DNA of 64,000 bases from Microbacterium endophyticum (GTDB lineage: Bacteria; Actinomycetota; Actinomycetes; Actinomycetales; Microbacteriaceae), in NCBI RefSeq assembly GCF_011047135.1, contig NZ_CP049255.1, positions 2,046,001 to 2,110,000 on the forward strand, given 5' to 3'. The stretch's first letter is position 1; each line of letters opens with the position of its first letter. Positions 1 to 64,000 of this stretch are shown one piece after another. The position numbers and the translations under genes are program-made. Under the pieces are notes generated by a model that did not search any database, was not told the DNA's origin, and saw only the letters and a program-made list of their open reading frames with translations.

Positions 1-267
1 GCTCTCGCTACGCGTCTAGGAACGCGTCTCGTTGCTTTGCACGTGAAGGACGGCAGTATCGATGCGGACCCATTCCGTGCTGACTCCGCGGGACCTATCG
101 ATCTCGGGCAGGTGGCCGCCGGGACGGGCGCGGTGCCGCTCGGTGACGTGCTCGACGCCGCCCAGAGTCTCGAGTTCGCGGTCGTCGAGTACGACGAATT
201 CGCGGGCGATGTCTTCTCCGGTATCGAAGCGAGCGTGCAGTATCTCTCGAATCGAGGCGTGCGATGA
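1..267 (+). CDS. Sugar phosphate isomerase/epimerase family protein (3' end only)
   Basis: Only the last 88 codons are inside the window; the frame is open to base 1, so the start lies upstream. The visible part has the end of a xylose-isomerase-like TIM barrel (AP endonuclease family 2): a VKD segment near the start, a GxGxVPLGDVLDAA stretch, then an AVVEYDEF strand whose acidic residues usually bind the divalent metal in this family. The stop codon overlaps the next ATG in an ATGA arrangement, so it is translationally coupled to the Gfo/Idh oxidoreductase that follows. Together with the three downstream genes it forms a tight catabolic operon. The substrate cannot be told from the sequence. 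Family call is fairly secure; exact reaction unknown. Confidence 0.7.
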   Translation, partial: ALATRLGTRLVALHVKDGSIDADPFRADSAGPIDLGQVAAGTGAVPLGDVLDAAQSLEFAVVEYDEFAGDVFSGIEASVQYLSNRGVR

Positions 268-1394
268 GCGCCACCGGCGGTCCCGTGGGCGTCGGCTTTA
301 TCGGCGCTGGCATGATCAGTAACACCTACCTCGAAAATCTGACCTCATTTCCAGATGTCAGCGTCATCATCGTCGGTGACATCGACACTGAACGCGCAGC
401 TGCGCAGGCGCAGAAGCACGGCGTGCCGTTTAGCGGTAGCCCTGACGAAGTGCTTGCGCACCCTGATGTGGAGATCGTCGTCAACCTCACGATTCCGCAG
501 GCGCATGTCGCGGTGAGCCGCGCGGCGATTGCTGCGGGAAAACACGTGTGGTCTGAAAAGCCCATCGGCATAGATCGCGAATCGGCCCACTTGCTGCTGG
601 CAGAGGCGGATGCCGCAGGCCTGAGGGTAGGCATAGCACCTGACACGATGCTCGGCCCCGGCCTGCAGAGCGCTCGCCGCGCTATTGCGCGTGGTGACAT
701 CGGCGTGCCGCTTTCGGCGCATACGACGATGCAGTACATCGGCCCTGACACCTTCCACCCGAACCCGGAATTCTTGTTCGCCCGGGGTGCCGGACCGCTC
801 TTCGATATGGGACCGTACTACGTCTCCGCCCTGGTCAACGTGTTCGGGCCGGTGGCTTCGGTCGCCGCTGTCGCGTCACGTGGACGTGACGTGCGAAGCA
901 TTCAGGTCGGAGAGCGCGCAGGAACTGTATTTCCGGTAGAGGTAAACACGCACGTGCAGGCGATCGCTCGCTTTGAGAGCGGCGCGACGAGTGACAGCGT
1001 CTTCAGCTTCGATTCGGCACTTCCGCGAGCTGGCGTGATCGAAGTCAGCGGAACCGAGGGCACTCTCGTGATGGCCGATCCGAACATGTTCACGGGCGAC
1101 GTGAAGATCACGCGCGGTTCAGAGCAGACAGCATCCGGCCCACAGCCGTTGTGGGAAACGGTTCCCGTCGCAGGCACAGAGGGTGGAAGAGGACTGGGAG
1201 TGCTCGATCTGGCACGTGCCATCCGCTCGGGCGACCAACACATCGCGACAGGCGAGTTGGGTTTCCACGTACTCGACACGTTGCTGTCGATGGACGAGTC
1301 AGCGGCAGAGGGGCGCTTCATCGAGGTGGAGAGCACCGTGGGGGAGATTCCCCTCGTGCCGCTCGATCGCGATCCACGCCAGGCGACGCTGTGA
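264..1394 (+). CDS. Gfo/Idh/MocA family NAD(P)-dependent oxidoreductase
   Basis: A 376-residue protein, the usual length for the family. The N-terminus carries a Rossmann GxGxxS/G turn (GFIGAGMISNTY, residues about 9-20), followed by the family's EKP motif whose lysine is the expected catalytic base (residues about 97-100). The C-terminal alpha/beta domain contains RGAGPLFDMGPYY, where the family's usual D-x-G-x-H has Tyr in place of His, which may alter substrate or catalysis. The start overlaps the upstream stop (ATGA) and its stop overlaps the next GTG (GTGA). Members oxidise sugar or inositol hydroxyls, or act in 3-keto-glycoside pathways. Pairing with a second paralogue and two TIM-barrel isomerases suggests sequential redox and isomerisation of one sugar. 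The substrate is an inference. Confidence 0.85.
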   Translation: MSATGGPVGVGFIGAGMISNTYLENLTSFPDVSVIIVGDIDTERAAAQAQKHGVPFSGSPDEVLAHPDVEIVVNLTIPQAHVAVSRAAIAAGKHVWSEKPIGIDRESAHLLLAEADAAGLRVGIAPDTMLGPGLQSARRAIARGDIGVPLSAHTTMQYIGPDTFHPNPEFLFARGAGPLFDMGPYYVSALVNVFGPVASVAAVASRGRDVRSIQVGERAGTVFPVEVNTHVQAIARFESGATSDSVFSFDSALPRAGVIEVSGTEGTLVMADPNMFTGDVKITRGSEQTASGPQPLWETVPVAGTEGGRGLGVLDLARAIRSGDQHIATGELGFHVLDTLLSMDESAAEGRFIEVESTVGEIPLVPLDRDPRQATL

Positions 1395-2527
1395 CCGACG
1401 TTCCTTCCGGGCGACGCATCGGCGCAGGTTTCATCGGTGGCGGCTTCATGGCAGCCGTTCACTCACGTGCCGCGCGCGCGGCAGGGGCGCGTCTCGTGGC
1501 CGTCGCAAGCTCTTCTGTCGAACGGTCGCGCGAGGCAGCCGCAAGGCTCGGGATAGAGAACGGTGTCGACAGTGCTGAGGGCATTGCGGCTAGCCCGGAG
1601 ATCTCCGTCGTTCACGTGTGCACGCCTAATGCACAACACGTCGCCGACACCATGACCGCTCTCGGGCATCGAAAACACGTCATTTGCGAGAAACCGCTCG
1701 CGACGACCGTCCCCGATGCAATCGCTGTAGCGAATGCTGCGAGTGCTGCCGGAGTGGTGGGAGCTGTTCCGTTTATCTACCGCTATCACCCGACCGTGCG
1801 CCACGCGAGAGCGTTGATTTCCGCCGGCGAGATCGGCACAGTCTTAACTGTCGACGCGTCATATCTTCAGGACTGGTTGCTGGGCTCGGGTGAGACGAAT
1901 TGGCGAGTGGATGCCGCCTCCGGCGGGCAATCACGAGCGTTCGCCGACATCGGCTCCCACCTGTGCGACCTCATCGAGTTCGTGACGGGATCTCGCATCG
2001 AATCGCTCAGTGCGCGCACGCGGACTGTGTATGACGAGCGCGGTGGCCAGCCGGTAGCCAACGAGGACATCGCCGCTGTGATCGTCGAACTCGACTCGGG
2101 AGCTCTCGGCACGCTGCTCATTTCACAGATGGCGCCCGGACGTAAGAACGCACTCGTCTTTGAGATCCACGGGTCGCAGCAGAGCATTCGATTCGCACAG
2201 GAGCGCCCGGAAGAGTTATGGGTCGGGACACGAGACTCGTCACGCACGCTCCTCCGCTCACCAGACGCGCTCGGCGATCGCGAGCTTTCGCTCGTTCCGG
2301 CAGGTCACCCGATGGGGTACCAGGATGCCTTCAACGCCTTCGTTTCCGATGCGTACGCTGCGATCGCGGGTGAGTCTCCGGACGGGCTCCCCACGTTCGA
2401 AGACGGTGTGCGTGCAGCGCACATTACGGCCGCAGTGCTGGACTCAGCTCGCAGTGGCGAGTGGGTCACGGTCGCACCAAGCCCGCCCACCGACAAGCAA
2501 GACAAAACCCCGAGGAGCACTTCATGA
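1391..2527 (+). CDS. Second Gfo/Idh/MocA family oxidoreductase
   Basis: The reading frame is open further upstream, but GTG at 1391 is chosen: it overlaps the previous stop as GTGA and puts the Rossmann turn ([14 protein letters not shown]) about nine residues from the N-terminus, giving 378 residues. An EKPLA motif carries the catalytic lysine, and a classical [18 protein letters not shown] segment has the D-x-G-x-H signature that the upstream paralogue has lost. The two paralogues are clearly divergent and are therefore likely to act on different intermediates. The stop overlaps the following ATG (ATGA). Family is certain; substrate unknown. An inositol, uronate or keto-glycoside route would all fit the neighbourhood. 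Confidence 0.85.
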
Positions 2528-3537
2528 CTGCTGTTTCGCACCCCGTCACGCTTTTTACCGGGCAGTGGGCTGACCTGCCGCTCGAAGAAGTTGCCGCGCT
2601 CGCCGCCGGTTGGGGGTATGACGGCCTCGAAATCGCTGCGAGCGGCGACCATCTCGATCTACAGCGAGCCGATGAAGACGAATCGTACTTGCGTTCACGG
2701 CGAGAGCTTCTCGACCGACACGGCCTGCGCCTATTCGCGATCTCGAATCACCTTGCGGGCCAAGCCGTGTGTGATGACCCCATCGATTTTCGTCACAAAG
2801 CGATCGTGCGCGAATACGTCTGGGGCGATGGTGACGCAGAGGGCGTGAGGCAACGTGCCGCTGAAGACATGCAGCGCGCGGCTCGCGTGGCGAGAAAGCT
2901 CGATGTTGATACCGTCGTGGGCTTCACCGGATCATCGATTTGGCCATATATGGCCATGTTCCCGCCCGTCTCCGCGGATGTCATCGACGCCGGATACGAA
3001 GACTTCGCCGCGCGATGGAACCCGATTCTCGACGTGTTCGATGGTGAAGGCGTGCGTTTCGCGCATGAAGTGCACCCCGGTGAGATCGCCTACGACTACT
3101 GGACGAGTATGCGTGCGCTTGAAGCCATCGAGCACCGTGATGCGTTCGGTTTCAACTGGGACCCGAGTCACATGATGTGGCAAAACATCGACCCGGTCGG
3201 GTTCATTTGGGACTTCAAAGACCGCATCTACCACGTTGATTGCAAAGACACGCGACTTCGCCCCCGTAATGGGCGCGCGGGAGTTATGGGGTCACATCTG
3301 CCGTGGGGTGATCCTCGAAGAGGCTGGGACTTCGTGTCGACAGGACACGGCGACGTGCCGTGGGAAGACTCGTTCCGCGCTTTGGAATCGATCGGATACC
3401 GCGGACCCATTTCGATCGAGTGGGAGGACGCCGGAATGGACCGCCTCCATGGGGCTGCGGAAGCCGTGAAGTACGTACGGTCACTGCTGTGGCCGGTTCC
3501 CACTGCGTCGTTCGATGCGGCTTTCAGTAACCAGTAG
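2524..3537 (+). CDS. Sugar phosphate isomerase/epimerase (xylose isomerase-like TIM barrel)
   Basis: 337 residues from ATG 2524, which overlaps the preceding stop; an open frame upstream is only read-through of the neighbour's region. The protein shows the AP-endonuclease-2/xylose-isomerase TIM barrel with the expected metal-ligand strands: [11 protein letters not shown] near residue 182, NWDPSHMMW near 217, HVDCKD near 239 and SIEWEDAG near 300. It is close in length and pattern to the isomerase partners found with Gfo/Idh oxidoreductases in sugar and glycoside catabolic operons, including 3-keto-glycoside-cleaving ones. The small partner subunit (DgpB type) needed by C-glycoside deglycosidases is not present here. 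It is the last gene of the left operon; its 3' end overlaps the convergent SGNH hydrolase by 14 bases. Confidence 0.8.
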
Positions 3538-4309
3538 CGCCCTGCGCCGGCTCTAACACGCGGGCCATGACCTTTGCCATGAAGGCGTGGCCCGCATCGG
3601 TTTGATGCACCCGATCATCGGTCATGAAATGACGGGGGTCGTTGCCCGGCACCCCGACCGCGGCGTAGATTCCGCTGATATCGACAGCGGCGGTATCTTC
3701 TCGTTCGGCCGCGATTGCCGAGAGAACTTCCCCGTAGGCGGCCCAAGGTGCGACCGGGGTGAACTCGTCATACCTCGCGTAGGAGTGCACAAGCAGGTGG
3801 ATGCAGTCGACTGATGTTGCATCTTGCAGCCGTGAGAACTGCGCGTGCAGTTGCGCACGATATCGGTCCGGGTGCACGCCTGCCCAGGCGTCATTCGATC
3901 CGACCATGTGAATGACCAACCTGGGTGCGATGCGAGATATCGCCGAAACGCTCGCCGGGGTCAGGTAGTTTTGCGATGTGGTGCCTGGAACGCCCGCGTT
4001 GATGATCCGTAGACCCGGAGCATCCGTATTCCGTTGATCTGCGTCGTCGAGAACGAGGGTTGGGTGTGTGGGCAAGGTTGGATGAATGCTGCGCTGGAGA
4101 GCCTCCGCGCACAGATTCACCCAGCGACGGGAAGGGGCCGTGGCCGACATCCCGGATGTCGTTGAAGAGCCACAACAGACCACCTCGAGGGGTTCAGTGC
4201 TCGCTCGCGCTGTCATGGCGTGTACACGCCAGAGGTTCTGTCCGGCGGGCTGGGGGAGTGAGTCTGATTGGCGCATTCGCGCCGTTTCGACGTCGATTTT
4301 CGACTCCAT
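3524..4309 (-). CDS. SGNH/GDSL-type hydrolase (esterase-like)
   Basis: 261 residues from ATG 4309, preferred over an in-frame start at 4324 because GAGGAG lies seven bases upstream. Block I is degenerate (CGSSTTSG; the Ser in GSS is the predicted nucleophile), block III is GSNDAW with the oxyanion Asn, and block V is [10 protein letters not shown] with the Asp/His pair. No signal peptide, so it should act in the cytoplasm. SGNH enzymes in sugar loci usually remove acetyl or other acyl groups from imported oligosaccharides, which fits the adjacent importer and GH5 enzyme, but this is inferred from position. It is transcribed divergently from the importer operon and may share its operator region. 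Confidence 0.75.
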
Positions 4310-4362
4310 CTGATTTCTCCTCATCTGACTGTTGACACATCGTCGTGCTCGTCATAATGTTC

Positions 4363-4426
4363 TGCGCATACGTAGTAGCAACTGAGCTTCGGAATATCGT
4401 ATCCAGTTGTGCATACGAATGAGCAA
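4363..4426 (+). promoter_or_regulatory. Two LacI-type operators upstream of the importer operon
   Basis: Two CG-centred palindromes. The first, centred at 4371/4372, reads TGCnnnTACGTAnnnGCA. The second, 4407-4426, reads TTGtgCATaCGaATGagCAA. They share the direct repeat TG(C/T)GCATACG (4363-4372 and 4408-4417), and their centres are 45 bases apart. Both sit between the divergent SGNH gene and the binding-protein gene. CG-centred partial palindromes are typical LacI-family operators, and a LacI gene is the sixth gene of the downstream operon, so autoregulation is the likely arrangement. Confidence 0.6.
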
Positions 4427-4481
4427 CAATTTTCAGCACCAAACAATCTCACACAGCACCATTCCGTCAAAGGAGACACGA

Positions 4482-6128
4482 ATGCGAACTATCGTCCGAA
4501 TTTGCCTTGCGGCATCCGTCGCAACCGCGCTTATCGCGACAAGCGCTTGCAGTGCCGGGGGCGAGGCCACCGGTGGAGAGCGTAACGAGACCCTCATCTA
4601 CGGAAAGTCGGATGGCGGCACGACGTACGTGCGCAACTACAACGTCCTCGGCCCAGCGACCGAGAAGGCTCCCAACTCCGAGCTCATTTACGAACCGCTT
4701 GCCCGTATCGACTACTCGGACGGTGCCGTCGTGGTGCCGTGGCTGGCGGAGTCGATGGAGTTCGACGAGACCGGGGAACACCTCACGATTGTTATTCGGG
4801 ACGATGTCACATTCTCTGACGGTGAGGCTTTGACCGCCGACGATGTCGCATACTCGCTCTCGCTACCGATCGACAACCCTGATCTGAACCTCGCGGGCAT
4901 CACGTATTCGAGCGTTGAGATCATCGATGACGCGACGGTGCAAGTGGACTTCGACGCGCCGTCGTTTGCGGCGCTCAATCAGTTCACGTCGGCATCGCTA
5001 CCGATGGTTCCCGAGCACATTTGGAAAGACCAGGACCTCACGACGTGGACAAACCCCGATCCGGTGGGCACCGGGCCGTTCACGCTCGATGCTTTCGCTC
5101 CTCAGCAGGTCACTCTCAAAGCACGTGATGACTACTGGGGCGGACAGATGCCCATGAAGTACTACAAGATCCTGGCGACGAGCGGGGAGGCAGTGAAAGC
5201 GCAGCTTCTGCGAGGAGACATCGATTGGGCGCCTGCGGGCTGGCCCGACGCTGAAGAAGAGTTCGTTGCGAAAGATCCCGAGAACAATATTTATCAGCTG
5301 TACGCGACAGGCGGTGCGTACTCGATGATGTACAACACCGCGCAGGCACCGTTTGACGACGTCAATCTGCGTCGCGCGTTTGCACTGTCGATTCCGCGCT
5401 CGGATATCACCGCGACGCTCAATCGACCCGGCACGGAGGCCGGTCCTACCGGGCTCGTCGACCAAATCTACGGCGATTGGATCGCTCCCGAATACCGGGA
5501 CGTGGTGCAAGAAGTGGACGCGTCCAGCGCACAAGCAGCACTCGCTGCGAGCGGATATGAAGTCGTCGACGGCGCGCTCGTCAAAGACGGACAGAGCTAC
5601 ACCCCGAAGCTCTCGTTCAACCAGGACTTTGGGTGGAACGCCTACGCAGACATCATGATCAACAGTTGGAAAGAAGTTCTCGGAGTAACGGTCACGCCCT
5701 CTGGTGCTCCAAGCGCGACCCTTTACGACCAGCAGAAGACCGGCGAGTTCGACATGACAATCGCAACCACGGGGGGCGCCGGCGTCTACGGCCTCTATAG
5801 CTTCTTGGACAGTCGCTACGTCGAGCCGCTCGGTACCGCAGCGGCAACGAACATCGGACGATGGGATGACGCGGAAACCGACGCAGTCCTAGGTGAAATG
5901 GCGCAGACGTCGGATGAGGCCACGATGAAAGAGCTGGGCATGCAGATGCAGCAGATCGTCGTCGACGAGGTTCCGTTCAGTCCCATCTACAACTCTTACT
6001 GGTTCGTCGATGTGAATGCGTCGCTTTGGAAGGGCTGGCCCACGCCGGACGACTTTGACGCAGTGCCGTTCCCGAGTCTCGGGCCCGACACCATCCTCAC
6101 CCTCCTGTCGCTCACTCCCGCATCATGA
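4482..6128 (+). CDS. Family-5 extracellular solute-binding lipoprotein of an ABC importer
   Basis: 548 residues; ATG 4482 has AGGAG at 4471-4475. The first 22 residues are a lipoprotein signal peptide ending in a TSAC lipobox, so Cys23 would be lipidated and the protein held on the outer face of the membrane. The rest is a full-length SBP_bac_5 (DppA/OppA-like) fold. The C-terminus has a GWPTPDDF segment resembling the GWPT-x-D end I recall for oligosaccharide-binding members such as cellobiose-type proteins, rather than peptide binders. Position beside GH5, SGNH and sugar oxidoreductases also favours a carbohydrate ligand. First gene of a six-to-eight-gene operon (4482-12910 and probably 14446). 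The ligand itself is not readable from sequence. Confidence 0.85.
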   Translation: MRTIVRICLAASVATALIATSACSAGGEATGGERNETLIYGKSDGGTTYVRNYNVLGPATEKAPNSELIYEPLARIDYSDGAVVVPWLAESMEFDETGEHLTIVIRDDVTFSDGEALTADDVAYSLSLPIDNPDLNLAGITYSSVEIIDDATVQVDFDAPSFAALNQFTSASLPMVPEHIWKDQDLTTWTNPDPVGTGPFTLDAFAPQQVTLKARDDYWGGQMPMKYYKILATSGEAVKAQLLRGDIDWAPAGWPDAEEEFVAKDPENNIYQLYATGGAYSMMYNTAQAPFDDVNLRRAFALSIPRSDITATLNRPGTEAGPTGLVDQIYGDWIAPEYRDVVQEVDASSAQAALAASGYEVVDGALVKDGQSYTPKLSFNQDFGWNAYADIMINSWKEVLGVTVTPSGAPSATLYDQQKTGEFDMTIATTGGAGVYGLYSFLDSRYVEPLGTAAATNIGRWDDAETDAVLGEMAQTSDEATMKELGMQMQQIVVDEVPFSPIYNSYWFVDVNASLWKGWPTPDDFDAVPFPSLGPDTILTLLSLTPAS

Positions 6129-7213
6129 CCATCACTCCTCAGCATGAGGCTTCGGCTACCGTGAACATCGCGGTGGCTGAAGCCCGCGGAAGAACGCGTA
6201 AAAAGGGCGGGCGCGGTCGAAGGAACTTCCTCTTCAAGAGGTTGGGGTTCTACCTCGCCGCCGCTTGGGCCGCGATCACTCTCAATTTTGTGATCCCGCG
6301 TCTTATGCCTGGCGATCCATCTGCTGCGATCATCGATCAGCTGGAGCGAGTCAGCGGACAAGCCCTCGCTCCGTCCACGCTGGTGTCGATCCAAGGGCTG
6401 TTCGGTGATCCCGATCAAAACTTGTTCGAGCAATACATCGTCTATCTCGGTCAGCTCGCACGCTTCGATCTCGGAGTTTCGATCGTGAACTTTCCGGTTC
6501 CGGTTGCAAGTCTCGTGGCGACTGGTTTGCCGTGGACGCTCATGCTCGTGGGTGTCACAACCGTTGCCGCCTTCGTGATCGGCACCTCGCTCGGAGTGGC
6601 GACAGGGTGGCGGGCGGGATCGAGGTTCGACTCGATCGTGACGCCACTGACCACATTCCTGTCGTCGGTTCCGTACTTCTGGGTTGCGCTGTTGGCAGTC
6701 TGGTACTTCGGATTCATCTTGGGCTGGTTTCCGCTCTCAGGTGGGTACGACCCGAACCTCCCTATTGCGTTCTCCTTCCCCTTCGCTCTCAGCGCGCTTC
6801 AGTACGGCGCTCTTCCTGCGGCGACGATCGTGTTCTCGGCGTTTGGCGGCTGGATGTTGGGAATGCGCAACATGACGGTGACAACAGTGGGTGAGGACTA
6901 CGTGCTGCTGGCGCAGGCGAAAGGTCTTTCGCCGGCGCGCGTGCGTTGGCGCTATGCCGCCCGCAACGCGATGCTGCCTCAATTCACCGGGTTCGCAATG
7001 GCGCTAGGAGGGGTCGTCGGTGGAGCTCTACTCACCGAGATCGTGTTCAGCTACCCGGGCATCGGATACCTCCTGTTCTCGGCGCTCCAAAAACGGGATT
7101 ACCCAGTGATGCAGGGTGTCTTTCTGCTCGTCACCCTGACCGTGTTGCTCGCAAACCTGATCGCAGATTCGGTCTACGTATGGCTCGATCCGCGTGTGAG
7201 AGAGGAGAACTGA
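6125..7213 (+). CDS. ABC transporter permease, DppB/OppB type
   Basis: 362 residues, starting at an ATG that overlaps the binding-protein stop (ATGA). A basic cytoplasmic leader of about 35 residues precedes the first membrane helix; six helices follow in the DppB pattern, with a large periplasmic-side loop after helix 1 and the EAA coupling loop GEDYVLLAQAKGLSPARVRWRYAARNA cut here to its core, AKGLSPARV, near residue 265. This loop docks onto the ATPase subunits. It pairs with the next permease to make the translocation channel. The family assignment is secure; sugar rather than peptide transport is inferred from context. Confidence 0.88.
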   Translation: MTITPQHEASATVNIAVAEARGRTRKKGGRGRRNFLFKRLGFYLAAAWAAITLNFVIPRLMPGDPSAAIIDQLERVSGQALAPSTLVSIQGLFGDPDQNLFEQYIVYLGQLARFDLGVSIVNFPVPVASLVATGLPWTLMLVGVTTVAAFVIGTSLGVATGWRAGSRFDSIVTPLTTFLSSVPYFWVALLAVWYFGFILGWFPLSGGYDPNLPIAFSFPFALSALQYGALPAATIVFSAFGGWMLGMRNMTVTTVGEDYVLLAQAKGLSPARVRWRYAARNAMLPQFTGFAMALGGVVGGALLTEIVFSYPGIGYLLFSALQKRDYPVMQGVFLLVTLTVLLANLIADSVYVWLDPRVREEN

Positions 7214-7214
7214 G

Positions 7215-8120
7215 ATGAAGTATCACCTCTTCGGCAATGGAAAAGTAACCTTTGGCGTCATCGTGCTCGGCTTCTTCGTGTTGCTGGCGATCTTTGGTGG
7301 GCTTTTCCTCGATATCTTCGGATTGAACCCGCGAGCCAACGACATATCTGCGATCTCTCAACCTCCGAGCGCGCAGCACTTATTGGGCACGACCCAGTTC
7401 GGTCAAGACGTGCTTGCGCAGGTCGTTGAAGGTGCGAGAGGTTCGATGTTCGTCGGCTTTCTTGCGGCGACTATCGGTACCGCCATTGCGATCGTGGTGG
7501 GGGTGCCATCCGGCTACTTCAATGGCATCACCGGGCATTCGCTGAACTTTCTGACGAATCTGTTCCTGGTCATGCCGGTTCTGCCCCTGATCTTCGTGAT
7601 CGCAGGTTACCTGCAGGGCACAGGTCTCGTCATGATCGCCATCATCATCGGCGTCTTCGGATGGGCAGGCGGTGCCCGCACGCTGCGCGCACAAGCAATG
7701 AGTGTGAGCAGCCGTGACTTCGTGCAGGCCATGCGCATGCTCGGCGAATCCCATCGACGCGTTATTTTCACTGAAGTCATGCCGCACCTGTATGGCTGGA
7801 TCGCGTCGATGTTCCTCGGAGGACTCATCGGGGCGGTCATGGCAGAAGCGGGCCTTGCGTTTTTGGGGGTTTCAGACTCCACTGCGATCAGCTGGGGGAC
7901 GATGATTCAGTCTGCGCAACAGCAGAGCGCGGTGCTGCGAGGACTGTGGTGGTGGCTCATCCCGCCAGGGCTTTGCATCGCACTCGTGGGAACGGCTGCG
8001 TCGCTCATCAATTTCGGGGTCGACGAGCTCGCCAACCCCAAGATGCGATCGGCCTCACGTGCCCTCGTCAAACGCACGTCTGCTGCCCGACGTGCAGCCC
8101 TCGCTACGGAAGCTAAATGA
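7215..8120 (+). CDS. ABC transporter permease, DppC/OppC type
   Basis: 301 residues, ATG one base after the preceding stop with GAGAGGAG just upstream. The N-terminus has one helix, then the typical OppC segment with LLGTTQFGQDVLAQVV (residues about 56-71, the family's LGTDxxGRD motif with Gln for Arg), then five helices and the EAA loop around residue 170 (RDFVQAMRMLGESHRR). The protein completes the heterodimeric channel with the upstream DppB-type permease. A short basic tail ends the protein and its last codons overlap the first ATPase gene. Confidence 0.88.
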   Translation: MKYHLFGNGKVTFGVIVLGFFVLLAIFGGLFLDIFGLNPRANDISAISQPPSAQHLLGTTQFGQDVLAQVVEGARGSMFVGFLAATIGTAIAIVVGVPSGYFNGITGHSLNFLTNLFLVMPVLPLIFVIAGYLQGTGLVMIAIIIGVFGWAGGARTLRAQAMSVSSRDFVQAMRMLGESHRRVIFTEVMPHLYGWIASMFLGGLIGAVMAEAGLAFLGVSDSTAISWGTMIQSAQQQSAVLRGLWWWLIPPGLCIALVGTAASLINFGVDELANPKMRSASRALVKRTSAARRAALATEAK

Positions 8121-9160
8121 TGACGATCACTGATGTGAACCTTCAGCGAATCCACGACGTGGACGTTGACCGTGATGTGCTTCTGCAGGTTGACGGACTG
8201 TGCGTAGAGTATGCCTCCGCAGGGGAACCGACGCGTGCGTGCACCGATGTGACCTTTGCATTGCGGCGCGGCGAGATTCTCGGCGTCGTCGGCGAGTCCG
8301 GCTCGGGCAAATCGACGCTGATCACGGCGCTGACCAGACTTCAGCGCGCTCCAGCCGTGACGTCGGCTGGCAGCATCCTGTACCGGCCGCGAGAGGGCGG
8401 CGAAGCGATCGACCTCGTTACGCTGCCGCCGAAGGAGCTTCGAAAGCTGCGCTGGACTCGACTGTCGATCGTCTTGCAAAGTGCCATGGATGCCCTCAAC
8501 CCGGTTATGCGGGTGGGCGCTCAGTTTGTCGATGTTCTGCGTGAGCACGATCGTTCGCTGAGTAAGGCCGGTGCGTGGGAGGAAGCTCGCCGTCTGCTTG
8601 CGCTCGTGGGTATCTCGGCTGACCGTGTACGCAGCTATCCGCACGAGCTCTCCGGCGGAATGCGCCAGCGCGCGACCATTGCGCTCGCACTGGCTTGCCG
8701 ACCAGAGCTCATCGTGATGGACGAGCCGACGACAGCAGTGGACGTCGTAATGCAGCGCCAGATTCTTGCGCAGGTACTGCGACTTCGACATGAGTTCGGC
8801 TTCGCGGTTGTCTTCGTGACGCACGATCTTTCGTTGCTTCTCGAACTCGCCGACCGCATCGCGGTGATGTACGCGGGCCGGATAGTCGAGTTGGCATCCG
8901 CAGCCGCGATCTACCGCTCGCCGCTTCATCCTTACACCCGCGGCCTGCGGGATTCCTTCCCGCCACTGCATGCTCCGGTGAGCAGGCTCGAAGGGATTCC
9001 GGGAACTCCGCCTGATCTGCGTGCGCTGCCTCCGGGCTGCGCGTTTGCCGACCGTTGTCCGGCAGTGATGGATCGGTGCCGGACCGAGCTTCCGCTACTT
9101 ACCTTGCACGACTCGCGCGCCGTCGCGTGCCATCTTCACGATGAGGAGATCAGCTCATGA
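8117..9160 (+). CDS. ABC transporter ATP-binding protein, DppD/OppD type
   Basis: 347 residues. ATG 8117 overlaps the permease stop; ATG 8120 directly after it is an equally possible start. Walker A GESGSGKST lies near residue 59, the Q-loop follows in IVLQSAMDALNP, the signature LSGGMRQR near 178, and Walker B LIVMDEPTTAVD near 198. The C-terminal oligopeptide/dipeptide-transporter extension with PPGCAFADRCP carries the cysteines that bind an iron-sulfur cluster in Dpp/Opp ATPases. It pairs with the next gene to power the importer. Function is secure at the family level. Confidence 0.9.
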   Translation: MMTITDVNLQRIHDVDVDRDVLLQVDGLCVEYASAGEPTRACTDVTFALRRGEILGVVGESGSGKSTLITALTRLQRAPAVTSAGSILYRPREGGEAIDLVTLPPKELRKLRWTRLSIVLQSAMDALNPVMRVGAQFVDVLREHDRSLSKAGAWEEARRLLALVGISADRVRSYPHELSGGMRQRATIALALACRPELIVMDEPTTAVDVVMQRQILAQVLRLRHEFGFAVVFVTHDLSLLLELADRIAVMYAGRIVELASAAAIYRSPLHPYTRGLRDSFPPLHAPVSRLEGIPGTPPDLRALPPGCAFADRCPAVMDRCRTELPLLTLHDSRAVACHLHDEEISS

Positions 9161-10215
9161 CACACGCGGTTCTGGAAGCGGCCGGAGTTTCAAAACACTT
9201 CACGGTCACCAACTCGGTCGGAAGTTCTGCGACTGTTCGCGCGGTCGAAAACGCCAGTATTCGGTTAGTGCCTGGCCGGATCACGGCAGTCGTCGGTGAG
9301 AGCGGCAGCGGGAAGACGACCCTGGCCCGTCTGCTTGCGCGGTTCTACGAACCCACATCCGGCGAGATCCTTCTCGATGGAAACACGGTTTCTGACGGGC
9401 GCTCTGTGCAAAAGCAGTATCGAAAAGATGTGCAGCTGATCTTCCAAGATCCGTTCGGTTCGCTTAATTCTCTGCATCGCGTGCGACACAATCTTGAACG
9501 CGCGCTGAGCCTTCACCATGAAAAACTCTCACGGGCGGAGCGTGAGGCTCGCATGATCACGTTGTTGGAGCGCGTGAGCTTGAGCCCGGCGAGAGAGTTC
9601 CTCGACAAGTTCCCGCACGAACTTTCTGGAGGTCAGCGCCAGCGTGTTGTCATCGCGCGTGCGCTAGCGGTAGGACCGCGCGTGTTGCTCGGTGACGAAC
9701 CAATTTCAATGCTTGATGTCTCGATCAGGCTCGAAATGTTGAATCTACTCAACGAGCTCTGCCGTGAAGACGGCCTCGCGATGCTCTACATTACTCACGA
9801 CATCGCGAGCGCGAGGTACCTCTGCGATGACATCGTCGTGATGTACGCCGGACAAATGGTGGAAGCGGGGCCGAAAGATGAGATCATCTCTCGCCCGCAG
9901 CATCCGTATACCAAATTGCTCGTCGAGTCTTCGCCGGATCCGCACCGAGACACGACTGTTGACAGAGATGAGATTTTCGCGGCAGCTGACGAACTGGGCG
10001 AGCCGCCGAGTCTGATCGATCCGCCATCGGGTTGCCGGTTTCATCCGCGATGCCCGCTAGCGATGGAGCAATGTCTCACAACCGCGCCGCCGCGAGTTCA
10101 GCTCGATTCGGGTCGGTGGGCGGATTGCTGGCTCCACGATGCCGGCCGTGCTGACGAGCTCAGTGAGCATTCGATGACCGAGTTGATTTCTCGCCGACGT
10201 AAGGAAACCCGATGA
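9157..10215 (+). CDS. ABC transporter ATP-binding protein, DppF/OppF type
   Basis: 352 residues, coupled to the upstream ATPase through ATGA. Walker A GESGSGKTT is near residue 47, the Q-loop QLIFQDPFGSLN near 92, the signature LSGGQRQR near 156 and Walker B LLGDEPISMLD near 178. The Walker B region carries GDEPISMLD, where Ile-Ser-Met takes the place of the common TSALD residues. The C-terminal extension has PPSGCRFHPRCP, as in other Dpp/Opp ATPases. It is the second nucleotide-binding subunit, so this importer is complete (binding protein, two permeases, two ATPases). Confidence 0.9.
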   Translation: MTHAVLEAAGVSKHFTVTNSVGSSATVRAVENASIRLVPGRITAVVGESGSGKTTLARLLARFYEPTSGEILLDGNTVSDGRSVQKQYRKDVQLIFQDPFGSLNSLHRVRHNLERALSLHHEKLSRAEREARMITLLERVSLSPAREFLDKFPHELSGGQRQRVVIARALAVGPRVLLGDEPISMLDVSIRLEMLNLLNELCREDGLAMLYITHDIASARYLCDDIVVMYAGQMVEAGPKDEIISRPQHPYTKLLVESSPDPHRDTTVDRDEIFAAADELGEPPSLIDPPSGCRFHPRCPLAMEQCLTTAPPRVQLDSGRWADCWLHDAGRADELSEHSMTELISRRRKETR

Positions 10216-11276
10216 CCGATATCACGCCGAGAGAGCCTCGTGCGCGTGCTGCTCGACAGTCAGACGTTGCACGTCTGGCAGGAGTGTCGCAGTCAGCGGT
10301 TTCTCGCGTAATTAGCGGAGACCCGTCCGTTTCACGCATTCCGGAGGAGACCCGTAAGCGCATTCAGGAGGCGATTGCGGCGCTAGGTTATGTGCCGAAC
10401 CCTGTTGCCAGAAATCTCCGCGGGAAGCGCACGCAGTTGCTTGGCGTGCACACTTTCGAACCGCTCTTTCCTAATCCGAGGGAATCCTTCTATTTCGAGT
10501 TTCTGCTCGGGATCGAGCAGCGTGCAGAACAGACCGGTCATGATCTCGTGCTCTTCAGCTCGACAGGAGACGGTGCTGGGGCACGGCGAATATATCGAGA
10601 AGAAACCAATCGCCTGACGATTGCCGATGGCAGCGTGCTCCTGGGTATGAGCCCTGATCGCGATGAGCTGGCACGGCTATGGCGAGACGGCTACCCCTTC
10701 ATTCACATCGGACGCCGTGAAGTCGCTGGCGCGCCTTTTCCGTGTGTCGTTCCGGACTATTGGGGCGCTGCAGCCGAGATCGTGCGTCGCCTGTACGACA
10801 ACGGACACCGATCGATTGTGTATGTGCGCTCGCCCATCGAAGGTGAGCCCTACGACGACCGGCGCTCAGGCTACCGGGAGGCCGTTGAGAGGTTACGCCT
10901 GCGCGATGATTCGCCGGGCTTCACCAGCGGAGAAAGAGACCTTCCCGATTCAGTTCTCGAAGATCTCGTGAGCGGGCGAGCGACCGCGGCGGTCGTCGAG
11001 TCGGAAGGGCTTGCGGTTTTACTGCACGCGGAGTTGACCCGACGAGGCGTCAGCATTCCGCGCGATGTCTCGGTGGCGGTGCTCGAAGACACGAGCGGCG
11101 CGGGAGTGCCGTGGAGCGATCTTCGTATTCCGCGCAAAGAAATTGGCACGATCGCTGTCGACCGCCTTATTGCGATGGTCGAGGACCCGGCCGGACCGCG
11201 TGAGAGCGTGCTCGTCGCGTGCGACGCCGTGCACGGCGAAACCATTGCAGCTGCACGAAATGAGAGAGACGCATGA
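10212..11276 (+). CDS. LacI family transcriptional regulator of the importer operon
   Basis: 354 residues, start overlapping the ATPase stop (ATGA). The N-terminal helix-turn-helix is clear: QSDVARLAGVSQSAVSRVIS at about residues 16-35, then the hinge helix around NPVARNLRGKR. The rest is a periplasmic-binding-protein-like sensor domain (LGVHTFEPLF, then GIEQRAEQTGHDLVLFSS). Being inside the operon that has two LacI-type operators at its promoter (4363-4426), it very probably represses its own operon and responds to a sugar or sugar breakdown product. The inducer is unknown. Confidence 0.88.
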   Translation: MTDITPREPRARAARQSDVARLAGVSQSAVSRVISGDPSVSRIPEETRKRIQEAIAALGYVPNPVARNLRGKRTQLLGVHTFEPLFPNPRESFYFEFLLGIEQRAEQTGHDLVLFSSTGDGAGARRIYREETNRLTIADGSVLLGMSPDRDELARLWRDGYPFIHIGRREVAGAPFPCVVPDYWGAAAEIVRRLYDNGHRSIVYVRSPIEGEPYDDRRSGYREAVERLRLRDDSPGFTSGERDLPDSVLEDLVSGRATAAVVESEGLAVLLHAELTRRGVSIPRDVSVAVLEDTSGAGVPWSDLRIPRKEIGTIAVDRLIAMVEDPAGPRESVLVACDAVHGETIAAARNERDA

Positions 11277-12910
11277 GTCAAACGACACCAGACCTGCTCG
11301 TGATCGGTGGCGGCACCGGAGGGGTCGCTGCAGCTCTTGCAGCCCTTCGACTCGGTCGCCGTGTCATCATGACCGAAGAAACCGATTGGCTCGGCGGACA
11401 ACTCACAAGCCAGGCGGTGCCACCTGATGAGAATGCATGGATGGAAGGGCCCCAGACCTCTCCTAGCTATGCCGATTTTCGGCGACGCGTGCGGGACTAC
11501 TACCGCAGAAACTATCCGCTGACGACATCTGCGGCATCCGACCCAGCTCTCAATCCGGGGCTCGGAGTGGTAAGCAGGCTCTGCCACGAGCCCAGGGTCG
11601 CCGTGGCTGTAATCGATGAGATGCTCGCGCCTTGGCGGGCATCAGGGCACCTCGAGGTGTTGCTACAGCATCGCCCCGTGCACGTCGAGATCGCTGGCGA
11701 CCTCGTGCGATCTGTCACGGTGCGTGACATCAACGGTGTCGAGCGAACGTTAGCGGCTCCGATCATCGTCGATGCGACTGAACTCGGCGACCTGCTGGAG
11801 CTCGGCCACATCGAACACGTCATCGGAGCAGAAGGGCGCGACGACACTGGAGAGCTGCACGCCCCGGAAGTCGCGAACCCTCTTGATCAGCAAGCCGTGT
11901 CGTGGTGCTTCGCGCTTGAGTACAGGTCTGGCGAGGACCACGTCGGTGACAAACCCAAACGCTACGATCATTGGCGCACACACGTCGATCCGTTTTGGCC
12001 CGGACCGCAGCTGTCGTGGACCGATGTTGAACCCATCGGACTCGCGGTGCGCACGAGGCCCATATTCCAGTCGAGGCCCACGCCTCACGCATCGTTCGAC
12101 CTGTGGCGGTTCCGCAGGATTCTAGCTGCGGAGAACTTCCGTAATGGAACGATCGATTCTGATGTCTCGCTCGTAAACTGGCCACAGATCGACTACTGGG
12201 AGGCGCCGCTTCTCGGCGTCGACGAGGTCTCAGCCCAGCGTGCACTCCACGCCAGCAGAGAATTGTCGGCATCCTTTCTGTACTGGATGCAGACGGAGGC
12301 GCCTCGCGAAGATGGTGGCCACGGTTACCGCGGCCTGCGGCTACGTGGTGATATCACAGGAACAGATGACGGATACGCCAAGGCTGTGTACGTGCGCGAG
12401 TCGCGACGTGCACTCACCGAGTTTCGCGTCGTGGAGCAACACGTCGGTGTGGAAGCTCGGGGTGCGGGAGCCGGGAGCGAAGTTTTCGACGACAGCGTGG
12501 GGCTCGGTCACTACCGTATTGATTTGCATCCGAGCACGGCGGGTCGAACGTACGTTGATATCGAGTCGTACCCGTTCCAGATCCCGCTCGGAGCGCTCCT
12601 GCCGGTTCGGGTAGACAACCTGCTTCCTGCCGCGAAAAATATCGGATCTACTCACATTACGAACGGGTGCTATCGACTTCACCCCGTGGAGTGGAGCATC
12701 GGCGAAGCAGTCGGCGCTCTCGCGGCATTTGCGCTCGAGCGAGGGTGTCCGCCGCGCGCTGTGCGCGCGGACCGCAGACTTCTTCTCGACTATCAACACG
12801 TGCTCACCGCTCGTCTGGGGATCACTCTGCAGTGGCCCGAAGTCGTCCGCACTCATCACTATGTGCCACAGGACGCGCAAGAGTCGAAAGATAGTGTCTC
12901 GGTCGGTTAG
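11273..12910 (+). CDS. FAD-dependent oxidoreductase (FAD_oxidored type)
   Basis: 545 residues, coupled to lacI by ATGA. The N-terminus has the dinucleotide-binding turn VIGGGTGGVAAALAALRLG (residues about 10-28) and WLGGQLTSQAVP shortly after, a pairing typical of the FAD_oxidored family found in polysaccharide-utilisation loci. Near the C-terminus LLPAAKNIGSTHITNGCYRLHPVEW is the second FAD-contact region; its core GSTHITNGCYRLHP is well conserved in the family. No signal peptide, so cytoplasmic. Substrates in this family are poorly known; a sugar or glycoside hydroxyl is the contextual guess. It adds a third redox enzyme to the locus beside two Gfo/Idh proteins. Confidence 0.78.
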   Translation: MSQTTPDLLVIGGGTGGVAAALAALRLGRRVIMTEETDWLGGQLTSQAVPPDENAWMEGPQTSPSYADFRRRVRDYYRRNYPLTTSAASDPALNPGLGVVSRLCHEPRVAVAVIDEMLAPWRASGHLEVLLQHRPVHVEIAGDLVRSVTVRDINGVERTLAAPIIVDATELGDLLELGHIEHVIGAEGRDDTGELHAPEVANPLDQQAVSWCFALEYRSGEDHVGDKPKRYDHWRTHVDPFWPGPQLSWTDVEPIGLAVRTRPIFQSRPTPHASFDLWRFRRILAAENFRNGTIDSDVSLVNWPQIDYWEAPLLGVDEVSAQRALHASRELSASFLYWMQTEAPREDGGHGYRGLRLRGDITGTDDGYAKAVYVRESRRALTEFRVVEQHVGVEARGAGAGSEVFDDSVGLGHYRIDLHPSTAGRTYVDIESYPFQIPLGALLPVRVDNLLPAAKNIGSTHITNGCYRLHPVEWSIGEAVGALAAFALERGCPPRAVRADRRLLLDYQHVLTARLGITLQWPEVVRTHHYVPQDAQESKDSVSVG

Positions 12911-12979
12911 GACCGAGCGGGCCGGCGGCAACGATGCCGTCAGCGCAGTGCAACAACGCACACTGGAAAGGGAAAGAAT

Positions 12980-14446
12980 ATGAAACTATCCCATCGCCCG
13001 AGACGCATCCGCGTCATACTCGCGGCACTCGCCGCGACAGCGCTGATAGCGGTGAGTATGCCTGCTGTCGCGAGCGCTGACGAAGATGAAGCGCCAGCCG
13101 AGTTGCCCGCGCTTCACGTTGACGGCAACTGGATCACGAACGCAGACGGTGAGGAGGTGACATTACAGGGTGTATCTGTGCTCGCTCCGGAACAAAACGA
13201 CCTGTGCACATACTGCGATTCCCGTCCCACGTCAGAGTTGATCGAGCTTGCGGCGGAGTGGGGTTCCGGGGTCGTGAGGTTGCCAGTAACCGAAATCGGA
13301 GCGACAACGGACCTCGCAGCGTACGACGCTGAGTACATCGCGCCCTATGTCGAGCAGGCCGTTGAGCTCGGGGTTTACCTCATCATCGATCTGCATCTGG
13401 TGCGAGACTACGGCGATGCTGCCGGCGGGGTGCCGCGATCGACGGTGTCGCGGTTCTGGGACTATGTCGCACCGATCTACGGCGGCGTTGACAACGTGAT
13501 CTTTGAAGTGTTCAATGAGCCGATCAATCCGGCGAATTGGGATACGTGGAAGGACTACATCCAGCCTGTTGTCGACAGTATTCGAGAGGATGCTCCGGAC
13601 ACGCTGATATTGATGGGGTCGCCGCAGTGGAGCACGATGCTGAACGGTGCGTTGACCAACCCGATCGAAGATGACAACACCGCGTACGTGTTCCACATCT
13701 ATCCCAATCAGGGCTCACCCACGACTGCCCTGCTCGACAGCAAATTCGGCAATGCGGCCAACCAACTTGCGGTCGTCATAACCGAATTCGGCTGGAACCC
13801 GCCGGGGGAGTTCTCCGACAGCATCACCGCGGGAACTACAACGAGCTGGGGAGTGCCGTTTCGCGAATACCTCGATGCGCACCCCTCGATTGGTTGGCAG
13901 GCGTGGATACTCGACAACTTCTGGAAGCCGCAGATGTTCGACTACGACTGGAACTTGCTGGGTGGGGAATATCAGGGCCAGTTCATCAAGGACTGGTTGG
14001 CGGGCGAGCCGAATGGATCTCCATGCTCTTCGCATGACGCGGTTGGCGCCTCAGTTCAAGTGTCTTCGCAATACAGCACAGCGTATGGCGGTGAAAACCT
14101 CACGGATGGGGACTGCACCAATGCCGGGCGTTGGTTGTCGGCGACGGGCGACACCGCGCCGACGGCCACGGTGTCCCTGGATGCGGCGCAGTACGTGTCG
14201 TCGGTGGGTATCTATAGCGGCTACACCGGTGGGAGCGGTGTCGTACTCGTTGATTTCACCGTGGACGTCCACACCACGGCCGGGTGGCAACAGGTCGCGG
14301 CAATCACCGGAAATACGTCGAGCGCGCGCGAAGTGGCTGTGGGGATCGCTGACGTTGACGGCGTACGCCTCACGGTGAGCAACCCATCCGCATCAACGAC
14401 GGAAGTGAAGATCGCTCGAGTCTACGAGCTTGCCATTCACGACTGA
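12980..14446 (+). CDS. Secreted GH5-family glycoside hydrolase with C-terminal discoidin-like domain
   Basis: 488 residues. A Sec signal peptide with a basic start and long hydrophobic core ends at ASA near residue 33. The catalytic TIM barrel spans about 40-345: VRLPV near 99, IDLHL near 136, VFNEP with acid/base Glu180 and ITEFGW with nucleophile Glu269, all standard for clan GH-A family 5. From about 350 to 488 there is a discoidin (F5/8 type C or CBM32-like) beta-sandwich that probably binds sugars. Sixty-nine bases separate it from the FAD enzyme and AAAGGGA precedes ATG, so it may be co-transcribed. The enzyme would release beta-linked oligosaccharides outside the cell for the adjacent importer. 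Glucan or mannan specificity cannot be told. Confidence 0.85.
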   Translation: MKLSHRPRRIRVILAALAATALIAVSMPAVASADEDEAPAELPALHVDGNWITNADGEEVTLQGVSVLAPEQNDLCTYCDSRPTSELIELAAEWGSGVVRLPVTEIGATTDLAAYDAEYIAPYVEQAVELGVYLIIDLHLVRDYGDAAGGVPRSTVSRFWDYVAPIYGGVDNVIFEVFNEPINPANWDTWKDYIQPVVDSIREDAPDTLILMGSPQWSTMLNGALTNPIEDDNTAYVFHIYPNQGSPTTALLDSKFGNAANQLAVVITEFGWNPPGEFSDSITAGTTTSWGVPFREYLDAHPSIGWQAWILDNFWKPQMFDYDWNLLGGEYQGQFIKDWLAGEPNGSPCSSHDAVGASVQVSSQYSTAYGGENLTDGDCTNAGRWLSATGDTAPTATVSLDAAQYVSSVGIYSGYTGGSGVVLVDFTVDVHTTAGWQQVAAITGNTSSAREVAVGIADVDGVRLTVSNPSASTTEVKIARVYELAIHD

Positions 14447-14450
14447 AGAT

Positions 14451-14488
14451 GAGGCTGTGCAGCGCTGGTGTGAGCGCTGCACAGCCTC
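14451..14488 (+). terminator. Bidirectional hairpin terminator between GH5 and marR
   Basis: A perfect 16-base inverted repeat, GAGGCTGTGCAGCGCT at 14451-14466 and its complement at 14473-14488, with a six-base loop. It lies four bases after the GH5 stop and two bases before the end of the convergent marR gene, so it can serve both transcripts. There is no uridine run on either side, which is common in actinobacteria. Confidence 0.7.
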
Positions 14489-14490
14489 GC

Positions 14491-14991
14491 TCACTGTTCT
14501 TCGCTGGGTGTCGCGAGATCTTCGAACGCGGCCGGCTCTTCTCCCGTGGAGAGTGCGTGTAACAGCACTGCGAGTTTTTGAATGTTCTCAACCGACCACG
14601 TGTCGAGCGACTCGGCAAGATGAGAACTGCGTGTTCCGCGCGTTGCCTCGAGTCGAGCGCGCCCTTCAGGCGATGCACTCAAAAGGCTCGAGCGCCCGTC
14701 ATCCGGGTCTGGTGTTCGTTCGATCAAACCGAGGTCTTCGAGCTGCCGTACAGTTCTGCTGAGCAAGCCCTTATCGATACCTGACCGCTCGGCCAGTGCT
14801 GACGACGTCAACGGCCCGCGGCGAGCGATCATCGTGAACATCTTGTATGCGCCGGGGTGCATACCGGGCGAGAAGCGTTCGGCAGCTTCGCGAATAACCG
14901 TGCGAAATCGGACGATCAGCTCGCCCATCTCGGCTTCGAGCACCCGCACCGCTTGAGTGCGCGGGTCGGGCGCCGCCGGGTCAGTCGTCAA
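14491..14991 (-). CDS. MarR family transcriptional regulator
   Basis: 166 residues from TTG 14991, which overlaps the efflux gene's stop as TTGA and has GAGGAG about nine bases upstream; this makes the unusual TTG start credible. The winged helix-turn-helix runs through GPLTSSALAERSGIDKGLLS and the following RTVRQLEDLGLIERTPD (residues about 59-95), with the wing at DPDDGRSSLLSASPEG. It is co-transcribed with the DHA2 efflux pump immediately upstream and most probably represses it through the inverted repeats at 16744-16801. Inducing ligand unknown; aromatic or phenolic compounds are common for the family. Confidence 0.85.
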   Translation of the reverse strand: MTTDPAAPDPRTQAVRVLEAEMGELIVRFRTVIREAAERFSPGMHPGAYKMFTMIARRGPLTSSALAERSGIDKGLLSRTVRQLEDLGLIERTPDPDDGRSSLLSASPEGRARLEATRGTRSSHLAESLDTWSVENIQKLAVLLHALSTGEEPAAFEDLATPSEEQ

Positions 14992-16697
14992 CGCTGGTCT
15001 CCTCGGGTGCGGGTGGTTATGGGGGTGGTTGGTGCATCCGTTTCGGGTGATGCGGATGCACCAAGCGTATCCATACCTTCGCTGACAGAAACCGTGGCAA
15101 GGTCAGCTTCGCTGGCAGCGATTCGCTCACTTGTCGTCATGCGCGTCAGCGGCTTGTTTGGAATGAAGATGATCGCGATGAGGCTGGCGATCGCGAAAGG
15201 AACCGCGATCAGAAACGAGTGCGAGATACCCTGCGCGTAAATGTCTTCAAAGATCACGCGCACTGTGTCGGGCAGGGATGCCACGGCGGGAATGGTGCCG
15301 GACTGCAACTGCGCGGCGACTGCGGTTCCGCTGTCGCCGAGACCAGCGATTGCTGCGCTTATCTCTTTGGTGCGATCTGCCACAAGCGAGGTCACGCTCG
15401 ACGCGAGCGCTGCCCCCATCACTGAGACGCCGATTGTGCCGCCCAGACTCCGGAAGAACGTGACTCCAGAGCTGGCGACACCGATTTCGTTCGGGTTCGA
15501 GGTGTTTTGCACGATGAGAACGAGATTCTGCATGGTCATGCCGACTCCGGCGCCGAGGAGAAACATGTACACCGAGACGAGTACGAAGTTCGTGTCGTAG
15601 TGAATCGTCGACAGAAGCGAGGCGCCGGCGATGAGCGACACAGCGCCCACGATCAAGAACGGCTTCCATTTTCCGGTGCGGGTGATCAACGCACCGACTC
15701 CAACCGACGCGAGGAGAAGTCCTGCGATCATCGGAATCGTCATGAGGCCCGCCTCCGTCGGTGTTGCACCGCGCGCCAACTGCATGTACTGGCTCAAATA
15801 GACGGATGCTCCGAACATCGCAATTCCGGTGGCAATCGATGCGATGACGGCGAGGCTGAAGGTGCGGTTCCGAAACAGGGTCAAGGGGATGAGCGGCTCG
15901 CGTGCGCGCAGCTCGACGATGACGAAGAGTATGGCGGCGAGAAGGGCGCCGCCCACCATGAGGGCGCTTTGCAGACTCCACCATTCGAAGCTGTCTCCCG
16001 CGATCGTTATCCAAATCAGCAGGAGCGAGACGGCGGATGCGAGCAGCACGATGCCGACGTAGTCGATGTGGACCTTGCGTCGAGCGCGTGCCGGAATGTG
16101 CAGCGTCCGCTGCAGGATGATGAGTGCGAGGACTGCGAAGGGAAGCGCGACAAAGAAGTTCCAACGCCATCCCCACGTGTCGGTGATCACCCCACCGAGA
16201 AGCGGGCCGCCGACCGTGGCGACGGCGAGTACCGCACCGAACAATCCCATGTAGCGGCCGCGCTCGCGCGGGCTGATGATGTCGGCCATGATGACCTGAC
16301 TGAGGGCGGCCAGTCCACCTGCGCCGAGGCCCTGGATCGCGCGGAAGGCGATCAGTGTCGTGGTGTCTTGCGAGAATCCGGCGGCAGCCGTCGCGAGAAC
16401 AAAGATCACGATCGCGATCTGGATGAGCAGCTTGCGATTAAACAGGTCGGCAAGCTTTCCCCACACCGGCGTGGAGATCGCGGTGGTCAGAAGAGTCGCC
16501 GTCACGACCCAGGTATACGCCGCTTGATTCCCCTCGAGGTCATGGATGATGACGGGGAGTGACGAGGATACGACAGTGGATGCAAGCATCGAGACGAACA
16601 TGCCGAGCAGCAGGCCCGACAGTGCTTCGAGGACTTTCCGGTGCGACATCGCGGGGGCTGATCCGCTAGCGGCTGTCGCGTCAAGTGAAGTGGCCAT
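14988..16697 (-). CDS. MFS multidrug transporter, DHA2 (EmrB/QacA) family
   Basis: 569 residues from ATG 16697, preceded by AGGAAG about nine bases away; further in-frame starts upstream lie inside the operator region and are rejected. The protein has the 14-helix pattern of the DHA2 family, with WVVTATLLTTAISTPVWGKLADLFNRK as helix 2 and motif A (GKLADLFNRK), then motif C-like GPLLGGVITDTWGWRWNFF, core GGVITDTWGWRW, marking proton-drug antiport. A hydrophilic C-terminal tail of about 50 residues is rich in Thr, Ser and acid. Its stop overlaps marR, so pump and regulator form one operon. Substrate unknown. Confidence 0.88.
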   Translation of the reverse strand: MATSLDATAASGSAPAMSHRKVLEALSGLLLGMFVSMLASTVVSSSLPVIIHDLEGNQAAYTWVVTATLLTTAISTPVWGKLADLFNRKLLIQIAIVIFVLATAAAGFSQDTTTLIAFRAIQGLGAGGLAALSQVIMADIISPRERGRYMGLFGAVLAVATVGGPLLGGVITDTWGWRWNFFVALPFAVLALIILQRTLHIPARARRKVHIDYVGIVLLASAVSLLLIWITIAGDSFEWWSLQSALMVGGALLAAILFVIVELRAREPLIPLTLFRNRTFSLAVIASIATGIAMFGASVYLSQYMQLARGATPTEAGLMTIPMIAGLLLASVGVGALITRTGKWKPFLIVGAVSLIAGASLLSTIHYDTNFVLVSVYMFLLGAGVGMTMQNLVLIVQNTSNPNEIGVASSGVTFFRSLGGTIGVSVMGAALASSVTSLVADRTKEISAAIAGLGDSGTAVAAQLQSGTIPAVASLPDTVRVIFEDIYAQGISHSFLIAVPFAIASLIAIIFIPNKPLTRMTTSERIAASEADLATVSVSEGMDTLGASASPETDAPTTPITTRTRGDQR

Positions 16698-16743
16698 GCA
16701 ATGACTTCCTGAAGATGTGTAGGCGCGACGACACTGGCGCAGA

Positions 16744-16801
16744 TAGTTGACTGAAATCAACTATACATCCGTTTGGTTGACTCGGGTCAACTAAACGGAT
16801 G
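16744..16801 (-). promoter_or_regulatory. MarR-type operators in front of the efflux operon
   Basis: Two inverted repeats with the same GTTGA-N6-TCAAC core. Site 1 is TAGTTGA (16744-16750), six bases, TCAACTA (16757-16763), a perfect match. Site 2 is GGTTGA-N6-TCAACT embedded in a 15-base arm, CATCCGTTTGGTTGA (16766-16780) against 16787-16801, with one mismatch. They lie 47-104 bases upstream of the pump's start codon, where a MarR dimer would block transcription. The longer second repeat may also act as a hairpin terminator for the upstream nuclease gene. Confidence 0.75.
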
Positions 16802-16840
16802 TGGTTTGCGCCGTCGCGTGTGACGCGGGGGCCTCAGCGA

Positions 16841-17527
16841 CTAGTCGCCAAGTGCGAGTGCGCGGAAGAGGTCGCGAGACGCGGAGGGTGTCTTGATCGC
16901 ACTGGTTGCAACCGGTGCGACGGGTTGCGGCATCCGCGCACGAGTTCCCATCGTTCGGTGGTGGAGCTCGTCGATCAGGCTTGTTGCGAGTTCCACAAGC
17001 TTGGCGATCTCGGCGTCGTCGCGGTCGACCCAAGCACACCGGGGCTCGTCGTCAATCGGAACAAAGTCAGCGTGCTGCTCCCAGGCGACGAGAGTGCGCT
17101 CGGCGCCGAGCACGTGCTGTTGCCACCACACCTGACGAAGGTAGGGACGAGGGATTGAGCGCCACGCTTTATTCGTCGTCTTGATCTCCGCCAAGATAAT
17201 CCGTCCTTGGCTGTCTAACCCGACGCCATCGGGTGTTGCGAGATGGCGTTTTTCGATCTCGGCGTGAAACAGCGCGGATGACGGGACAATGCCGTGAGTA
17301 GCGGCAACCCACGAGGCGATCTCAGGCTCACGGCGGCGGCCATGATCGGTGTACGCATTTCCTGAAAACCCGGAGCCCATGAGCTTCGCGTCTGCTGCCC
17401 GTTGGATTGATTTCTCGGTAGTGAGACCCGCTACATCTGTCGCGGTGATCCCGCGCGAGCGAGCCCGAATCCAGGCGACACGGTCGCGGGAATCCGCGAC
17501 GATACGTGCGGCGAGTTCGGGTGTCAC
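16841..17527 (-). CDS. YqaJ-type viral recombinase/exonuclease family protein
   Basis: 228 residues. Signatures of the YqaJ/lambda-exonuclease-like PD-(D/E)XK fold are seen in order: GITATDVAGL near the N-terminus, TDHGRRREPEIASWV near residue 60 with the first Glu, ATPDGVGLD near 97 with the metal-binding Asp, LAEIKTTNKAW near 111 with the E-x-K pair, and QVWWQQHVLG near 131 with the helix Gln. The tail after about residue 190 is Pro/Ala-rich and probably disordered. Such proteins digest double-stranded DNA to give recombinogenic ends. No single-strand annealing protein or other phage gene lies beside it, so it is either a domesticated phage gene or a stand-alone repair/defence nuclease. Confidence 0.75.
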   Translation of the reverse strand: MTPELAARIVADSRDRVAWIRARSRGITATDVAGLTTEKSIQRAADAKLMGSGFSGNAYTDHGRRREPEIASWVAATHGIVPSSALFHAEIEKRHLATPDGVGLDSQGRIILAEIKTTNKAWRSIPRPYLRQVWWQQHVLGAERTLVAWEQHADFVPIDDEPRCAWVDRDDAEIAKLVELATSLIDELHHRTMGTRARMPQPVAPVATSAIKTPSASRDLFRALALGD

Positions 17528-17730
17528 TATTCGAGGCTAACCGTGACTTCCGGATTGCGCCGAACGCACGCCGTCGCGTCGAAAGAACGGCATGGCGTTG
17601 AAGACAGGCCGTGTCTTCGTCGTGAAGCCGCGCGCTCGGCACCTCTCCACATGCGGGAGTGAAAATAAGGTGCTCAACAGAAAGACAGTCGAATGGGCGC
17701 GAGTGAAATGCGCTCAGAGAGAGTTGGCAG

Positions 17731-18708
17731 ATGCCGCGACATCTGGCGAGATCCAAGATTGAGACTGCCCTTGTCATGTGGAGCACGCTGCGTGACGCGG
17801 GATGGAGTGAACGAAGTATCCGGGCAGCAGTGGCAGAGGGCGCCTTGCATCGGGTGCGGCGCGGTATTTATGTCACTGGAACGCTTTGGCGCGAATTATG
17901 GCCGGAGTCGCGCCACCTGCTGCACACACTTGCTGTCCTGCGTGCGAGTAACAGCGAGGCTGTTGTTGCCTCTCACTCCTCCGCGGCTGTATTGCATGGG
18001 CTACCGCTCTATCGGGTGCCCACACCGCGGGTGCACCTCACCGTCGGGCCGGACGTACGCATCTCTTCGTCTCCGGACGTGATGCGTCACGTGGCTGACG
18101 TGGATGCGGCGGATGTCGTCGTCCGCTTCGGTCATCGGTGCACGAGCTTGGAGCGAACCGTCTTCGATCTCGCTTGCACTCTCAACGTTGAAGCCGCTAC
18201 CGCTAGCGCCGACGCGGCCCTACGCAGCGTGGCTCTGGCGGGGAATCTGTACGACGAAATTGAGGCCGAAAAGTGGCGCAGCAAAATGATCACTCGCGCG
18301 GCAGCAACGGGTGTTCGCGGCATCCGTTCAGCAAGGAGAGTCGTCGAATTCTGCGATGGCAGGGCGCAACTTCCGGGCGAAAGCGTGAGTCGAGTGCAGC
18401 TTGCGCGTCTCGGCTTCGTGAATGTGCGGCTGCAGGTACCTGTTGCCGCACCCGGGGGTGGTTCGTACTATCTCGACTTTGAACTGGGAAAAGAAGCATT
18501 TGGCGAATTTGATGGCAAAGACAAGTATCTGGATGAAGCGATGCGCTCGGGGCGAACCATTGAGCAGGTCTTGCTGGCGGAGAAATCCCGGGAAGACTGG
18601 ATCCGCGGCGCAACTCAGCGAAAATTCGCACGCTGGGGCCATGAGCACATCCGAACTCCACAAGATCTGGCGCAACGGCTTTCTAGTTTCCATATCTTTC
18701 CGAACTAG
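17731..18708 (+). CDS. AbiEi-antitoxin-like N-terminal domain with DUF559-like C-terminal domain
   Basis: 325 residues from ATG 17731 (only a weak GAGAG ribosome site). The first 75 residues look like a winged-helix AbiEi-type domain, with [21 protein letters not shown], core [16 protein letters not shown], which is the family's hallmark. A middle region has [14 protein letters not shown] and [13 protein letters not shown]. The C-terminus has [20 protein letters not shown] (residues about 248-267), where the D...E-x-D-G-K layout matches the Vsr-like/DUF559 nuclease fold. Such two-domain proteins are common singletons in actinobacteria and usually lack the AbiEii toxin; none is seen here. Function unknown; role in type IV toxin-antitoxin or DNA transactions is possible but unproven. 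Confidence 0.7.
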
Positions 18709-18838
18709 CGCTGCGAGGCAAGTGCCCTCGAGACCGCGGGCTGCCGCCGAGTGAGCGAGATCGCTGCGGTCGGAAGTCGTTCACTAGACAGGATGCCGTG
18801 CACTCAGCGGTTGGTTTCGGTGTGGCGTGTCGATGGGG

Positions 18839-19058
18839 TACTATTGGCGTATCCGAAGACCGCTGGTCATTGGCGCCTGAGAAATCAGGCTCCAATCGAA
18901 GCTCTGCAATGCAGGGGCCCGCGCAGGCATCACGAACGAATTTCCTCAACGGGAACCGAAGCTCCGTGCGCTTGCGCCGGAGCTTTTCTTATTGCGGTGC
19001 CAGTGTCTCCGGCGGCGCTCCGCCTCCGCGGGGTGTCACGTACACACAAGGAGTGGCC
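18839..19058 (+). promoter_or_regulatory. rplJ leader region with L10-leader-like hairpin and attenuator
   Basis: The 350 bases between 18708 and rplJ hold no gene. TACTAT (18839-18844) is a plausible -10. A hairpin follows: TTGGCGCCTGA (18870-18880), GAAA loop, TCAGGCTCCAA (18885-18895), paired but for one internal mismatch. Further on AAGCTCCG (18959-18966), an inner GCGC-TT-GCGC and CGGAGCTT (18978-18985) end in TTTTCTT, a classical attenuator. In other bacteria L10 bound to L12 represses its own mRNA at such a leader. I infer the same here; 18709-18838 shows nothing further that I recognise. Confidence 0.6.
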
Positions 19059-19574
19059 ATGGCGCAGAAGGATGCAACGGTTGCCGAGCTCACGAAGAAC
19101 TTCGAGGACTCGACCGCTGTTCTGCTGACCGAGTACCGCGGTCTGACGGTTGCCGAGCTCAAAGAGCTACGCAACAACATTCGTCAGGACGCGGAATACG
19201 CCGTGGTGAAGAACACGCTGACCAAGATTGCCGCTGAAAAGGCTGGCATCTCGGGTCTGGACGACGACCTTAAGGGTCCGTCGGCTATTGCTTTCGTGCA
19301 CGGTGACCCTGTCGCCGTCGCAAAGGGCTTGCGCGCCTTCGCCAAGGCACACCCTCTTCTGGTTATCAAGGGCGGCTACTTCGACGGTGCCGCACTTTCC
19401 GCAGAAGAGGTCAACAAGCTCGCTGACCTCGAAAGCCGTGAAGTCCTGCTGGCAAAGCTTGCCGGTGCGATGAAGGCTTCGATGTTTGGCGCTGCCTATC
19501 TGTTCAATGCACCGCTGTCGAAGGCCGTTCGTACGGTCGACGCGCTGCGTGAAAAGCAGGAATCCGCAGCCTGA
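19059..19574 (+). CDS. rplJ: 50S ribosomal protein L10
   Basis: 171 residues. The start is ATG 19059 with AAGGAG at 19048-19053; the longer open frame upstream belongs to the leader. The sequence is a standard L10: [15 protein letters not shown] start, [19 protein letters not shown] near residue 27 for rRNA binding (core [13 protein letters not shown]), [12 protein letters not shown] near 82, and a C-terminal helix that anchors L12 dimers. It forms the base of the ribosomal stalk. Forty-five bases separate it from rplL. The rplK-rplA genes that often lie upstream are not here; an AbiEi-like gene is in their place. Confidence 0.97.
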
Positions 19575-19619
19575 TTTACGGCCCGCGGCTAGTCGAAACC
19601 CCAAATAAGGAGATACAAC

Positions 19620-20006
19620 ATGGCAAAGCTCAGCACTGACGAGCTGCTCGAAGCCTTCAAGGAGCTCACGCTCATCGAACTCAGCGAGTTCGTGAAGAAG
19701 TTCGAGGAGACCTTCGAGGTCACCGCTGCCGCTCCCGTCGCCGTTGCTGCCGCTCCGGCCGCCGGTGGAGCCGGAGCTGAAGAGGTTGAAGAGAAGGACT
19801 CCTTCGACGTCATCCTCGAGTCGGTTGGCGACAAGAAGATCCAGGTCATCAAGGTCGTTCGCGAGCTCACCTCGCTCGGCCTCGGTGAGGCAAAGGCTGT
19901 CGTCGACGGTGCTCCCAAGCCCGTCCTCGAAGGCGCCAACAAGGAGACCGCCGAGAAGGCAAAGGCCACCCTCGAAGAGGCTGGCGCGACGGTTACCCTC
20001 AAGTAA
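19620..20006 (+). CDS. rplL: 50S ribosomal protein L7/L12
   Basis: 128 residues, ATG with AAGGAG about seven bases upstream. The N-terminal dimerisation domain ([20 protein letters not shown], residues 4-23) is followed by an Ala/Pro/Val hinge and the C-terminal factor-binding domain with [20 protein letters not shown], core [14 protein letters not shown], and [13 protein letters not shown]. It makes up the flexible stalk that recruits translation GTPases. The gene is very rich in optimal codons, as expected of a highly expressed protein, and a strong terminator follows at once. Confidence 0.98.
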
Positions 20007-20018
20007 TCTCGTTCTCTT

Positions 20019-20058
20019 AAAAAGAACCCCGGATGCTTCGGCATCCGGGGTTCTTTTT
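20019..20058 (+). terminator. Intrinsic terminator of rplJL
   Basis: Perfect inverted repeat with an 18-base arm: AAAAAGAACCCCGGATGC (20019-20036), TTCG tetraloop, then the complement at 20041-20058 ending in TTCTTTTT. UUCG loops are exceptionally stable, and the T-run makes this a textbook Rho-independent terminator, the strongest in the window. Confidence 0.95.
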
Positions 20059-20201
20059 ATGACCCCTCACCTCCGTAGATGAGAGCGAGATGAGAAAGTT
20101 CTCCTCCGATGTTCACCCGAGCGACATTTTTCGGCAAAAGTGCGTAGCTGTCCGGCGCATAGCCTCTGATGGTTCGTGTCGAGGAAATCATCGGGAGATT
20201 C

Positions 20202-23200
20202 ATGTTCAGCTCACAGCAGTCGCGCTCGCGTAGCGTGCTTGCAGTAGGCATCGGCGCCACACTCGCAGGGGGAATGCTCTTTCCTTTGCCAGCGATGGCA
20301 GCCGATGGCTCAGACGTCATCATCAACGAGGCTTACCTGAAGGGCGGGAGTGCTGGCGCACCGTTCACCAACAAGTTCGTTGAGCTTTACAACGCGGGAG
20401 ATGTTGCTCAAGACCTCTCCGGATGGTCGCTGCAGTATCGCTCAGCGGGCGGAACCGGGGCGGCTAATGGCGTCTTGACACTCGAAGGATCGATAGACGC
20501 TGGTGACTACTTCCTTATCGGGTTGGGGAGTAACGGCGCGAACGGTGCGGCTCTGCCGACTCCCGACCTGACGGGGACCTCCGTGAATCCGGGTGGACAG
20601 AACGGCACACTCTGGTTGGCTGACACGACCTCTGCACTCAGCCCCGCAGTCGGTTCAAACGTGGGAGCGGCGGATATCGTCGATCTCATCGGCTATGGCT
20701 CCTCGAACACGTACGAAACCGCGGTTGGTCCCGACGCCGGTGGTAACCCGACTCCCAATTCGCTCGTTCGCACGAACTTCGGTGACAGCGACAACAATGC
20801 CGCCGACATCACCGTCGCGACCACAGTGACGCCACAGGCGTCGTCAGGTTCGAGCGAACCGTCCCCGGAGCCGACGGAAACCGCGTCACCGGAACCCACC
20901 GCAACCGCATCGCCGGAGCCGACGACCCCGGCTGAGCCAACAATGACGTCGATCAGGGAAATTCAGGGCACCGGTGCTGCGAGTCCGCTCGCCGGGCAGA
21001 CCGTCACGACGCGTGGTGTTGTGACAGCCGCGTATCCTACGGGCGGTTTCAACGGTTTCTACATACAGACACCGGGTACCGGTGGCGCGCTCGATATGGC
21101 GACGCACGCGGCGTCTGAAGCTGTGTTTATCTACGGCTCGCAGGCGACCGCAAAGGTGAATATCGGCGACTACGTCGAGGTCACTGGCCCCGTCAGCGAG
21201 TACAACGGTACGACTGAGATCTCGCCTTCGGCAGCCAACGTGACAGTGCTCGACGAAGATTTTGCCGGTGTCTCAGCGGCCGACGTTGCCTGGCCTGAGA
21301 GCGAAGAAGCCCGCGAGACTCTCGAGGGAATGCTCGTAGCCCCCCAGGGCGACTTCACCGTGAGCGACACTTACAGCACCAACTACTACGCATCGATCGG
21401 CCTCGCGTCGGGCACGACGCCCCTGATGACGCCGACCGAGATTGCGAAGCCCGGCAGTGCGGAATATGACGCCGCAGTGACCGACAACGCAGCTCGGGCG
21501 GTGACACTCGACGATGGTGCATCGATCAATTTCAACTCCTCGGCGAACAAGAGCATCCCGTTGCCGTATCTTTCGACTACCGACCCCGTGCGCGTGGGTG
21601 CCGCAGTGAGCTTCACCGCGCCAGTGATCGTGGAATATCGCAACTCCGGGTGGAACTTCCAGCCCACCCAGCACCTCACGGCCGACAACGCGTCAACTGT
21701 GCAGCCCGCGACGTTCGAAAACACGCGCACCGCATCACCCGCAGACGTCGGTGGTGATATCCAGATCGCAAGTTTCAACGTGCTCAACTACTTCACCACG
21801 ACCGGTGAGGATGCTGTAGCGCTCGGCTCATCGTGCTCTTACTACAACGACCGCGCCGGAAACAAGGTCACCGTCAACAACTGCAGCGGAACCGCCGCAG
21901 TTCGAGGCGCTGCAGATGACGCGAACCTTGCGCGCCAGCAGGCGAAGATCGTCTCGGCGATCAACGGCCTGGACGCTGAGGTTGTCTCGCTCGAAGAGAT
22001 CGAGAACTCGACCATCGCCGGCGAAGACCGCGACTCGGCTGTGGCCGAACTCGTGGGCGCGCTCAACGATGATGCTGGTAGCGACGTGTGGGACTACGCA
22101 CGCACGCCCGACGCAGTTCCCACGGGCGAAGACGTGATTCGTACCGCATTCATCTATAAGAAGGCTGTTGTCGAGCCCGTCGGCGACTCAGTCATCGACG
22201 ATGACGCTGCTTTCAGCAATGCGCGCTACCCACTCGCTCAGGCATTCAAGCCTGTCGGTGGTACCGAAGATGACACATTCCTCGCGATCGTGAACCACTT
22301 CAAGTCGAAGGGTTCGGGTGAAGGCGAAAACGCTGACCAGGGCGACGGTCAGGGCGCATCGAACGCGGCGCGAGTTGCGCAGGCTGAAGCGCTCGTCGAC
22401 TTCTCTGCTGAGCTTCAGCTTGAGGTTGGTACCGACGACGTCTTCCTCATCGGTGACTTCAACTCCTATACGCAAGAAGATCCGATGCAGGTCTTCTACG
22501 AAGCGGGATACGTCGACCAGGGCTCGAAGACAGACAAGTACACCTACTCTTTCAGCGGCCAGAGCGGATCACTGGACCACATCCTGGCCTCTTCGGCTGC
22601 GGATGACATGGTGACCGGCGTCGACATCTGGAACATCAACTCTGGTGAGTCGATCGCTCTTGAGTACAGTCGCTACAACTACAACGCGACCATCTTCTAT
22701 GACAAGTCACCGTATCGCTCCAGCGATCACGACCCCGTCGTTGTCGGTCTCGACCTCGATGCAGCTGACGCTACTGTCGAGCTCAACTTGTTGAATATCA
22801 ATGATTTTCATGGTCGTATCGATGCGAATACGGTGAAGTTTGCGGGCACGATTGAGCAGTTGCGTGCGGAGTATGGCGATGAGAACACGTTGTTCTTGTC
22901 TGCGGGTGACAATATTGGGGCGTCGTTGTTCGCGTCGTCGTCTGCTGATGATCAGCCGACGTTGGATGTGTTGAACGCTTTGGGTCTTGCGGCGTCTGCT
23001 GTGGGTAATCACGAGTTCGATAAGGGTGTTGGTGATCTGACGGGTCGGGTGTCGGATGAGGCTGATTTCTCGTATTTGGCGGCGAATGTGTATGACGCGT
23101 CGGGTGATCCGATCATGGATGAGTACGCCTTGTTCGAGGTGGATGGTCTGACTGTTGCTGTCATTGGTGCGATTACTGAGGAGACGCCGGCTTTGGTGTC

Positions 23201-25160
23201 GCCTGGTGGGATTTCGGGATTGACGTTTGGGGATCCTGTCGAGGCCGTTAACCGTGTTGCGGCTGAGCTTGAGGGCACGGCGGATGTCATCATCGCTGAG
23301 TATCACGAGGGTTCTACCGATGGTGTTGCGGAGAACGCGACGATCGAGCAAGAGATCGCGGCGGGTGGTGCGTTTGCGGATATCGTGACGAAGACTTCGG
23401 CGTCGGTGGATGCGATCTTCACCGGTCACACGCATAAGCAGTATGCGTGGGATGGTCCGATTCCGGGTTCTGAGGGCACGCGTCCGGTGGTTCAGACGGG
23501 TAGCTATGGCGAGAACATTGGTCAGGTTGTGCTCGAGGTTGATCCGGTCACGGGCGATGTTGAGGCGTACGAGGCGAAGAACGTGGCACGGTCAAAGACG
23601 GCGGACGCTGATCTGATCGCGACGTATCCGCGGGTTGCTGAGGTGTCGACGATTGTGAACGATGCTCTCGACAAGGCCGCTGTTATCGGCGAGCAGGTCA
23701 AGGGCTCGGTCGCCGCTGATATCACGACGGCGTTCACGGAAGGGTCGTACGTTGACGGTGTCTGGACGGGGGCGAAGCGTGATGATCGTGCGTCGCAGTC
23801 GACGTTGGGGAACCTTGTTGCGGATTCGTTGGTGTCGAGCTTGTCGAGTGCGGATCGTGGTGGTGCGGAGATTGGGATGGTGAACCCTGGTGGTTTGCGT
23901 TCTGATCTTCTCTATGGCGAAGACGGTGCGATCACGTATGCGGAAGCGAATGCGGTGTTGCCGTTCGTGAACAACTTGTGGACGACGACTTTGACGGGTG
24001 CGCAGTTCAAGGCGGTTCTTGAGCAGCAGTGGCAGCCGGAGGGTGCGAGTCGTTCGTATCTTGCGTTGGGTTTGTCGGACAACGTTCGGTATACGTATGA
24101 CAAGTCCGCGCCGCGGGGTGAGCACATCACGGGTGTGTGGATTGATGGGGAACCGATTGATCCGGCGGGTGAGTACCGTGTGGGTTCGTTCAGCTTCTTG
24201 CTGCAGGGTGGCGACAACTTCACCGTGTTGGCAGAGGGCGCGGATACGAAGGACTCCGGTTTGATTGACCGGGATGCGTGGATTTCGTATCTGGAAGAGA
24301 ACCCGGGGCTTGAGCCTGATTTCGCGAGCCGGAGTGCTGAGATCACGGGTGTTCCTGAGACGGTGAAGGTTGGTGACACGGTGTCGTTGCGGGTGTCGGG
24401 TATCAATCTGACGTCGCTGGGGAGCCCGGAGAACACGGTGTTGGAAGCATCCATTGGTGACACGGTGTTTGCACCGTTCACGGTTACTGGTGGTGTGGCG
24501 ACGGTGGAGTTCACTGTTCCGGAATCGGCCGTGGGGGAGAGTGTTCTGAGTCTTGTCGCGACGGATAGTGGGACGCAGATCTCGGTGCCGCTGACCGTGA
24601 CCGGGGCAACAGTGCCCACCGACCCCACCGAACCCACCGAACCCACCGACCCCACCGACCCCACCGATCCAACCGATCCCGGCACCGGACTACCCAGTAC
24701 CGGCGGCAACGAGCAGCCGACGACAATGCCGACTCCTGCGACAGATGCGGAACTCACAGCCGCACTCTCGGGCGAGATCAGCATCGAATCGGGTGAACTG
24801 GTGCCTGGCGGCATGGTGACGGTGAACGTCGGCACCAAGTACGCCGGCGAGTGGGTCACGGTGTGGCTTCACTCCACACCGCAGCAGCTGATGGATATCA
24901 ACGGCAATGGATGGCTGCAGGTCTCGACCGCGGGAACTGTCACAGTGCAGCTCCCCGCGGGTATGACCGGTGATCATCGACTCGTCGTGCTTGACGCTGA
25001 TGGCAATGTCATCGGTTGGCAAGCCATCACGATCGAGAGCAAGAGCGCGCTTGCCACGACCGGTGGCGACTTCAGCCAGACCGGTGGGTTGCTGCTTGCA
25101 ATCATGCTGCTGCTAGGCCTCGGCCTGACAGCGCGCGTTGTCGCAACGCGTCGCGCGTAG
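20202..25160 (+). CDS. Giant secreted ExeM/NucH-type nuclease fused to a 5'-nucleotidase, cell-wall-anchored
   Basis: 1652 residues. ATG 20202 is preferred over 20169 because GGGAGA lies just before it and it begins a signal peptide ending at AMA near residue 33. Order: lamin-tail-like domain (about 36-150), Pro/Glu/Thr linker (about 215-250), OB-fold-like region, endonuclease/exonuclease/phosphatase domain (about 520-845; SFNVLNYF, LIGDFNSY, SLDHILAS, SSDHDPVV), calcineurin-like 5'-nucleotidase (about 860-1350; INDFHGRID, GNHEFD, FTGHTHKQYAW), Ig-like segment, PTD/PTE repeats with LPSTG near 1495, a last domain, then LATTG (1617-1621), a hydrophobic helix and an RR tail. LAXTG fits class E sortase anchoring. 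It would degrade extracellular DNA and release nucleosides and phosphate. Codon use changes sharply at about 22785 and again near 24600. Confidence 0.88.
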   Translation: MFSSQQSRSRSVLAVGIGATLAGGMLFPLPAMAADGSDVIINEAYLKGGSAGAPFTNKFVELYNAGDVAQDLSGWSLQYRSAGGTGAANGVLTLEGSIDAGDYFLIGLGSNGANGAALPTPDLTGTSVNPGGQNGTLWLADTTSALSPAVGSNVGAADIVDLIGYGSSNTYETAVGPDAGGNPTPNSLVRTNFGDSDNNAADITVATTVTPQASSGSSEPSPEPTETASPEPTATASPEPTTPAEPTMTSIREIQGTGAASPLAGQTVTTRGVVTAAYPTGGFNGFYIQTPGTGGALDMATHAASEAVFIYGSQATAKVNIGDYVEVTGPVSEYNGTTEISPSAANVTVLDEDFAGVSAADVAWPESEEARETLEGMLVAPQGDFTVSDTYSTNYYASIGLASGTTPLMTPTEIAKPGSAEYDAAVTDNAARAVTLDDGASINFNSSANKSIPLPYLSTTDPVRVGAAVSFTAPVIVEYRNSGWNFQPTQHLTADNASTVQPATFENTRTASPADVGGDIQIASFNVLNYFTTTGEDAVALGSSCSYYNDRAGNKVTVNNCSGTAAVRGAADDANLARQQAKIVSAINGLDAEVVSLEEIENSTIAGEDRDSAVAELVGALNDDAGSDVWDYARTPDAVPTGEDVIRTAFIYKKAVVEPVGDSVIDDDAAFSNARYPLAQAFKPVGGTEDDTFLAIVNHFKSKGSGEGENADQGDGQGASNAARVAQAEALVDFSAELQLEVGTDDVFLIGDFNSYTQEDPMQVFYEAGYVDQGSKTDKYTYSFSGQSGSLDHILASSAADDMVTGVDIWNINSGESIALEYSRYNYNATIFYDKSPYRSSDHDPVVVGLDLDAADATVELNLLNINDFHGRIDANTVKFAGTIEQLRAEYGDENTLFLSAGDNIGASLFASSSADDQPTLDVLNALGLAASAVGNHEFDKGVGDLTGRVSDEADFSYLAANVYDASGDPIMDEYALFEVDGLTVAVIGAITEETPALVSPGGISGLTFGDPVEAVNRVAAELEGTADVIIAEYHEGSTDGVAENATIEQEIAAGGAFADIVTKTSASVDAIFTGHTHKQYAWDGPIPGSEGTRPVVQTGSYGENIGQVVLEVDPVTGDVEAYEAKNVARSKTADADLIATYPRVAEVSTIVNDALDKAAVIGEQVKGSVAADITTAFTEGSYVDGVWTGAKRDDRASQSTLGNLVADSLVSSLSSADRGGAEIGMVNPGGLRSDLLYGEDGAITYAEANAVLPFVNNLWTTTLTGAQFKAVLEQQWQPEGASRSYLALGLSDNVRYTYDKSAPRGEHITGVWIDGEPIDPAGEYRVGSFSFLLQGGDNFTVLAEGADTKDSGLIDRDAWISYLEENPGLEPDFASRSAEITGVPETVKVGDTVSLRVSGINLTSLGSPENTVLEASIGDTVFAPFTVTGGVATVEFTVPESAVGESVLSLVATDSGTQISVPLTVTGATVPTDPTEPTEPTDPTDPTDPTDPGTGLPSTGGNEQPTTMPTPATDAELTAALSGEISIESGELVPGGMVTVNVGTKYAGEWVTVWLHSTPQQLMDINGNGWLQVSTAGTVTVQLPAGMTGDHRLVVLDADGNVIGWQAITIESKSALATTGGDFSQTGGLLLAIMLLLGLGLTARVVATRRA
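24615..24680 (+). repeat. Seven tandem 9-base repeats coding a PTD/PTE linker
   Basis: Unit CCCACCGAN repeated from 24615 with little change (the last unit reads CCAACCGAT). It encodes a Pro-Thr-Asp/Glu linker just before an LPSTG motif in the giant nuclease, the type of extended wall-spanning spacer common in surface proteins. Copy number should vary between strains through slippage. Confidence 0.9.
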
Positions 25161-25169
25161 AACACAACA

Positions 25170-25208
25170 CAGCAAAAGGCCCCGTCCTCGCGGCGGGGCC
25201 TTTTGCTG
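25170..25208 (+). terminator. Shared terminator between the nuclease gene and lacI
   Basis: Perfect 15-base inverted repeat, CAGCAAAAGGCCCCG (25170-25184) and complement (25194-25208), nine-base loop. The A and T tracts next to the GC stem make it work in both directions. It lies 9 bases after the nuclease stop and 19 bases beyond the end of the convergent lacI gene. Confidence 0.92.
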
Positions 25209-25227
25209 TCCTCCGCCCGGCCCGCTG

Positions 25228-26256
25228 CTACACCGAGGCTGTGATGGCAGACGCGGTCGGATCAATCGCGGCGGTGGAATTGCGCACGATGAGTCGCGCC
25301 GGCAGTCGCTCGAACACCGCGGGGAGATCAGGATGGGTGATCTGATCGAGTAGCAGCCGAGCAGCGCGCGCGCCCTGCTCTCGGGGCACCTGTTCCAGGG
25401 TTGTCAGCGAGAACATCTCGGCGTACTCATGGTCGTCGATTCCCACGACGCTCAGCGCGGTCGGCACAGTTATTCCGAGGCGCCGTGCAGCGATGATTGC
25501 CCCGATTGCCACTTCGTCGCAGACAGCGACAATTCCAGTCGGACGGCTGGCATCGCTCAAAAGATTAACCGCGGACGAGTAACCACCTGGCAGCGTCACC
25601 TCCGAGGGGACATGGCGGATCGCATCGGCCAAGCCTGCATCTTTCATCGACATCTCGTAGCCGCGCAGACGGGCGCGGTCGACGTGTGCCCAGCTATGAG
25701 GATCGCCGGCACCCAGGAAGACAATGCTTCGATGACCAAGCGCAATAAGGTGCTCGGTTGCACGCTGGGCGGCACGTACATCGTCTATCGCGACGCCGCT
25801 CGTCTCTTCGTCTTTGCCCACGACGCTCACAATGGGTCTTCCGATCGCGACAAGACGCTCTAACTCGTCGTGCACTGGCTCGAGCCCGACAGCTATGAGT
25901 CCGTCAAATCGCTTGCGTGCTAAAAAGTCATCGAAGACCCTGGCGCGCTCGACGGTACCGGGTTTCGCGTCGTAGAGCGTGAGGTCGAAGCCTTCGCTCA
26001 AGAGCGTTGATTGAATTCCTTCGAGCACTTCTGCGAAGAACCAACGGTTCGCATATGGCATGATCACGCCGATATTGCGAGTGCGCCCGGTTGCAAGACT
26101 CACAGCGCTCGTCGAGGGCACGTATCCGAGAGCAGCGGCAGCCGCGATCACGCGTTCGCGGGTATCAGGGGAGACATAACCCGCACCGCTGAGAGCCCGG
26201 CTGGCTGTTGACTTCGACACGCCCGCGCGCACAGCGACATCAGTGATCCCGCTCAT
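25228..26256 (-). CDS. LacI family regulator of the neighbouring sugar importer
   Basis: 342 residues from ATG 26256; the frame is open upstream but the helix-turn-helix (GITDVAVRAGVSKSTASRAL, residues 3-22) must be N-terminal and GGAG precedes this ATG. The hinge region VSLATGRTRNIGVIMPYANR follows (core ATGRTRNIGVIMP), then the sensor domain. It is divergent from the AglE-like binding-protein gene, and three CG/GC-centred palindromes lie in the gap between them, so it most likely represses both itself and the importer. Inducer is probably the transported sugar. Confidence 0.88.
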   Translation of the reverse strand: MSGITDVAVRAGVSKSTASRALSGAGYVSPDTRERVIAAAAALGYVPSTSAVSLATGRTRNIGVIMPYANRWFFAEVLEGIQSTLLSEGFDLTLYDAKPGTVERARVFDDFLARKRFDGLIAVGLEPVHDELERLVAIGRPIVSVVGKDEETSGVAIDDVRAAQRATEHLIALGHRSIVFLGAGDPHSWAHVDRARLRGYEMSMKDAGLADAIRHVPSEVTLPGGYSSAVNLLSDASRPTGIVAVCDEVAIGAIIAARRLGITVPTALSVVGIDDHEYAEMFSLTTLEQVPREQGARAARLLLDQITHPDLPAVFERLPARLIVRNSTAAIDPTASAITASV

Positions 26257-26326
26257 GATCTCAGCGCTTTCTCCAGTGATAGGCCGATGGCAGTTGTCGC
26301 TCACAGTACTGGTGAAAAGCGAAACA

Positions 26327-26372
26327 CGCAACCGGTTCCACACGACTCGACCCGGTACCGAGAGCGCTCCCA
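26327..26372 (+). promoter_or_regulatory. LacI/CebR-type operators near lacI
   Basis: Two palindromes in the lacI-aglE gap. AACCGGTT (26330-26337) is CG-centred with flanking TCC. CGAGAGCGCTCCCA (26359-26372) matches 12 of 14 bases of the TGGGAGCGCTCCCA operator known for actinobacterial CebR/CelR and MalR-type LacI repressors. Both are well placed to control lacI itself and the divergent transporter. Confidence 0.6.
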
Positions 26373-26441
26373 TGCCCGTGTTTATCAAGTTGTGATCTAG
26401 AGCAACGTTGTGTCTTTCTGTGTTGCGAGGTAGCTTTGCCT

Positions 26442-26453
26442 GGAATCGGTTCC
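26442..26453 (+). promoter_or_regulatory. LacI-type operator close to the importer start
   Basis: GGAAtCGgTTCC, a CG-centred palindrome broken only at the two innermost flanking bases, related to the AACCGGTTCC element 110 bases away. It lies 58 bases before the binding-protein ATG, where repressor binding would cover the promoter. The spacing between this and the other palindromes would allow looping. Confidence 0.6.
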
Positions 26454-26511
26454 TGAGCGAATCCGATGTGCGGTTTATGAATCGCTCGTGTACTCAAAGA
26501 GGAGGAAGCAC

Positions 26512-27825
26512 ATGGTGTTTACACAGCGTCGTCGCCTGGTCGCACCCATCGCACTGATGGGTGTTGCAGGCCTCGCCCTGGCCGGTTGTTCGGGGGACAG
26601 TGGGGGTGGATCAAGTGGCGGTGGCGACAGCGACAACACCGTAACGATCTACGGAACAATCGCGGATACTGAAGCTGAACTGCTGCAAGAGTCGTGGAAA
26701 GACTTCGAGGAGTCTTCGGGCATCACTATCGAGTACGAATCATCCAAAGAATTCGAATCCCAGATCGGAATTCGTGCTCAGGGCGGTAACCCGCCCGATA
26801 TCGCGATATTCCCGCAGCCGGGTCTGTTGGCAGACCTCGCAAGCCGTGACTATCTCGCACCGGCTCCTGACAGTGTGGCCGCGAATGTTTCGGAGTACTG
26901 GAGCGAGGACTGGGCGGCGTACGGCACTGTGGATGGCACGCTTTACGGCGCACCCCTCATGGCCAGCGTCAAGGGCTTCATCTGGTATCAGCCGGCGAAG
27001 TTTGCCGAATGGGGCGTGGAAGTACCCGAAACGCTCGACGACTTGATGACGTTGACTCAAACGATTCAAGAGAAAACAGGCAAGTCGCCCTGGTGCGCTG
27101 GTTTCGGGTCGGGAGACGCGACCGGATGGCCGGGAACAGACTGGATCGAAGACTACGTACTTCGCCAATCCGGCCCCGACGTCTACGACCAGTGGGTGAC
27201 GAACGACGTGAAGTTCACGGATGCTCCGATCGTTGACGCGTTCAACTCGGCCGGCGAGATTCTTCTGAACGGTGACTATGTCAATGCGGGGTTCGGCGAT
27301 GTTCAGTCGATCAACTCGACCGAATTCGGAGACCCGGCGACCGCTCTGGTGAGTGGCGATTGCGCCCTTCACCACCAGGCATCGTTCTTTGATGGATTCA
27401 TTCAGGATGCCGGTGGCACAGTCGCTGAAGATGGCGACGTCTGGGCCTTCATCATGCCGGGTGAAGAAGCCGGTGCCACGGCAGTTACAGGTGGCGGCGA
27501 AATTGTCGGAGCCTTCAACAGCGATGCTGACACGGTGCAGGTGCAGGAGTACCTCTCGAGCCCTGAGTGGGCAAACAACCGAGTTTCTCTCGGCGGCGTG
27601 ATCTCGGCCAACAACGGTCTCGACTCGGCCAATGCCTCTTCAGGCATCCTTTCGCAGTCGATCGAGATTCTGCAGGACCCGAACACGACGTTCCGCTTCG
27701 ACGCTTCCGACCTAATGCCTGGCGCTGTCGGTGCCGGAACATTCTGGAAGGGAATGGTCTCGTGGATTAGCGGTAGCTCAGTGGCAGACGTCACCGAGCA
27801 GATCGAGTCTGGCTGGCCCAGCTAG
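26512..27825 (+). CDS. aglE: Sugar ABC transporter substrate-binding lipoprotein, AglE-like
   Basis: 437 residues; ATG 26512 has AGGAGG six to seven bases before it. A lipoprotein signal ends in LALAGC with Cys26, then a Gly/Ser linker. The mature part is a family-1 extracellular sugar-binding protein. The segment CAGFGSGDATGWPGTDWIED (residues about 205-224) and the C-terminal DLMPGAVGAGTFWKGM resemble alpha-glucoside-binding AglE proteins; this is recalled family similarity, not a search. It heads a three-gene operon with two permeases. No ATPase or alpha-glucosidase is next to it. Confidence 0.72.
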   Translation: MVFTQRRRLVAPIALMGVAGLALAGCSGDSGGGSSGGGDSDNTVTIYGTIADTEAELLQESWKDFEESSGITIEYESSKEFESQIGIRAQGGNPPDIAIFPQPGLLADLASRDYLAPAPDSVAANVSEYWSEDWAAYGTVDGTLYGAPLMASVKGFIWYQPAKFAEWGVEVPETLDDLMTLTQTIQEKTGKSPWCAGFGSGDATGWPGTDWIEDYVLRQSGPDVYDQWVTNDVKFTDAPIVDAFNSAGEILLNGDYVNAGFGDVQSINSTEFGDPATALVSGDCALHHQASFFDGFIQDAGGTVAEDGDVWAFIMPGEEAGATAVTGGGEIVGAFNSDADTVQVQEYLSSPEWANNRVSLGGVISANNGLDSANASSGILSQSIEILQDPNTTFRFDASDLMPGAVGAGTFWKGMVSWISGSSVADVTEQIESGWPS

Positions 27826-27833
27826 CGCGATGA

Positions 27834-27869
27834 AACGGGGCTGCTTCATAGAGATGAAGCAGCCCCGTT
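27834..27869 (+). terminator. Intra-operon hairpin after the binding-protein gene
   Basis: Perfect 16-base inverted repeat, AACGGGGCTGCTTCAT (27834-27849), AGAG loop, complement at 27854-27869, without a T-run. It sits between the binding-protein and first permease genes of one operon. Such hairpins usually give partial termination or protect the upstream mRNA, so that binding protein is made in excess over permeases. Confidence 0.75.
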
Positions 27870-27936
27870 CAATCCGCGCACTGGTATTCACCCGGATTCG
27901 AGCATCGAGTCCACAGTCGTACTCGAAAGGAGCGAC

Positions 27937-29070
27937 ATGACCGCTTTCTTTACCTGGGTCGGGACAATGCATCCCATTCTCCAGGCGGTCGTCGTGGTGG
28001 TGGCGTTCCTCGCCGTCATTGGTCTTATTCTCTTCTTCGTCGACATCGCCCCGCGTAGCGGGAAGATCTACACCTGGGTTCGACTCGCCATGTGCGTGCT
28101 CGTGCCAGTAGTCGTTGTCGTCGTCTTCAACTCAGTGTGGTGGGCTGCCATTGCAGCCGCGGTCATCGGCGCGATTCTCTTCCTGATCGATTTTCGTTCT
28201 CGAAGAGGAAAGGGATATTTCATCCAGCTGGTCGCTTTTCTCGCGCCAGCCGGCATCTTGCTTCTCATCGGGCTCATCCTGCCCTCGATCCAAACGCTCG
28301 TCGCATCGTTGATGAACTCATCCGGAAAGGAATTCGTCGGGTTCGAGAACTTCGTGTGGGTCTTCACCCAGCCTGACGGAATTCGCACCATTGCGAACAC
28401 CATTGTGTGGGTACTCGTCGCACCAACCGTCTCGACGGCTGTCGGTCTCGCCTATGCGGTCTTCATCGATAAGACACGCGGCGAGAAGATCTACAAAGTG
28501 CTGGTGTTCATGCCGATGGCGATTTCGTTCGTCGGTGCGAGCATCATCTGGAAATTCGTGTACGAATACCGGTCGGCAGAATTTGCCCAGATCGGCATTT
28601 TGAATCAGATCGTGGTGTGGTTCGGCGGCGAGCCTCAGCAGTGGCTGCTCGGAGCGCCATGGAATACGTTCTTCTTGATCGTCGTGCTGATCTGGGTTCA
28701 AACAGGTTTTGCGATGGTTATTCTCTCCGCTGCCATCAAGGGCGTGCCCATCGAGCAACTTGAGGCGGCCGAACTCGACGGAACCAACGCGTGGCAGCGC
28801 TTTCGCAACGTCACCGTTCCGGCAATTCGACCGGCGATCATCGTGGTGCTGACGACAATATCTATTGCATCGTTGAAGGTCTTCGACATCGTGCGAACCA
28901 TGACCGGCGGAAACTTCGACACGTCGGTCATCGCCAACGAAATGTATACACAGTTCACGAAGTTCGAAGCCGGACGAAGCGCAGCGTTCGCTGTCGTGCT
29001 GTTCATCCTGGTATTGCCGATCGTGATCTACAACGCGCGACAAATCAGCAAGCAGAAGGAGATCCGATGA
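27937..29070 (+). CDS. aglF: Sugar ABC transporter permease, AglF-like, with extra N-terminal helices
   Basis: 377 residues, ATG with AAAGGAG about five bases upstream. Three or four additional hydrophobic segments (residues about 10-110) precede the standard six-helix MalF-type permease that begins near residue 120; this long form is common for actinobacterial AglF-type permeases. The EAA loop is at about 275-290 ([20 protein letters not shown], core [14 protein letters not shown]). Its stop overlaps the next permease start (ATGA). It forms the channel with AglG-like permease. Alpha-glucoside specificity is inferred from family resemblance. Confidence 0.78.
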
Positions 29071-30044
29071 GCGAGGTAATGCCGGTCGATCTTCCACTCG
29101 ACGACGAGACAAAAGAAGAGCTCACTCGCGGCGAGCGTCGGGGCGAGCAGAACCCGTGGCGAAAAGCGCGGAAAAAGCTCACCAATCCGTGGGCATCGGT
29201 AGCATCCATCGTCATCGCACTTCTCTGGACGATTCCGACGTTTGGGCTTTTGGTTTCGTCGTTCCGCCCCGAACAGCAGATAAAGAGCACGGGGTGGTGG
29301 ACCTTCTTCACTAACCCCGAAGTCACCATAGATAACTACGTGCAGGTGCTGCAGGCCGGAAATGCTCAGCTGACAATGGCGGGCGCTTTCGTGAACTCGA
29401 TCGCGATCACGATTCCAGCCACAGTTGTTCCCTTGACGATCGCCTGCTTCGCGGCATATGCGTTCTCGTGGATTGACTTCAAAGGTCGAGATGCGCTTTT
29501 CATCTTTATCTTCGCGCTTCAGATCGTTCCCATTCAGATGGCTCTTATTCCGCTCCTTAGCTCGTTCTCCCGCGGGCTCAATGTGGCAGGTCTTCAGATA
29601 ACGGGCCCGCTGGATGTATCCGGAGGTTACGCGCAGGTCTGGATTGCGCACTCGATGTTCGCACTTCCGCTCGCGATCTACCTTCTGCACAACTTCATGT
29701 CGCAGATACCAGCCGACATCATCGAGGCAGCTCGCGTCGATGGTGCGTCGCGGGGGCAGATCTTCTACCGAGTGGTTTTGCCGCTGACAATGCCAGCAAT
29801 CGCGTCAGTCGCGATTTTCCAGTTCTTGTGGGTGTGGAACGACCTGCTGGTCGCTCTCATCTTTGCCGACGGGCCCGTGGCGCCAATCACGAAGCTTTTG
29901 GCCGAGATTACGGGAACGCGCGGAAACGAATGGCAACTCCTCACGGCCGGTGCGTTCGTTGCGATCATCGTTCCGCTCATCGTGTTCTTCTCGTTGCAGC
30001 GCTACTTCGTTCGTGGGCTCCTGGCCGGTTCCACAAAGGGGTGA
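29067..30044 (+). CDS. aglG: Sugar ABC transporter permease, AglG-like
   Basis: 325 residues from ATG 29067, overlapping the AglF stop; the frame is open upstream only by chance. A charged cytoplasmic leader of about 45 residues precedes six helices. [21 protein letters not shown] (core [13 protein letters not shown]) and the EAA loop [19 protein letters not shown] (residues about 220-238) fit the MalG/AglG class, as does [17 protein letters not shown] at the end. No ATPase gene follows, so the importer must borrow a shared MsiK-like ATPase encoded elsewhere. Confidence 0.8.
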
Positions 30045-30096
30045 TTCCGGTCGGGTCTGTTTCGCTAGTGTGATCGTCAATAGACGGGGGACGTTA

Positions 30097-32523
30097 GTGG
30101 AGCCGACGAATACAGAAGTTGAAGAGAAGGTGACTGATCCGTCGGTCGGGCTGACCGACGGAGAAGTCGCCGATCGAGTGGCCGCAGGGCACACTAACGC
30201 GTATACGGCGGATTCGAGTCGTAGCGCGTGGAACATTGTGCGGGCGAATGTGTTCACTCTCTTCAACGGCATCGTGGGCGCCTGTTTTCTCGTGCTGTTG
30301 TTGGTCGGCCATTGGCGCGATGCGTTGTTCGGCCTTGCCGCCTTCGGAAATGCCATCATTGGGTGCGTTCAGGAATTTCGTGCAAAGGCTGCGCTCGACA
30401 AACTGGCGCTTCTTAACGCTCCGCAGGCTCGAGTGCGACGTGCCAGCACGGAACGCGAGATCGCTCCGGTTGATGTCGTGATGGATGATGTCCTCGTTCT
30501 GCGCGCTGGCGACCAGGTACCCGCCGATGCCACCGTTATCGCATCCCACGGGTTGCAAATCGATGAGTCGATGCTCACCGGAGAATCGGATGCCGTCGAC
30601 AAACATCCCGGCGATGAGGCGCTTTCGGGGTCGGTTGTCGTGGGCGGAGAGGGCGACGCCCGTGTGGTGCGAGTGGGCGCGGACTCCTACGCCAACACAT
30701 TCGCAACTGAGGCGAAGCGGTTCTCACTGGTTTCTTCGGAACTTCGCACGTCGGTCAACCGTGTCTTGAAGTGGGTCGGCTGGGGAATCGGCCCAATCGG
30801 GCTGCTCGTTCTGAACGCTCAGATCATGGTGGCCGGGGGGTGGGTGAGAGCCTTCGAGAGTGGCTCATGGGTGCAGGCGATCGTGAACACGATCGCCTCT
30901 CTTACCGCGATGATCCCGCTCGGACTTGTCTTGATGACGTCGATCGCATTCGCTGTCGGAGCGGCGAAGCTCGCGAGCAAGCAGGTGCTCGTGAACGAAC
31001 TTCCGGCTGTTGAAGGTCTCGCTCGTGTTGATGTGATCTGTCTCGACAAAACCGGCACGCTCACGGGCGGCAATATCGAATTTGATGGCGCCCACCCGCT
31101 CCGGAACTACGTTGACGGCTGGGAGCGCGTGCTGTCTTGGTATGGTGCGGCATCCGAGGCCAATGCGACTGCGCGCTGTTTGCAAGAGCCCTATCCGCAC
31201 GTTGATCCGCTCACTCGTGGCGCATCGATTTCGTTTTCGTCGGCACGCAAGTGGAGCGCGGTTTCGTTCTCTGATCTGGCAGGAACGTGGGTGCTCGGAG
31301 CACCCGAGATGATCTTCGGAGACGAAGCGAGTGACACATCGACAGAGCTCGGCGCCGAAGTCGTTTCGTTAGCTTCTCTCGGACGCCGGACGCTCGTGCT
31401 TGCATACAGTCCGCTGACGTTGGAGGCTGCGGGCGTCGAAGCCGAAGAGTTGCCCCTCCAGCTTGACGCGGTCGTTGTGCTGACTTTTCGGGAGCAAGTG
31501 CGCCCGGATGCCGCGCAGACACTGTCGTACTTTCGCGCACAGGGCGTCGGCATCCGCATCATCTCGGGTGACAACCCGCGTACGGTCGCGGCGATCGCCC
31601 GCGAAGTGGGCGTGGACGTGGCTGAAGGATACGACGCGCGGCTGCTCCCAGAAGATGACGACGCTCTGGCTGTCGTGCTCGAAACTGAGTCAGTCTTCGG
31701 GCGAGTCACTCCGGACCAGAAGCGGCGAATGGTCGTGGCGTTGCAATCACGTGGGCACACAGTCGCCATGACCGGTGATGGTGTCAACGACGCGCTCGCC
31801 ATCAAAACCGCCGACATGGGGATCGCGATGAATTCGGGTGCCGCTGCAACGAAAGCCGTCGCCCGGTTGGTGCTGCTCGATGGCCAGTTCTCGCATCTTC
31901 CCGATGTCGTCGCGGAGGGCCGGCAGGTTATTGCGAACATCGAGCGGGTCTCGATGCTGTTTCTCACAAAGACGGCCTATGCCACGGCGCTCGCCGTGAT
32001 CTTCGGCATCTTCGTGCTCGAATTTCCATTCTTGCCGCGACAGCTGTCGATTACGGATGGGCTGACGATTGGCATCCCGGCCTTCTTCTTGGCTCTGATG
32101 CCGAACGCACAGCGATACGTTCCGGGTTTCTTGAAGCGCTCGCTCTCTTTTGCTATCCCCGCAGGAATCATGGTCGCGCTCGCCTTGACGACGTACACAC
32201 TTGCGGCAAAGAGTCTTGGTGTTGATGAGCCCGAGCTTCGCACCGGCGCCACGATCATCCTGGCCGTCGTCGGGATCTGGATATTGACAGTGCTTTCTCG
32301 TCCGATCAATCGCTTCAAGGTGCTCGTTATCGGAGCGATGTTCATCGGCCTCGTCGGAATATTCACCATTCCGCTTGCCACGTCGTTCTTCGCGTTGATC
32401 GACCCCGGAGAGACCGCGGCGTACCTGCTCACCGCTGTGACGATCGGTGCCATCGCGCTGCTCGAAGCAGTGCGTTTTGTACACCGCCGCTACGTTGCGC
32501 GGGTGATGGCTAGCGCTGAATGA
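30097..32523 (+). CDS. P-type cation-transporting ATPase, CtpE-like
   Basis: 808 residues from GTG 30097, preceded by GGGGGA. The order matches mycobacterial CtpE as I recall it: GLTDGEVADRVAAGHTNAY at the start, IDESMLTGESDAV in the actuator domain, LDKTGTLTGG with phosphorylated Asp317, ISGDNPRTVAAIA, MTGDGVNDALAIKTADMGIA (core TGDGVNDALA), SMLFLTKTAYATAL, then a C-terminal helix bundle. It lacks heavy-metal-binding domains and CPC motifs, arguing against a copper or zinc pump. CtpE has been described as a calcium uptake ATPase; the same ion here is an inference. It is preceded closely by aglG but has no coupling overlap. Confidence 0.82.
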   Translation: MEPTNTEVEEKVTDPSVGLTDGEVADRVAAGHTNAYTADSSRSAWNIVRANVFTLFNGIVGACFLVLLLVGHWRDALFGLAAFGNAIIGCVQEFRAKAALDKLALLNAPQARVRRASTEREIAPVDVVMDDVLVLRAGDQVPADATVIASHGLQIDESMLTGESDAVDKHPGDEALSGSVVVGGEGDARVVRVGADSYANTFATEAKRFSLVSSELRTSVNRVLKWVGWGIGPIGLLVLNAQIMVAGGWVRAFESGSWVQAIVNTIASLTAMIPLGLVLMTSIAFAVGAAKLASKQVLVNELPAVEGLARVDVICLDKTGTLTGGNIEFDGAHPLRNYVDGWERVLSWYGAASEANATARCLQEPYPHVDPLTRGASISFSSARKWSAVSFSDLAGTWVLGAPEMIFGDEASDTSTELGAEVVSLASLGRRTLVLAYSPLTLEAAGVEAEELPLQLDAVVVLTFREQVRPDAAQTLSYFRAQGVGIRIISGDNPRTVAAIAREVGVDVAEGYDARLLPEDDDALAVVLETESVFGRVTPDQKRRMVVALQSRGHTVAMTGDGVNDALAIKTADMGIAMNSGAAATKAVARLVLLDGQFSHLPDVVAEGRQVIANIERVSMLFLTKTAYATALAVIFGIFVLEFPFLPRQLSITDGLTIGIPAFFLALMPNAQRYVPGFLKRSLSFAIPAGIMVALALTTYTLAAKSLGVDEPELRTGATIILAVVGIWILTVLSRPINRFKVLVIGAMFIGLVGIFTIPLATSFFALIDPGETAAYLLTAVTIGAIALLEAVRFVHRRYVARVMASAE

Positions 32524-32944
32524 CCATGTCGGGTGTGTGCGCTTCACGCATCGGCCGGAAGTAGCGCGATGCCGGCGGAAGCCACACGACTGCCACGACG
32601 AATATCTCCAGCGCGAGCTGCACTGCTGCGTACCAGTCCCAGACGTCGGTCGTGATGATCGTCGTGAGGTGAAGTGTGATCTGCACGCCGAGGTATATCG
32701 TCACGAGCAAACGTGACAGCCCGCTCCCGCGGGAAAGCGACGAGGCCACGGCGACGGTGAGCAAGCCGAAGAGGATGATACCCGCACCGAGGAGCGACAC
32801 CAACAGAACCTGATCTATTGCGACCTGATAGCGGCTCAGAAGAATCAGGATGCCGAGCCCGGTGCTCGTGAGCCCGCTGAGGTAGACCAGCACCACTGCG
32901 ATGGTGATGACGATGGGTCTCGACGCTCGGATGGGCTCATTCAC
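32510..32944 (-). CDS. Small four-helix membrane protein of unknown function
   Basis: 144 residues from GTG 32944. CAGGAT lies six bases before the start, so it is probably translated from a leaderless mRNA. Four hydrophobic helices are predicted by eye: about residues 9-31, 42-68, 76-95 and 103-124, with short charged loops and a hydrophilic tail. I do not recognise a family beyond a general actinobacterial small membrane protein. Its 3' end overlaps the convergent P-type ATPase gene by 14 bases. Function unknown. Confidence 0.65.
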   Translation of the reverse strand: MNEPIRASRPIVITIAVVLVYLSGLTSTGLGILILLSRYQVAIDQVLLVSLLGAGIILFGLLTVAVASSLSRGSGLSRLLVTIYLGVQITLHLTTIITTDVWDWYAAVQLALEIFVVAVVWLPPASRYFRPMREAHTPDMVIQR

Positions 32945-33108
32945 GCGCCCATCCTGACACGAAGGGCGCGTGCGCTCTAGGTAAGCGCGCTGATGCGAAG
33001 TGGCCCTGATTCTTTCGCGTGAGTTCCGATACCATTGAAACCTGCGCTCGAATCGTTTCGATGCGCTGTTGATTTCGGCCTAGCGGCCACACCTCTTACG
33101 AACCTGAA

Positions 33109-34473
33109 GTGAATTTCGTCGTGCCTGATACTGACTCCGTACCCACTGCCACCGGCTTTCACCGCACCTCCCCCAAGCGATCATCGAGCTCTCCGACGGG
33201 AGCAATTCGCACCCTGGGCACGAACCCGGTGACAGCACCGATCATGCTCCACCCGGGAGACGCGATCCCGGGGGCGCGTCGCGTGATCTACATCGTGTTG
33301 CTCGGGGCGCTCACAGCGCTCGGGCCGTTCACGATCGATCTCTACCTGCCCGCGTTTCCGGTGCTCGAAGTCGACTTCAACACGACGGCGGCGGCGATTC
33401 AACTCACGCTCACTGGCACGACGCTCGGATTCGCGATCGGACAGCTCATCGTCGGGCCGCTCAGCGACAAGGTGGGGCGACGAATCCCGCTCATCATCGT
33501 CACTGCGTTGCATGTTGTCGCGAGTGCGCTCGCGGCTCTGGCGCCGACGCTTATCCTGCTGGGCGTCGCTCGGGTGCTGATGGGGATGGGCGCTGCGGCC
33601 GGTGGAGTCGTCGCGATGGCGATCGTGCGCGACCTGTTCGGCGGAAAGCGACTGGTGGTGATGCTCAGTCGACTCGCGCTCGTATCGGGAGTTGCTCCTG
33701 TGATTGCGCCGTTGATCGGCTCAGCGTTGCTCGTTGTGATGCCGTGGCGGGGCATCTTCGTCTTTTTGGCGATCTACGGCGCGGTCATGCTCGTGAGCAC
33801 TCTGTTTCTGATTCCCGAGACGCTTCCGCCTGCGCGCCGAAACGGTCCGGGGTCGGCCACTCTTATGCAGCGGTACCGCAGCGTCTTCAGCGATCGGATC
33901 TTCGTCGGCGTGCTTATTATCGGCGCAATGGCGTTCAGTGGGCTCTTTTCTTACCTTTCGGCGTCGCCGTTCCTGTTTCAGCAGGGTTTCGGGATGGACC
34001 CGCAGCAGTACGGCATCGTGTTCGCCGTTAACTCTGTCGGCATTGTGATCGGTGTGCAGACGGCATCCCGACTGGCGGCGCGCTACGGGCCGCAGTGGGT
34101 CTTGGCGTTCTCGACGGCGGCATTGATTCTGTCTTCTGCCGCCATCATCATCGGAGACCTGATGGGTGGTGGACTGTGGGCCGTCATGATTCCGCTCTTT
34201 ATCTTCATGACCTCGTGCGGATTCACTTTTCCGTGCGTGCAGGTTCTCGCTCTGGACCGACATGGAAAGTCGGCGGGAACGGCTGCTTCGCTCATCGGCG
34301 CTGCGAACTTCGGTATCGCGGGGATTATTTCGCCTCTCGTTGGGTTGATCTCGGGAGATTCCGGAATCACCGCAACGACCATGGCATCAGTGATGGTCGG
34401 GTGCGCGGTCATCGGCGCATTCTCGCTGTGGTTCATCGTGCGGCCGCGAACTGTAGCGCAGCTCGCGCCTTAA
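33109..34473 (+). CDS. MFS transporter, Bcr/CflA multidrug efflux family
   Basis: Up to 454 residues from GTG 33109; GTG 33121 and ATG 33244 are alternatives, the last leaving a tidy cytoplasmic start (MLHPGDAIPGARRVIYIVLL). Twelve helices begin at GALTALGPFTIDLYLPAFPV, whose core TIDLYLPAFP is a Bcr/CflA hallmark. Motif A is GPLSDKVGRRIPL and motif C-like GVAPVIAPLIGS follows. Members export chloramphenicol, bicyclomycin or other drugs with proton exchange. The N-terminal 45 residues of the long form are Ser/Thr/Pro-rich and may not be translated. It is followed 34 bases later by a PAP2 phosphatase. Confidence 0.85.
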   Translation: MNFVVPDTDSVPTATGFHRTSPKRSSSSPTGAIRTLGTNPVTAPIMLHPGDAIPGARRVIYIVLLGALTALGPFTIDLYLPAFPVLEVDFNTTAAAIQLTLTGTTLGFAIGQLIVGPLSDKVGRRIPLIIVTALHVVASALAALAPTLILLGVARVLMGMGAAAGGVVAMAIVRDLFGGKRLVVMLSRLALVSGVAPVIAPLIGSALLVVMPWRGIFVFLAIYGAVMLVSTLFLIPETLPPARRNGPGSATLMQRYRSVFSDRIFVGVLIIGAMAFSGLFSYLSASPFLFQQGFGMDPQQYGIVFAVNSVGIVIGVQTASRLAARYGPQWVLAFSTAALILSSAAIIIGDLMGGGLWAVMIPLFIFMTSCGFTFPCVQVLALDRHGKSAGTAASLIGAANFGIAGIISPLVGLISGDSGITATTMASVMVGCAVIGAFSLWFIVRPRTVAQLAP

Positions 34474-34507
34474 GAGGTGGGCGTCGCGAAAGAGGCATGA
34501 TGGTGCG

Positions 34508-35197
34508 ATGACAAACGCAGCACCGGTCAGCCCGGCATCCCGTCGAACGCTCTTGCGGGTTCTGCTGCCGATCGCGCTCGTGTGCATTGCTCTCGCGTGC
34601 GGTCTGGGACTGTGGACTCACGAACGAGGGCCAGTCCCGTTTGCGATCGACACGGCGTGGAACAACCTTCTTGCCGCAACAGCTGCGCCGCTGTTGCTCT
34701 GGTTTTCACAAGCAATGAATATCGCGGGCGGAGTTTTCGTTTCGTCGGTCGTTGTTCCGGTGGCGGCGGTCGCCGCATTGCTTGTCACTCGACGACCGTG
34801 GGCTGCCGTTTATGTCGTGGCGACGCTCATCGCCAGCACACTGGCGGTGCAGATTTTGAAACACCTCTTCGGGCGCGCGCGCCCCGAAGACATCATCGTC
34901 GTGAGTGACTACGGATCATTTCCCTCTGGTCACGTTGCGAACGCGGCGACGCTGGCTGTGCTTTTCGCTGTGCTCGTGCCACGCGCATGGGCGTATGTCG
35001 TTGGGGCACTGTGGGTGCTGCTGATGGCATTCTCACGGACCTATTTGCACGCACATTGGCTGACCGACACCGTTGGGGGTGCGCTGGTCGGAGCCGGGAT
35101 AGCGCTTCTCATGACGATTGCGTTTTCCCGGCTCCTCGCAGAACGCTCGTGGCGTCGAACTACTGCGGTGAGCGGGTCAGGAGAACAGGCATCGTAG
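34508..35197 (+). CDS. PAP2 family membrane phosphatase
   Basis: 229 residues, ATG preceded by CATGAT six bases away (possibly leaderless). The three catalytic motifs of the PAP2 superfamily are present: KHLFGRARPE near residue 118, SFPSGHVAN near 137 with the catalytic His, and SRTYLHAHWLTDTVGG near 177 with the nucleophilic His. Six helices surround them. Such proteins remove phosphate from undecaprenyl pyrophosphate or lipid phosphates on the outer membrane face. Its 3' end overlaps the convergent MFS gene by 38 bases. Confidence 0.85.
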   Translation: MTNAAPVSPASRRTLLRVLLPIALVCIALACGLGLWTHERGPVPFAIDTAWNNLLAATAAPLLLWFSQAMNIAGGVFVSSVVVPVAAVAALLVTRRPWAAVYVVATLIASTLAVQILKHLFGRARPEDIIVVSDYGSFPSGHVANAATLAVLFAVLVPRAWAYVVGALWVLLMAFSRTYLHAHWLTDTVGGALVGAGIALLMTIAFSRLLAERSWRRTTAVSGSGEQAS

Positions 35198-36641
35198 AAG
35201 TGTCGATGAACGGGTCATCGTCTTGATGCTCGACGATTTCTCGTGCCTCTTCTTCGGTCTCGACCGTTGGCACTGATCCGAGCAGCGGTCGCTTTGCGGA
35301 CTCGCGCATCGCGAGCATCGCGACTCCGCCGAGCGCTGCGAAGAACATGATGTAGAACGCGGGCATGTACGTGTTGCCAGTCAGCTCGATCAGTGCCTGG
35401 CTAAACAACGGTGTCGTACCGCCGAACAGTGACACCGAGATGTTGTAGGCGATGGCCATCGCTCCGAAGCGGGATGCCGTCGGAAAAAGTGCGGGCAACG
35501 CCGACGCTGACACGGCCACGTAGAACGCGACGGGGATTGCGACCATCGCCAGGGCGATGAACACAGCCCACTCTTCACCGATCTGCATGATGGCGAACGC
35601 CGGGATCATGAGCACGATCGTTGAGCTCGATGCGATGAGGTAGACCGGCTTTCGCCCGATACGGTCGCTGAGCTTTCCGATGAGCGGAAGGAGTGCCGAC
35701 ATCACAATCAGCACCGGCACTGTTGCGACCGCCGCGCCGAGGTTGGAGACGCCGACTTCACTTTCGAGATACGTCGGCATATAGCTCGTGAGCGCGTAGC
35801 CGGCCGTGTTGGTTGCCGCGACGAGCGCGATACCGATCAAGACAGTCCGCCAGTGGTAGCGGATAATTCCGAGCACGCCGTGTCGCGCAAGCGGATTCTC
35901 GGGTGGCAGCACGGTGGCGTTCTCGTCATCACGCGTTGCCTCGAACGAGGGCGTTTCCGGGATGCGGAGACGGAACCAGATTGCGACAATTCCGAGGGGG
36001 ATCGCGACGAGGAACGGGATGCGCCAGCCGAAGTCGACCATGGCGTTTTCGCCCCACACGTTCGTTGTGACGATTGTTGTAAGCGCCACAACGGAAGCTC
36101 CAGCGGCGAAGCCGACGTAGGAACCCACATCGAGCCACGACGCCCAGAATCCGCGGCTCTTGTCGGGGGAGAACTCGGACACGTAGGTTGTTGCGCCCGC
36201 ATACTCGCCACCGGTTGAGAAGCCCTGCACCATCTTCAAGAAGTACAGCGGCACGATTGCCCACAGCCCGATAGTGCTCGACGTGGGGAGCACACCGATA
36301 AGCGCCGTGGCAACGGCCATCATCGCCATCGTGAGAAAGAGAACCTTCTGGCGACCGATGCGGTCTCCGAGCGGCCCAAGAACGATCCCGCCGATCGGGC
36401 GAACGAGAAAGGAGATGGCGAAGCCAAAGAGCGTGACCAACAAGCCCCACGGATCGGGAAGATCAGCCGTGAAGACCACCGCAAGGGTGACTGCGAGGTA
36501 TCCGTAGATTCCGAAGTCGAACCATTCCATGAAGTTACCGACGACCGTGCCGCCGATCGCGGTTCGAATTCGTGACTTCTTGACGACAATGACATCGTCG
36601 ACGTCGAGCCTCGGGGCGGCTACATCTTTTTCGTTACGCAC
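35160..36641 (-). CDS. MFS transporter, metabolite:H+ symporter (MHS/ProP-like) family
   Basis: 493 residues from GTG 36641, which has GGAGGAAAA directly before it; the frame runs on upstream but has no ribosome site. A 28-residue charged leader precedes GTVVGNFMEWFDFGIYGYLA (residues about 30-49), the MHS signature WFDFGIYG. Motif A is GPLGDRIGRQKVLF and MVQGFSTGGEYAGATTYVSE, core QGFSTGGEYAGA, is another MHS hallmark. Substrates of this family are small carboxylates, betaine, proline or shikimate; which one applies is not evident. A long acidic tail (EEEAREIVEHQDDD) ends the protein. Confidence 0.87.
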   Translation of the reverse strand: MRNEKDVAAPRLDVDDVIVVKKSRIRTAIGGTVVGNFMEWFDFGIYGYLAVTLAVVFTADLPDPWGLLVTLFGFAISFLVRPIGGIVLGPLGDRIGRQKVLFLTMAMMAVATALIGVLPTSSTIGLWAIVPLYFLKMVQGFSTGGEYAGATTYVSEFSPDKSRGFWASWLDVGSYVGFAAGASVVALTTIVTTNVWGENAMVDFGWRIPFLVAIPLGIVAIWFRLRIPETPSFEATRDDENATVLPPENPLARHGVLGIIRYHWRTVLIGIALVAATNTAGYALTSYMPTYLESEVGVSNLGAAVATVPVLIVMSALLPLIGKLSDRIGRKPVYLIASSSTIVLMIPAFAIMQIGEEWAVFIALAMVAIPVAFYVAVSASALPALFPTASRFGAMAIAYNISVSLFGGTTPLFSQALIELTGNTYMPAFYIMFFAALGGVAMLAMRESAKRPLLGSVPTVETEEEAREIVEHQDDDPFIDTSTMPVLLTRSPQ

Positions 36642-36836
36642 TTTTCCTCCTGCGGTCGGGCCCGATTGGGCTGCTCCGGGCGCGGCAGGGTGCCGCGGCG
36701 GTGTGGACGCGTCATGTTCTACTGTTGCGTATTCGCTCAGATCACGCCCGGGCTCGCATCGACTCGCGGCCTGTGGTACTTCTGTCCGCTGGCGAGCGAC
36801 GTGGACACTGTCGTCCCCGTTCGCCGGACGGCGCGT

Positions 36837-36842
36837 TAGCAT
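36837..36842 (+). promoter_or_regulatory. Leaderless promoter of the ydeP-like gene
   Basis: TAGCAT ends six bases before ATG 36849 and there is no ribosome binding site. The identical TAGCAT-N6-ATG arrangement precedes fdhD (62322). In actinobacteria a TANNNT -10 at this distance sets the transcript start on the start codon. Confidence 0.6.
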
Positions 36843-36848
36843 CGCGTT

Positions 36849-39161
36849 ATGGCATCGAAGCCCCCGAAGACAGACATCGACGAAACTCGCCTGCGCGTGA
36901 CGAATCCCAAAACCGTTGCGGTGGGTATTCCTGGAGTGGCGCACGCGATGGAGACCTCCCTCTCGCAGATGGGTGTCGTGCGCACGGCGCAAACCCTGTT
37001 GCGCGTGAATCAGAAGGATGGCTTCGACTGCCCGGGCTGCGCATGGCCCGAGACTGACCACCGTCATGTGGCGGAGTTCTGTGAAAACGGAGCGAAAGCT
37101 GTCGCCGAAGAAGCGACGGTGCGCCGTGTAGCTCCAGATTTTTTTGCGGAGCACTCCGTGGCCGATCTCGCCGGCCACGATGACTGGTGGTTGGGTCAGC
37201 AGGGGCGTTTGACGCATCCGATGATTCTGGATGAGGGCGCGACGCACTACCGCGAGATTTCGTGGAACGATGCCCTCGACGAGATCGCACGCGAGCTTCG
37301 GTCTCTCGCGGATCCGAACGAAGCCATCTTCTACACATCGGGCCGCACATCGAATGAGGCCGCGTTCGTCTATCAACTGCTCGTGCGTGGCTTTGGCACG
37401 AACAACCTGCCCGACTGCTCGAACATGTGCCACGAGTCATCCGGCTCAGCCCTTTCCGAGACGATCGGTATTGGCAAGGGCACGGTTTCGATCGAAGACG
37501 TGCACACCGCAAAACTGTTGATCGTTGCCGGTCAAAATCCCGGGACGAATCACCCGCGAATGCTCACCGCGCTCGAAAAGGCAAAGCAGCAGGGCGCGAA
37601 GATCATCGCGATCAATCCGTTGCCCGAAGCCGGGCTGCAAAGGTTCGAGAATCCACAGACGCCGAAGGGAATGGTGCTCGGGGGCACACCGGTTGCCGAC
37701 CAGTTCGTGCAGATTCGGCTCGGCGGCGACCAGGCGCTTTTTCAGGCTGTGGGGAAGTACCTGCTCGAGATCGAAGTGCGCGAGGGTGGCGTGCTCGACC
37801 ACGAATTCATCTCGAGTCACACTTCGGGGTTCGAGGCATACAAAGCGCATCTGTCGGATGCCTCGTGGTCAGAGTTCGAGGAAGCCACCGGGATCGATGA
37901 GGCGCAGCTTCGCGAGGTGGGGGAAGCTGTGCGTCAGTCAGCGTCGACGATCGTGTGCTGGGCGATGGGACTCACTCAGCACAAGCACTCGGTGCCCACG
38001 CTTCGCGAAGTGGTGAACGTATTGCTGTTGCAGGGAAACATCGGTCGTGCGGGCGCGGGGGTGTGCCCCGTGCGGGGACACTCGAACGTGCAGGGTGATC
38101 GCACGATGGGCATTTATGAGAAGCCGTCGGAAGAATTTCTCAGGGCCCTCGATCGCGAGTTCGCTTTCACTGCTCCGCGTGAACACGGTCACGACACCGT
38201 CGGTGCGATCCGTGCGATGCGCGACGGCAAGGCGCGGTTCTTCTTGGGCATGGGCGGCAACTTCGCCTCTGCCACTCCAGATACCGAGGTCACAGAGGCG
38301 GCGCTTCGCCGACTCGATCTAACCGTTCACATCTCTACCAAGCTGAATCGGTCGCACGTCGTCACAGGCAAGCGCGCCATCATTTTGCCGACGCTCGGCC
38401 GAACCGATCGCGATCGGCGTGGCGGAGCCGAGCAGAAGGTATCTGTCGAGGACTCGATGGGGGCCGTGCACTCGTCGCGAGGCCGGTTGGCGCCTCCCGC
38501 CGAAGACCTTCTGAGTGAAGTCGCCATCGTCTCGCGTCTATGCGAACTTGTCTTCGGATCGGATCGACCAAACGCGCCGGTCGCCGACTGGAAGCTGCTG
38601 GAAAACGACTACACCCGAGTCCGCGCTCACATCGAAAAGGTCGTACCGGGGTTTGACGACTTCGAGAAGCGCATCGACAAGGGGCGCACGTTCTTTCTCC
38701 CGAACGGGCCCAGAGATGAACGGCGATTCGCGACGTCTGATGGAAAGGCCCACTTCACCGCCAATCCTCTCGAGTACATCCCGGTTCCCAGCGGACGCCT
38801 CGTTCTACAAACCCTGCGTTCGCACGACCAGTACAACACCACGATCTATGGCAAAGACGACCGCTACCGCGGCATCCACGGCGGACGCCGCGTGGTGTTT
38901 GTCAACGCCGATGACATCACCGCGCTCGGATTCGTCGATGGCGAAATCGTTGACCTTGTCTCGGAATGGCCTGACGCCGATGGCGTTGTGCACGAGCGGC
39001 GTGCCGAGGGTTTCCGGATCGTCGACTATTCGACGCCACACGGCAATGCCGCGGCGTATTACCCGGAAACGAATGTGCTCGTGCCGCTTGAGTCCGTCGC
39101 GGATGTGAGTGGAACACCCACCTCGAAGTCGGTCGTCATCCGACTCGAACACCGCAGCTAG
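36849..39161 (+). CDS. FdhF/YdeP family molybdopterin oxidoreductase
   Basis: 770 residues, the normal length for YdeP-type enzymes (formate-dehydrogenase alpha-like). The N-terminal region has DGFDCPGCAWP and EFCENGAKAV (Cys61, Cys64, Cys78), probably metal-cluster ligands as in relatives. PDCSNMCHESSG places Cys194-His195 where formate dehydrogenases have (seleno)cysteine-His, so Cys194 is the likely molybdenum ligand. GAGVCPVRGHSNVQGDRTMG (core CPVRGHSNVQGD) and the C-terminal molydopterin-binding beta domain (VLQTLRSHDQYNTTIYG, core SHDQYNTTIYG) bind bis-MGD. No signal peptide: cytoplasmic. In this family the physiological substrate is unsettled; formate oxidation is only a possibility. 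The cofactor genes and FdhD are encoded nearby. Confidence 0.87.
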   Translation: MASKPPKTDIDETRLRVTNPKTVAVGIPGVAHAMETSLSQMGVVRTAQTLLRVNQKDGFDCPGCAWPETDHRHVAEFCENGAKAVAEEATVRRVAPDFFAEHSVADLAGHDDWWLGQQGRLTHPMILDEGATHYREISWNDALDEIARELRSLADPNEAIFYTSGRTSNEAAFVYQLLVRGFGTNNLPDCSNMCHESSGSALSETIGIGKGTVSIEDVHTAKLLIVAGQNPGTNHPRMLTALEKAKQQGAKIIAINPLPEAGLQRFENPQTPKGMVLGGTPVADQFVQIRLGGDQALFQAVGKYLLEIEVREGGVLDHEFISSHTSGFEAYKAHLSDASWSEFEEATGIDEAQLREVGEAVRQSASTIVCWAMGLTQHKHSVPTLREVVNVLLLQGNIGRAGAGVCPVRGHSNVQGDRTMGIYEKPSEEFLRALDREFAFTAPREHGHDTVGAIRAMRDGKARFFLGMGGNFASATPDTEVTEAALRRLDLTVHISTKLNRSHVVTGKRAIILPTLGRTDRDRRGGAEQKVSVEDSMGAVHSSRGRLAPPAEDLLSEVAIVSRLCELVFGSDRPNAPVADWKLLENDYTRVRAHIEKVVPGFDDFEKRIDKGRTFFLPNGPRDERRFATSDGKAHFTANPLEYIPVPSGRLVLQTLRSHDQYNTTIYGKDDRYRGIHGGRRVVFVNADDITALGFVDGEIVDLVSEWPDADGVVHERRAEGFRIVDYSTPHGNAAAYYPETNVLVPLESVADVSGTPTSKSVVIRLEHRS

Positions 39162-39235
39162 ACGCTGAGTACGCGAGTGTTGCTGTAGACGCAAGCCCCG
39201 AAGAACAACTTCTCACAGCGCGTATCGTCGGCGAC

Positions 39236-40774
39236 ATGACCGACACCTTTGCGCCCACTGGCCGCGAACCGCAGCTCCAGGCAATTCCACGTGCCGACGG
39301 TAGTGCACCGCGAGCGCTCGTCGTCGGTGCAACCGGCTACATCGGCGGACGGTTGGTTCCGCGACTGCTGGCTGCTGGGTACCGGGTGCGTGTGCTCGGT
39401 CGCTCGGCTAACCGGGTGGCGGCGTTCCCCTGGGGCAAAGATGTCGAGGTCGTCGAAGGTTCTGCAGAAGATCGCGACGCTGTCGGCGAGGCAAGCTCCG
39501 ACGTCGATGTCCTTTTCTACCTCGTCCACTCCATGTCGGCGGGCAAAGGTTTCGAAGAAACCGACTTGCGTGCGGCTCACACGATCGCGGACGCGGCGGT
39601 TGCGGCATCCGTTTCACGCATCGTCTATCTCGGCGGGCTACATCCCAACGATGTCGAACTCTCGCCGCACTTGCGTTCGCGCGTCGAGGTCGGCGAAGTC
39701 TTTCTCGAGTCGGGTGTTCCCACTCTCGTGCTGCAGGCAGGCGTGGTCATCGGGTCTGGTTCGGCGTCGTTCGAGATGGTGCGGCACCTCACGGAGGTCC
39801 TGCCGTACATGCCGGCACCGCGGTGGGTGCGAAACCACATCCAGCCCATTGCTGTGCGCGATGTCATGCATTACCTGCTGGGGGCAGCACGCGTCGATGC
39901 CGACGTGAACCGTGCGGTCGATATCGGTGGACCGGACGTGTTGCGGTACGGCCAGATGATGAACGGATACGCCGTCGAAGCGGGCCTTCGGCAGCGCCCG
40001 ATCGCTTCACTACCGGTTTTTACTCCGGGCCTCGCCTCGCACTGGGTAAATGTTGTGACGCCGATTCCGCGTGAGATCGCCCGGCCTCTCATCGCTTCGC
40101 TGCAGAACGAATGTGTGATGAAAAATCACGATGTCGATGAACTGATTCCGCTGCCCGAAGGCGGGCTCACGACCTACCGCGGCGCAGTTTCGCTCGCTCT
40201 CCGCCGCCTGGAAGCCGACGAGATCGAGACGAGCTGGCAGGATGCCGACCTCTCGGGCGTGCCGAGCGATCCGTTGCCGAGCGACCCGGATTGGGCGGGC
40301 CAAGTCGTCTATACCGATAAGCGCAGCGCTAAGACTACCGCATCCGTCGACAAGCTGTGGACGGTGATCGAAGGAATCGGCGGCGAGACCGGTTGGTACT
40401 CGAGCCCGGTCTTGTGGGCGATTCGCGGCTGGATGGATCGTTTCGTCGGCGGCATCGGTCTCGCACGAGGACGGCGCAGCAAGGGGCGGCTGGGCGTCGG
40501 GGACGCCATCGACTTCTGGCGCGTTGAAGCGCTTGAGCCTGGCGAGCTGCTTCGGCTTCGGGCTGAAATGAAAGTTCCGGGTCTTGCGTGGCTTGAGCTG
40601 CGTGCGACGGCCGACGAAGACGGTGGCTCACGTTACGATCAGCGGGCTGTGTTCTTCCCAAGAGGATTGGCCGGTCGCTTGTACTGGCTTTCCGTGCTGC
40701 CGTTCCACGGCTTCATCTTCCGCGGCATGGCTAACCGCATCGCCGCGGCAGCCGAGGCCGAGCCGACGGCTTAG
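39236..40774 (+). CDS. NAD(P)-binding SDR-like protein with C-terminal DUF2867 domain
   Basis: 512 residues; TATCGT lies seven bases before ATG, suggesting a leaderless mRNA. The N-terminal half is an atypical short-chain dehydrogenase/NmrA-like Rossmann domain: LVVGATGYIGGRLVPRLLAA (residues about 23-42), then VEVVEGSAEDRDAV and VFYLVHSMSAGKGF-type text (core YLVHSMSAGKGFEE) near 100. From about residue 345 a DUF2867 domain follows (TDKRSAKTTASVDKLWTVIE, core SVDKLWTVIEGIGGETG; GDAIDFWRVE). The layout is that of conserved actinobacterial DUF2867 oxidoreductases of unknown role. The stop overlaps the convergent acetyltransferase. Confidence 0.8.
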   Translation: MTDTFAPTGREPQLQAIPRADGSAPRALVVGATGYIGGRLVPRLLAAGYRVRVLGRSANRVAAFPWGKDVEVVEGSAEDRDAVGEASSDVDVLFYLVHSMSAGKGFEETDLRAAHTIADAAVAASVSRIVYLGGLHPNDVELSPHLRSRVEVGEVFLESGVPTLVLQAGVVIGSGSASFEMVRHLTEVLPYMPAPRWVRNHIQPIAVRDVMHYLLGAARVDADVNRAVDIGGPDVLRYGQMMNGYAVEAGLRQRPIASLPVFTPGLASHWVNVVTPIPREIARPLIASLQNECVMKNHDVDELIPLPEGGLTTYRGAVSLALRRLEADEIETSWQDADLSGVPSDPLPSDPDWAGQVVYTDKRSAKTTASVDKLWTVIEGIGGETGWYSSPVLWAIRGWMDRFVGGIGLARGRRSKGRLGVGDAIDFWRVEALEPGELLRLRAEMKVPGLAWLELRATADEDGGSRYDQRAVFFPRGLAGRLYWLSVLPFHGFIFRGMANRIAAAAEAEPTA

Positions 40775-41298
40775 CCATCAGACCTCAGGTCTCGTTGCCA
40801 CACTCGCTCACCGTCGATGCACGCGAGTGTCGGAGCCAGGCCGAGGCGACTTGCCACCGCCTCGGAGGCGCGATGATCGGGATGTATTTCAGCGCGAACG
40901 ATTTGGATTCCCTGGGCCGCGAGCCACGTCACGGTCGTGATGCCTGCTTCGGTAGCTGCCCCGAGTCCCTGTTTCGCGGGCGAAATGAGCCAAGCCATGG
41001 ATGCCGCGCGTGCGTTGTCATCGACGGTGACCGTTGCCTGTATGTAGCCGATGGCATCCTGTGACGTTTTTTCTCTGATGATCCAATTGAGCCACCCCGC
41101 ATCGCCCGAAGGGGAGTGCCCGACGGACTGGCGTGCATATCGCGCGCGCAATTCGTCTCGCGTCGGCGGCTCGTCGCCGGTGAACGTGTAGAGCGATGCG
41201 TCTGCCAGTACGGCGGTCATCTCATCAGCGTGATCTTGAGACAACGGTTCGAGGCTGAAACGAGATGTTTCGAGCGCAGTCGCAGTGGGCCATGTCAC
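40771..41298 (-). CDS. GNAT family N-acetyltransferase (RimJ/RimL-like)
   Basis: 175 residues from GTG 41298, with AGGAG seven bases before it; an in-frame start farther upstream has no ribosome site. The start ALETSRFSLEPLSQDHADEM (core TSRFSLEPLS) is the usual RimJ-like opening. ISPAKQGLGAATEAGITTV (core AKQGLGAATEA) is the acetyl-CoA pyrophosphate loop, with Lys in place of the more common Arg/Trp, and ASEAVASRLGLAPT is the last helix region. Target unknown: protein N-terminus or small amine. Convergent with the SDR/DUF2867 gene. Confidence 0.8.
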   Translation of the reverse strand: MTWPTATALETSRFSLEPLSQDHADEMTAVLADASLYTFTGDEPPTRDELRARYARQSVGHSPSGDAGWLNWIIREKTSQDAIGYIQATVTVDDNARAASMAWLISPAKQGLGAATEAGITTVTWLAAQGIQIVRAEIHPDHRASEAVASRLGLAPTLACIDGERVWQRDLRSDG

Positions 41299-41433
41299 AG
41301 TCGATCTCCTCAGGCCAACGAAGTGTGGCGCGGTAGCGCACGCCATGACCTGGACCCGACGAACACGGTGGATCGGGTTACGATCAGCGGAAACCGAGCC
41401 GGCTAATCAGCCATGACCGCAGGGAGATAAATC

Positions 41434-41778
41434 ATGAGTGTGGCGGGCATTGGAGGGCTTTTTTTCCGCAGTCGAGACCCGGAAGCACGCGCTGAATGGT
41501 ATCGCGAGCATCTCGGTATCGATGCCGGCTCTGAAAGCATCTGGCAGCAGCAAGAAGGCCCCACGATCTTTGCGCCGTTCCCAGCTGATAGCGACTATTT
41601 TTCTGCTGATCAGCCGTTCATGCTCAATCTCCGCGTTACCGATCTCGATGCACTTGTGCTGTCGCTCGAAGCGGCGGACATCGTTGTCGAACGTCGTGAG
41701 GAATGGGATGCCGCGGGCTTCGGTCGCTTCGCTCGTCTCCATGACCCCGAGGGGCTACCCATCGAGCTCTGGGAGTAG
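41434..41778 (+). CDS. VOC (glyoxalase/bleomycin resistance-like) family protein
   Basis: 114 residues with AGGGAGAT before ATG. It shows paired beta-alpha-beta-beta-beta modules: GIGGLFFRSRDPEARAEWYR (core FFRSRDPEARAEWYREHLG), LNLRVTDLDALVLSLEAAD and FARLHDPEGLPIELWE at the end, with Glu in IELWE as the usual metal ligand position. It could be an antibiotic-binding or small dioxygenase-like protein; the exact function cannot be told. Divergent from the GNAT gene across 135 bases. Confidence 0.82.
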   Translation: MSVAGIGGLFFRSRDPEARAEWYREHLGIDAGSESIWQQQEGPTIFAPFPADSDYFSADQPFMLNLRVTDLDALVLSLEAADIVVERREEWDAAGFGRFARLHDPEGLPIELWE

Positions 41779-41942
41779 CGGAGCTACCCCTTGCCGCTGC
41801 CCCACGCTCGCCGACGACGGGTCGCGTGTCTTCGTGAGTATGAAGCGAATATTGATCCCACACGTGAGACATCTTGTCGTCGCGTTGGCTGCATGGCGAC
41901 GCGCGCGCCAATCCGTGCTGGCCGGACCATAGGCTGTATCTC

Positions 41943-42425
41943 ATGCAACGCACTGCGCTCGTCGTGACGGTTTCGGACCGTTCAGCGGCGGGGGAACGAA
42001 CTGACACCAGTGGCCCGATCGCGGTCGCTGTCCTTCGCGAAGCGGGCTGGATCTGCGATGCGCCGACTGTTGTCGCCGACGGTGCCGACAACGTCGAGGC
42101 GGCACTGCACGCCGCGCTCGTTGCGGGTGCTCGGCTCATCGTGACGACCGGCGGCACTGGCGTTTCGCCGCGAGACGAAACACCGGAGGGCACCGCCCGT
42201 GTGATCACGCGCGAGATTCCTGGCATCGCCGAAGAACTCCGTCGCCGCGGTGTGGCAGAAAAGCCTGCGGGGATGCTCACTCGAGGACTCGCAGGAGTTG
42301 TCGACGAAGACAGTGCGCTGATCGTTAATCTTCCCGGTTCCACAGCGGCTGTGAGATCGGGGATGCCGGTGATTCTGTCTATTGCTGCTCACGTGATCGA
42401 CCAATTGAGTGGGGGAGACCACTGA
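41943..42425 (+). CDS. mogA: Molybdopterin adenylyltransferase, MogA/MoaB family
   Basis: 160 residues from ATG 41943; TAGGCT lies seven bases before it and no ribosome site is seen, so likely leaderless. The fold's MPT-binding motif LIVTTGGTGVSPRDETPEGT (core TTGGTGVSPRD) sits near residue 63, with VVADGADNVEAAL before it and VNLPGSTAAVRSGM after it. The enzyme adenylates molybdopterin ahead of metal insertion by MoeA. The stop shares a base with moaE (TGATG), and the two genes start the rightward arm of the molybdenum cluster. Confidence 0.9.
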   Translation: MQRTALVVTVSDRSAAGERTDTSGPIAVAVLREAGWICDAPTVVADGADNVEAALHAALVAGARLIVTTGGTGVSPRDETPEGTARVITREIPGIAEELRRRGVAEKPAGMLTRGLAGVVDEDSALIVNLPGSTAAVRSGMPVILSIAAHVIDQLSGGDH

Positions 42426-42853
42426 TGACTTCCGTGCGTATTGCTCGAATGAGCTCTGACCCGCTCAACCTCGACGAGCACCTTCTCGCCGTCGACGACG
42501 ATGCGGCGGGAGCCGTGACCACGTTCGTCGGTCGGGTGCGCGACCACGACCCGGATGCCACGACCGCTGTCGTCGCGTTGGACTATTCCGCTCATCCCGA
42601 CGCCGAAGCCGCCCTGTATCGCATCGCTGAGGATGCCGCGGGCGATACCGGGGCAATCGTCGCGGTGAGCCACAGGATTGGTCGCCTCGAAGTGGGCGAT
42701 GCTGCCGTGGTGATTGCCGTGGCATCCGCTCATCGCGGTGTGGCCTTCGAGGTATGCCGGGCCGTGATCGAGTCGATCAAGACCGGACTCCCGGTGTGGA
42801 AACGCCAGGTTGAGGCAGACGGTACAACAGCCTGGAAGGGGCTGGGCGGGTAG
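42425..42853 (+). CDS. moaE: Molybdopterin synthase catalytic subunit
   Basis: 142 residues. GAVTTFVGRVRDHDPD near residue 28, LDYSAHPDAEAALY near 54, and SHRIGRLEVGDAAVVIAVAS (residues about 81-100) are standard MoaE segments; RAVIESIKTGLPVWKRQ near 118 carries the catalytic lysines. MoaE with thiocarboxylated MoaD (encoded nearby on the other strand) turns cyclic pyranopterin phosphate into molybdopterin. Overlaps mogA at its start and a small unknown gene at its end, so the three are coupled. Confidence 0.93.
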   Translation: MTSVRIARMSSDPLNLDEHLLAVDDDAAGAVTTFVGRVRDHDPDATTAVVALDYSAHPDAEAALYRIAEDAAGDTGAIVAVSHRIGRLEVGDAAVVIAVASAHRGVAFEVCRAVIESIKTGLPVWKRQVEADGTTAWKGLGG

Positions 42854-43149
42854 TGGTTGAGTTGGCGGGTGGCGCGACGCGACGCATCGAACTCAGGCTG
42901 CACAAACCGTGGTTCGCTCTCTACGCCGGGGTGAGGCCGACGCTCGTTGTCGAAGGGCGCGGTCAACCCGCGCAGTGGGGTGTCGGTACGTGGCAAGTGG
43001 CCGCGGATCGCCCCGTCGTCATCGACGTTTTTCTCTTCAACCGGTTGTGGCGTTTCGGCCAAGCGCGAGCTGTGCTTCTCGCGGACGGCGCGTCTTTTCT
43101 CGAATACCGAGCGCCAATGCTGCCGTTTCGTTCCGGGCGATTCGTCTGA
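42853..43149 (+). CDS. Small conserved-looking protein coupled to moaE, function unknown
   Basis: 98 residues from GTG 42853, which shares a base with the moaE stop (TAGTG), a tight coupling that supports a real gene. The sequence is Arg/Val/Trp-rich and beta-strand-like (RIELRLHKPWFALYAGVRPT, VVEGRGQPAQWGVGTW, VVIDVFLFNRLWRFGQARAV), with no cysteine, signal peptide or membrane helix. I do not recognise a domain. It ends 15 bases before the convergent moaD. Position suggests some link to cofactor synthesis but nothing in the sequence proves it. Confidence 0.65.
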   Translation: MVELAGGATRRIELRLHKPWFALYAGVRPTLVVEGRGQPAQWGVGTWQVAADRPVVIDVFLFNRLWRFGQARAVLLADGASFLEYRAPMLPFRSGRFV

Positions 43150-43164
43150 CCCTCAAGCGATTAG

Positions 43165-43398
43165 TTAGCCCCCGGCGAAGGGCGGGAGCACATCGACCAC
43201 GGCGTCGTCTGTCAGCACGGTGTCGTCTTCGACGCGCGAACCGTCAACCAACACGGCGCACTTCGGCAAAATGCCGCCGAGACCCGGGCGTTCAGTCGCG
43301 AGTGCCGCTCGTAGATCACCCAGGGTGGGATCACTTCGGACTTCTTGCGTGCGACCCGCGGCTTCTTCAGCCGCGGCAAAGTAGCGAACGAGGGCCAT
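43165..43398 (-). CDS. moaD: Molybdopterin synthase sulfur-carrier subunit
   Basis: 77 residues of ubiquitin-like fold: VRYFAAAEEAAGRTQEV at the start (core YFAAAEEAAGR), AVLVDGSRVEDDTVLTDDAV (core VLVDGSRVEDDT) in the middle, and the required C-terminal Gly-Gly in DVLPPFAGG. The terminal glycine is adenylated by the MoeB/MoeZ-like protein and converted to a thiocarboxylate used by MoaE. Start overlaps by one base the stop of the DUF6457 gene. Last gene of the leftward arm of the cluster. Confidence 0.9.
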   Translation of the reverse strand: MALVRYFAAAEEAAGRTQEVRSDPTLGDLRAALATERPGLGGILPKCAVLVDGSRVEDDTVLTDDAVVDVLPPFAGG

Positions 43399-43673
43399 CA
43401 GACATCCTTCTTTACTGCTTCGGCGAGCGCGGTGATCTGCACGACTGCTGCGCGCACCTGTTCGGAAGTGCCCCCCTGGCGCCCGGCAACAAGCCCAGCG
43501 GCAAATGCGCTGAGGGGTGCGGCGGGGCGGGCAACGCCGACCGCCACATCTCTCGCGAGATCGAGAATCAACGCCACCGGGAGGTCTTCACGCTCGATCG
43601 AAAAATGCTCGCAGAGCACCTTCGCCCATGCGTCGAGCGCCTCGGGTGGGAGCGTCCGCTGAGATTCAGTCAT
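43398..43673 (-). CDS. DUF6457 domain protein
   Basis: 91 residues from ATG 43673, which overlaps the mobA stop (ATGA). A helical protein: LPPEALDAWAKVLCEHFSIE (residues about 8-27), VALILDLARDVAVGVARPAA, then PLSAFAAGLVAGRQGGTSEQ and a final helix. It matches the small actinobacterial DUF6457 family, which is often found beside or fused to MobA-type nucleotidyltransferases. Function unknown; an accessory role in molybdenum cofactor guanylylation is suggested by linkage only. Confidence 0.75.
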   Translation of the reverse strand: MTESQRTLPPEALDAWAKVLCEHFSIEREDLPVALILDLARDVAVGVARPAAPLSAFAAGLVAGRQGGTSEQVRAAVVQITALAEAVKKDV

Positions 43674-44278
43674 GAGGGATCCTCTCGAGTGGGGAGCTGC
43701 AGGTGTGCTGTCTCGACATCCTGCCAGGTGTCCACGTCTGCGACCACGTGGTCTGGTGCGGCGATCACGGCGATCGCCAAGTCGTCGAGCAGCGCACGCA
43801 TTGACGCATTGCGGCCAGCATCGGGCATCGCGGATGCCGCGCGTACAAGCGCCCGTGTGCGATACGCGCCGATCATCCACTGTGGGCGTGAGGCGCTGTC
43901 CCCGAGACATACGCCGTCAGTGTCGTGGGGCAATAGCGCGACGGCTTCCGCGAGCATGACCCCGGCCACATCTGGGCGGAGGAGATCGCATGCCAGAATG
44001 AGCGTCCACTCCGAGTCCATCGTGCCCGTAGCCAGTGCGGCAACGGTCGCGGCGGCCGGACCTGTGAAAGGCGGATCTTCGCGCACCCAGGCAATGCCGG
44101 CGCGTTCGGGTGTTGAGAGTTCGGGGCCGACGACTGTGATCAGCTCGCAGCCGACTCCTCGTACCGCGCCGATCGCTCGGTCAAGGAGAGTATGTCCGTC
44201 ACGAGTGAACAGTGGCTTCGTCGCACCGTCGAGCCGCGATGCGCGGCCGCCCGCGAGAAGGATAGCGCTGATACTCAC
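43670..44278 (-). CDS. mobA: Molybdenum cofactor guanylyltransferase
   Basis: 202 residues. The N-terminus carries the nucleotidyltransferase signature AILLAGGRASRLDGATKPLF (residues 5-24), with LLDRAI soon after; ILACDLLRPDVAG (near residue 92) has the metal-binding Asp, and AYRTRALVRAA is downstream. It transfers GMP to Mo-molybdopterin to make the bis-MGD used by enzymes such as the YdeP-like oxidoreductase here. Overlaps moaC upstream and DUF6457 downstream by ATGA. Confidence 0.85.
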   Translation of the reverse strand: MSISAILLAGGRASRLDGATKPLFTRDGHTLLDRAIGAVRGVGCELITVVGPELSTPERAGIAWVREDPPFTGPAAATVAALATGTMDSEWTLILACDLLRPDVAGVMLAEAVALLPHDTDGVCLGDSASRPQWMIGAYRTRALVRAASAMPDAGRNASMRALLDDLAIAVIAAPDHVVADVDTWQDVETAHLQLPTREDPS

Positions 44279-44751
44279 TGCTCGCCGGGCCGCATCCAGG
44301 GCCCGGACTTGCCGCCCTCTTTTGCGACGATTCGCACGTTCTCGATCGAGGTGGCTTTGTCCATCCCCTTCACCATGTCAACGATGGCGAGAGCTGCCAC
44401 CGACACCGCGGTGAGTGCTTCCATCTCGACCCCGGTGCGGTCGGCCGTGCGAACGACAGCTTCGATAGCGACGCCCTCGTCACCCAGATCGAGGTCGACG
44501 ACAACGCCGTGCACGCCAATTACGTGGGCGAGGGGCAGAAGTGCGGGGGTTTGCTTCGCGCCCTGGATACCGGCGATGCGTGCAACGGCGAGGACGTCAC
44601 CCTTCGGTGCAGTGCCGTCACGGAGTGCTGCGACGACCTCGGGAGAACAGCGCACAAAGCCGCGGGCAGTGGCCGCGCGGACGGTGGGCTGCTTGGCAGT
44701 GACATCAACCATGCGGGCGTGGCCTGCGGCATCCAGATGCGTGAAACTCAT
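44275..44751 (-). CDS. moaC: Cyclic pyranopterin monophosphate synthase
   Basis: 158 residues from ATG 44751, overlapping the moeA stop; the longer frame upstream is rejected. MVDVTAKQPTVRAATARGFV is the standard start (core MVDVTAKQPTVRAA), KGDVLAVARIAGIQGAKQT binds substrate (core AGIQGAKQT), LPLAHVIGVHGVVVDL has the His residues, and GVEMEALTAVSVAALAIVDM (core GVEMEALTAVS) and DMVKGMDK carry the catalytic Lys. It works with MoaA (at 61215) to make cyclic pyranopterin monophosphate. Confidence 0.95.
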   Translation of the reverse strand: MSFTHLDAAGHARMVDVTAKQPTVRAATARGFVRCSPEVVAALRDGTAPKGDVLAVARIAGIQGAKQTPALLPLAHVIGVHGVVVDLDLGDEGVAIEAVVRTADRTGVEMEALTAVSVAALAIVDMVKGMDKATSIENVRIVAKEGGKSGPWMRPGEQ

Positions 44752-45986
44752 GACACCAGCATGACATCGACGAACGCCCCGGCGGCGACTTCGGTGACCT
44801 CCGCGGGAACGATCGCGTATGCCTCGGCGCGCGCAAGCCCACCGGCAAGATGGGAGGCACCAGACGTAGCTGGGGCGACAGTCCATCCGGCGGAGTCGGT
44901 GCGGTCGATCACGACCGGGAGATACTGGCGCCGACCGGGAGGGGTGCGCCATGAAGCGCTTGTCTGCATGCGCAGCACCGTGCGCGCCAGCTCGGCGCGG
45001 CCCTGCATCGCGAGGAGCGCGGGGCGCACGAAGACTTCGAAAGACACCGCCGAGCTCACGGGATTTCCGGGGAGCCCGAAAAGGAGAACGCCGCTGGAAA
45101 GCCGGCCGAAGCCCTGGGGCTTTCCTGGCTGCATTTTGACCTTCGAAAACGACATTTCACCCCCCGGTCCGAGAGCGGTCTTCACCACTTCGTAGGCTCC
45201 CGCGCTGACTCCGCCAGAGAAGATCACGGCATTAGCGCCGCGGGTCGTGGCATCCGCCAGTGCGCGACGCAAGCTCTCGTCGTCGTCGGGAACGCTCATG
45301 CGCAAGACGATCTCGGCGCCGGCATCGGCCGCGAGCGCCGCGAGCAGAGTGCTATTCGATTCGGGTATTTGCCCGCGACGGAGAGGATCGCCGGGGGTGA
45401 CGAGCTCGGAACCGGTGGAGATGACCGCGACGCGTGGTTGCTGTGAAACCACGAGCGTAGGAACCCCGGCTGCGGCTGCGGCGGCGGCCTGGAGCGGACC
45501 AATGTGGATTCCGGGGGCCATGATCTCGTCGCCGACATGAGCGTCGCCGGCGTGGAGCCGCACATGGGCACCTCGACGCGCCGGGGCGAGGAGCACCTCG
45601 ATTTCGCCGAGTGAATCTTCGAGACCGCCGGCGGTTTCTTCGAACGGCACGATCACATCGGCGTCAGTAGGAAGTGCCGACCCCGTCATGATGCGGGCGG
45701 CCTCTCCTGCGCTGAGGACCGGGTCAGCATCGCTGCCAGCGGGAAGATCGGCGACTACGCGCAAGCGCACCGGATGCTCGGTGGATGCTGTGGCCACATC
45801 AGCCCAGCGCACCGCGAATCCGTCCATCGCGGAGTTGTCGAAAACCGGGATATCAACCGCGGCCCGAACGGGCTCACGCAGCGTGCGCCCGCACGCAGCA
45901 GCGAGAGTGACTGTTTCAGTTCCAACGACGGCGACGGTCGCCAAAATACTGGCGAGGTGCTCTTCGACCTCGAGCATTTCATTCAT
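44748..45986 (-). CDS. moeA: Molybdopterin molybdenumtransferase
   Basis: 412 residues; ATG 45986 overlaps the moeB/Z stop (ATGA), so it is chosen over a start further up. VFDNSAMDGFAVR near residue 51 is the conserved PxxDNSAMDGYA motif; VISTGSELVTPGD near 176 and NAVIFSGGVSAGAYEVVKTA (core FSGGVSAGAYEV) near 245 form the MPT/molybdate site, and LLFGLPGNPVSSAVSFEVFV (core GLPGNPVSSAVSF) is near 300. Domain IV ends the protein. It inserts molybdate into adenylated molybdopterin. Confidence 0.95.
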   Translation of the reverse strand: MNEMLEVEEHLASILATVAVVGTETVTLAAACGRTLREPVRAAVDIPVFDNSAMDGFAVRWADVATASTEHPVRLRVVADLPAGSDADPVLSAGEAARIMTGSALPTDADVIVPFEETAGGLEDSLGEIEVLLAPARRGAHVRLHAGDAHVGDEIMAPGIHIGPLQAAAAAAAGVPTLVVSQQPRVAVISTGSELVTPGDPLRRGQIPESNSTLLAALAADAGAEIVLRMSVPDDDESLRRALADATTRGANAVIFSGGVSAGAYEVVKTALGPGGEMSFSKVKMQPGKPQGFGRLSSGVLLFGLPGNPVSSAVSFEVFVRPALLAMQGRAELARTVLRMQTSASWRTPPGRRQYLPVVIDRTDSAGWTVAPATSGASHLAGGLARAEAYAIVPAEVTEVAAGAFVDVMLVS

Positions 45987-47098
45987 GCGGGCTGTTGCGC
46001 TTCGCTCTGGGCGCTGCGCCACGCGACCATGCCGCCGGTGAGAACGGATGCCGCGACCCCTCGTCCGCGCAGCAGGTCAGCCGCACGCTGGGCGCGCATT
46101 CCGCTTTCGCAGACGATCACGATCGGGTCGGTGCCGACCCGGCCTGGATCATCAAGGAGCTGCGCGAGGGGTAATTCGACAACTCCCGGGATCGTGCCCG
46201 TGGCAGTTTCGCCCGGCTCTCGCACGTCGAGCAGGCGTACTCCTGAGGCCTGAGCTTCGAGCGCCCCTGCAACCGTGACGTGCGGAGCTTTCACTCTCGA
46301 CGCTGGTTCTGGTGCGCGCGTCCATCGCATGCGAGACGATCGCAGAGTGACCTCGCTCTGGCGTGCGCGCATGCTGTCGATCACAAGGATTCGCCCGAGG
46401 AGCGGTTCGCCGATCCCCGCGATGAGCTTGATTGCTTCGATTGCCATGACGCCACCAACCTGCATGCAGAGCGCGCCGAGCACGCCGACATCCGCGCACG
46501 TCGGTACTTCGCCGACGCTGCCATCCGGGTAGAGATCGGAGAGAACGATGGGCTCAGTGCCCTTGGGTGGGTTTGACCAGAAGACCGTGACCTGAGCATC
46601 GAAGCCTTGCACGGTGCCCCAGACGAGAGGCACCTGGAGCTCTTCGCACGCGGCGGCGATAGCGTGTCGCGTTTCGAATGTGTCGGTGCCATCGATGACG
46701 ACGTCGGCGCCGGCGAGCTCTTCGCGCGCATTCTCGGTTGTGAGACGCACACGTCGCGCACGCACCGTGGTTTCTGGTGCGAGGTCGCTTGCGACTCGGA
46801 TCGCGCTCTCGACTTTGGCAGCACCGATGTCACCGCGGCGGTGCATGATTTGGCGCTGCAGGTTGGTGTGTTCGACCACGTCATCGTCGATGACGGTCAG
46901 CATGCCAACACCAGCCGCCGCTAGCGCCAATACGCTCGGCGACCCCAGCCCGCCGGCGCCAACGATCGCGACGTGAGCGGACGACAGTCGACGCTGGCTG
47001 ATGTCGCCGAACCCGGCGAGTGCCGTGTGGCGTGCCGTGCGCGTGCGCTCGCTTGCGCTCAGTTCTGCGACGGGCTCGACAAGGGGTGGAAGAGGCAT
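45983..47098 (-). CDS. moeZ: MoeB/MoeZ-like adenylyltransferase with C-terminal rhodanese domain
   Basis: 371 residues. The ThiF/E1 domain (about 20-255) has the ATP site IVGAGGLGSPSVLALAAAG (core GAGGLGSP), DDDVVEHTNLQRQIMH and DGTDTFETRHAI. The usual zinc cysteine pairs (CxxC twice) are absent: the first region reads VLSDLYPDGSVGEVPTCADV and the second LRSSRMRWTRAPEP. The rhodanese domain (about 275-365) has the active loop CESGMRAQ with the persulfide Cys. It adenylates the MoaD C-terminus and may pass sulfur to it. TACTCT lies six bases before ATG, so the leftward mRNA is probably leaderless; it heads a six-gene operon. Confidence 0.88.
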   Translation of the reverse strand: MPLPPLVEPVAELSASERTRTARHTALAGFGDISQRRLSSAHVAIVGAGGLGSPSVLALAAAGVGMLTVIDDDVVEHTNLQRQIMHRRGDIGAAKVESAIRVASDLAPETTVRARRVRLTTENAREELAGADVVIDGTDTFETRHAIAAACEELQVPLVWGTVQGFDAQVTVFWSNPPKGTEPIVLSDLYPDGSVGEVPTCADVGVLGALCMQVGGVMAIEAIKLIAGIGEPLLGRILVIDSMRARQSEVTLRSSRMRWTRAPEPASRVKAPHVTVAGALEAQASGVRLLDVREPGETATGTIPGVVELPLAQLLDDPGRVGTDPIVIVCESGMRAQRAADLLRGRGVAASVLTGGMVAWRSAQSEAQQPA

Positions 47099-47104
47099 GG
47101 TCCC

Positions 47105-47202
47105 AGAGTAATCCCGTGTTGTTACTGCGGACCCATCGCGCTTTATTGCACCGCTTAAGCGGAGAATTTTGCGTACAGAAACCGTAGAAGCGGAGATAGT
47201 AT
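47105..47202 (+). promoter_or_regulatory. Divergent promoter region of the molybdenum cluster
   Basis: Leftward -10 TACTCT (complement of 47105-47110) is six bases from the moeZ ATG; rightward -10 TAGTAT (47197-47202) is six bases from the HTH-TOBE ATG. Between them is a perfect 12-base palindrome CCGCTTAAGCGG (47151-47162), and AAGCGGAGA occurs twice as a direct repeat (47157-47165, 47188-47196). This is the natural place for molybdate-dependent control by the adjacent regulator. Confidence 0.6.
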
Positions 47203-47208
47203 CAATTC

Positions 47209-47601
47209 ATGCATTCCTATCGAATCTCTCACGCTGCCCGGTTGCTCGGGGTGAGCGACGACACGGTTCGTCGATGGATCGACCAGGGTGCGCTACCGAC
47301 GACCGGAGAGAGTCCTGTCACAGTGCCAGGAGCTGCGCTCGCCGCTCACGCTGCGGACGTGGCTGCCGCCGCACACGACGCGAGCGATGTGCTTTCGAGT
47401 GCACGTAATAAGTTCGTCGGGCTCGTGACGCGAGTACAGATCGATGGGGTGATGGCACAGGTCGACATTCAGGCAGGCCCCCACCGCGTCGTATCGCTGA
47501 TGTCCTCCGAGGCGGTGCGAGAGCTCGAGCTCGAACCAGGCTCGCTCGCTGTCGCTGTCGTCAAAGCCACGAACGTCATCGTTGAGACCCCGAAGGACTG
47601 A
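47209..47601 (+). CDS. Helix-turn-helix protein with molybdate-binding TOBE (Mop) domain
   Basis: 130 residues. The start YRISHAARLLGVSDDTVRRW (residues 3-22) is a MerR/excisionase-type helix-turn-helix. From about residue 63 a Mop/TOBE domain follows: RNKFVGLVTRVQIDGVMAQV (core NKFVGLVTRVQIDGVMAQV), then SSEAVRELELEPGSLAVAVV and ends in KATNVIV. This pairs DNA binding with molybdate sensing in one small protein, a compact alternative to ModE. It is followed after one base by modA and probably controls modABC and the divergent cofactor operon through the palindrome upstream. Regulatory role is inferred. Confidence 0.85.
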   Translation: MHSYRISHAARLLGVSDDTVRRWIDQGALPTTGESPVTVPGAALAAHAADVAAAAHDASDVLSSARNKFVGLVTRVQIDGVMAQVDIQAGPHRVVSLMSSEAVRELELEPGSLAVAVVKATNVIVETPKD

Positions 47602-47602
47602 A

Positions 47603-48397
47603 ATGCGAACAACACGTGCCCTCGCCGCGCTTGCGGGAGTCACCGTCACGATCGTGGCGCTCGCCGGGTGCACATCGGCCACGACAAACGCGACATCCTC
47701 ATCTGCTGCGACCGACGATGAACTTTCGGGAACCCTCACGATCGCGGCTGCCGCATCGCTGGGCGCGGCGTTTGATCAGATTGTCGTCGCCTTCGAGCGT
47801 CAGCATCCGGGTGTGACCATTTCGCCCATCACTTACGACGGATCGTCCACGCTCGCAACGCAGATCATCGAGGGAGCGCCGATCGACGTGTTTGCGTCAG
47901 CGAACGAAGAAAATATGCAGAAAGTGGTCGACGCGGGGCTCGTGACCGATCCCGTGGATTTTGCCACCAACACGCTCGTGATCGTCGTTCCGGAATCGAA
48001 CCCTGCTGGAATCGAGACGCTCGCGGATCTTGCTGACCCAGCAGTGTCGGTTGTGCTGTGTGCCGCTGAAGTTCCGTGCGGGGCCGCATCGCAGACTTTG
48101 CTCGCGAACGCCGGTCTTGATGTGACCCCCGCAAGCTCCGAACAGAATGTGACCGCAGTGCTCACGAAGGTCGAAGCGGGCGAAGCCGACGCGGGCCTCG
48201 TTTATACAACGGATGCCGTCGGTCTCAGCAATGTTTTGACGATCACTCCTGACGGAGCCGAAGACGTCGTCAACACGTATCCGATCGCTGCGCTTTCTGA
48301 TTCGTCTAATCCGGATGCGGCAGCTGCCTTCGTCGCGTTCATCGCAAGCGATGAGGGGCAGAAGATCATGGCGGATGCCGGATTCGGCTCGCCGTGA
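47603..48397 (+). CDS. modA: Molybdate ABC transporter substrate-binding lipoprotein
   Basis: 264 residues from ATG 47603, one base after the regulator's stop. The lipoprotein signal ends in VALAGC with Cys23. The mature part is a ModA-type protein: LTIAAAASLGAAFDQIV near residue 52 (the AASL anion-binding loop), YDGSSTLATQIIEGAPIDVF (core GSSTLATQI) near 82, FASANEENMQKV, and ADAGLVYTTDAV near 198. It captures molybdate outside the membrane for ModBC. The protein overlaps modB as GTGA. Confidence 0.93.
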   Translation: MRTTRALAALAGVTVTIVALAGCTSATTNATSSSAATDDELSGTLTIAAAASLGAAFDQIVVAFERQHPGVTISPITYDGSSTLATQIIEGAPIDVFASANEENMQKVVDAGLVTDPVDFATNTLVIVVPESNPAGIETLADLADPAVSVVLCAAEVPCGAASQTLLANAGLDVTPASSEQNVTAVLTKVEAGEADAGLVYTTDAVGLSNVLTITPDGAEDVVNTYPIAALSDSSNPDAAAAFVAFIASDEGQKIMADAGFGSP

Positions 48398-49209
48398 CGA
48401 TCGCGTCAAAGAACCTGAGACCGGGGTACGTGCCTCAAGTATTGATGGTGCCCGCGTTCCTCGGCCTGGCGCTACTCATCGTGCCATTGTCGGCGCTGGT
48501 CGCGCGCGTGGAGTGGAAGACACTGTGGCACGACGTGACGACACCCGAGGCGCTCTCAGCGCTCGGGCTGTCGCTGGGAACAGGTGCGCTCGCGACGCTG
48601 ATCTGTGTCGTGTTCGGGGTTCCGCTCGCACTTTTTATCGCCCGCAGTGCGCCTCGCACTGCCGCGATTCTTCGTGCCGCAGTCACTGTTCCGCTGGTCT
48701 TGCCGCCGATGGTCGGTGGCGTCGCGCTGCTGTTCCTGTTCGGCAGGAACGGATGGCTCGGTCAGCTTTTGGCCGAAGTTGGGATTTCGATTACTTTCAC
48801 GACGAGCGCTGTCGTGCTGGCGCAAACGTTCGTCGCTCTGCCTTTTCTCGTGCTGGCTTTCGAAGGAGCCGTACGTGCGACCGGAACGGATTTCGAACAA
48901 ACGGCAGCAGCGCTCGGGGCTGGCCGGTGGCGAATCCTCTGGCGGGTCACGCTTCCGCTGGCGGCCCCGGGTCTCGTCGCAGGTGTCGTGTTGTGTTTCG
49001 CTCGAGCAATAGGTGAGTTCGGGGCAACGGCGCTCTTTGCAGGTAACGCGCCCGGAGTAACGCAGACGATGCCGTTGGCGATTTACACGGCGTTCAATGG
49101 GGCCGGCGTCACGCAGGGCACCGCCGTCGCGCTGTCGCTCCTCCTCCTCGTCACCGCTATCGCGGTGCTGCTGCTTGTGCGCGCATGGCGACCGGGGACT
49201 GTGCGATGA
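48394..49209 (+). CDS. modB: Molybdate ABC transporter permease
   Basis: 271 residues from GTG 48394, overlapping modA. Five to six helices; TPEALSALGLSLGTGALATL, core LSALGLSLGTGA, begins the transport domain, and the EAA-type loop GTDFEQTAAALGAGRWRILW (core AAALGAGRW) lies near residue 172 followed by ARAIGEFGATALFAGN (core RAIGEFGAT), the conserved ModB/CysT segment. It works as a dimer with ModC. The stop overlaps modC (ATGA). Confidence 0.93.
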   Translation: MTIASKNLRPGYVPQVLMVPAFLGLALLIVPLSALVARVEWKTLWHDVTTPEALSALGLSLGTGALATLICVVFGVPLALFIARSAPRTAAILRAAVTVPLVLPPMVGGVALLFLFGRNGWLGQLLAEVGISITFTTSAVVLAQTFVALPFLVLAFEGAVRATGTDFEQTAAALGAGRWRILWRVTLPLAAPGLVAGVVLCFARAIGEFGATALFAGNAPGVTQTMPLAIYTAFNGAGVTQGTAVALSLLLLVTAIAVLLLVRAWRPGTVR

Positions 49210-50210
49210 CGCTCGGGGAGGGCACGGCATCCGCTCTCGATGCCGACGTGCAGATTCTGCGGGGGAGCGGATTCAATCTGCACGCCCATGTGGCTCTCGA
49301 GCCTGGCGAGATCGTCGCGGTGATGGGTCCGAGCGGGGCCGGAAAGTCGACACTGCTTTCGGGTATTGCCGGGCTTGAACCGCTGTCTCATGGAGCCGTG
49401 AGGATCGACGGGCGCGAGATTTCGAGCCCGCAGCGTATTGCGCCAGCGCACCGGCGAGGAGTTGTACTGCTGGGGCAGGATCCGCGACTTTTTCCGCACC
49501 TCTCAGCGTCAGCGAATGTTGAATTTGGTATGCGAGCTCAGGGTGTTTCAAAAGTCGATGCGCGCGCAGGGGCGCTGAGGTGGCTAGGGAAGGTCGGGAT
49601 CGCTGAGCTCGCTGATCGAGCGCCGGCCCAGCTGTCAGGCGGCCAGCAGCAGCGAGTGGCTCTCGCCCGGGCGCTCGCCGCGCGGCCAGGCGTCGTGCTC
49701 TTGGACGAGCCCTTCACCGCCCTTGATCCCGAGACGGCGGCCGGCCTTCGCGAGATCGTTCAGGCGCAAGTGCACTCCACCGCACTTATCGTGACGCACG
49801 ACGCCGTCGACGCTCTCGCGATCGCCTCACGGCTCGTCGTGATCGAAGATGGTGTCGTGAGTCAGACCGGACGTGTACGCGAAGTCTTCGCTTCTCCTGC
49901 TACTCGGTTCGTGGCGTCCCTTGCGGGGCGGAACCGGCTGACTGAGGGTATCGGCGGGTCGTATCTCGATCAGATAGCGATTTTCAGGCCGTCCGATGTG
50001 CAGATTCTTCAGCAGCCGCACCCGGGCTCGTGGCGAGCGCGGGTATCTCGCATCGAACAGACGCTCGTCGGTGTGCGGCTTCACACCGAGTCGCCACCAG
50101 TGGCCGTCGACATCGAGTTAGAAGACCTCGCCGAGCGTGCGATAGCAGTCGGGACGGTACTCGAACTGTGGGTCGATCCGCAGCGAGTGCGCACACTTCC
50201 CAACACATAA
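49206..50210 (+). CDS. modC: Molybdate ABC transporter ATP-binding protein
   Basis: 334 residues from ATG 49206, overlapping modB; an upstream in-frame ATG is inside modB and is rejected. Walker [10 protein letters not shown] near residue 39, Q-loop [13 protein letters not shown] near 90, signature [15 protein letters not shown] near 142 and Walker [13 protein letters not shown] near 162. The C-terminal domain from about 240 is TOBE-like ([18 protein letters not shown], core [12 protein letters not shown]), which in ModC can bind molybdate and inhibit uptake. Completes modABC. Confidence 0.93.
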
Positions 50211-50219
50211 GCTCGAGAC

Positions 50220-51803
50220 ATGCCACACCTTCGCAGCTATCGTCCTACCGATGACGAGGCCCTCGCTGAGGTGTGTCTCCGCACGGCAGATGCAGGCGCG
50301 GATGCCACCGGGCTCCTGCCGGATGATGACCTCTGGGCAGAGATATTCGTGTTGCCGTATGTTGCGCGGCATCCCGATTTGGCTTTCGTTGTCGTCGATG
50401 ACGATGATCGTGCGATCGGCTACATCGTTGGCACGGACAACACTCGTGAGTTCGAAGAGTGGTTCGCCTCAGAGTGGTGGCCGCGCTTCGCTGACCGCTG
50501 GCCCGCTCCGGATGCCGCGGCAGAGTCCACGCGCGAGACCGACATTCTTCGCTACGCATATAACTTGCGCCCCGGTTCTGACCCGCACGGTGGCACGTAC
50601 CCTGCGCATCTGCACATCGACCTGCTTCCCGGAGCGCAAGGTCAGGGCTGGGGCAGATTTCTGATTACTGCCTTCACCGCGGTTCTTCGCGAGCGCGGCA
50701 TCGCTGGCGTGCACTTTGCGGCGAACGCCGAGAATTCCGGCGCGCTCGCTTTCTACGATCGACTCGGCTTTGACCGACTCGACTCGGAGCGGGGCGAGCA
50801 GGTGTTTGGGCAGACAGTGACCCCCGGGGCTCGCCCCGTCGCTGTTGTGGCTGGCGCCAGCGGCTTTATCGGTTCTGCGTTGACGAGCGCTTTCGAGAGC
50901 GATGGTTATGAAGTGCGTCGTATCGGGCGAAGCGCTGAGACCACATGGGATACGCCTGCTGCGATCGCTCGCGCTGTCGATGGTGCCGATGTGCTCGTGA
51001 ATCTTGCGGGTAAATCGGTCAATGCGCGATACACCGATGTGGCGCGCGACGAAATCTTGCGCTCCCGCGTTGACACGACGCGGGCTCTGCGGGAGGCAAT
51101 TGCTGCAGTGCCGAATCCGCCGCGGGTGTGGCTGAACGCGTCGACCGCAACGATCTACCGTCACGAAGAGGTACGAGCGAACACGGAATCGAGCGGGGTG
51201 ATCGGCGAAGGGTTTTCGGTTGATGTGGCTCGCTCGTGGGAGCAAGAGTTCTTCGCAGGTGATCTGCCGCACACGCGCCGAGTTGCGCTTCGAATGGCGA
51301 TCGTCGTCGGTGATGGTTCCGCGACGGCGTCGTTGCTTCGGCTCGCACGCGTGGGTCTCGGCGGGCCGCAGATCGATAGCCCGTGGTTTCGGCACCGGCG
51401 CTATCGAGGGATCGGCGATGACGCTTCAGGTCTCGAGCGTTCATCGCACCACCGCACGCGGGGCGCGCAGAAATTCAGTTGGATTCACATCGACGATGTC
51501 GTTGCGGCGACGCGGTTCTTGATCGAGCGGCCGGACATTTCTGGGCCGGTGAACCTCGCAAGTCCGGAGCTGAGCGACAACCGCACCTTTATGCGCGAAT
51601 TACGCGAGGTCGTGGGGATGCCGTTTGGGCTTCCGGCATGGCGATGGATGCTGGAGCCCGCCATGTGGGTGCTCCGCACCGAGCCAGAACTCGTGCTGAA
51701 GAGCCGGTGGGTCGTACCCGAAACGCTGACCGATGCGGGCTTCGAGTTCACCCATCCGCAGTTGCGCGCAGCGCTCGAAGATGCCGTGGCTCGTCGGAGC
51801 TAG
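50220..51803 (+). CDS. Fusion of a GNAT acetyltransferase with a TIGR01777-type epimerase
   Basis: 527 residues. Residues 1-200 are a GNAT domain: HLRSYRPTDDEALAEVCLRT (core SYRPTDDEALAEV) opens it, and HLHIDLLPGAQGQGWGRFLI (core DLLPGAQGQGWGR) is the acetyl-CoA loop, with SGALAFYDRLGF near 180. From about 207 an SDR/epimerase begins at VAVVAGASGFIGSALTSAFE (core AGASGFIGSALT), with LVNLAGKSV near 258 and SWIHIDDVVAATRFL near 420, ending in the DUF1731 tail (RWVVPETLTDAGFEFTHPQL, core PETLTDAGFEFTHP). TAAGCT, which overlaps the modC stop, lies six bases before ATG. The two parts are usually separate proteins. Substrates unknown. Confidence 0.85.
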   Translation: MPHLRSYRPTDDEALAEVCLRTADAGADATGLLPDDDLWAEIFVLPYVARHPDLAFVVVDDDDRAIGYIVGTDNTREFEEWFASEWWPRFADRWPAPDAAAESTRETDILRYAYNLRPGSDPHGGTYPAHLHIDLLPGAQGQGWGRFLITAFTAVLRERGIAGVHFAANAENSGALAFYDRLGFDRLDSERGEQVFGQTVTPGARPVAVVAGASGFIGSALTSAFESDGYEVRRIGRSAETTWDTPAAIARAVDGADVLVNLAGKSVNARYTDVARDEILRSRVDTTRALREAIAAVPNPPRVWLNASTATIYRHEEVRANTESSGVIGEGFSVDVARSWEQEFFAGDLPHTRRVALRMAIVVGDGSATASLLRLARVGLGGPQIDSPWFRHRRYRGIGDDASGLERSSHHRTRGAQKFSWIHIDDVVAATRFLIERPDISGPVNLASPELSDNRTFMRELREVVGMPFGLPAWRWMLEPAMWVLRTEPELVLKSRWVVPETLTDAGFEFTHPQLRAALEDAVARRS

Positions 51804-51822
51804 CGGAGCTAGCGGAACTAGC
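51796..51822 (+). repeat. Three tandem 9-base repeats across a stop codon
   Basis: GGAGCTAGC, GGAGCTAGC and GGAACTAGC follow each other at 51796-51822. The TAG inside the first copy is the stop of the GNAT-epimerase gene, so copy number does not change the protein unless the frame shifts. The repeats extend into the short gap before the convergent DUF4279 gene. Confidence 0.85.
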
Positions 51823-51855
51823 GGGGCTTGGCCGGTTCGGCTTCAGCGAACATCC

Positions 51856-52269
51856 TTAGTCATCGTCGTCCGATGACATGTACACAGTGGCCAACACATC
51901 CACATCAAGGTCTGCAATCGCGCGGGAGAGTTCGCTCGGGAGAACGAAGCCGCCTTGTGACGAGTCGGAGTACGCAGACCAGGTAATCCGTGCCTCGCAA
52001 TCAGCGGGCAGTCGCTGAATCTCGCTCGCAGATGGCTGCACCTGAGTCATGAGCTCGGTGAGCGCAACGGTGCCGGTTTGGTCGGACTCCGTGTTGTGCA
52101 ACTCGCGGACATCGATCGTCCACGTGTTGTAATCACGCACTCGTCCGGCACCGTTCACCGCACCTCGAGTCGTGGTTTTTGTGGGAACGAGCCCGAGCAT
52201 CTCTGAGATACGTTCCGGGGTGGTTTCGGTGGAAAACACTGTGAACGATGCCTGGCCAGATTGAATCAC
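51856..52269 (-). CDS. DUF4279 domain protein
   Basis: 137 residues. ASFTVFSTETTPERISEMLG (residues about 7-26) and the later RDYNTWTIDVRELHNTESDQ (core NTWTIDVREL) with LPSELSRAIADLDVDVLATV (core RAIADLDVDVLATVY) near the end match the DUF4279 pattern (a small alpha/beta fold). No signal peptide or helix. Ends in a run of Asp. Function unknown. Convergent with the GNAT-epimerase gene and upstream of, on the same strand as, nothing obviously related. Confidence 0.72.
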   Translation of the reverse strand: MIQSGQASFTVFSTETTPERISEMLGLVPTKTTTRGAVNGAGRVRDYNTWTIDVRELHNTESDQTGTVALTELMTQVQPSASEIQRLPADCEARITWSAYSDSSQGGFVLPSELSRAIADLDVDVLATVYMSSDDDD

Positions 52270-52320
52270 AGGCCGAGCATAGTTGTTCAGCGTCCGGCGC
52301 CGCGGGACGCTCGCGGCCGC

Positions 52321-52884
52321 TCAGCTTGAGACGAGCCGCTGCAGCTCGTCGGCCGTTGCGCCGACAATGTCGGCAAGCGGACGGTCGTCGCCGTCGAGCC
52401 ATCGATCGAGGGCCGTGTTGAAGATTGTCACGGCGATGTCTGCGAGCAGACCGGCGGACGCAACCGGGACACCCCGGGCACGCAATCCCGCATCGATCGC
52501 GGCAGCGAGCACGCGTCCCTTGGCCAGCTCTCGTTCTCGAAGGCCCTCGTCTGAGCGGATGACAGATCGGCGGATGAGGAGTTGCGGACGCCAGTCGTTG
52601 AATCTCGTCGCTGTTGCGGCGCGAAGCCCATGAGAGACAAGTTGCATGGGGCTCAACCCGTCAGGCGCGGACGCCATGACATCGGATATGTAGGCGGGTA
52701 GATCGCGCTCGGCGGCGAAGAGAACCTCGCGCTTGTCCGTGAAGTGCCGGAAGAATGTGCGGGTGGTGAGTCCCGCCCGCTCTGTGATCTGGGGGACGGT
52801 CGTTTCGGCGAAGCCCCGTTCGGCGAAGAGCTCGAGGGCTGCTCGTTCAAGGCGAACTGCGGCATCTGGTTCCCAGCGACTCAT
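52321..52884 (-). CDS. TetR family transcriptional regulator
   Basis: 187 residues. The DNA-binding domain is standard: ALELFAERGFAETTVPQITE (residues about 16-35), then RAGLTTRTFFRHFTDKREVL. The sensor half is helical without a recognisable ligand class. TAGGCT on its strand is six bases before ATG (52891-52896), so the mRNA is likely leaderless. It is divergent from a zinc-less alcohol dehydrogenase-like gene, with two matching palindromes between them (52899-52950); it most likely represses both. Confidence 0.88.
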   Translation of the reverse strand: MSRWEPDAAVRLERAALELFAERGFAETTVPQITERAGLTTRTFFRHFTDKREVLFAAERDLPAYISDVMASAPDGLSPMQLVSHGLRAATATRFNDWRPQLLIRRSVIRSDEGLRERELAKGRVLAAAIDAGLRARGVPVASAGLLADIAVTIFNTALDRWLDGDDRPLADIVGATADELQRLVSS

Positions 52885-52898
52885 CCCACGAGCCTAGA

Positions 52899-52950
52899 TG
52901 ATGACACGCGGTGTCGTCACATGGCATAGAGTGATGACATTGCATGTCAT
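52899..52950 (+). promoter_or_regulatory. Two TetR-type operators between tetR and the dehydrogenase gene
   Basis: TGATGACAC-GCG-GTGTCGTCA (52899-52919) has nine-base arms with one mismatch. ATGACAT-TGC-ATGTCAT (52934-52950) has perfect seven-base arms. Both follow ATGACAY-N3-RTGTCRT, so they are very probably bound by the same regulator. The first starts three bases from the tetR -10; the second lies 41 bases upstream of the dehydrogenase start. Confidence 0.78.
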
Positions 52951-52991
52951 GCACGTGTGGTGCAGACGTCGTGTGGAGAGAAGAGAACCCG

Positions 52992-54110
52992 ATGAGTGAA
53001 AACAAGGCCGCCTGGCTGGGCGACAAGTATGCCGATCTGAAGGTTGGACCGGCACCGGTTCCGGTGGCGGGTCACGGTGAACTTGTCGTCCGCAATCGCG
53101 CCATCGCAGTGAACCCACTCGACGCTGTCAAGCAGACCACGGGCAACATGATGTATTCGTGGCTTCCTTACCCGTCAGTGCTGGGAGAGGACCTGTCGGG
53201 TGAAGTGGTGGAAGTTGGGTCGGGCGTTACTGGATTCACAATCGGCGATCGGGTGCTCGCTTATGCCGTGGGCATGGAGAAATCTCGCAACTCCGCGGCC
53301 GAAGGTGCTTTCCAGAACTACACGGTGGTGCTGGCGAAGCTTACGTCTGCGATTCCCGACGACCTGACGCACGAGCAAGCAGCGGTGTTGCCGTTGGCGC
53401 TGTCTACCGCGGCTTCAGCGCTGTTTCAACGCAACCAGCTCGGGTTGCAGCATCCTTCTGTTGATGCGATGCCTACGGGAAAAACTGTGCTTGTTTGGGG
53501 AGGTTCAACGAGCGTTGGGAGCAATGCGATTCAGCTCGCGGTCGCGGCGGGCTACGACGTGATCACTACTGCCTCACCAAAGAACCACGATTACGTGCGG
53601 GGCCTTGGCGCCAGCCAGGTATTCGACTACTCCAGTGACACGGCCGTTGATGATCTGGTCGCAGCGCTCGCAGGCGCTGAATTCGCGGGGGCCCTGGCGG
53701 TCGGCACGGGTTCGGCGGAGCCAACCGTCGCTGTCGCCTCGCGCGTCGACGGTCGACGGAGGGTCGTGCTTGCCAGCCCATCGGTGTCTCTCGGTGACTT
53801 CCCTCGCGGCGGCGGCATGAATAGCATCACGATTCGCATGCTCTCCCGCCTGGTGTGGACGAACGTGGCGCTCCAGGTGCGCGCACGATTGCTCGGTGTG
53901 AAGGCCGGGTTCGTGTGGGGCAGCTCGCTGATGAATAACGAGGTCGCGCCTGCTGTCTTCCGGGACTTCCTGCCTCTCGCCCTTGCCGAGGGGCGCTATG
54001 TCGCGGCGCCTCCGGCACGTGTTGTAGGCCACGGGCTTGCCAGCGTGCAGTCGGCCATTGATGCACTACGTGAGGGCGTTTCGGCCCAAAAGCTGGTCGT
54101 CAGCCTCTAG
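52992..54110 (+). CDS. Zinc-independent alcohol dehydrogenase/quinone reductase-like (MDR) protein
   Basis: 372 residues from ATG 52992; an earlier in-frame codon lies inside the operator. GHGELVVRNRAIAVNPLDAV (core RNRAIAVNPLDA) and VLGEDLSGEVVEVGSGVTGF (core GEDLSGEVVEVGSG) form the MDR catalytic domain. The cofactor domain has VLVWGGSTSVGSNAIQLAVA (core GGSTSVGSNAIQLA, residues about 171-184), with Ser-Thr-Ser in the glycine-rich loop. No catalytic or structural zinc cysteines are seen, which separates it from true alcohol dehydrogenases. Expression is probably induced when the TetR neighbour binds an electrophile or other ligand. Confidence 0.82.
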   Translation: MSENKAAWLGDKYADLKVGPAPVPVAGHGELVVRNRAIAVNPLDAVKQTTGNMMYSWLPYPSVLGEDLSGEVVEVGSGVTGFTIGDRVLAYAVGMEKSRNSAAEGAFQNYTVVLAKLTSAIPDDLTHEQAAVLPLALSTAASALFQRNQLGLQHPSVDAMPTGKTVLVWGGSTSVGSNAIQLAVAAGYDVITTASPKNHDYVRGLGASQVFDYSSDTAVDDLVAALAGAEFAGALAVGTGSAEPTVAVASRVDGRRRVVLASPSVSLGDFPRGGGMNSITIRMLSRLVWTNVALQVRARLLGVKAGFVWGSSLMNNEVAPAVFRDFLPLALAEGRYVAAPPARVVGHGLASVQSAIDALREGVSAQKLVVSL

Positions 54111-54170
54111 CGATGGTCGTTCGTCTGGTGTGTGAGACGAGAGATTCAGTTCTTGTGACATTCTTTTCGC

Positions 54171-54755
54171 GTGGCCAACGACATCACGCTTGCTCCCGGC
54201 GAAGAGATCGTATGGACAGGACGCCCTGATCCCTCGCTTCATTTCACGCGCACGGACGTCTTTTTCATCCCGTTCAGCTTCTTATGGGTGGGTTTCGCGA
54301 TTTTCTGGACGCTTAGCGTCTCCAGATCGACAGCACCACCATTCGTTATCGTGTTCGGGCTTTTCTTCGTCGCTTTTGGCGTCTATATATCGGTGGGCCG
54401 GTTCTTCGTGAAAGCATTTACGAAACGGCGGACGCGTTATTACCTCACCACTGAGCGTGCGGTTGTCGTTGGGCCTCGCTCGACAGATTCCATTGCCTTG
54501 GCGCCAGGTATGGGGCGTTCGAAAACTGTGAACCGGTTCCGAATGGACGTGAGCTTCGATCTACCGGGTGACCGGCCTGCTCGAATGCGGACAAATTCCG
54601 GCCTCGGTGTGTACGCGAATAGCGGTCTCGAGTTCTTCGCGGCCTTGGGGCCTGGCCTTCCTGTCGCCTTTTACGATGTGCGCGACGTCGACGGTCTCGA
54701 GCACGCACTTCGGCATGCTTTCGCCAACACGAGGGGTGCAGCTGCCGGTAGGTAG
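54171..54755 (+). CDS. Membrane protein with PH-like domain, function unknown
   Basis: 194 residues from GTG 54171; CATTCT lies six bases before it and there is no ribosome site. The first 20 residues (LAPGEEIVWTGRPDPSLHFT, core GEEIVWTGRPDP) are the opening seen in bacterial PH-like membrane proteins. Two helices follow at about 29-50 and 57-80, then KRRTRYYLTTERAVVVG (core YYLTTERAVV) begins a beta-rich cytoplasmic domain. No known catalytic residues. A general membrane-associated protein of unknown role. Confidence 0.7.
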   Translation: MANDITLAPGEEIVWTGRPDPSLHFTRTDVFFIPFSFLWVGFAIFWTLSVSRSTAPPFVIVFGLFFVAFGVYISVGRFFVKAFTKRRTRYYLTTERAVVVGPRSTDSIALAPGMGRSKTVNRFRMDVSFDLPGDRPARMRTNSGLGVYANSGLEFFAALGPGLPVAFYDVRDVDGLEHALRHAFANTRGAAAGR

Positions 54756-54832
54756 GGCTTTCATAGCCGCGAACTCAGGCCGCTAGCTGTGACGAAGGAT
54801 GCTGTTCGGTCGGCACCGCTGGATCGAACGCG

Positions 54833-54973
54833 CTACACCGGCTCGGTGGTGCGGATCAGACCGCAGTTCACGCATGACCAGGCCACAAGAAACCGCTCAT
54901 CGTCGAGGATCTCGAACTTGAGGACATCGCCGCAGGTGGGGCAGAGCCGCGGATCTGACACATGCGCCCTCAC
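54833..54973 (-). CDS. 46-residue zinc-ribbon protein coupled to cydC
   Basis: Short gene found by reading the minus strand past the cydC stop. GTG 54973 overlaps that stop (GTGA) and the frame runs 46 codons to TAG. It has two Cys pairs, LCPTCGDVLKFEILDDERFL (Cys11, Cys14) and AWSCVNCGLIRT (Cys34, Cys37), a C-x2-C-x19-C-x2-C zinc ribbon with four beta-strand-like stretches. Nothing else is encoded in 54756-54970. Translational coupling and the intact Cys pairs support a real protein. Function unknown; it could be a small regulator or a chaperone-like partner, but nothing ties it to the cytochrome beyond position. Confidence 0.65.
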   Translation of the reverse strand: MRAHVSDPRLCPTCGDVLKFEILDDERFLVAWSCVNCGLIRTTEPV

Positions 54974-56775
54974 GCAATGCGTCCGGCGACGAGGCGCACA
55001 GAGCGATCGACGAGCCCTGCGGGTACTGCCACGTGGGAGATGATCACGACTGCGTGGTCGCGGTCGACGGCGCCGAGCATGTCGTGCAGCAGTGAGTCGG
55101 AGGCATCCGGGTCAACACCCGCTGTCGGCTCGTCGAGCACCAGCACGGGGAAGTTGGCCAGCAGCGCTCGGGCAAGAGCGATGCGTTGCGCTTGGCCACC
55201 AGAGACGAGCACACCGCGTTCGCCGAGGGCTGCGTCGAGTCCACCGCGTTCGTGTGCCCATGAAGAGAGCCCGACGCGGTCGAGTACCGTCCAGAGGTCG
55301 GCATCTGACGCGGAATCGTGGGCGAAAATGAGGTTTTGGCGCAGCGACTCATCGAAGAGGTAGGGGTCTTGTTCGCAGAGTCCGATAGTTCGCCGCAGCT
55401 CGTCGTCGCTGATGTCGCGCGCTTCGATGTCGCCGATGCGAAATGACCCGGTGTAGTCCAAGAAGCGCACAAGCACGTGCGCGAGCGTTGTCTTGCCTGC
55501 GCCACTCGGTCCCGTGATGAGCACACGCTCGCCGGGAGCGATGTTCAGATCGACGTCGTTGAGGGTTCCCGCGTCATCGACGGATGCCGCAGCCTCACCG
55601 CCGCGCTTCGGCCACCGTGCGGCGAGCCCGACGAGCTCGATCCCGGTGTCGCCGATGCGGGCGCTGGCGGCGGCGCCATCGGTTCGGATGCTGCCGAGGG
55701 GTCGCAACATGCCGCTATCGCCCGAATCGACGCCCTCATTGCGGCGTGTTGCGACCCCTCGCGAGGGTGTCTCGGATGCGGGCGCGGGGAGTTCGGCGGG
55801 AATCTCGGCGGGGACCGTCTCGGCGATGCGGGTCGCGGCACCGCGCACTTCACGAAGCGAAGCGAGCGCCAGCGGTACGGTGCCGAAGACTTCAAACACC
55901 GCCATAGGTAGGAGCACCACGACGGCGAGAGCGGGGCCCGTGAACCCGCCTTCGCCGAGCCCCGGGAGCGCGGCAAATAGCGCGAGAAGTGAAGCGGCAC
56001 CGGCCAGAAGTGACACAGCGCCACTCGTGAGACCCTGTGCCGACGAGCGGCGGATGATGGCAGTGCGGAGGGCTTCATCGGCTCGGCGCACGCGGCTGGC
56101 CGCGGCATCCGTTGCGCTGTAGGCGGTGAGCACATCGAGAGCGGTCAGCTCGTCGACAAGTGCATCGGAGAGCTGCGACCGCAAGGGAGCGATGGCGCGC
56201 TCGGCGCGTGCGCCGGCAGCCCAGCCGACCCAGACGGCGAGGGCGAACGCGACAACGAGGCAGATTGCGAGCACCCCGGCGGCAGGCGGAGAGAGGAACG
56301 CGACGAAGATGACGCTCGCGAACGCGGCGAGCCCGGCGGTGACGAGCGGCATCACAACCCGGAGCGGCAGGTTTTGCAGCTCGTCAACGTCATCGACGAG
56401 ATTCGAAAGCAGCGCGCCGCGGCGCGTGCGGCCGAGTCCGTTGGGCGCGAGAGGAACGAGTCGACGAACAAGACTCGACCTCACATCGGCGAGCTGAGTG
56501 AGGGTGGCGTCGTGGCCCCAGAGGCGCTCGAGATACCGGAACACGCCGCGGCTGAGGGCGAACGCGCGTACTGCTACGACAACGGCCGAGATGTACAACA
56601 CGGCGGGTTGCTCGGCCGCGCGGGTGATGAGCCATGCGCTCGCCGCGAGCAACGCAACGGCGCTGATAGCGGTGCCGAATGCTGCCGCGAGCGCGGGCCA
56701 GAATTGGCGAATCGGTGGTTGGGCTGCGCGAAGAACCTCGCGGCTGCGCTGCTCGAGCTCGGTCGACACACTCAC
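54970..56775 (-). CDS. cydC: Heterodimeric thiol ABC exporter subunit CydC
   Basis: 601 residues from GTG 56775, which overlaps the cydD stop (GTGA). Six transmembrane helices occupy about 20-310 (FWPALAAAFGTAISAVALLA is helix 1), and the ABC domain about 390-601 has GPSGAGKTT, IGLCEQDPYLFDESLRQN (core CEQDPYLFDESL), VSGGQAQRIALARALL (core SGGQAQR) and VLVLDEPTAGVD. With CydD it exports glutathione/cysteine-like thiols needed to assemble cytochrome bd. The linker between the two domains contains a palindromic element (55692-55767) coding SRGVATRRNEGVDSGDSGML, core SRGVATRRNEG. A zinc-ribbon gene overlaps its end. Confidence 0.9.
   Translation of the reverse strand: MSVSTELEQRSREVLRAAQPPIRQFWPALAAAFGTAISAVALLAASAWLITRAAEQPAVLYISAVVVAVRAFALSRGVFRYLERLWGHDATLTQLADVRSSLVRRLVPLAPNGLGRTRRGALLSNLVDDVDELQNLPLRVVMPLVTAGLAAFASVIFVAFLSPPAAGVLAICLVVAFALAVWVGWAAGARAERAIAPLRSQLSDALVDELTALDVLTAYSATDAAASRVRRADEALRTAIIRRSSAQGLTSGAVSLLAGAASLLALFAALPGLGEGGFTGPALAVVVLLPMAVFEVFGTVPLALASLREVRGAATRIAETVPAEIPAELPAPASETPSRGVATRRNEGVDSGDSGMLRPLGSIRTDGAAASARIGDTGIELVGLAARWPKRGGEAAASVDDAGTLNDVDLNIAPGERVLITGPSGAGKTTLAHVLVRFLDYTGSFRIGDIEARDISDDELRRTIGLCEQDPYLFDESLRQNLIFAHDSASDADLWTVLDRVGLSSWAHERGGLDAALGERGVLVSGGQAQRIALARALLANFPVLVLDEPTAGVDPDASDSLLHDMLGAVDRDHAVVIISHVAVPAGLVDRSVRLVAGRIA
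55692..55767. repeat. 76-base palindromic element inside cydC
   Basis: Arms: GAGGGGTCGCAACATGCC (within 55696-55713) and its near-complement ending at 55761, 20 of 21 bases paired over 55695-55715 and 55741-55761, with a 25-base loop. One end is TGCCGAGGGG, the other CCCTCGCGAGGG on the complementary strand. Copy two lies in cydD (57427-57502) in the opposite orientation. It is translated in frame as part of the domain linker. Confidence 0.85.
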
Positions 56776-58547
56776 ACCGGCACCTCCAACGGTGCGAGGC
56801 GAACGATGCGATCCGCAATCACACGAGAACTGGTGCGATGAGAAATAAGGATGACGGCGGCCCCCGTGTTTGCTTCGGCTCGAAGCTGTGCCCACAGCGC
56901 CGCCTCGGTCTCGGAATCGAGTGCGCTCGAAGGCTCATCGAGCAGCAGAACACGTGCACTCGTCGAGCGAAGTCGGTAGAGCGCACGGGCTACAGCAACG
57001 CGCTGGGCTTCGCCGCCCGAGAGCCCCGAACCACCGGCGCCGAGCTCGAGATCCGTGGGGATGTCGCCGGCCGACGCATCGCGGAGGCACCTCTCGACGA
57101 GCTCGGTATCGGGTGCTGAATCGCCGAGTGCGACATTGACGGCAACCGTGCCAGAGATGAGACCGGGCCGCTGGCCAGCCCACGCGAGCTCATCGCGAGC
57201 CGCCGCTACAGCGACGCCCTCGACGAGCAGTTCGCCCTCGAACGTAGCAAAGCCGAGGAGAGCTGCCGCGATGCTCGACTTGCCCGCCCCGCTTTGGCCC
57301 TCGATGAGAACGAGTTCTTGCGCCGCGACGGCGAGGTCGACGGCCGGGAGTGAGCGGTCGCCGCGGGCCACCCGCATCCCGCGCACCTCGATGATTGGTG
57401 TGGCGCTGTGCGAACCCGCCGAAACCCCCTCGCGAGGGGTCGCAACATGCCGTAATGGCGATGCCGACGACGGTGGGAACGGCGTGTTGCGACCCTTCGG
57501 CAAATCTGCGGCGGCTGACGCGGCAGCGGGGGCGGCGGCAGCGGGGAGGGCTGCGGCGTCGTCGAGCACGCTGAAGATCTCGTCGGTGGCGGCGACGCCC
57601 TCGGACGCCGCGTGAAATTGCACCCCGACTTGGCGTAGCGGCAGATAGGCCTCGGGGGCGAGCAGAAGGATGAACAGGCCGACGGTCAACGAAATGTCGC
57701 CGCTGAGGAGCCGGAAACCGATCGTCACGGCGATGATGGCTACCGAAATCGACGCCAAGAACTCGAGCGCGAATCCCGAGAGGAAAGACACGCGCAGCAC
57801 GGTCATCGTCTCCCGCTTGTAGCCGCGGGTGACGGTATCGATCGATGATGCCGCCCGCTCGGCTCTGCCGAAGATCTTCAGGGTACTAAGGCCCCCGACG
57901 GTGTCGGCAAAGCGTGAAGCCAACGTCCGCAGAGTGTCGAACTGTCGCTTTTGCACGCCGCGGGTGGCCAGACCGATCAAGATCATGAAGATCGGAATCA
58001 GCGGCATCGTCACGATCACCGTGATGCCCGCGACCAGGTCAGACCCCAAGATCGCGATGGTCACGATGGGCATGGTGATGGCTGTTGCAATCAGCTGGGG
58101 CAGGTAGCGCCCGAAATATGCGTCGAGCGCTTCGAGGCCGTGCCCGGACGTCACGGCGAGTGCGGCACCGTTTCGGCGCGCAAGCCATGCTGGACCCAGT
58201 TTTTCGACGGCTGCGATAAGCGCCTGGCGCAGCTGCAGCGACGCTTTCGCCGCGCCTGTGGCTGAGGTGCGTTCGGATGCCGCGATCAGCAGTCCGCGAA
58301 GCAGGGCAAGCCCGAGCGCTCCCGCCGCGTAAGGGATGAGCTCGTCAATGGGCGCACCCTCGACGGCACCCACGAGAGCTTTCGTGAGGAGCCAGGCGAA
58401 CCCGAGAATGATCCCGGTCTGGGCGAGGACCGTCGCCGCGGTGACGGCGAAGAACCCTCGCGACGCCCTGCTGTAGCGCACAAGCCGAGGATCTACGGGG
58501 CTGGCCCTCGTTCGAGTCGCTGGCCCGGCCCCGTCGCGTGATGGCAT
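56772..58547 (-). CDS. cydD: Heterodimeric thiol ABC exporter subunit CydD
   Basis: 591 residues from ATG 58547. TTG 58565, overlapping the cydB stop as TTGA, is an alternative that adds six residues. Six helices (about 25-300; FFAVTAATVLAQTGIILGFA) precede an ABC domain from about 385 with GQSGAGKSS, AWAGQRPGLISGTVAVN (core GQRPGLISG), LSGGEAQRVAVARALY (core SGGEAQR) and VLLLDEPSSALD. It forms the exporter with CydC and its stop overlaps cydC. The Ala/Pro-rich linker carries the second copy of the palindromic element (57427-57502), here read in a different frame as LPKGRNTPF...RHVATPREG. Confidence 0.9.
   Translation of the reverse strand: MPSRDGAGPATRTRASPVDPRLVRYSRASRGFFAVTAATVLAQTGIILGFAWLLTKALVGAVEGAPIDELIPYAAGALGLALLRGLLIAASERTSATGAAKASLQLRQALIAAVEKLGPAWLARRNGAALAVTSGHGLEALDAYFGRYLPQLIATAITMPIVTIAILGSDLVAGITVIVTMPLIPIFMILIGLATRGVQKRQFDTLRTLASRFADTVGGLSTLKIFGRAERAASSIDTVTRGYKRETMTVLRVSFLSGFALEFLASISVAIIAVTIGFRLLSGDISLTVGLFILLLAPEAYLPLRQVGVQFHAASEGVAATDEIFSVLDDAAALPAAAAPAAASAAADLPKGRNTPFPPSSASPLRHVATPREGVSAGSHSATPIIEVRGMRVARGDRSLPAVDLAVAAQELVLIEGQSGAGKSSIAAALLGFATFEGELLVEGVAVAAARDELAWAGQRPGLISGTVAVNVALGDSAPDTELVERCLRDASAGDIPTDLELGAGGSGLSGGEAQRVAVARALYRLRSTSARVLLLDEPSSALDSETEAALWAQLRAEANTGAAVILISHRTSSRVIADRIVRLAPLEVPV
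57427..57502. repeat. 76-base palindromic element inside cydD
   Basis: Second copy, inverted relative to that in cydC. Arms GAGGGGTCGCAACATGCCG (57434-57452) and CGGCGTGTTGCGACCC (57480-57495) pair at 18 of 20 positions over 57433-57452 and 57480-57499, loop 27 bases. After turning it over, the left 23 bases match the cydC copy at 21 positions and the right 26 at 25, whereas the loop matches at only 13 of 27. Confidence 0.85.
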
Positions 58548-58561
58548 CTTTCGATCTTGCC

Positions 58562-59593
58562 TCAATGAACTTCAGCTGCGGCGCGCTCGATGCGGCTGCG
58601 GGTCACACGCTTACGGAATACCCAGTAAGTCCATCCCTGATACAGCAAGACGAGGGGAAGGAAGATGAGGGCTGCCCACGACATAATCGTGAGCGTGTAG
58701 TCGGTGCTTGAGGCGTTCTCGATAGTCAGGTTGAATGCCGGGTCTGTCGACGAGGGCATGACGTTCGGAAAGAGCGAGAACCACAGTGTGAGAACTGCGA
58801 ACACGACGGTGAACGCGCCGAAGCCGAATGCCCAACCTTCGCGGTCGCGCAGATTCGCGACGACCGATGCGATCAGCAGTACTGCAGCAAGAAGCGCGCA
58901 CACGATTGCAAGTCCAACAAGCGGCGCGCCACCGCTCGAGGCGTTCATGATCGTCCATGCGAGGAAGACCGCCGCCACGATGACCGTGAGAACGCCTGAA
59001 CGCAGGGCGAGCTTTCGTGCATCTGTGTGCACTTGGCCGTCAGTTTTCAACGCGACGAAATACACGCCGTGCGTAAAGAACAACAGCAAAGTGGTGAGTC
59101 CGCCGAGCAGCCCGTAGGGATTCAGGAGGGTGAGGAATGATCCAGTGAACTCGTGGCTGGCATCGATCGGCACGCCCTGCACGATGTTGGCGAAGGCGAC
59201 ACCCCAGAGGAATGCCGGCACGGCCGAGCCGATGACGATCATGCGGTCGAAGTTGCGCTTCCACCGCACGCTGTCGTTCTGGTGGCGGTATTCGAACGAG
59301 ACGCCGCGGAGAATCAGCGAGAGCAGAATCAGGAGGAGTGCGAGGTAGAAGCCACTGAAGAGCGTGGCGTACCACTCGGGAAAGGCCGCGAACAAGCACG
59401 CACCCGCCACGATGACCCAGGTCTCGTTGAGGTCCCAGACGGGACCGATCGTGTTGATGATCTGGCGGCGGCTGACGTCGTTCTTTCCGAGGAACGGCAG
59501 CGACATGCCGACACCGAAGTCGAAGCCGTCGAGGACGAAGTAGCCGACGAACAGGACGCCGACGATGAAGAACCAGAGATATGCGAGATCCAT
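58562..59593 (-). CDS. cydB: Cytochrome bd ubiquinol/menaquinol oxidase subunit II
   Basis: 343 residues. MDLAYLWFFIVGVLFVGYFV is the standard start (core LAYLWFFIVGVLFVGY), DGFDFGVGMSLPFLGKND (core DGFDFGVGM) follows, then WDLNETWVIVAGACLFAAFP (core NETWVIVAGACLFAAFP) near residue 54. Eight to nine helices. It is the scaffold subunit that, with CydA, reduces oxygen to water at low oxygen tension with quinol. Twelve bases after cydA's stop; a GAGCAG stretch acts as weak ribosome site. Its stop region overlaps the possible TTG start of cydD. Confidence 0.95.
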   Translation of the reverse strand: MDLAYLWFFIVGVLFVGYFVLDGFDFGVGMSLPFLGKNDVSRRQIINTIGPVWDLNETWVIVAGACLFAAFPEWYATLFSGFYLALLLILLSLILRGVSFEYRHQNDSVRWKRNFDRMIVIGSAVPAFLWGVAFANIVQGVPIDASHEFTGSFLTLLNPYGLLGGLTTLLLFFTHGVYFVALKTDGQVHTDARKLALRSGVLTVIVAAVFLAWTIMNASSGGAPLVGLAIVCALLAAVLLIASVVANLRDREGWAFGFGAFTVVFAVLTLWFSLFPNVMPSSTDPAFNLTIENASSTDYTLTIMSWAALIFLPLVLLYQGWTYWVFRKRVTRSRIERAAAEVH

Positions 59594-59604
59594 GACTGCT
59601 GCTC

Positions 59605-61050
59605 CTAATAAATCGTCGTCGGGGTGTCTTCGAGCGCCGCAGGTGTTTCGGGCTCGCTTCCGGGCTCAGGCAGCGGATCGGGGCCCTTTTGAGCCGCTTT
59701 CATAATGAGCCGTATTTCGACCACCGCGAGGGCAGCGTAGATAGCGGTGAAGGCGATGAGGGAGATCAGCACAGTCCAGCCGGGCACGCTCGGTGATACC
59801 CCGTCTTCCGTGAGCATCAACCCGAACACGATCCACGGTTGTCGACCCATCTCAGTGAAGATCCATCCGACGAGGATGGCCAACAGCGATGCCGGCCATG
59901 CCCAGATAGCGGCGCGCCACATCCACTTGGCGGGCTGCTTCTTCGCCTTCTTGCGTGTGACCCACAGGCCGACGACGGCAACCAGCGCCGCAGTGCCGCC
60001 GAGGCCGATCATCCAGCGGAAGGCCCAGTATGTGACCCAAAGGGTCGGGGCGAAGTTGCCGTCGACCTGGTCCGCAAACTGCGGGAACAGCTCGGTCGTG
60101 TACTGCATGTTGAGGTCGTTGATTCCTTCGACGCATCCGTCCAGGGTGTGCGTCGACAAGAACGAGAGTAAGTAGGGGACGCGAATCGAGAACAGTTCGC
60201 TCGTACCGTCGGGCGTGCCCAGCGTGAAGATCGAGAACGAGGCATCCGCCCCGCACGATGTATCGAACATCGCCTCAGCTGCTGCCATTTTCATGGGCTG
60301 CGTTTGGACCATGACAAGGCTCAATTGGTCGCCAGAGATGGCAACTCCAGCGAATGCGACGATCATGCCCCAGAGTCCGTAGCGAAGCGCTGTGCGCATC
60401 ATGTCAACGTTCTGGTGGCGTAACAGGTGCCACGCGGCGATTGAGATGATGACGCCTGCAGTCATCATGAACGCCGCGAAAAGAGTGTGGGGGAGAGCTG
60501 CGAGCGCCACCGGGTTCGTGAGGACCGCGAGGAAATCGTTCATTTCGGCGCGCGTGCCGTCCGCTGACATCTCGTAGCCAACGGGGTTCTGCATGAACGC
60601 GTTGGCAGCGAGGATGAAGTAGGCCGAGAACCAGGCGCCGACGGTCGCTATCCAGATGCTGGCGAGGTGGAGACCCTTGGGGAGCTTGTCCCATCCGAAG
60701 ATCCAGAGTCCGATGAATGTGGCCTCGAAGAAGAAGGCCAGCAGTCCCTCGAAAGCAAGGGGTGCGCCGAACACATCACCGACAAAGCGGGAGTAGGACG
60801 ACCAGTTCATGCCGAACTGGAACTCCTGCACGATTCCTGTGACGACGCCCATGGCGAAGTTGATGAGGAAGATCTTGCCGAAGAAGCGAGTGAGGTGGAG
60901 CCACTTGAGATTGGCTGTGCGGAACCATGCCGTTTGGAAGATGGCGACGGTCAATGCCATTCCGAGCGTCAACGGCACGAACAAGAAGTGGTACAGCGTG
61001 GTCAGCCCGAACTGCCACCTCGCCAGTGCCAGCGGATCGAGAAAATCCAT
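59605..61050 (-). CDS. cydA: Cytochrome bd ubiquinol/menaquinol oxidase subunit I
   Basis: 481 residues from ATG 61050, with AAGGAA about six bases before it. LARWQFGLTTLYHFLFVPLT (core RWQFGLTTLYHFLFVP) holds His21, the expected haem b595 ligand. FEGLLAFFFEATFIGLW carries the two conserved Glu residues, and EMGRQPWIVFGLM (core GRQPW) sits near residue 394 after a short Q-loop, the form usual in actinobacteria. It is the haem-bearing, quinol-oxidising subunit. First gene of cydABDC plus the zinc-ribbon gene. Divergent from moaA across a 164-base gap with a FadR-like palindrome. Confidence 0.96.
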   Translation of the reverse strand: MDFLDPLALARWQFGLTTLYHFLFVPLTLGMALTVAIFQTAWFRTANLKWLHLTRFFGKIFLINFAMGVVTGIVQEFQFGMNWSSYSRFVGDVFGAPLAFEGLLAFFFEATFIGLWIFGWDKLPKGLHLASIWIATVGAWFSAYFILAANAFMQNPVGYEMSADGTRAEMNDFLAVLTNPVALAALPHTLFAAFMMTAGVIISIAAWHLLRHQNVDMMRTALRYGLWGMIVAFAGVAISGDQLSLVMVQTQPMKMAAAEAMFDTSCGADASFSIFTLGTPDGTSELFSIRVPYLLSFLSTHTLDGCVEGINDLNMQYTTELFPQFADQVDGNFAPTLWVTYWAFRWMIGLGGTAALVAVVGLWVTRKKAKKQPAKWMWRAAIWAWPASLLAILVGWIFTEMGRQPWIVFGLMLTEDGVSPSVPGWTVLISLIAFTAIYAALAVVEIRLIMKAAQKGPDPLPEPGSEPETPAALEDTPTTIY

Positions 61051-61078
61051 CAGTATTCCTTCCCCATCGCACCGAATT

Positions 61079-61188
61079 TTGATCAACGGTACTCAGGTCA
61101 CTCTCAGTGAAGCCATGCCCCGGACCGTGAATAATCCGATTCGATCTCTTTGTGGTCTGACCACATGCGTCCTGCACCAGGTTACTCT
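61079..61188 (+). promoter_or_regulatory. Divergent cydA-moaA control region with FadR/GntR-like operator
   Basis: TGTGGTC-T-GACCACA (61151-61165) is a perfect palindrome whose core TGGTCTGACCA equals the TGGTCnGACCA consensus of FadR-type GntR regulators. It is placed over the likely -35 of moaA, whose -10 may be TACTCT (61183-61188). Also seen are TCACT-CTC-AGTGA (61098-61110) and TTGATCAA (61079-61086) nearer cydA. Which regulator binds is unknown. Confidence 0.5.
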
Positions 61189-61214
61189 GAAATTGTGACG
61201 AGGAGCAACGGGCG

Positions 61215-62300
61215 GTGACTTCAGTTCCGGTAACCATCGGGATGCCCCGCATCGGCGCGCCGCAATCGCCGGATTTCTCGGGTGAATCCGGTCCGCTACG
61301 CGATACTCATGGCCGAATTCATCGCGATCTTCGGGTGTCGCTGACAGACCGTTGCTCGCTGCGCTGCACCTACTGCATGCCGGAGCAGGGCAATGAATGG
61401 CTGGCCCGACAGAGCATTCTCGATCTCGACGAGATCGAGCGAGTGGCCCGTGTGGCCGCCGCCGCTGGTGTGACGACGTTCCGTTTGACCGGCGGTGAGC
61501 CGTTGCTTCGAAAAGACATCGTCGAGGTGGTGCGACGCCTGGCCGTCATCAAGAGCCCCGCGGGTCCGGTACAGATCGCGATGACGACCAACGGCATCCG
61601 TCTGGGTGAGTATCTGCCCGATTTGATCGCCGCGGGCCTCAGCCGTGTAAATATCTCGATCGACACGATTCGGCGCGAGCGTTTCCACGAGCTCACACGT
61701 CGTGACCGGCTCGATGACGTGCTGGAGGGGATCGCTGCCGCCGCGGCATCCGATCTTCGACCATTGAAGCTGAACGCCGTCGCGATGCGCGGTGTCAACG
61801 ACGATGAGCTTGTCGACCTGGTGGAATTCGCCATCTCGCAAAACGCGCAGCTTCGGTTCATCGAACAAATGCCGCTCGACGCCGGACACACGTGGGACCG
61901 CACGCAGATGGTGACTCGCGACGAGATTCTCGCGGCACTCAGCGAACGGTGGCAGCTCGCTGCCGTTCCCGGTCGTGGCGGCGCGCCCGCCGAACGCTGG
62001 ACCCTCGATGGCGGCCCCCACACCGTCGGTGTCATCGCCTCTGTCACAGCGCCGTTCTGCGGTGACTGCGACCGGCTGCGGCTGACCGCCGACGGCCAGC
62101 TACGAAACTGCCTCTTTTCTACGACCGAGTATGACCTCATGCCGGTGCTGCGAGCATCGTCCACTGGCGACGTGAAAGACATCGACGCGGGAATCGATCG
62201 GATGCTGCGCTCCTGCGTGCACGGAAAGCTTCCCGGCCACGCAATCAATGATCCGGGCTTCTTGCAACCAGCCCGCGGGATGAATGCGATTGGTGGCTGA
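61215..62300 (+). CDS. moaA: GTP 3',8-cyclase
   Basis: 361 residues from GTG 61215, with GAGGAG about twelve bases before it. The radical SAM cluster is C-x3-C-x2-C at Cys47, Cys51 and Cys54 (LTDRCSLRCTYCMPEQ). The SAM GGEP motif is in TFRLTGGEPLLRKD (core RLTGGEP). The C-terminal second cluster uses CGDCDRLRLTADGQLRNC (two Cys then a third 14 residues on), and the protein ends in the Gly-Gly needed for activation. It starts molybdenum cofactor synthesis from GTP together with MoaC. Thirty-three bases before fdhD. Confidence 0.96.
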   Translation: MTSVPVTIGMPRIGAPQSPDFSGESGPLRDTHGRIHRDLRVSLTDRCSLRCTYCMPEQGNEWLARQSILDLDEIERVARVAAAAGVTTFRLTGGEPLLRKDIVEVVRRLAVIKSPAGPVQIAMTTNGIRLGEYLPDLIAAGLSRVNISIDTIRRERFHELTRRDRLDDVLEGIAAAAASDLRPLKLNAVAMRGVNDDELVDLVEFAISQNAQLRFIEQMPLDAGHTWDRTQMVTRDEILAALSERWQLAAVPGRGGAPAERWTLDGGPHTVGVIASVTAPFCGDCDRLRLTADGQLRNCLFSTTEYDLMPVLRASSTGDVKDIDAGIDRMLRSCVHGKLPGHAINDPGFLQPARGMNAIGG

Positions 62301-62321
62301 ACCTCGGCCACAGGCCGGGGA

Positions 62322-62327
62322 TAGCAT
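62322..62327 (+). promoter_or_regulatory. Leaderless promoter of fdhD
   Basis: TAGCAT exactly six bases before ATG 62334, the same hexamer and spacing as at the ydeP-like gene (36837). No ribosome site precedes the ATG. It suggests fdhD has its own promoter separate from moaA. Confidence 0.55.
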
Positions 62328-62333
62328 GAGCGC

Positions 62334-63191
62334 ATGGGGCGGATTACGGCACGCAAACCGGTGATGAAAATCACCCTCGGCAAGGAACCTCACCGCCGCG
62401 CTGATGTGCTCGCTGTCGAAGAGCCTCTTGAGATTCGTGTCGGAGGCACCGCTCTCTCTGTGCAGATGCGAACCCCCGGTCACGATGTTGAACTCGCCGC
62501 AGGATTTCTCGTATCTGAGGGCGTGATCGCGGCGGGGCCGCAGTTCCACTCGGCGATCCACTGCGGCGGGCCAGGCACCGGAATCACGATCGACGGCAAT
62601 ACCTACAACGTGCTCGATGTGACTCTCGCGCCCGGCGTCGAGGTTCCCGAAAGCGCGCTTGGGCGCAACTTCTACACGTCTAGTTCGTGCGGCGTGTGTG
62701 GAAAGGCCTCTCTTGAGGCGGTCGAGACGAGCTCTACTTACGACGTCGCAGCAGACGATGCTGTGCTCGACGCGGAGCTGCTGACGACCTTTCCCGATCG
62801 TCTGCGTGCCGAGCAGGAAATCTTCGAGAAGACCGGCGGACTCCACGCCGCGGCGCTGTTCGATGCGTCATCCGGTGAAATGCTCGTACTGCGCGAAGAC
62901 GTGGGTCGACACAACGCTGTCGACAAGGTGATCGGCTGGGCACTTTTGAGCGACCGCCTTCCGCTCTCAGGCACTGTGCTGCAGGTTTCTGGCCGCGCGA
63001 GCTTCGAGCTGGTGCAGAAAGCCGTGATGGCAGGCATCCCGATACTTGCCGCGGTTTCGGCGCCGTCTTCGCTCGCTGTCGAGCTCGCCGTTGACCGAGG
63101 GCTCACACTCGTGGGCTTTTTGCGGGGCACATCGATGAATGTGTATTCGCATTCCGAGCGCATCAGCGTGAACTCACCCGCACCCCTCTGA
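62334..63191 (+). CDS. fdhD: Formate dehydrogenase accessory sulfurtransferase
   Basis: 285 residues. EEPLEIRVGGTALSVQMRTP (core EPLEIRV) begins the fold, ELAAGFLVSEGVI follows near residue 53, and SSSCGVCGKASLEA holds the CxxC pair Cys119 and Cys122 that carries sulfur. LREDVGRHNAVDKVIGWAL (core EDVGRHNAVDKVIG) near 182 and SGRASFELVQKAVMAGIPIL (core SGRASFELVQKA) near 224 are family hallmarks. It receives sulfur from a cysteine desulfurase and sulfurates the bis-MGD cofactor of formate-dehydrogenase-like enzymes; the only candidate client in the window is the YdeP-like protein. Confidence 0.94.
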   Translation: MGRITARKPVMKITLGKEPHRRADVLAVEEPLEIRVGGTALSVQMRTPGHDVELAAGFLVSEGVIAAGPQFHSAIHCGGPGTGITIDGNTYNVLDVTLAPGVEVPESALGRNFYTSSSCGVCGKASLEAVETSSTYDVAADDAVLDAELLTTFPDRLRAEQEIFEKTGGLHAAALFDASSGEMLVLREDVGRHNAVDKVIGWALLSDRLPLSGTVLQVSGRASFELVQKAVMAGIPILAAVSAPSSLAVELAVDRGLTLVGFLRGTSMNVYSHSERISVNSPAPL

Positions 63192-63237
63192 CCGAACACC
63201 ACACTCTCTACCGATACGCACACGCGAGGAGAAAATT

Positions 63238-64000
63238 ATGCAGCTGGGAATGATTGGACTGGGGCGCATGGGCGCCAATATCGTGCGGCGCCTCATGCGT
63301 GCCGGCCACGAATGTGTCGTTTTCGATGTGAATCCGGATGCCGTTGCGACGCTTGCCGCGGAAGGTGCTGTCGGGGCGTCGAGCATGGCAGACCTCGCCG
63401 CCAAGATGACTGGTCCTCGAGCGATCTGGCTCATGGTTCCGGCTGGACTCACCGGCGCCGTTGTCGAAGAGCTTGCGGCAGAGCTCGAAGCTGACGACAT
63501 CATCATCGACGGCGGTAACTCGAACTATCGCGACGACGTCCGCCGCGCCGCAGCGCTGAAAGATCGCGGCATTCACTACGTCGACGCGGGAACAAGCGGT
63601 GGCGTTTTCGGACTCGATCGCGGCTACTGCCTCATGGTCGGTGGCCCCGATGTCGCTTTCTCGCGTATCGAGCCGATTCTTGCAACGATCGCCCCCGGTG
63701 CATCCGACATCGAGCGCACTCCGGGTCGCACGGGCGACTACACCGAAGAAGAACTCGGGTATCTGCACTGCGGTCCCTCGGGCGCCGGACACTTCGTGAA
63801 GATGGTGCACAACGGCATCGAATACGGCATCATGGCCGCGCTCGCCGAGGGCCTCAACATTTTGAACAACGCGGACGCGGGCCTTCGCGATGCGAGCCAC
63901 TCCGCCGAGGTTGCGCCTCTCGAAGAGCCGGAGTTCTACCAGTTCGATATCGACACGGGAAAGGTCGCCGAACTATGGCGGCGCGGATCGGTCATTTCGT
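63238..64000 (+). CDS. gnd: 6-phosphogluconate dehydrogenase, decarboxylating (5' part)
   Basis: The first 254 codons are in the window; it runs off the right edge. ATG 63238 has GAGGAG eight bases before it. LGMIGLGRMGANIVRRLMRA (core GLGRMGANIVRRL, residues 6-18) is the NAD(P)-binding turn, IIIDGGNSNYRDD near residue 91, GTSGGVFGLDRGYCLMVGG (core GTSGGVFGLDRGYCLMVGG is the substrate loop) near 121, and GAGHFVKMVHNGIEYGIMAA (core GHFVKMVHNGIEYG) near 182 has the catalytic Lys. Gly after FG and the Arg-Met pattern in the dinucleotide fold favour the shorter GndA/YqeC-type, often NAD-dependent, form. It makes ribulose-5-phosphate in the pentose phosphate pathway. Confidence 0.92.
   Translation, partial: MQLGMIGLGRMGANIVRRLMRAGHECVVFDVNPDAVATLAAEGAVGASSMADLAAKMTGPRAIWLMVPAGLTGAVVEELAAELEADDIIIDGGNSNYRDDVRRAAALKDRGIHYVDAGTSGGVFGLDRGYCLMVGGPDVAFSRIEPILATIAPGASDIERTPGRTGDYTEEELGYLHCGPSGAGHFVKMVHNGIEYGIMAALAEGLNILNNADAGLRDASHSAEVAPLEEPEFYQFDIDTGKVAELWRRGSVIS

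Follow-up and report, generated by a model that had tools for sequence, protein, structure and literature searches.

In the literature searched (PMC3733652, PMC6649704, PMC3116915 and PMC8266576, as far as their available text goes), the only enzyme class linked to REP-like repeats is that of the RAYT HUH transposases. A GTAG or CGTC tag is given as a REP feature in PMC3733652, and the REPIN layout used here for comparison is that in PMC3116915. The AbiEi antitoxin of type IV toxin-antitoxin systems is autoregulated through its binding to two 23-bp inverted repeats, according to PMC7319586. The EDxHD/Vsr-like endonucleases include I-Bth0305I and Vsr and the Pfam families DUF559 and REase_MTES_1575. 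Rickettsia palindromic elements (RPE) are in-frame palindromes at tolerated places in genes, and we know of no cognate protein gene for them.

The element described here resembles REP/REPIN and RAYT systems in several respects: copies are dispersed, each being an inverted doublet of one conserved arm; the loop is constant in length and variable in sequence; arms are specific to the species; copies bracket a gene; and tandem arrays occur. Unlike these systems, it has no RAYT, the bracketed gene encodes a predicted AbiEi-like/Vsr-like endonuclease, the A1 consensus carries no GTAG or CGTC tag, and two copies lie in frame in coding sequence. The likeness to RPE is one of placement, and the present element differs in belonging to a different phylum and in having a candidate cognate protein gene. 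The predicted protein differs from the EDxHD/Vsr-like endonucleases in its fused AbiEi-like DNA-binding part and its frequent bracketing by palindromes, and from the AbiEi antitoxin in its added endonuclease part and its genome-wide sites.

Palindromes within cydC and cydD

The window is the whole 64,000-nucleotide stretch of Microbacterium endophyticum DNA that was analysed, and G000 is the genome of this organism. The two cyd genes and their element copies are as follows.

54970..56775, minus strand: cydC, host of the first copy; start at the internal GTG before VSVSTELEQ (mechanical ORF 54970-56895)
55695..55761: element copy in cydC; arms 55695-55714 and 55742-55761, loop 55715-55741 (27 nt); G000:C1:2101685-2101771 by the covariance model, E 5.7e-13
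56772..58565, minus strand: cydD, host of the second copy; start codon provisional
57433..57499: element copy in cydD; arms 57433-57452 and 57480-57499, loop 57453-57479 (27 nt); G000:C1:2103423-2103509 by the covariance model, E 1.7e-12

The first-pass annotation had described matching palindromes read in different frames in the two genes, and both copies are indeed found at these places, each in frame with its host ORF and in a frame different from that of the other. The arms are 20 bp long in both. With up to 3 mismatches, the arm word GGGTCGCAACATGCCG matches the four cyd arms (0-1 mismatch) and a single 3-mismatch site in the window; at the same loose setting shuffles gave a mean of 1.33 matches, and 3 of 100 shuffles reached five. 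RNA-fold z-scores of the cydC and cydD copies are -5.7 and -4.2 on the plus strand and -4.6 and -1.8 on the minus strand, which is the coding strand.

The two copies had also been described as inverted relative to one another. This description depends solely on ~5 bp at the outer edges (TGCCGA on one side, CGCGA on the opposite one); the 20-bp arms are themselves palindromic. The similarity of the cydC and cydD loops (0.63, inverted, in Microbacterium halimionae) is no higher than that of other non-orthologous pairs, and a sister relation of the two loops was therefore rejected.

Copies across the Microbacterium endophyticum genome

The 2,916,114-bp (2.92 Mb) genome contains 16 copies of the element, the cyd pair included. 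The proposal of a dispersed nucleotide element that also enters coding sequence thus stands, and the finding that would have spoken against it, an absence of further copies, did not materialise, as the genome search found 14 more. A covariance model trained on 15 copies gave 32 matches, namely 16 places on both strands, at E <= 1.4e-10, and the next match has an E of 2. The paired arms consist of CGAGGGGTCGCAACATGCCG and its complement with small changes allowed (16 pairs in the whole genome), and the loop, which varies in sequence from copy to copy, is 28 nt long in 14 copies and 27 nt in both cyd copies. Each of the 16 copies accordingly has the REP/REPIN form, with a conserved arm repeated in inverted orientation across a spacer of variable sequence. 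In the A1 consensus, drawn from 15 copies, the arms have neither a GTAG nor a CGTC tag next to them, and an Rfam search with 10 loci yielded no family and one chance-level match (E 0.97). The variable arm column shows random pairing (GC 5, AC 4, AT 3 and GT 3 in 15 copies), so arm covariation was rejected as evidence for a hairpin.

Thirteen of the 16 copies overlap no ORF that passes the GC3 filter, one (L042) is ambiguous and two are those in cydC and cydD; the latter resemble RPE in being in-frame palindromes in protein-coding genes, and both are present in cydC and cydD of M. halimionae as well. Ten of the 14 non-cyd copies lie within 80 bp of the 3' end of a called gene. Two of the remaining four (L031 and L040) sit immediately upstream of the 5' end of a called ORF, L035 precedes the nuclease gene, and L033 is not close to any called ORF. 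Fifteen copies are solo, and one is located 111 bp upstream of an intact nuclease gene.

Comparison with Microbacterium halimionae

The nearest named relative found is M. halimionae CECT 8593 (CydD identity 86%), which carries 18 copies of the same type and one that is 10 bp shorter. Twelve of the 16 copies occupy orthologous places in the two species, leaving four unmatched in M. endophyticum and six in M. halimionae. Because both cyd copies are among the orthologous ones, they are not recent.

In ten orthologous pairs outside the cyd genes, identity is 388/400 (97%) in the arms, 219/280 (78%) in the loops in their better orientation (201/280 unflipped) and 1596/1909 (84%) in the aligned flanks. 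The flanks contain 182 gap positions, and no indels occur in arms or loops. Fisher tests give p = 6e-15 for arms versus loops and p = 2e-15 for arms versus flanks. Orthologous copies therefore conserve the arms and their spacing but not the loop. This constraint may reflect either protein-driven repair or use by the host. The loop of the L031/L204 pair is reversed relative to its flanks (22/28 flipped versus 10/28 unflipped).

Eight of the ten unmatched copies were compared in detail, and in most of them the element is missing from the sister species. Half of the element is retained in the sister at L040 and a short left end at L042, and L216 aligns to the sister on one side only. The place of L212 has no element in M. 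endophyticum, and for L214 no syntenic stretch was present among those retrieved. None of the eight filled/absent comparisons was clean enough to reveal a target-site duplication such as a MITE of a DDE insertion sequence would leave (L040 is half-deleted in the sister and L216 poorly aligned). M. halimionae has at least two further palindrome families, one of which has a solo copy elsewhere.

Related palindromes in the genus and order

Pairs of the form ACACGCCG-N-CGGCGTGT occur in 180 of 295 same-genus genomes, with up to 61 per genome, and the reversed-pattern control gives 0-2 per genome. When the copies of five genomes (G183, G161, G029, G260 and G198) were aligned, the arm was found to be largely common within a genome and different between genomes: GAGTCGCC, GAGGGGTC, and 30-bp arms such as TGCGAAAACACCAGTC.., AACTGCAAGGGAT.. 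and GCACAACTTCGGAGA... GAGTGTCC is a further arm type in the genus. The loops of most examined copies in G183 are alike, which indicates that these copies descend from one another. Two arm types coexist in each of G319 (15 and 13 copies) and G324 (13 and 19), and the idea of a genome-wide switch of arm type was dropped for this reason and because the difference between L133 and L143 may reflect allelic exchange, L143 resembling L135 at that place. In G319 and G324 the outer and inner arms are separated by a block of 7 nt that varies and frequently does not pair.

At the cydD/cydC junction in the M. testaceum group, the place of the element is constant across species and its outer arm changes; another place that is constant despite such a change lies 3' of pstB.

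Outside the genus, in another family of the order, G493 carries 12 GAGGGGTCACATATCGTTCA-type copies, each 66 bp long, and G713 carries four, each 55 bp long; matches were found in 5 of 35 genomes of their genus. The GAG-armed length in G000 is 66 bp (65 in the cyd copies), and 55 of 59 GAGTCGCC elements in six Microbacterium genomes are 56 bp long. The step between 66 and 55/56 bp is one DNA turn and is seen in two genera. This helical spacing is claimed for the GAG-armed group only, and element families outside it have other lengths.

A nuclease gene bracketed by palindromes

Among eight examined pairs of elements lying 0.9-3.1 kb apart, five bracket a gene of one family; all five are ~1 kb apart, in five genomes of two genera. 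The product, of ~300 aa, is predicted to combine an AbiEi-like wHTH part for DNA binding (residues 4-191) with an endonuclease part of the Vsr/EDxHD-like kind (194-297). All eight members examined match the Pfam families REase_MTES_1575 (all below cut-off) and DUF559 (four above cut-off), and four match AbiEi_4 (two above cut-off). Among the folds compared, the predicted fold of the endonuclease part is Vsr-like, and the AbiEi fold, a wHTH followed by the C-terminal antitoxin-domain fold, was recognised as well. E199, D231, H248 and D258 are invariant in 39 sequences and are, by our own assignment, the putative EDxHD catalytic residues. A search of seven proteins against NCBIfam gave no match, and PADLOC gave weak matches only, chiefly to AbiEi. 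When 330 flanking proteins were clustered, a three-member cluster (L074, L089 and L250) proved to be the nuclease family, and no transposase was seen among the 330.

A profile built from eight members was run against 24 genomes, eight of them picked for having no element in the ACACGCCG-N-CGGCGTGT survey, and every genome gave 3-13 matches. The bracketing was then scored by a strict four-arm test, in which each flank must carry, no more than 450 bp from the gene, the same word of at least 9 bases in its two orientations less than 130 bp apart. Such arms were found at 27 of 49 nuclease loci (21 of 43 without the six that had prompted the hypothesis), in 0 of 3000 random segments and at 1 of 808 other genes, both controls being drawn from cyd neighbourhoods. 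The single positive control gene is hydrolase-like and lies between two copies of another palindrome. The best-ranked set gave 18/28 and the set chosen afterwards 9/21. The two flanking palindromes have the same span at 23 of the 27 loci, differ by one at two and differ clearly at two. Sixteen loci have palindromes recorded on both sides; one palindrome of each precedes the matched start by 82-302 bp, and at 14 of the 16 the second is placed between -17 and +56 bp relative to the matched end. Four genomes that were element-free in the ACACGCCG-N-CGGCGTGT survey (G002, G004, G022 and G032) pass the same test with other arms.

The M. endophyticum genome contains two genes of interest here.

C1:2708490-2709392: intact nuclease gene, with an element on one side
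17782..18549 of the window, plus strand: AbiEi-like/endonuclease paralogue; AbiEi_4 23.2 bits (cut-off 25)

The paralogue matches neither DUF559 nor REase_MTES_1575, and because no flanking palindrome pair was found, it is not assigned to the element family.

Origin and maintenance of the palindromes

The layout of palindrome, gene, palindrome recurs at many loci, and within each palindrome two arms (~20 bp in M. endophyticum) form a dyad whose spacing is fixed and whose loop varies. On the observed family, arm constraint, geometry and bracketing, together with the predicted make-up of the protein, it is probable that the palindromes form a REP-like repeat family with a cognate nuclease other than RAYT, in which the palindromes are solo, non-coding copies and the complete units carry the gene. 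By analogy with AbiEi and its two 23-bp inverted repeats, the AbiEi-like parts of two protomers would bind the pair of inverted arms. The endonuclease part may then nick or cut at the palindrome, and repair or copying would spread the site, keeping the arms intact while the loops drift. More tentatively, a new class of mobile repeat may be envisaged, in which a fusion of an AbiEi-type DNA-binding domain with an EDxHD endonuclease of the homing type sustains and amplifies the dyad sites that it targets, every paralogue having a palindrome family to itself; orphan sites would undergo copying or repair individually, which keeps arms constant and lets loops drift, and some would come to lie in frame in genes such as cydC and cydD.

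The palindromes could instead be operators or roadblocks of an AbiEi-like regulator, one at its own promoter and others dispersed in the service of the host (bidirectional termination, chromosome organisation), with the nuclease part secondary and new copies arising rarely. The autoregulation of AbiEi through paired 23-bp repeats (PMC7319586) favours such sites, as do the operator-like palindrome upstream of the matched start at 16 loci, the 3'-end positions of ten of the 14 non-cyd copies, and the 97% arm identity and exact spacing kept in orthologous copies with drifting loops. However, the second element near the 3' end of the gene has no evident operator role, the similar loops of G183 imply that sites were copied and did not evolve singly, the counts of one core range from 0 to 61 between species, and a terminator within cydC or cydD should be harmful. 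We therefore regard this explanation as unlikely.

Ordinary terminator-like hairpins, with arm pairing kept by template-switch (quasi-palindrome) correction, would account for the 3'-end bias and for the inverted loop of L031/L204, but correction explains the pairing of arms and not one arm sequence at 16 places. The random pairing at the variable arm column, the often unpaired 7-nt block in G319 and G324 and the lack of an Rfam family for the 10 loci make this origin very improbable.

Movement of a classical REP/REPIN by a RAYT (HUH, Y1) transposase has even less to recommend it, although both systems have inverted doublets with a loop that varies, dispersed copies, tandem arrays and a bracketed gene. 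A search for Y1_Tnp (PF01797) that was positive in 5 of 14 control genomes detected it in one genome among 295 of the same genus and found none in M. endophyticum, and the gene between the palindromes encodes the AbiEi/Vsr-type protein. Because RAYT is a defining feature, the element is not a REP in the strict sense, yet it works like one. The likeness to REP/BIME or RPE drawn in the first-pass annotation accordingly survives as one of behaviour and in-frame placement but not of REP membership, and the RAYT-like gene suggested there is replaced by the often bracketed AbiEi-like and Vsr/EDxHD-like endonuclease gene. Chance, or gene conversion confined to cydC and cydD, paralogous and adjacent as they are, can be dismissed in view of the 14 copies elsewhere and of two cyd loops that are not specially alike.

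The new point is the association with an AbiEi/Vsr-type enzyme: a similar genomic layout is paired with an unrelated nuclease. Nothing similar was found in print, and no paper combines 'DUF559' with 'AbiEi', in the literature searched (PMC3943268 included), which leaves most subscription journals outside. If this association is true, REP-type repeats arose more than once, DUF559 and hypothetical proteins of Actinobacteria gain a testable function, and a new family of site-specific endonucleases with long dyad targets becomes available. Elements akin to these, though with different arms, are present in a large part of the genus and also outside it, in a second family of the same order.

The cyd copies are a clear case of non-coding sites lying in frame within respiratory assembly genes, in two species. 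The cydC/cydD linkers are a place where the element is tolerated; the arms are open in all six frames, and the linkers would do no more than accept the site.

Two other genomes have palindromes in the same gene. G019 has, as judged by position, a ACACGCCG-type element at the CydD linker, and G018 has an unrelated palindrome in frame inside CydD.

Arrangement of the palindromic elements

In one pair of orthologous copies, L031 of M. endophyticum and L204 of its sister species M. halimionae, the loop of the palindromic element is inverted relative to its flanks; the two loops match at 22 of 28 positions when the loop is flipped and at 10 of 28 when it is not. Elements also occur in tandem, with four copies spaced about 104 bp apart in one genome (G325:C1:2835427-2835793) and four spaced 127-180 bp apart in another (G198:C1:687786-688279), and these arrays resemble BIME. 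An alpha/beta-hydrolase-like gene (L177:1199-2032) has a copy of another palindrome, one that includes AGAACGCACC, on either side, and words similar to this palindrome are present in a further locus, L201. The window itself carries a paralogue of the AbiEi/endonuclease family:

17782-18549, + strand, AbiEi/endonuclease family paralogue, AbiEi_4 match slightly below the cut-off

A palindrome pair flanking this gene was looked for, and none was found.

Palindromes and repeats in CydD of relatives

The CydD linker of G019 holds a ACACGCCG-type element (L093:2165), placed there by position, which is an independent instance of occupation of this linker. CydD of G018 contains an in-frame palindrome, TGAGGAGATGACGGATTCTGAGGA-N18-complement (L116:2844 / L182:11371), whose sequence is not related to the element family of the window's cydC and cydD. 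The peptide SLRSLNDRSLNDRS in the CydD linker of G005 (L100) looks like a translated repeat of a different kind. Because a Microbacterium-type cydD lies on a contig labelled Stenotrophomonas maltophilia P13 (L183), contamination of that assembly is probable.
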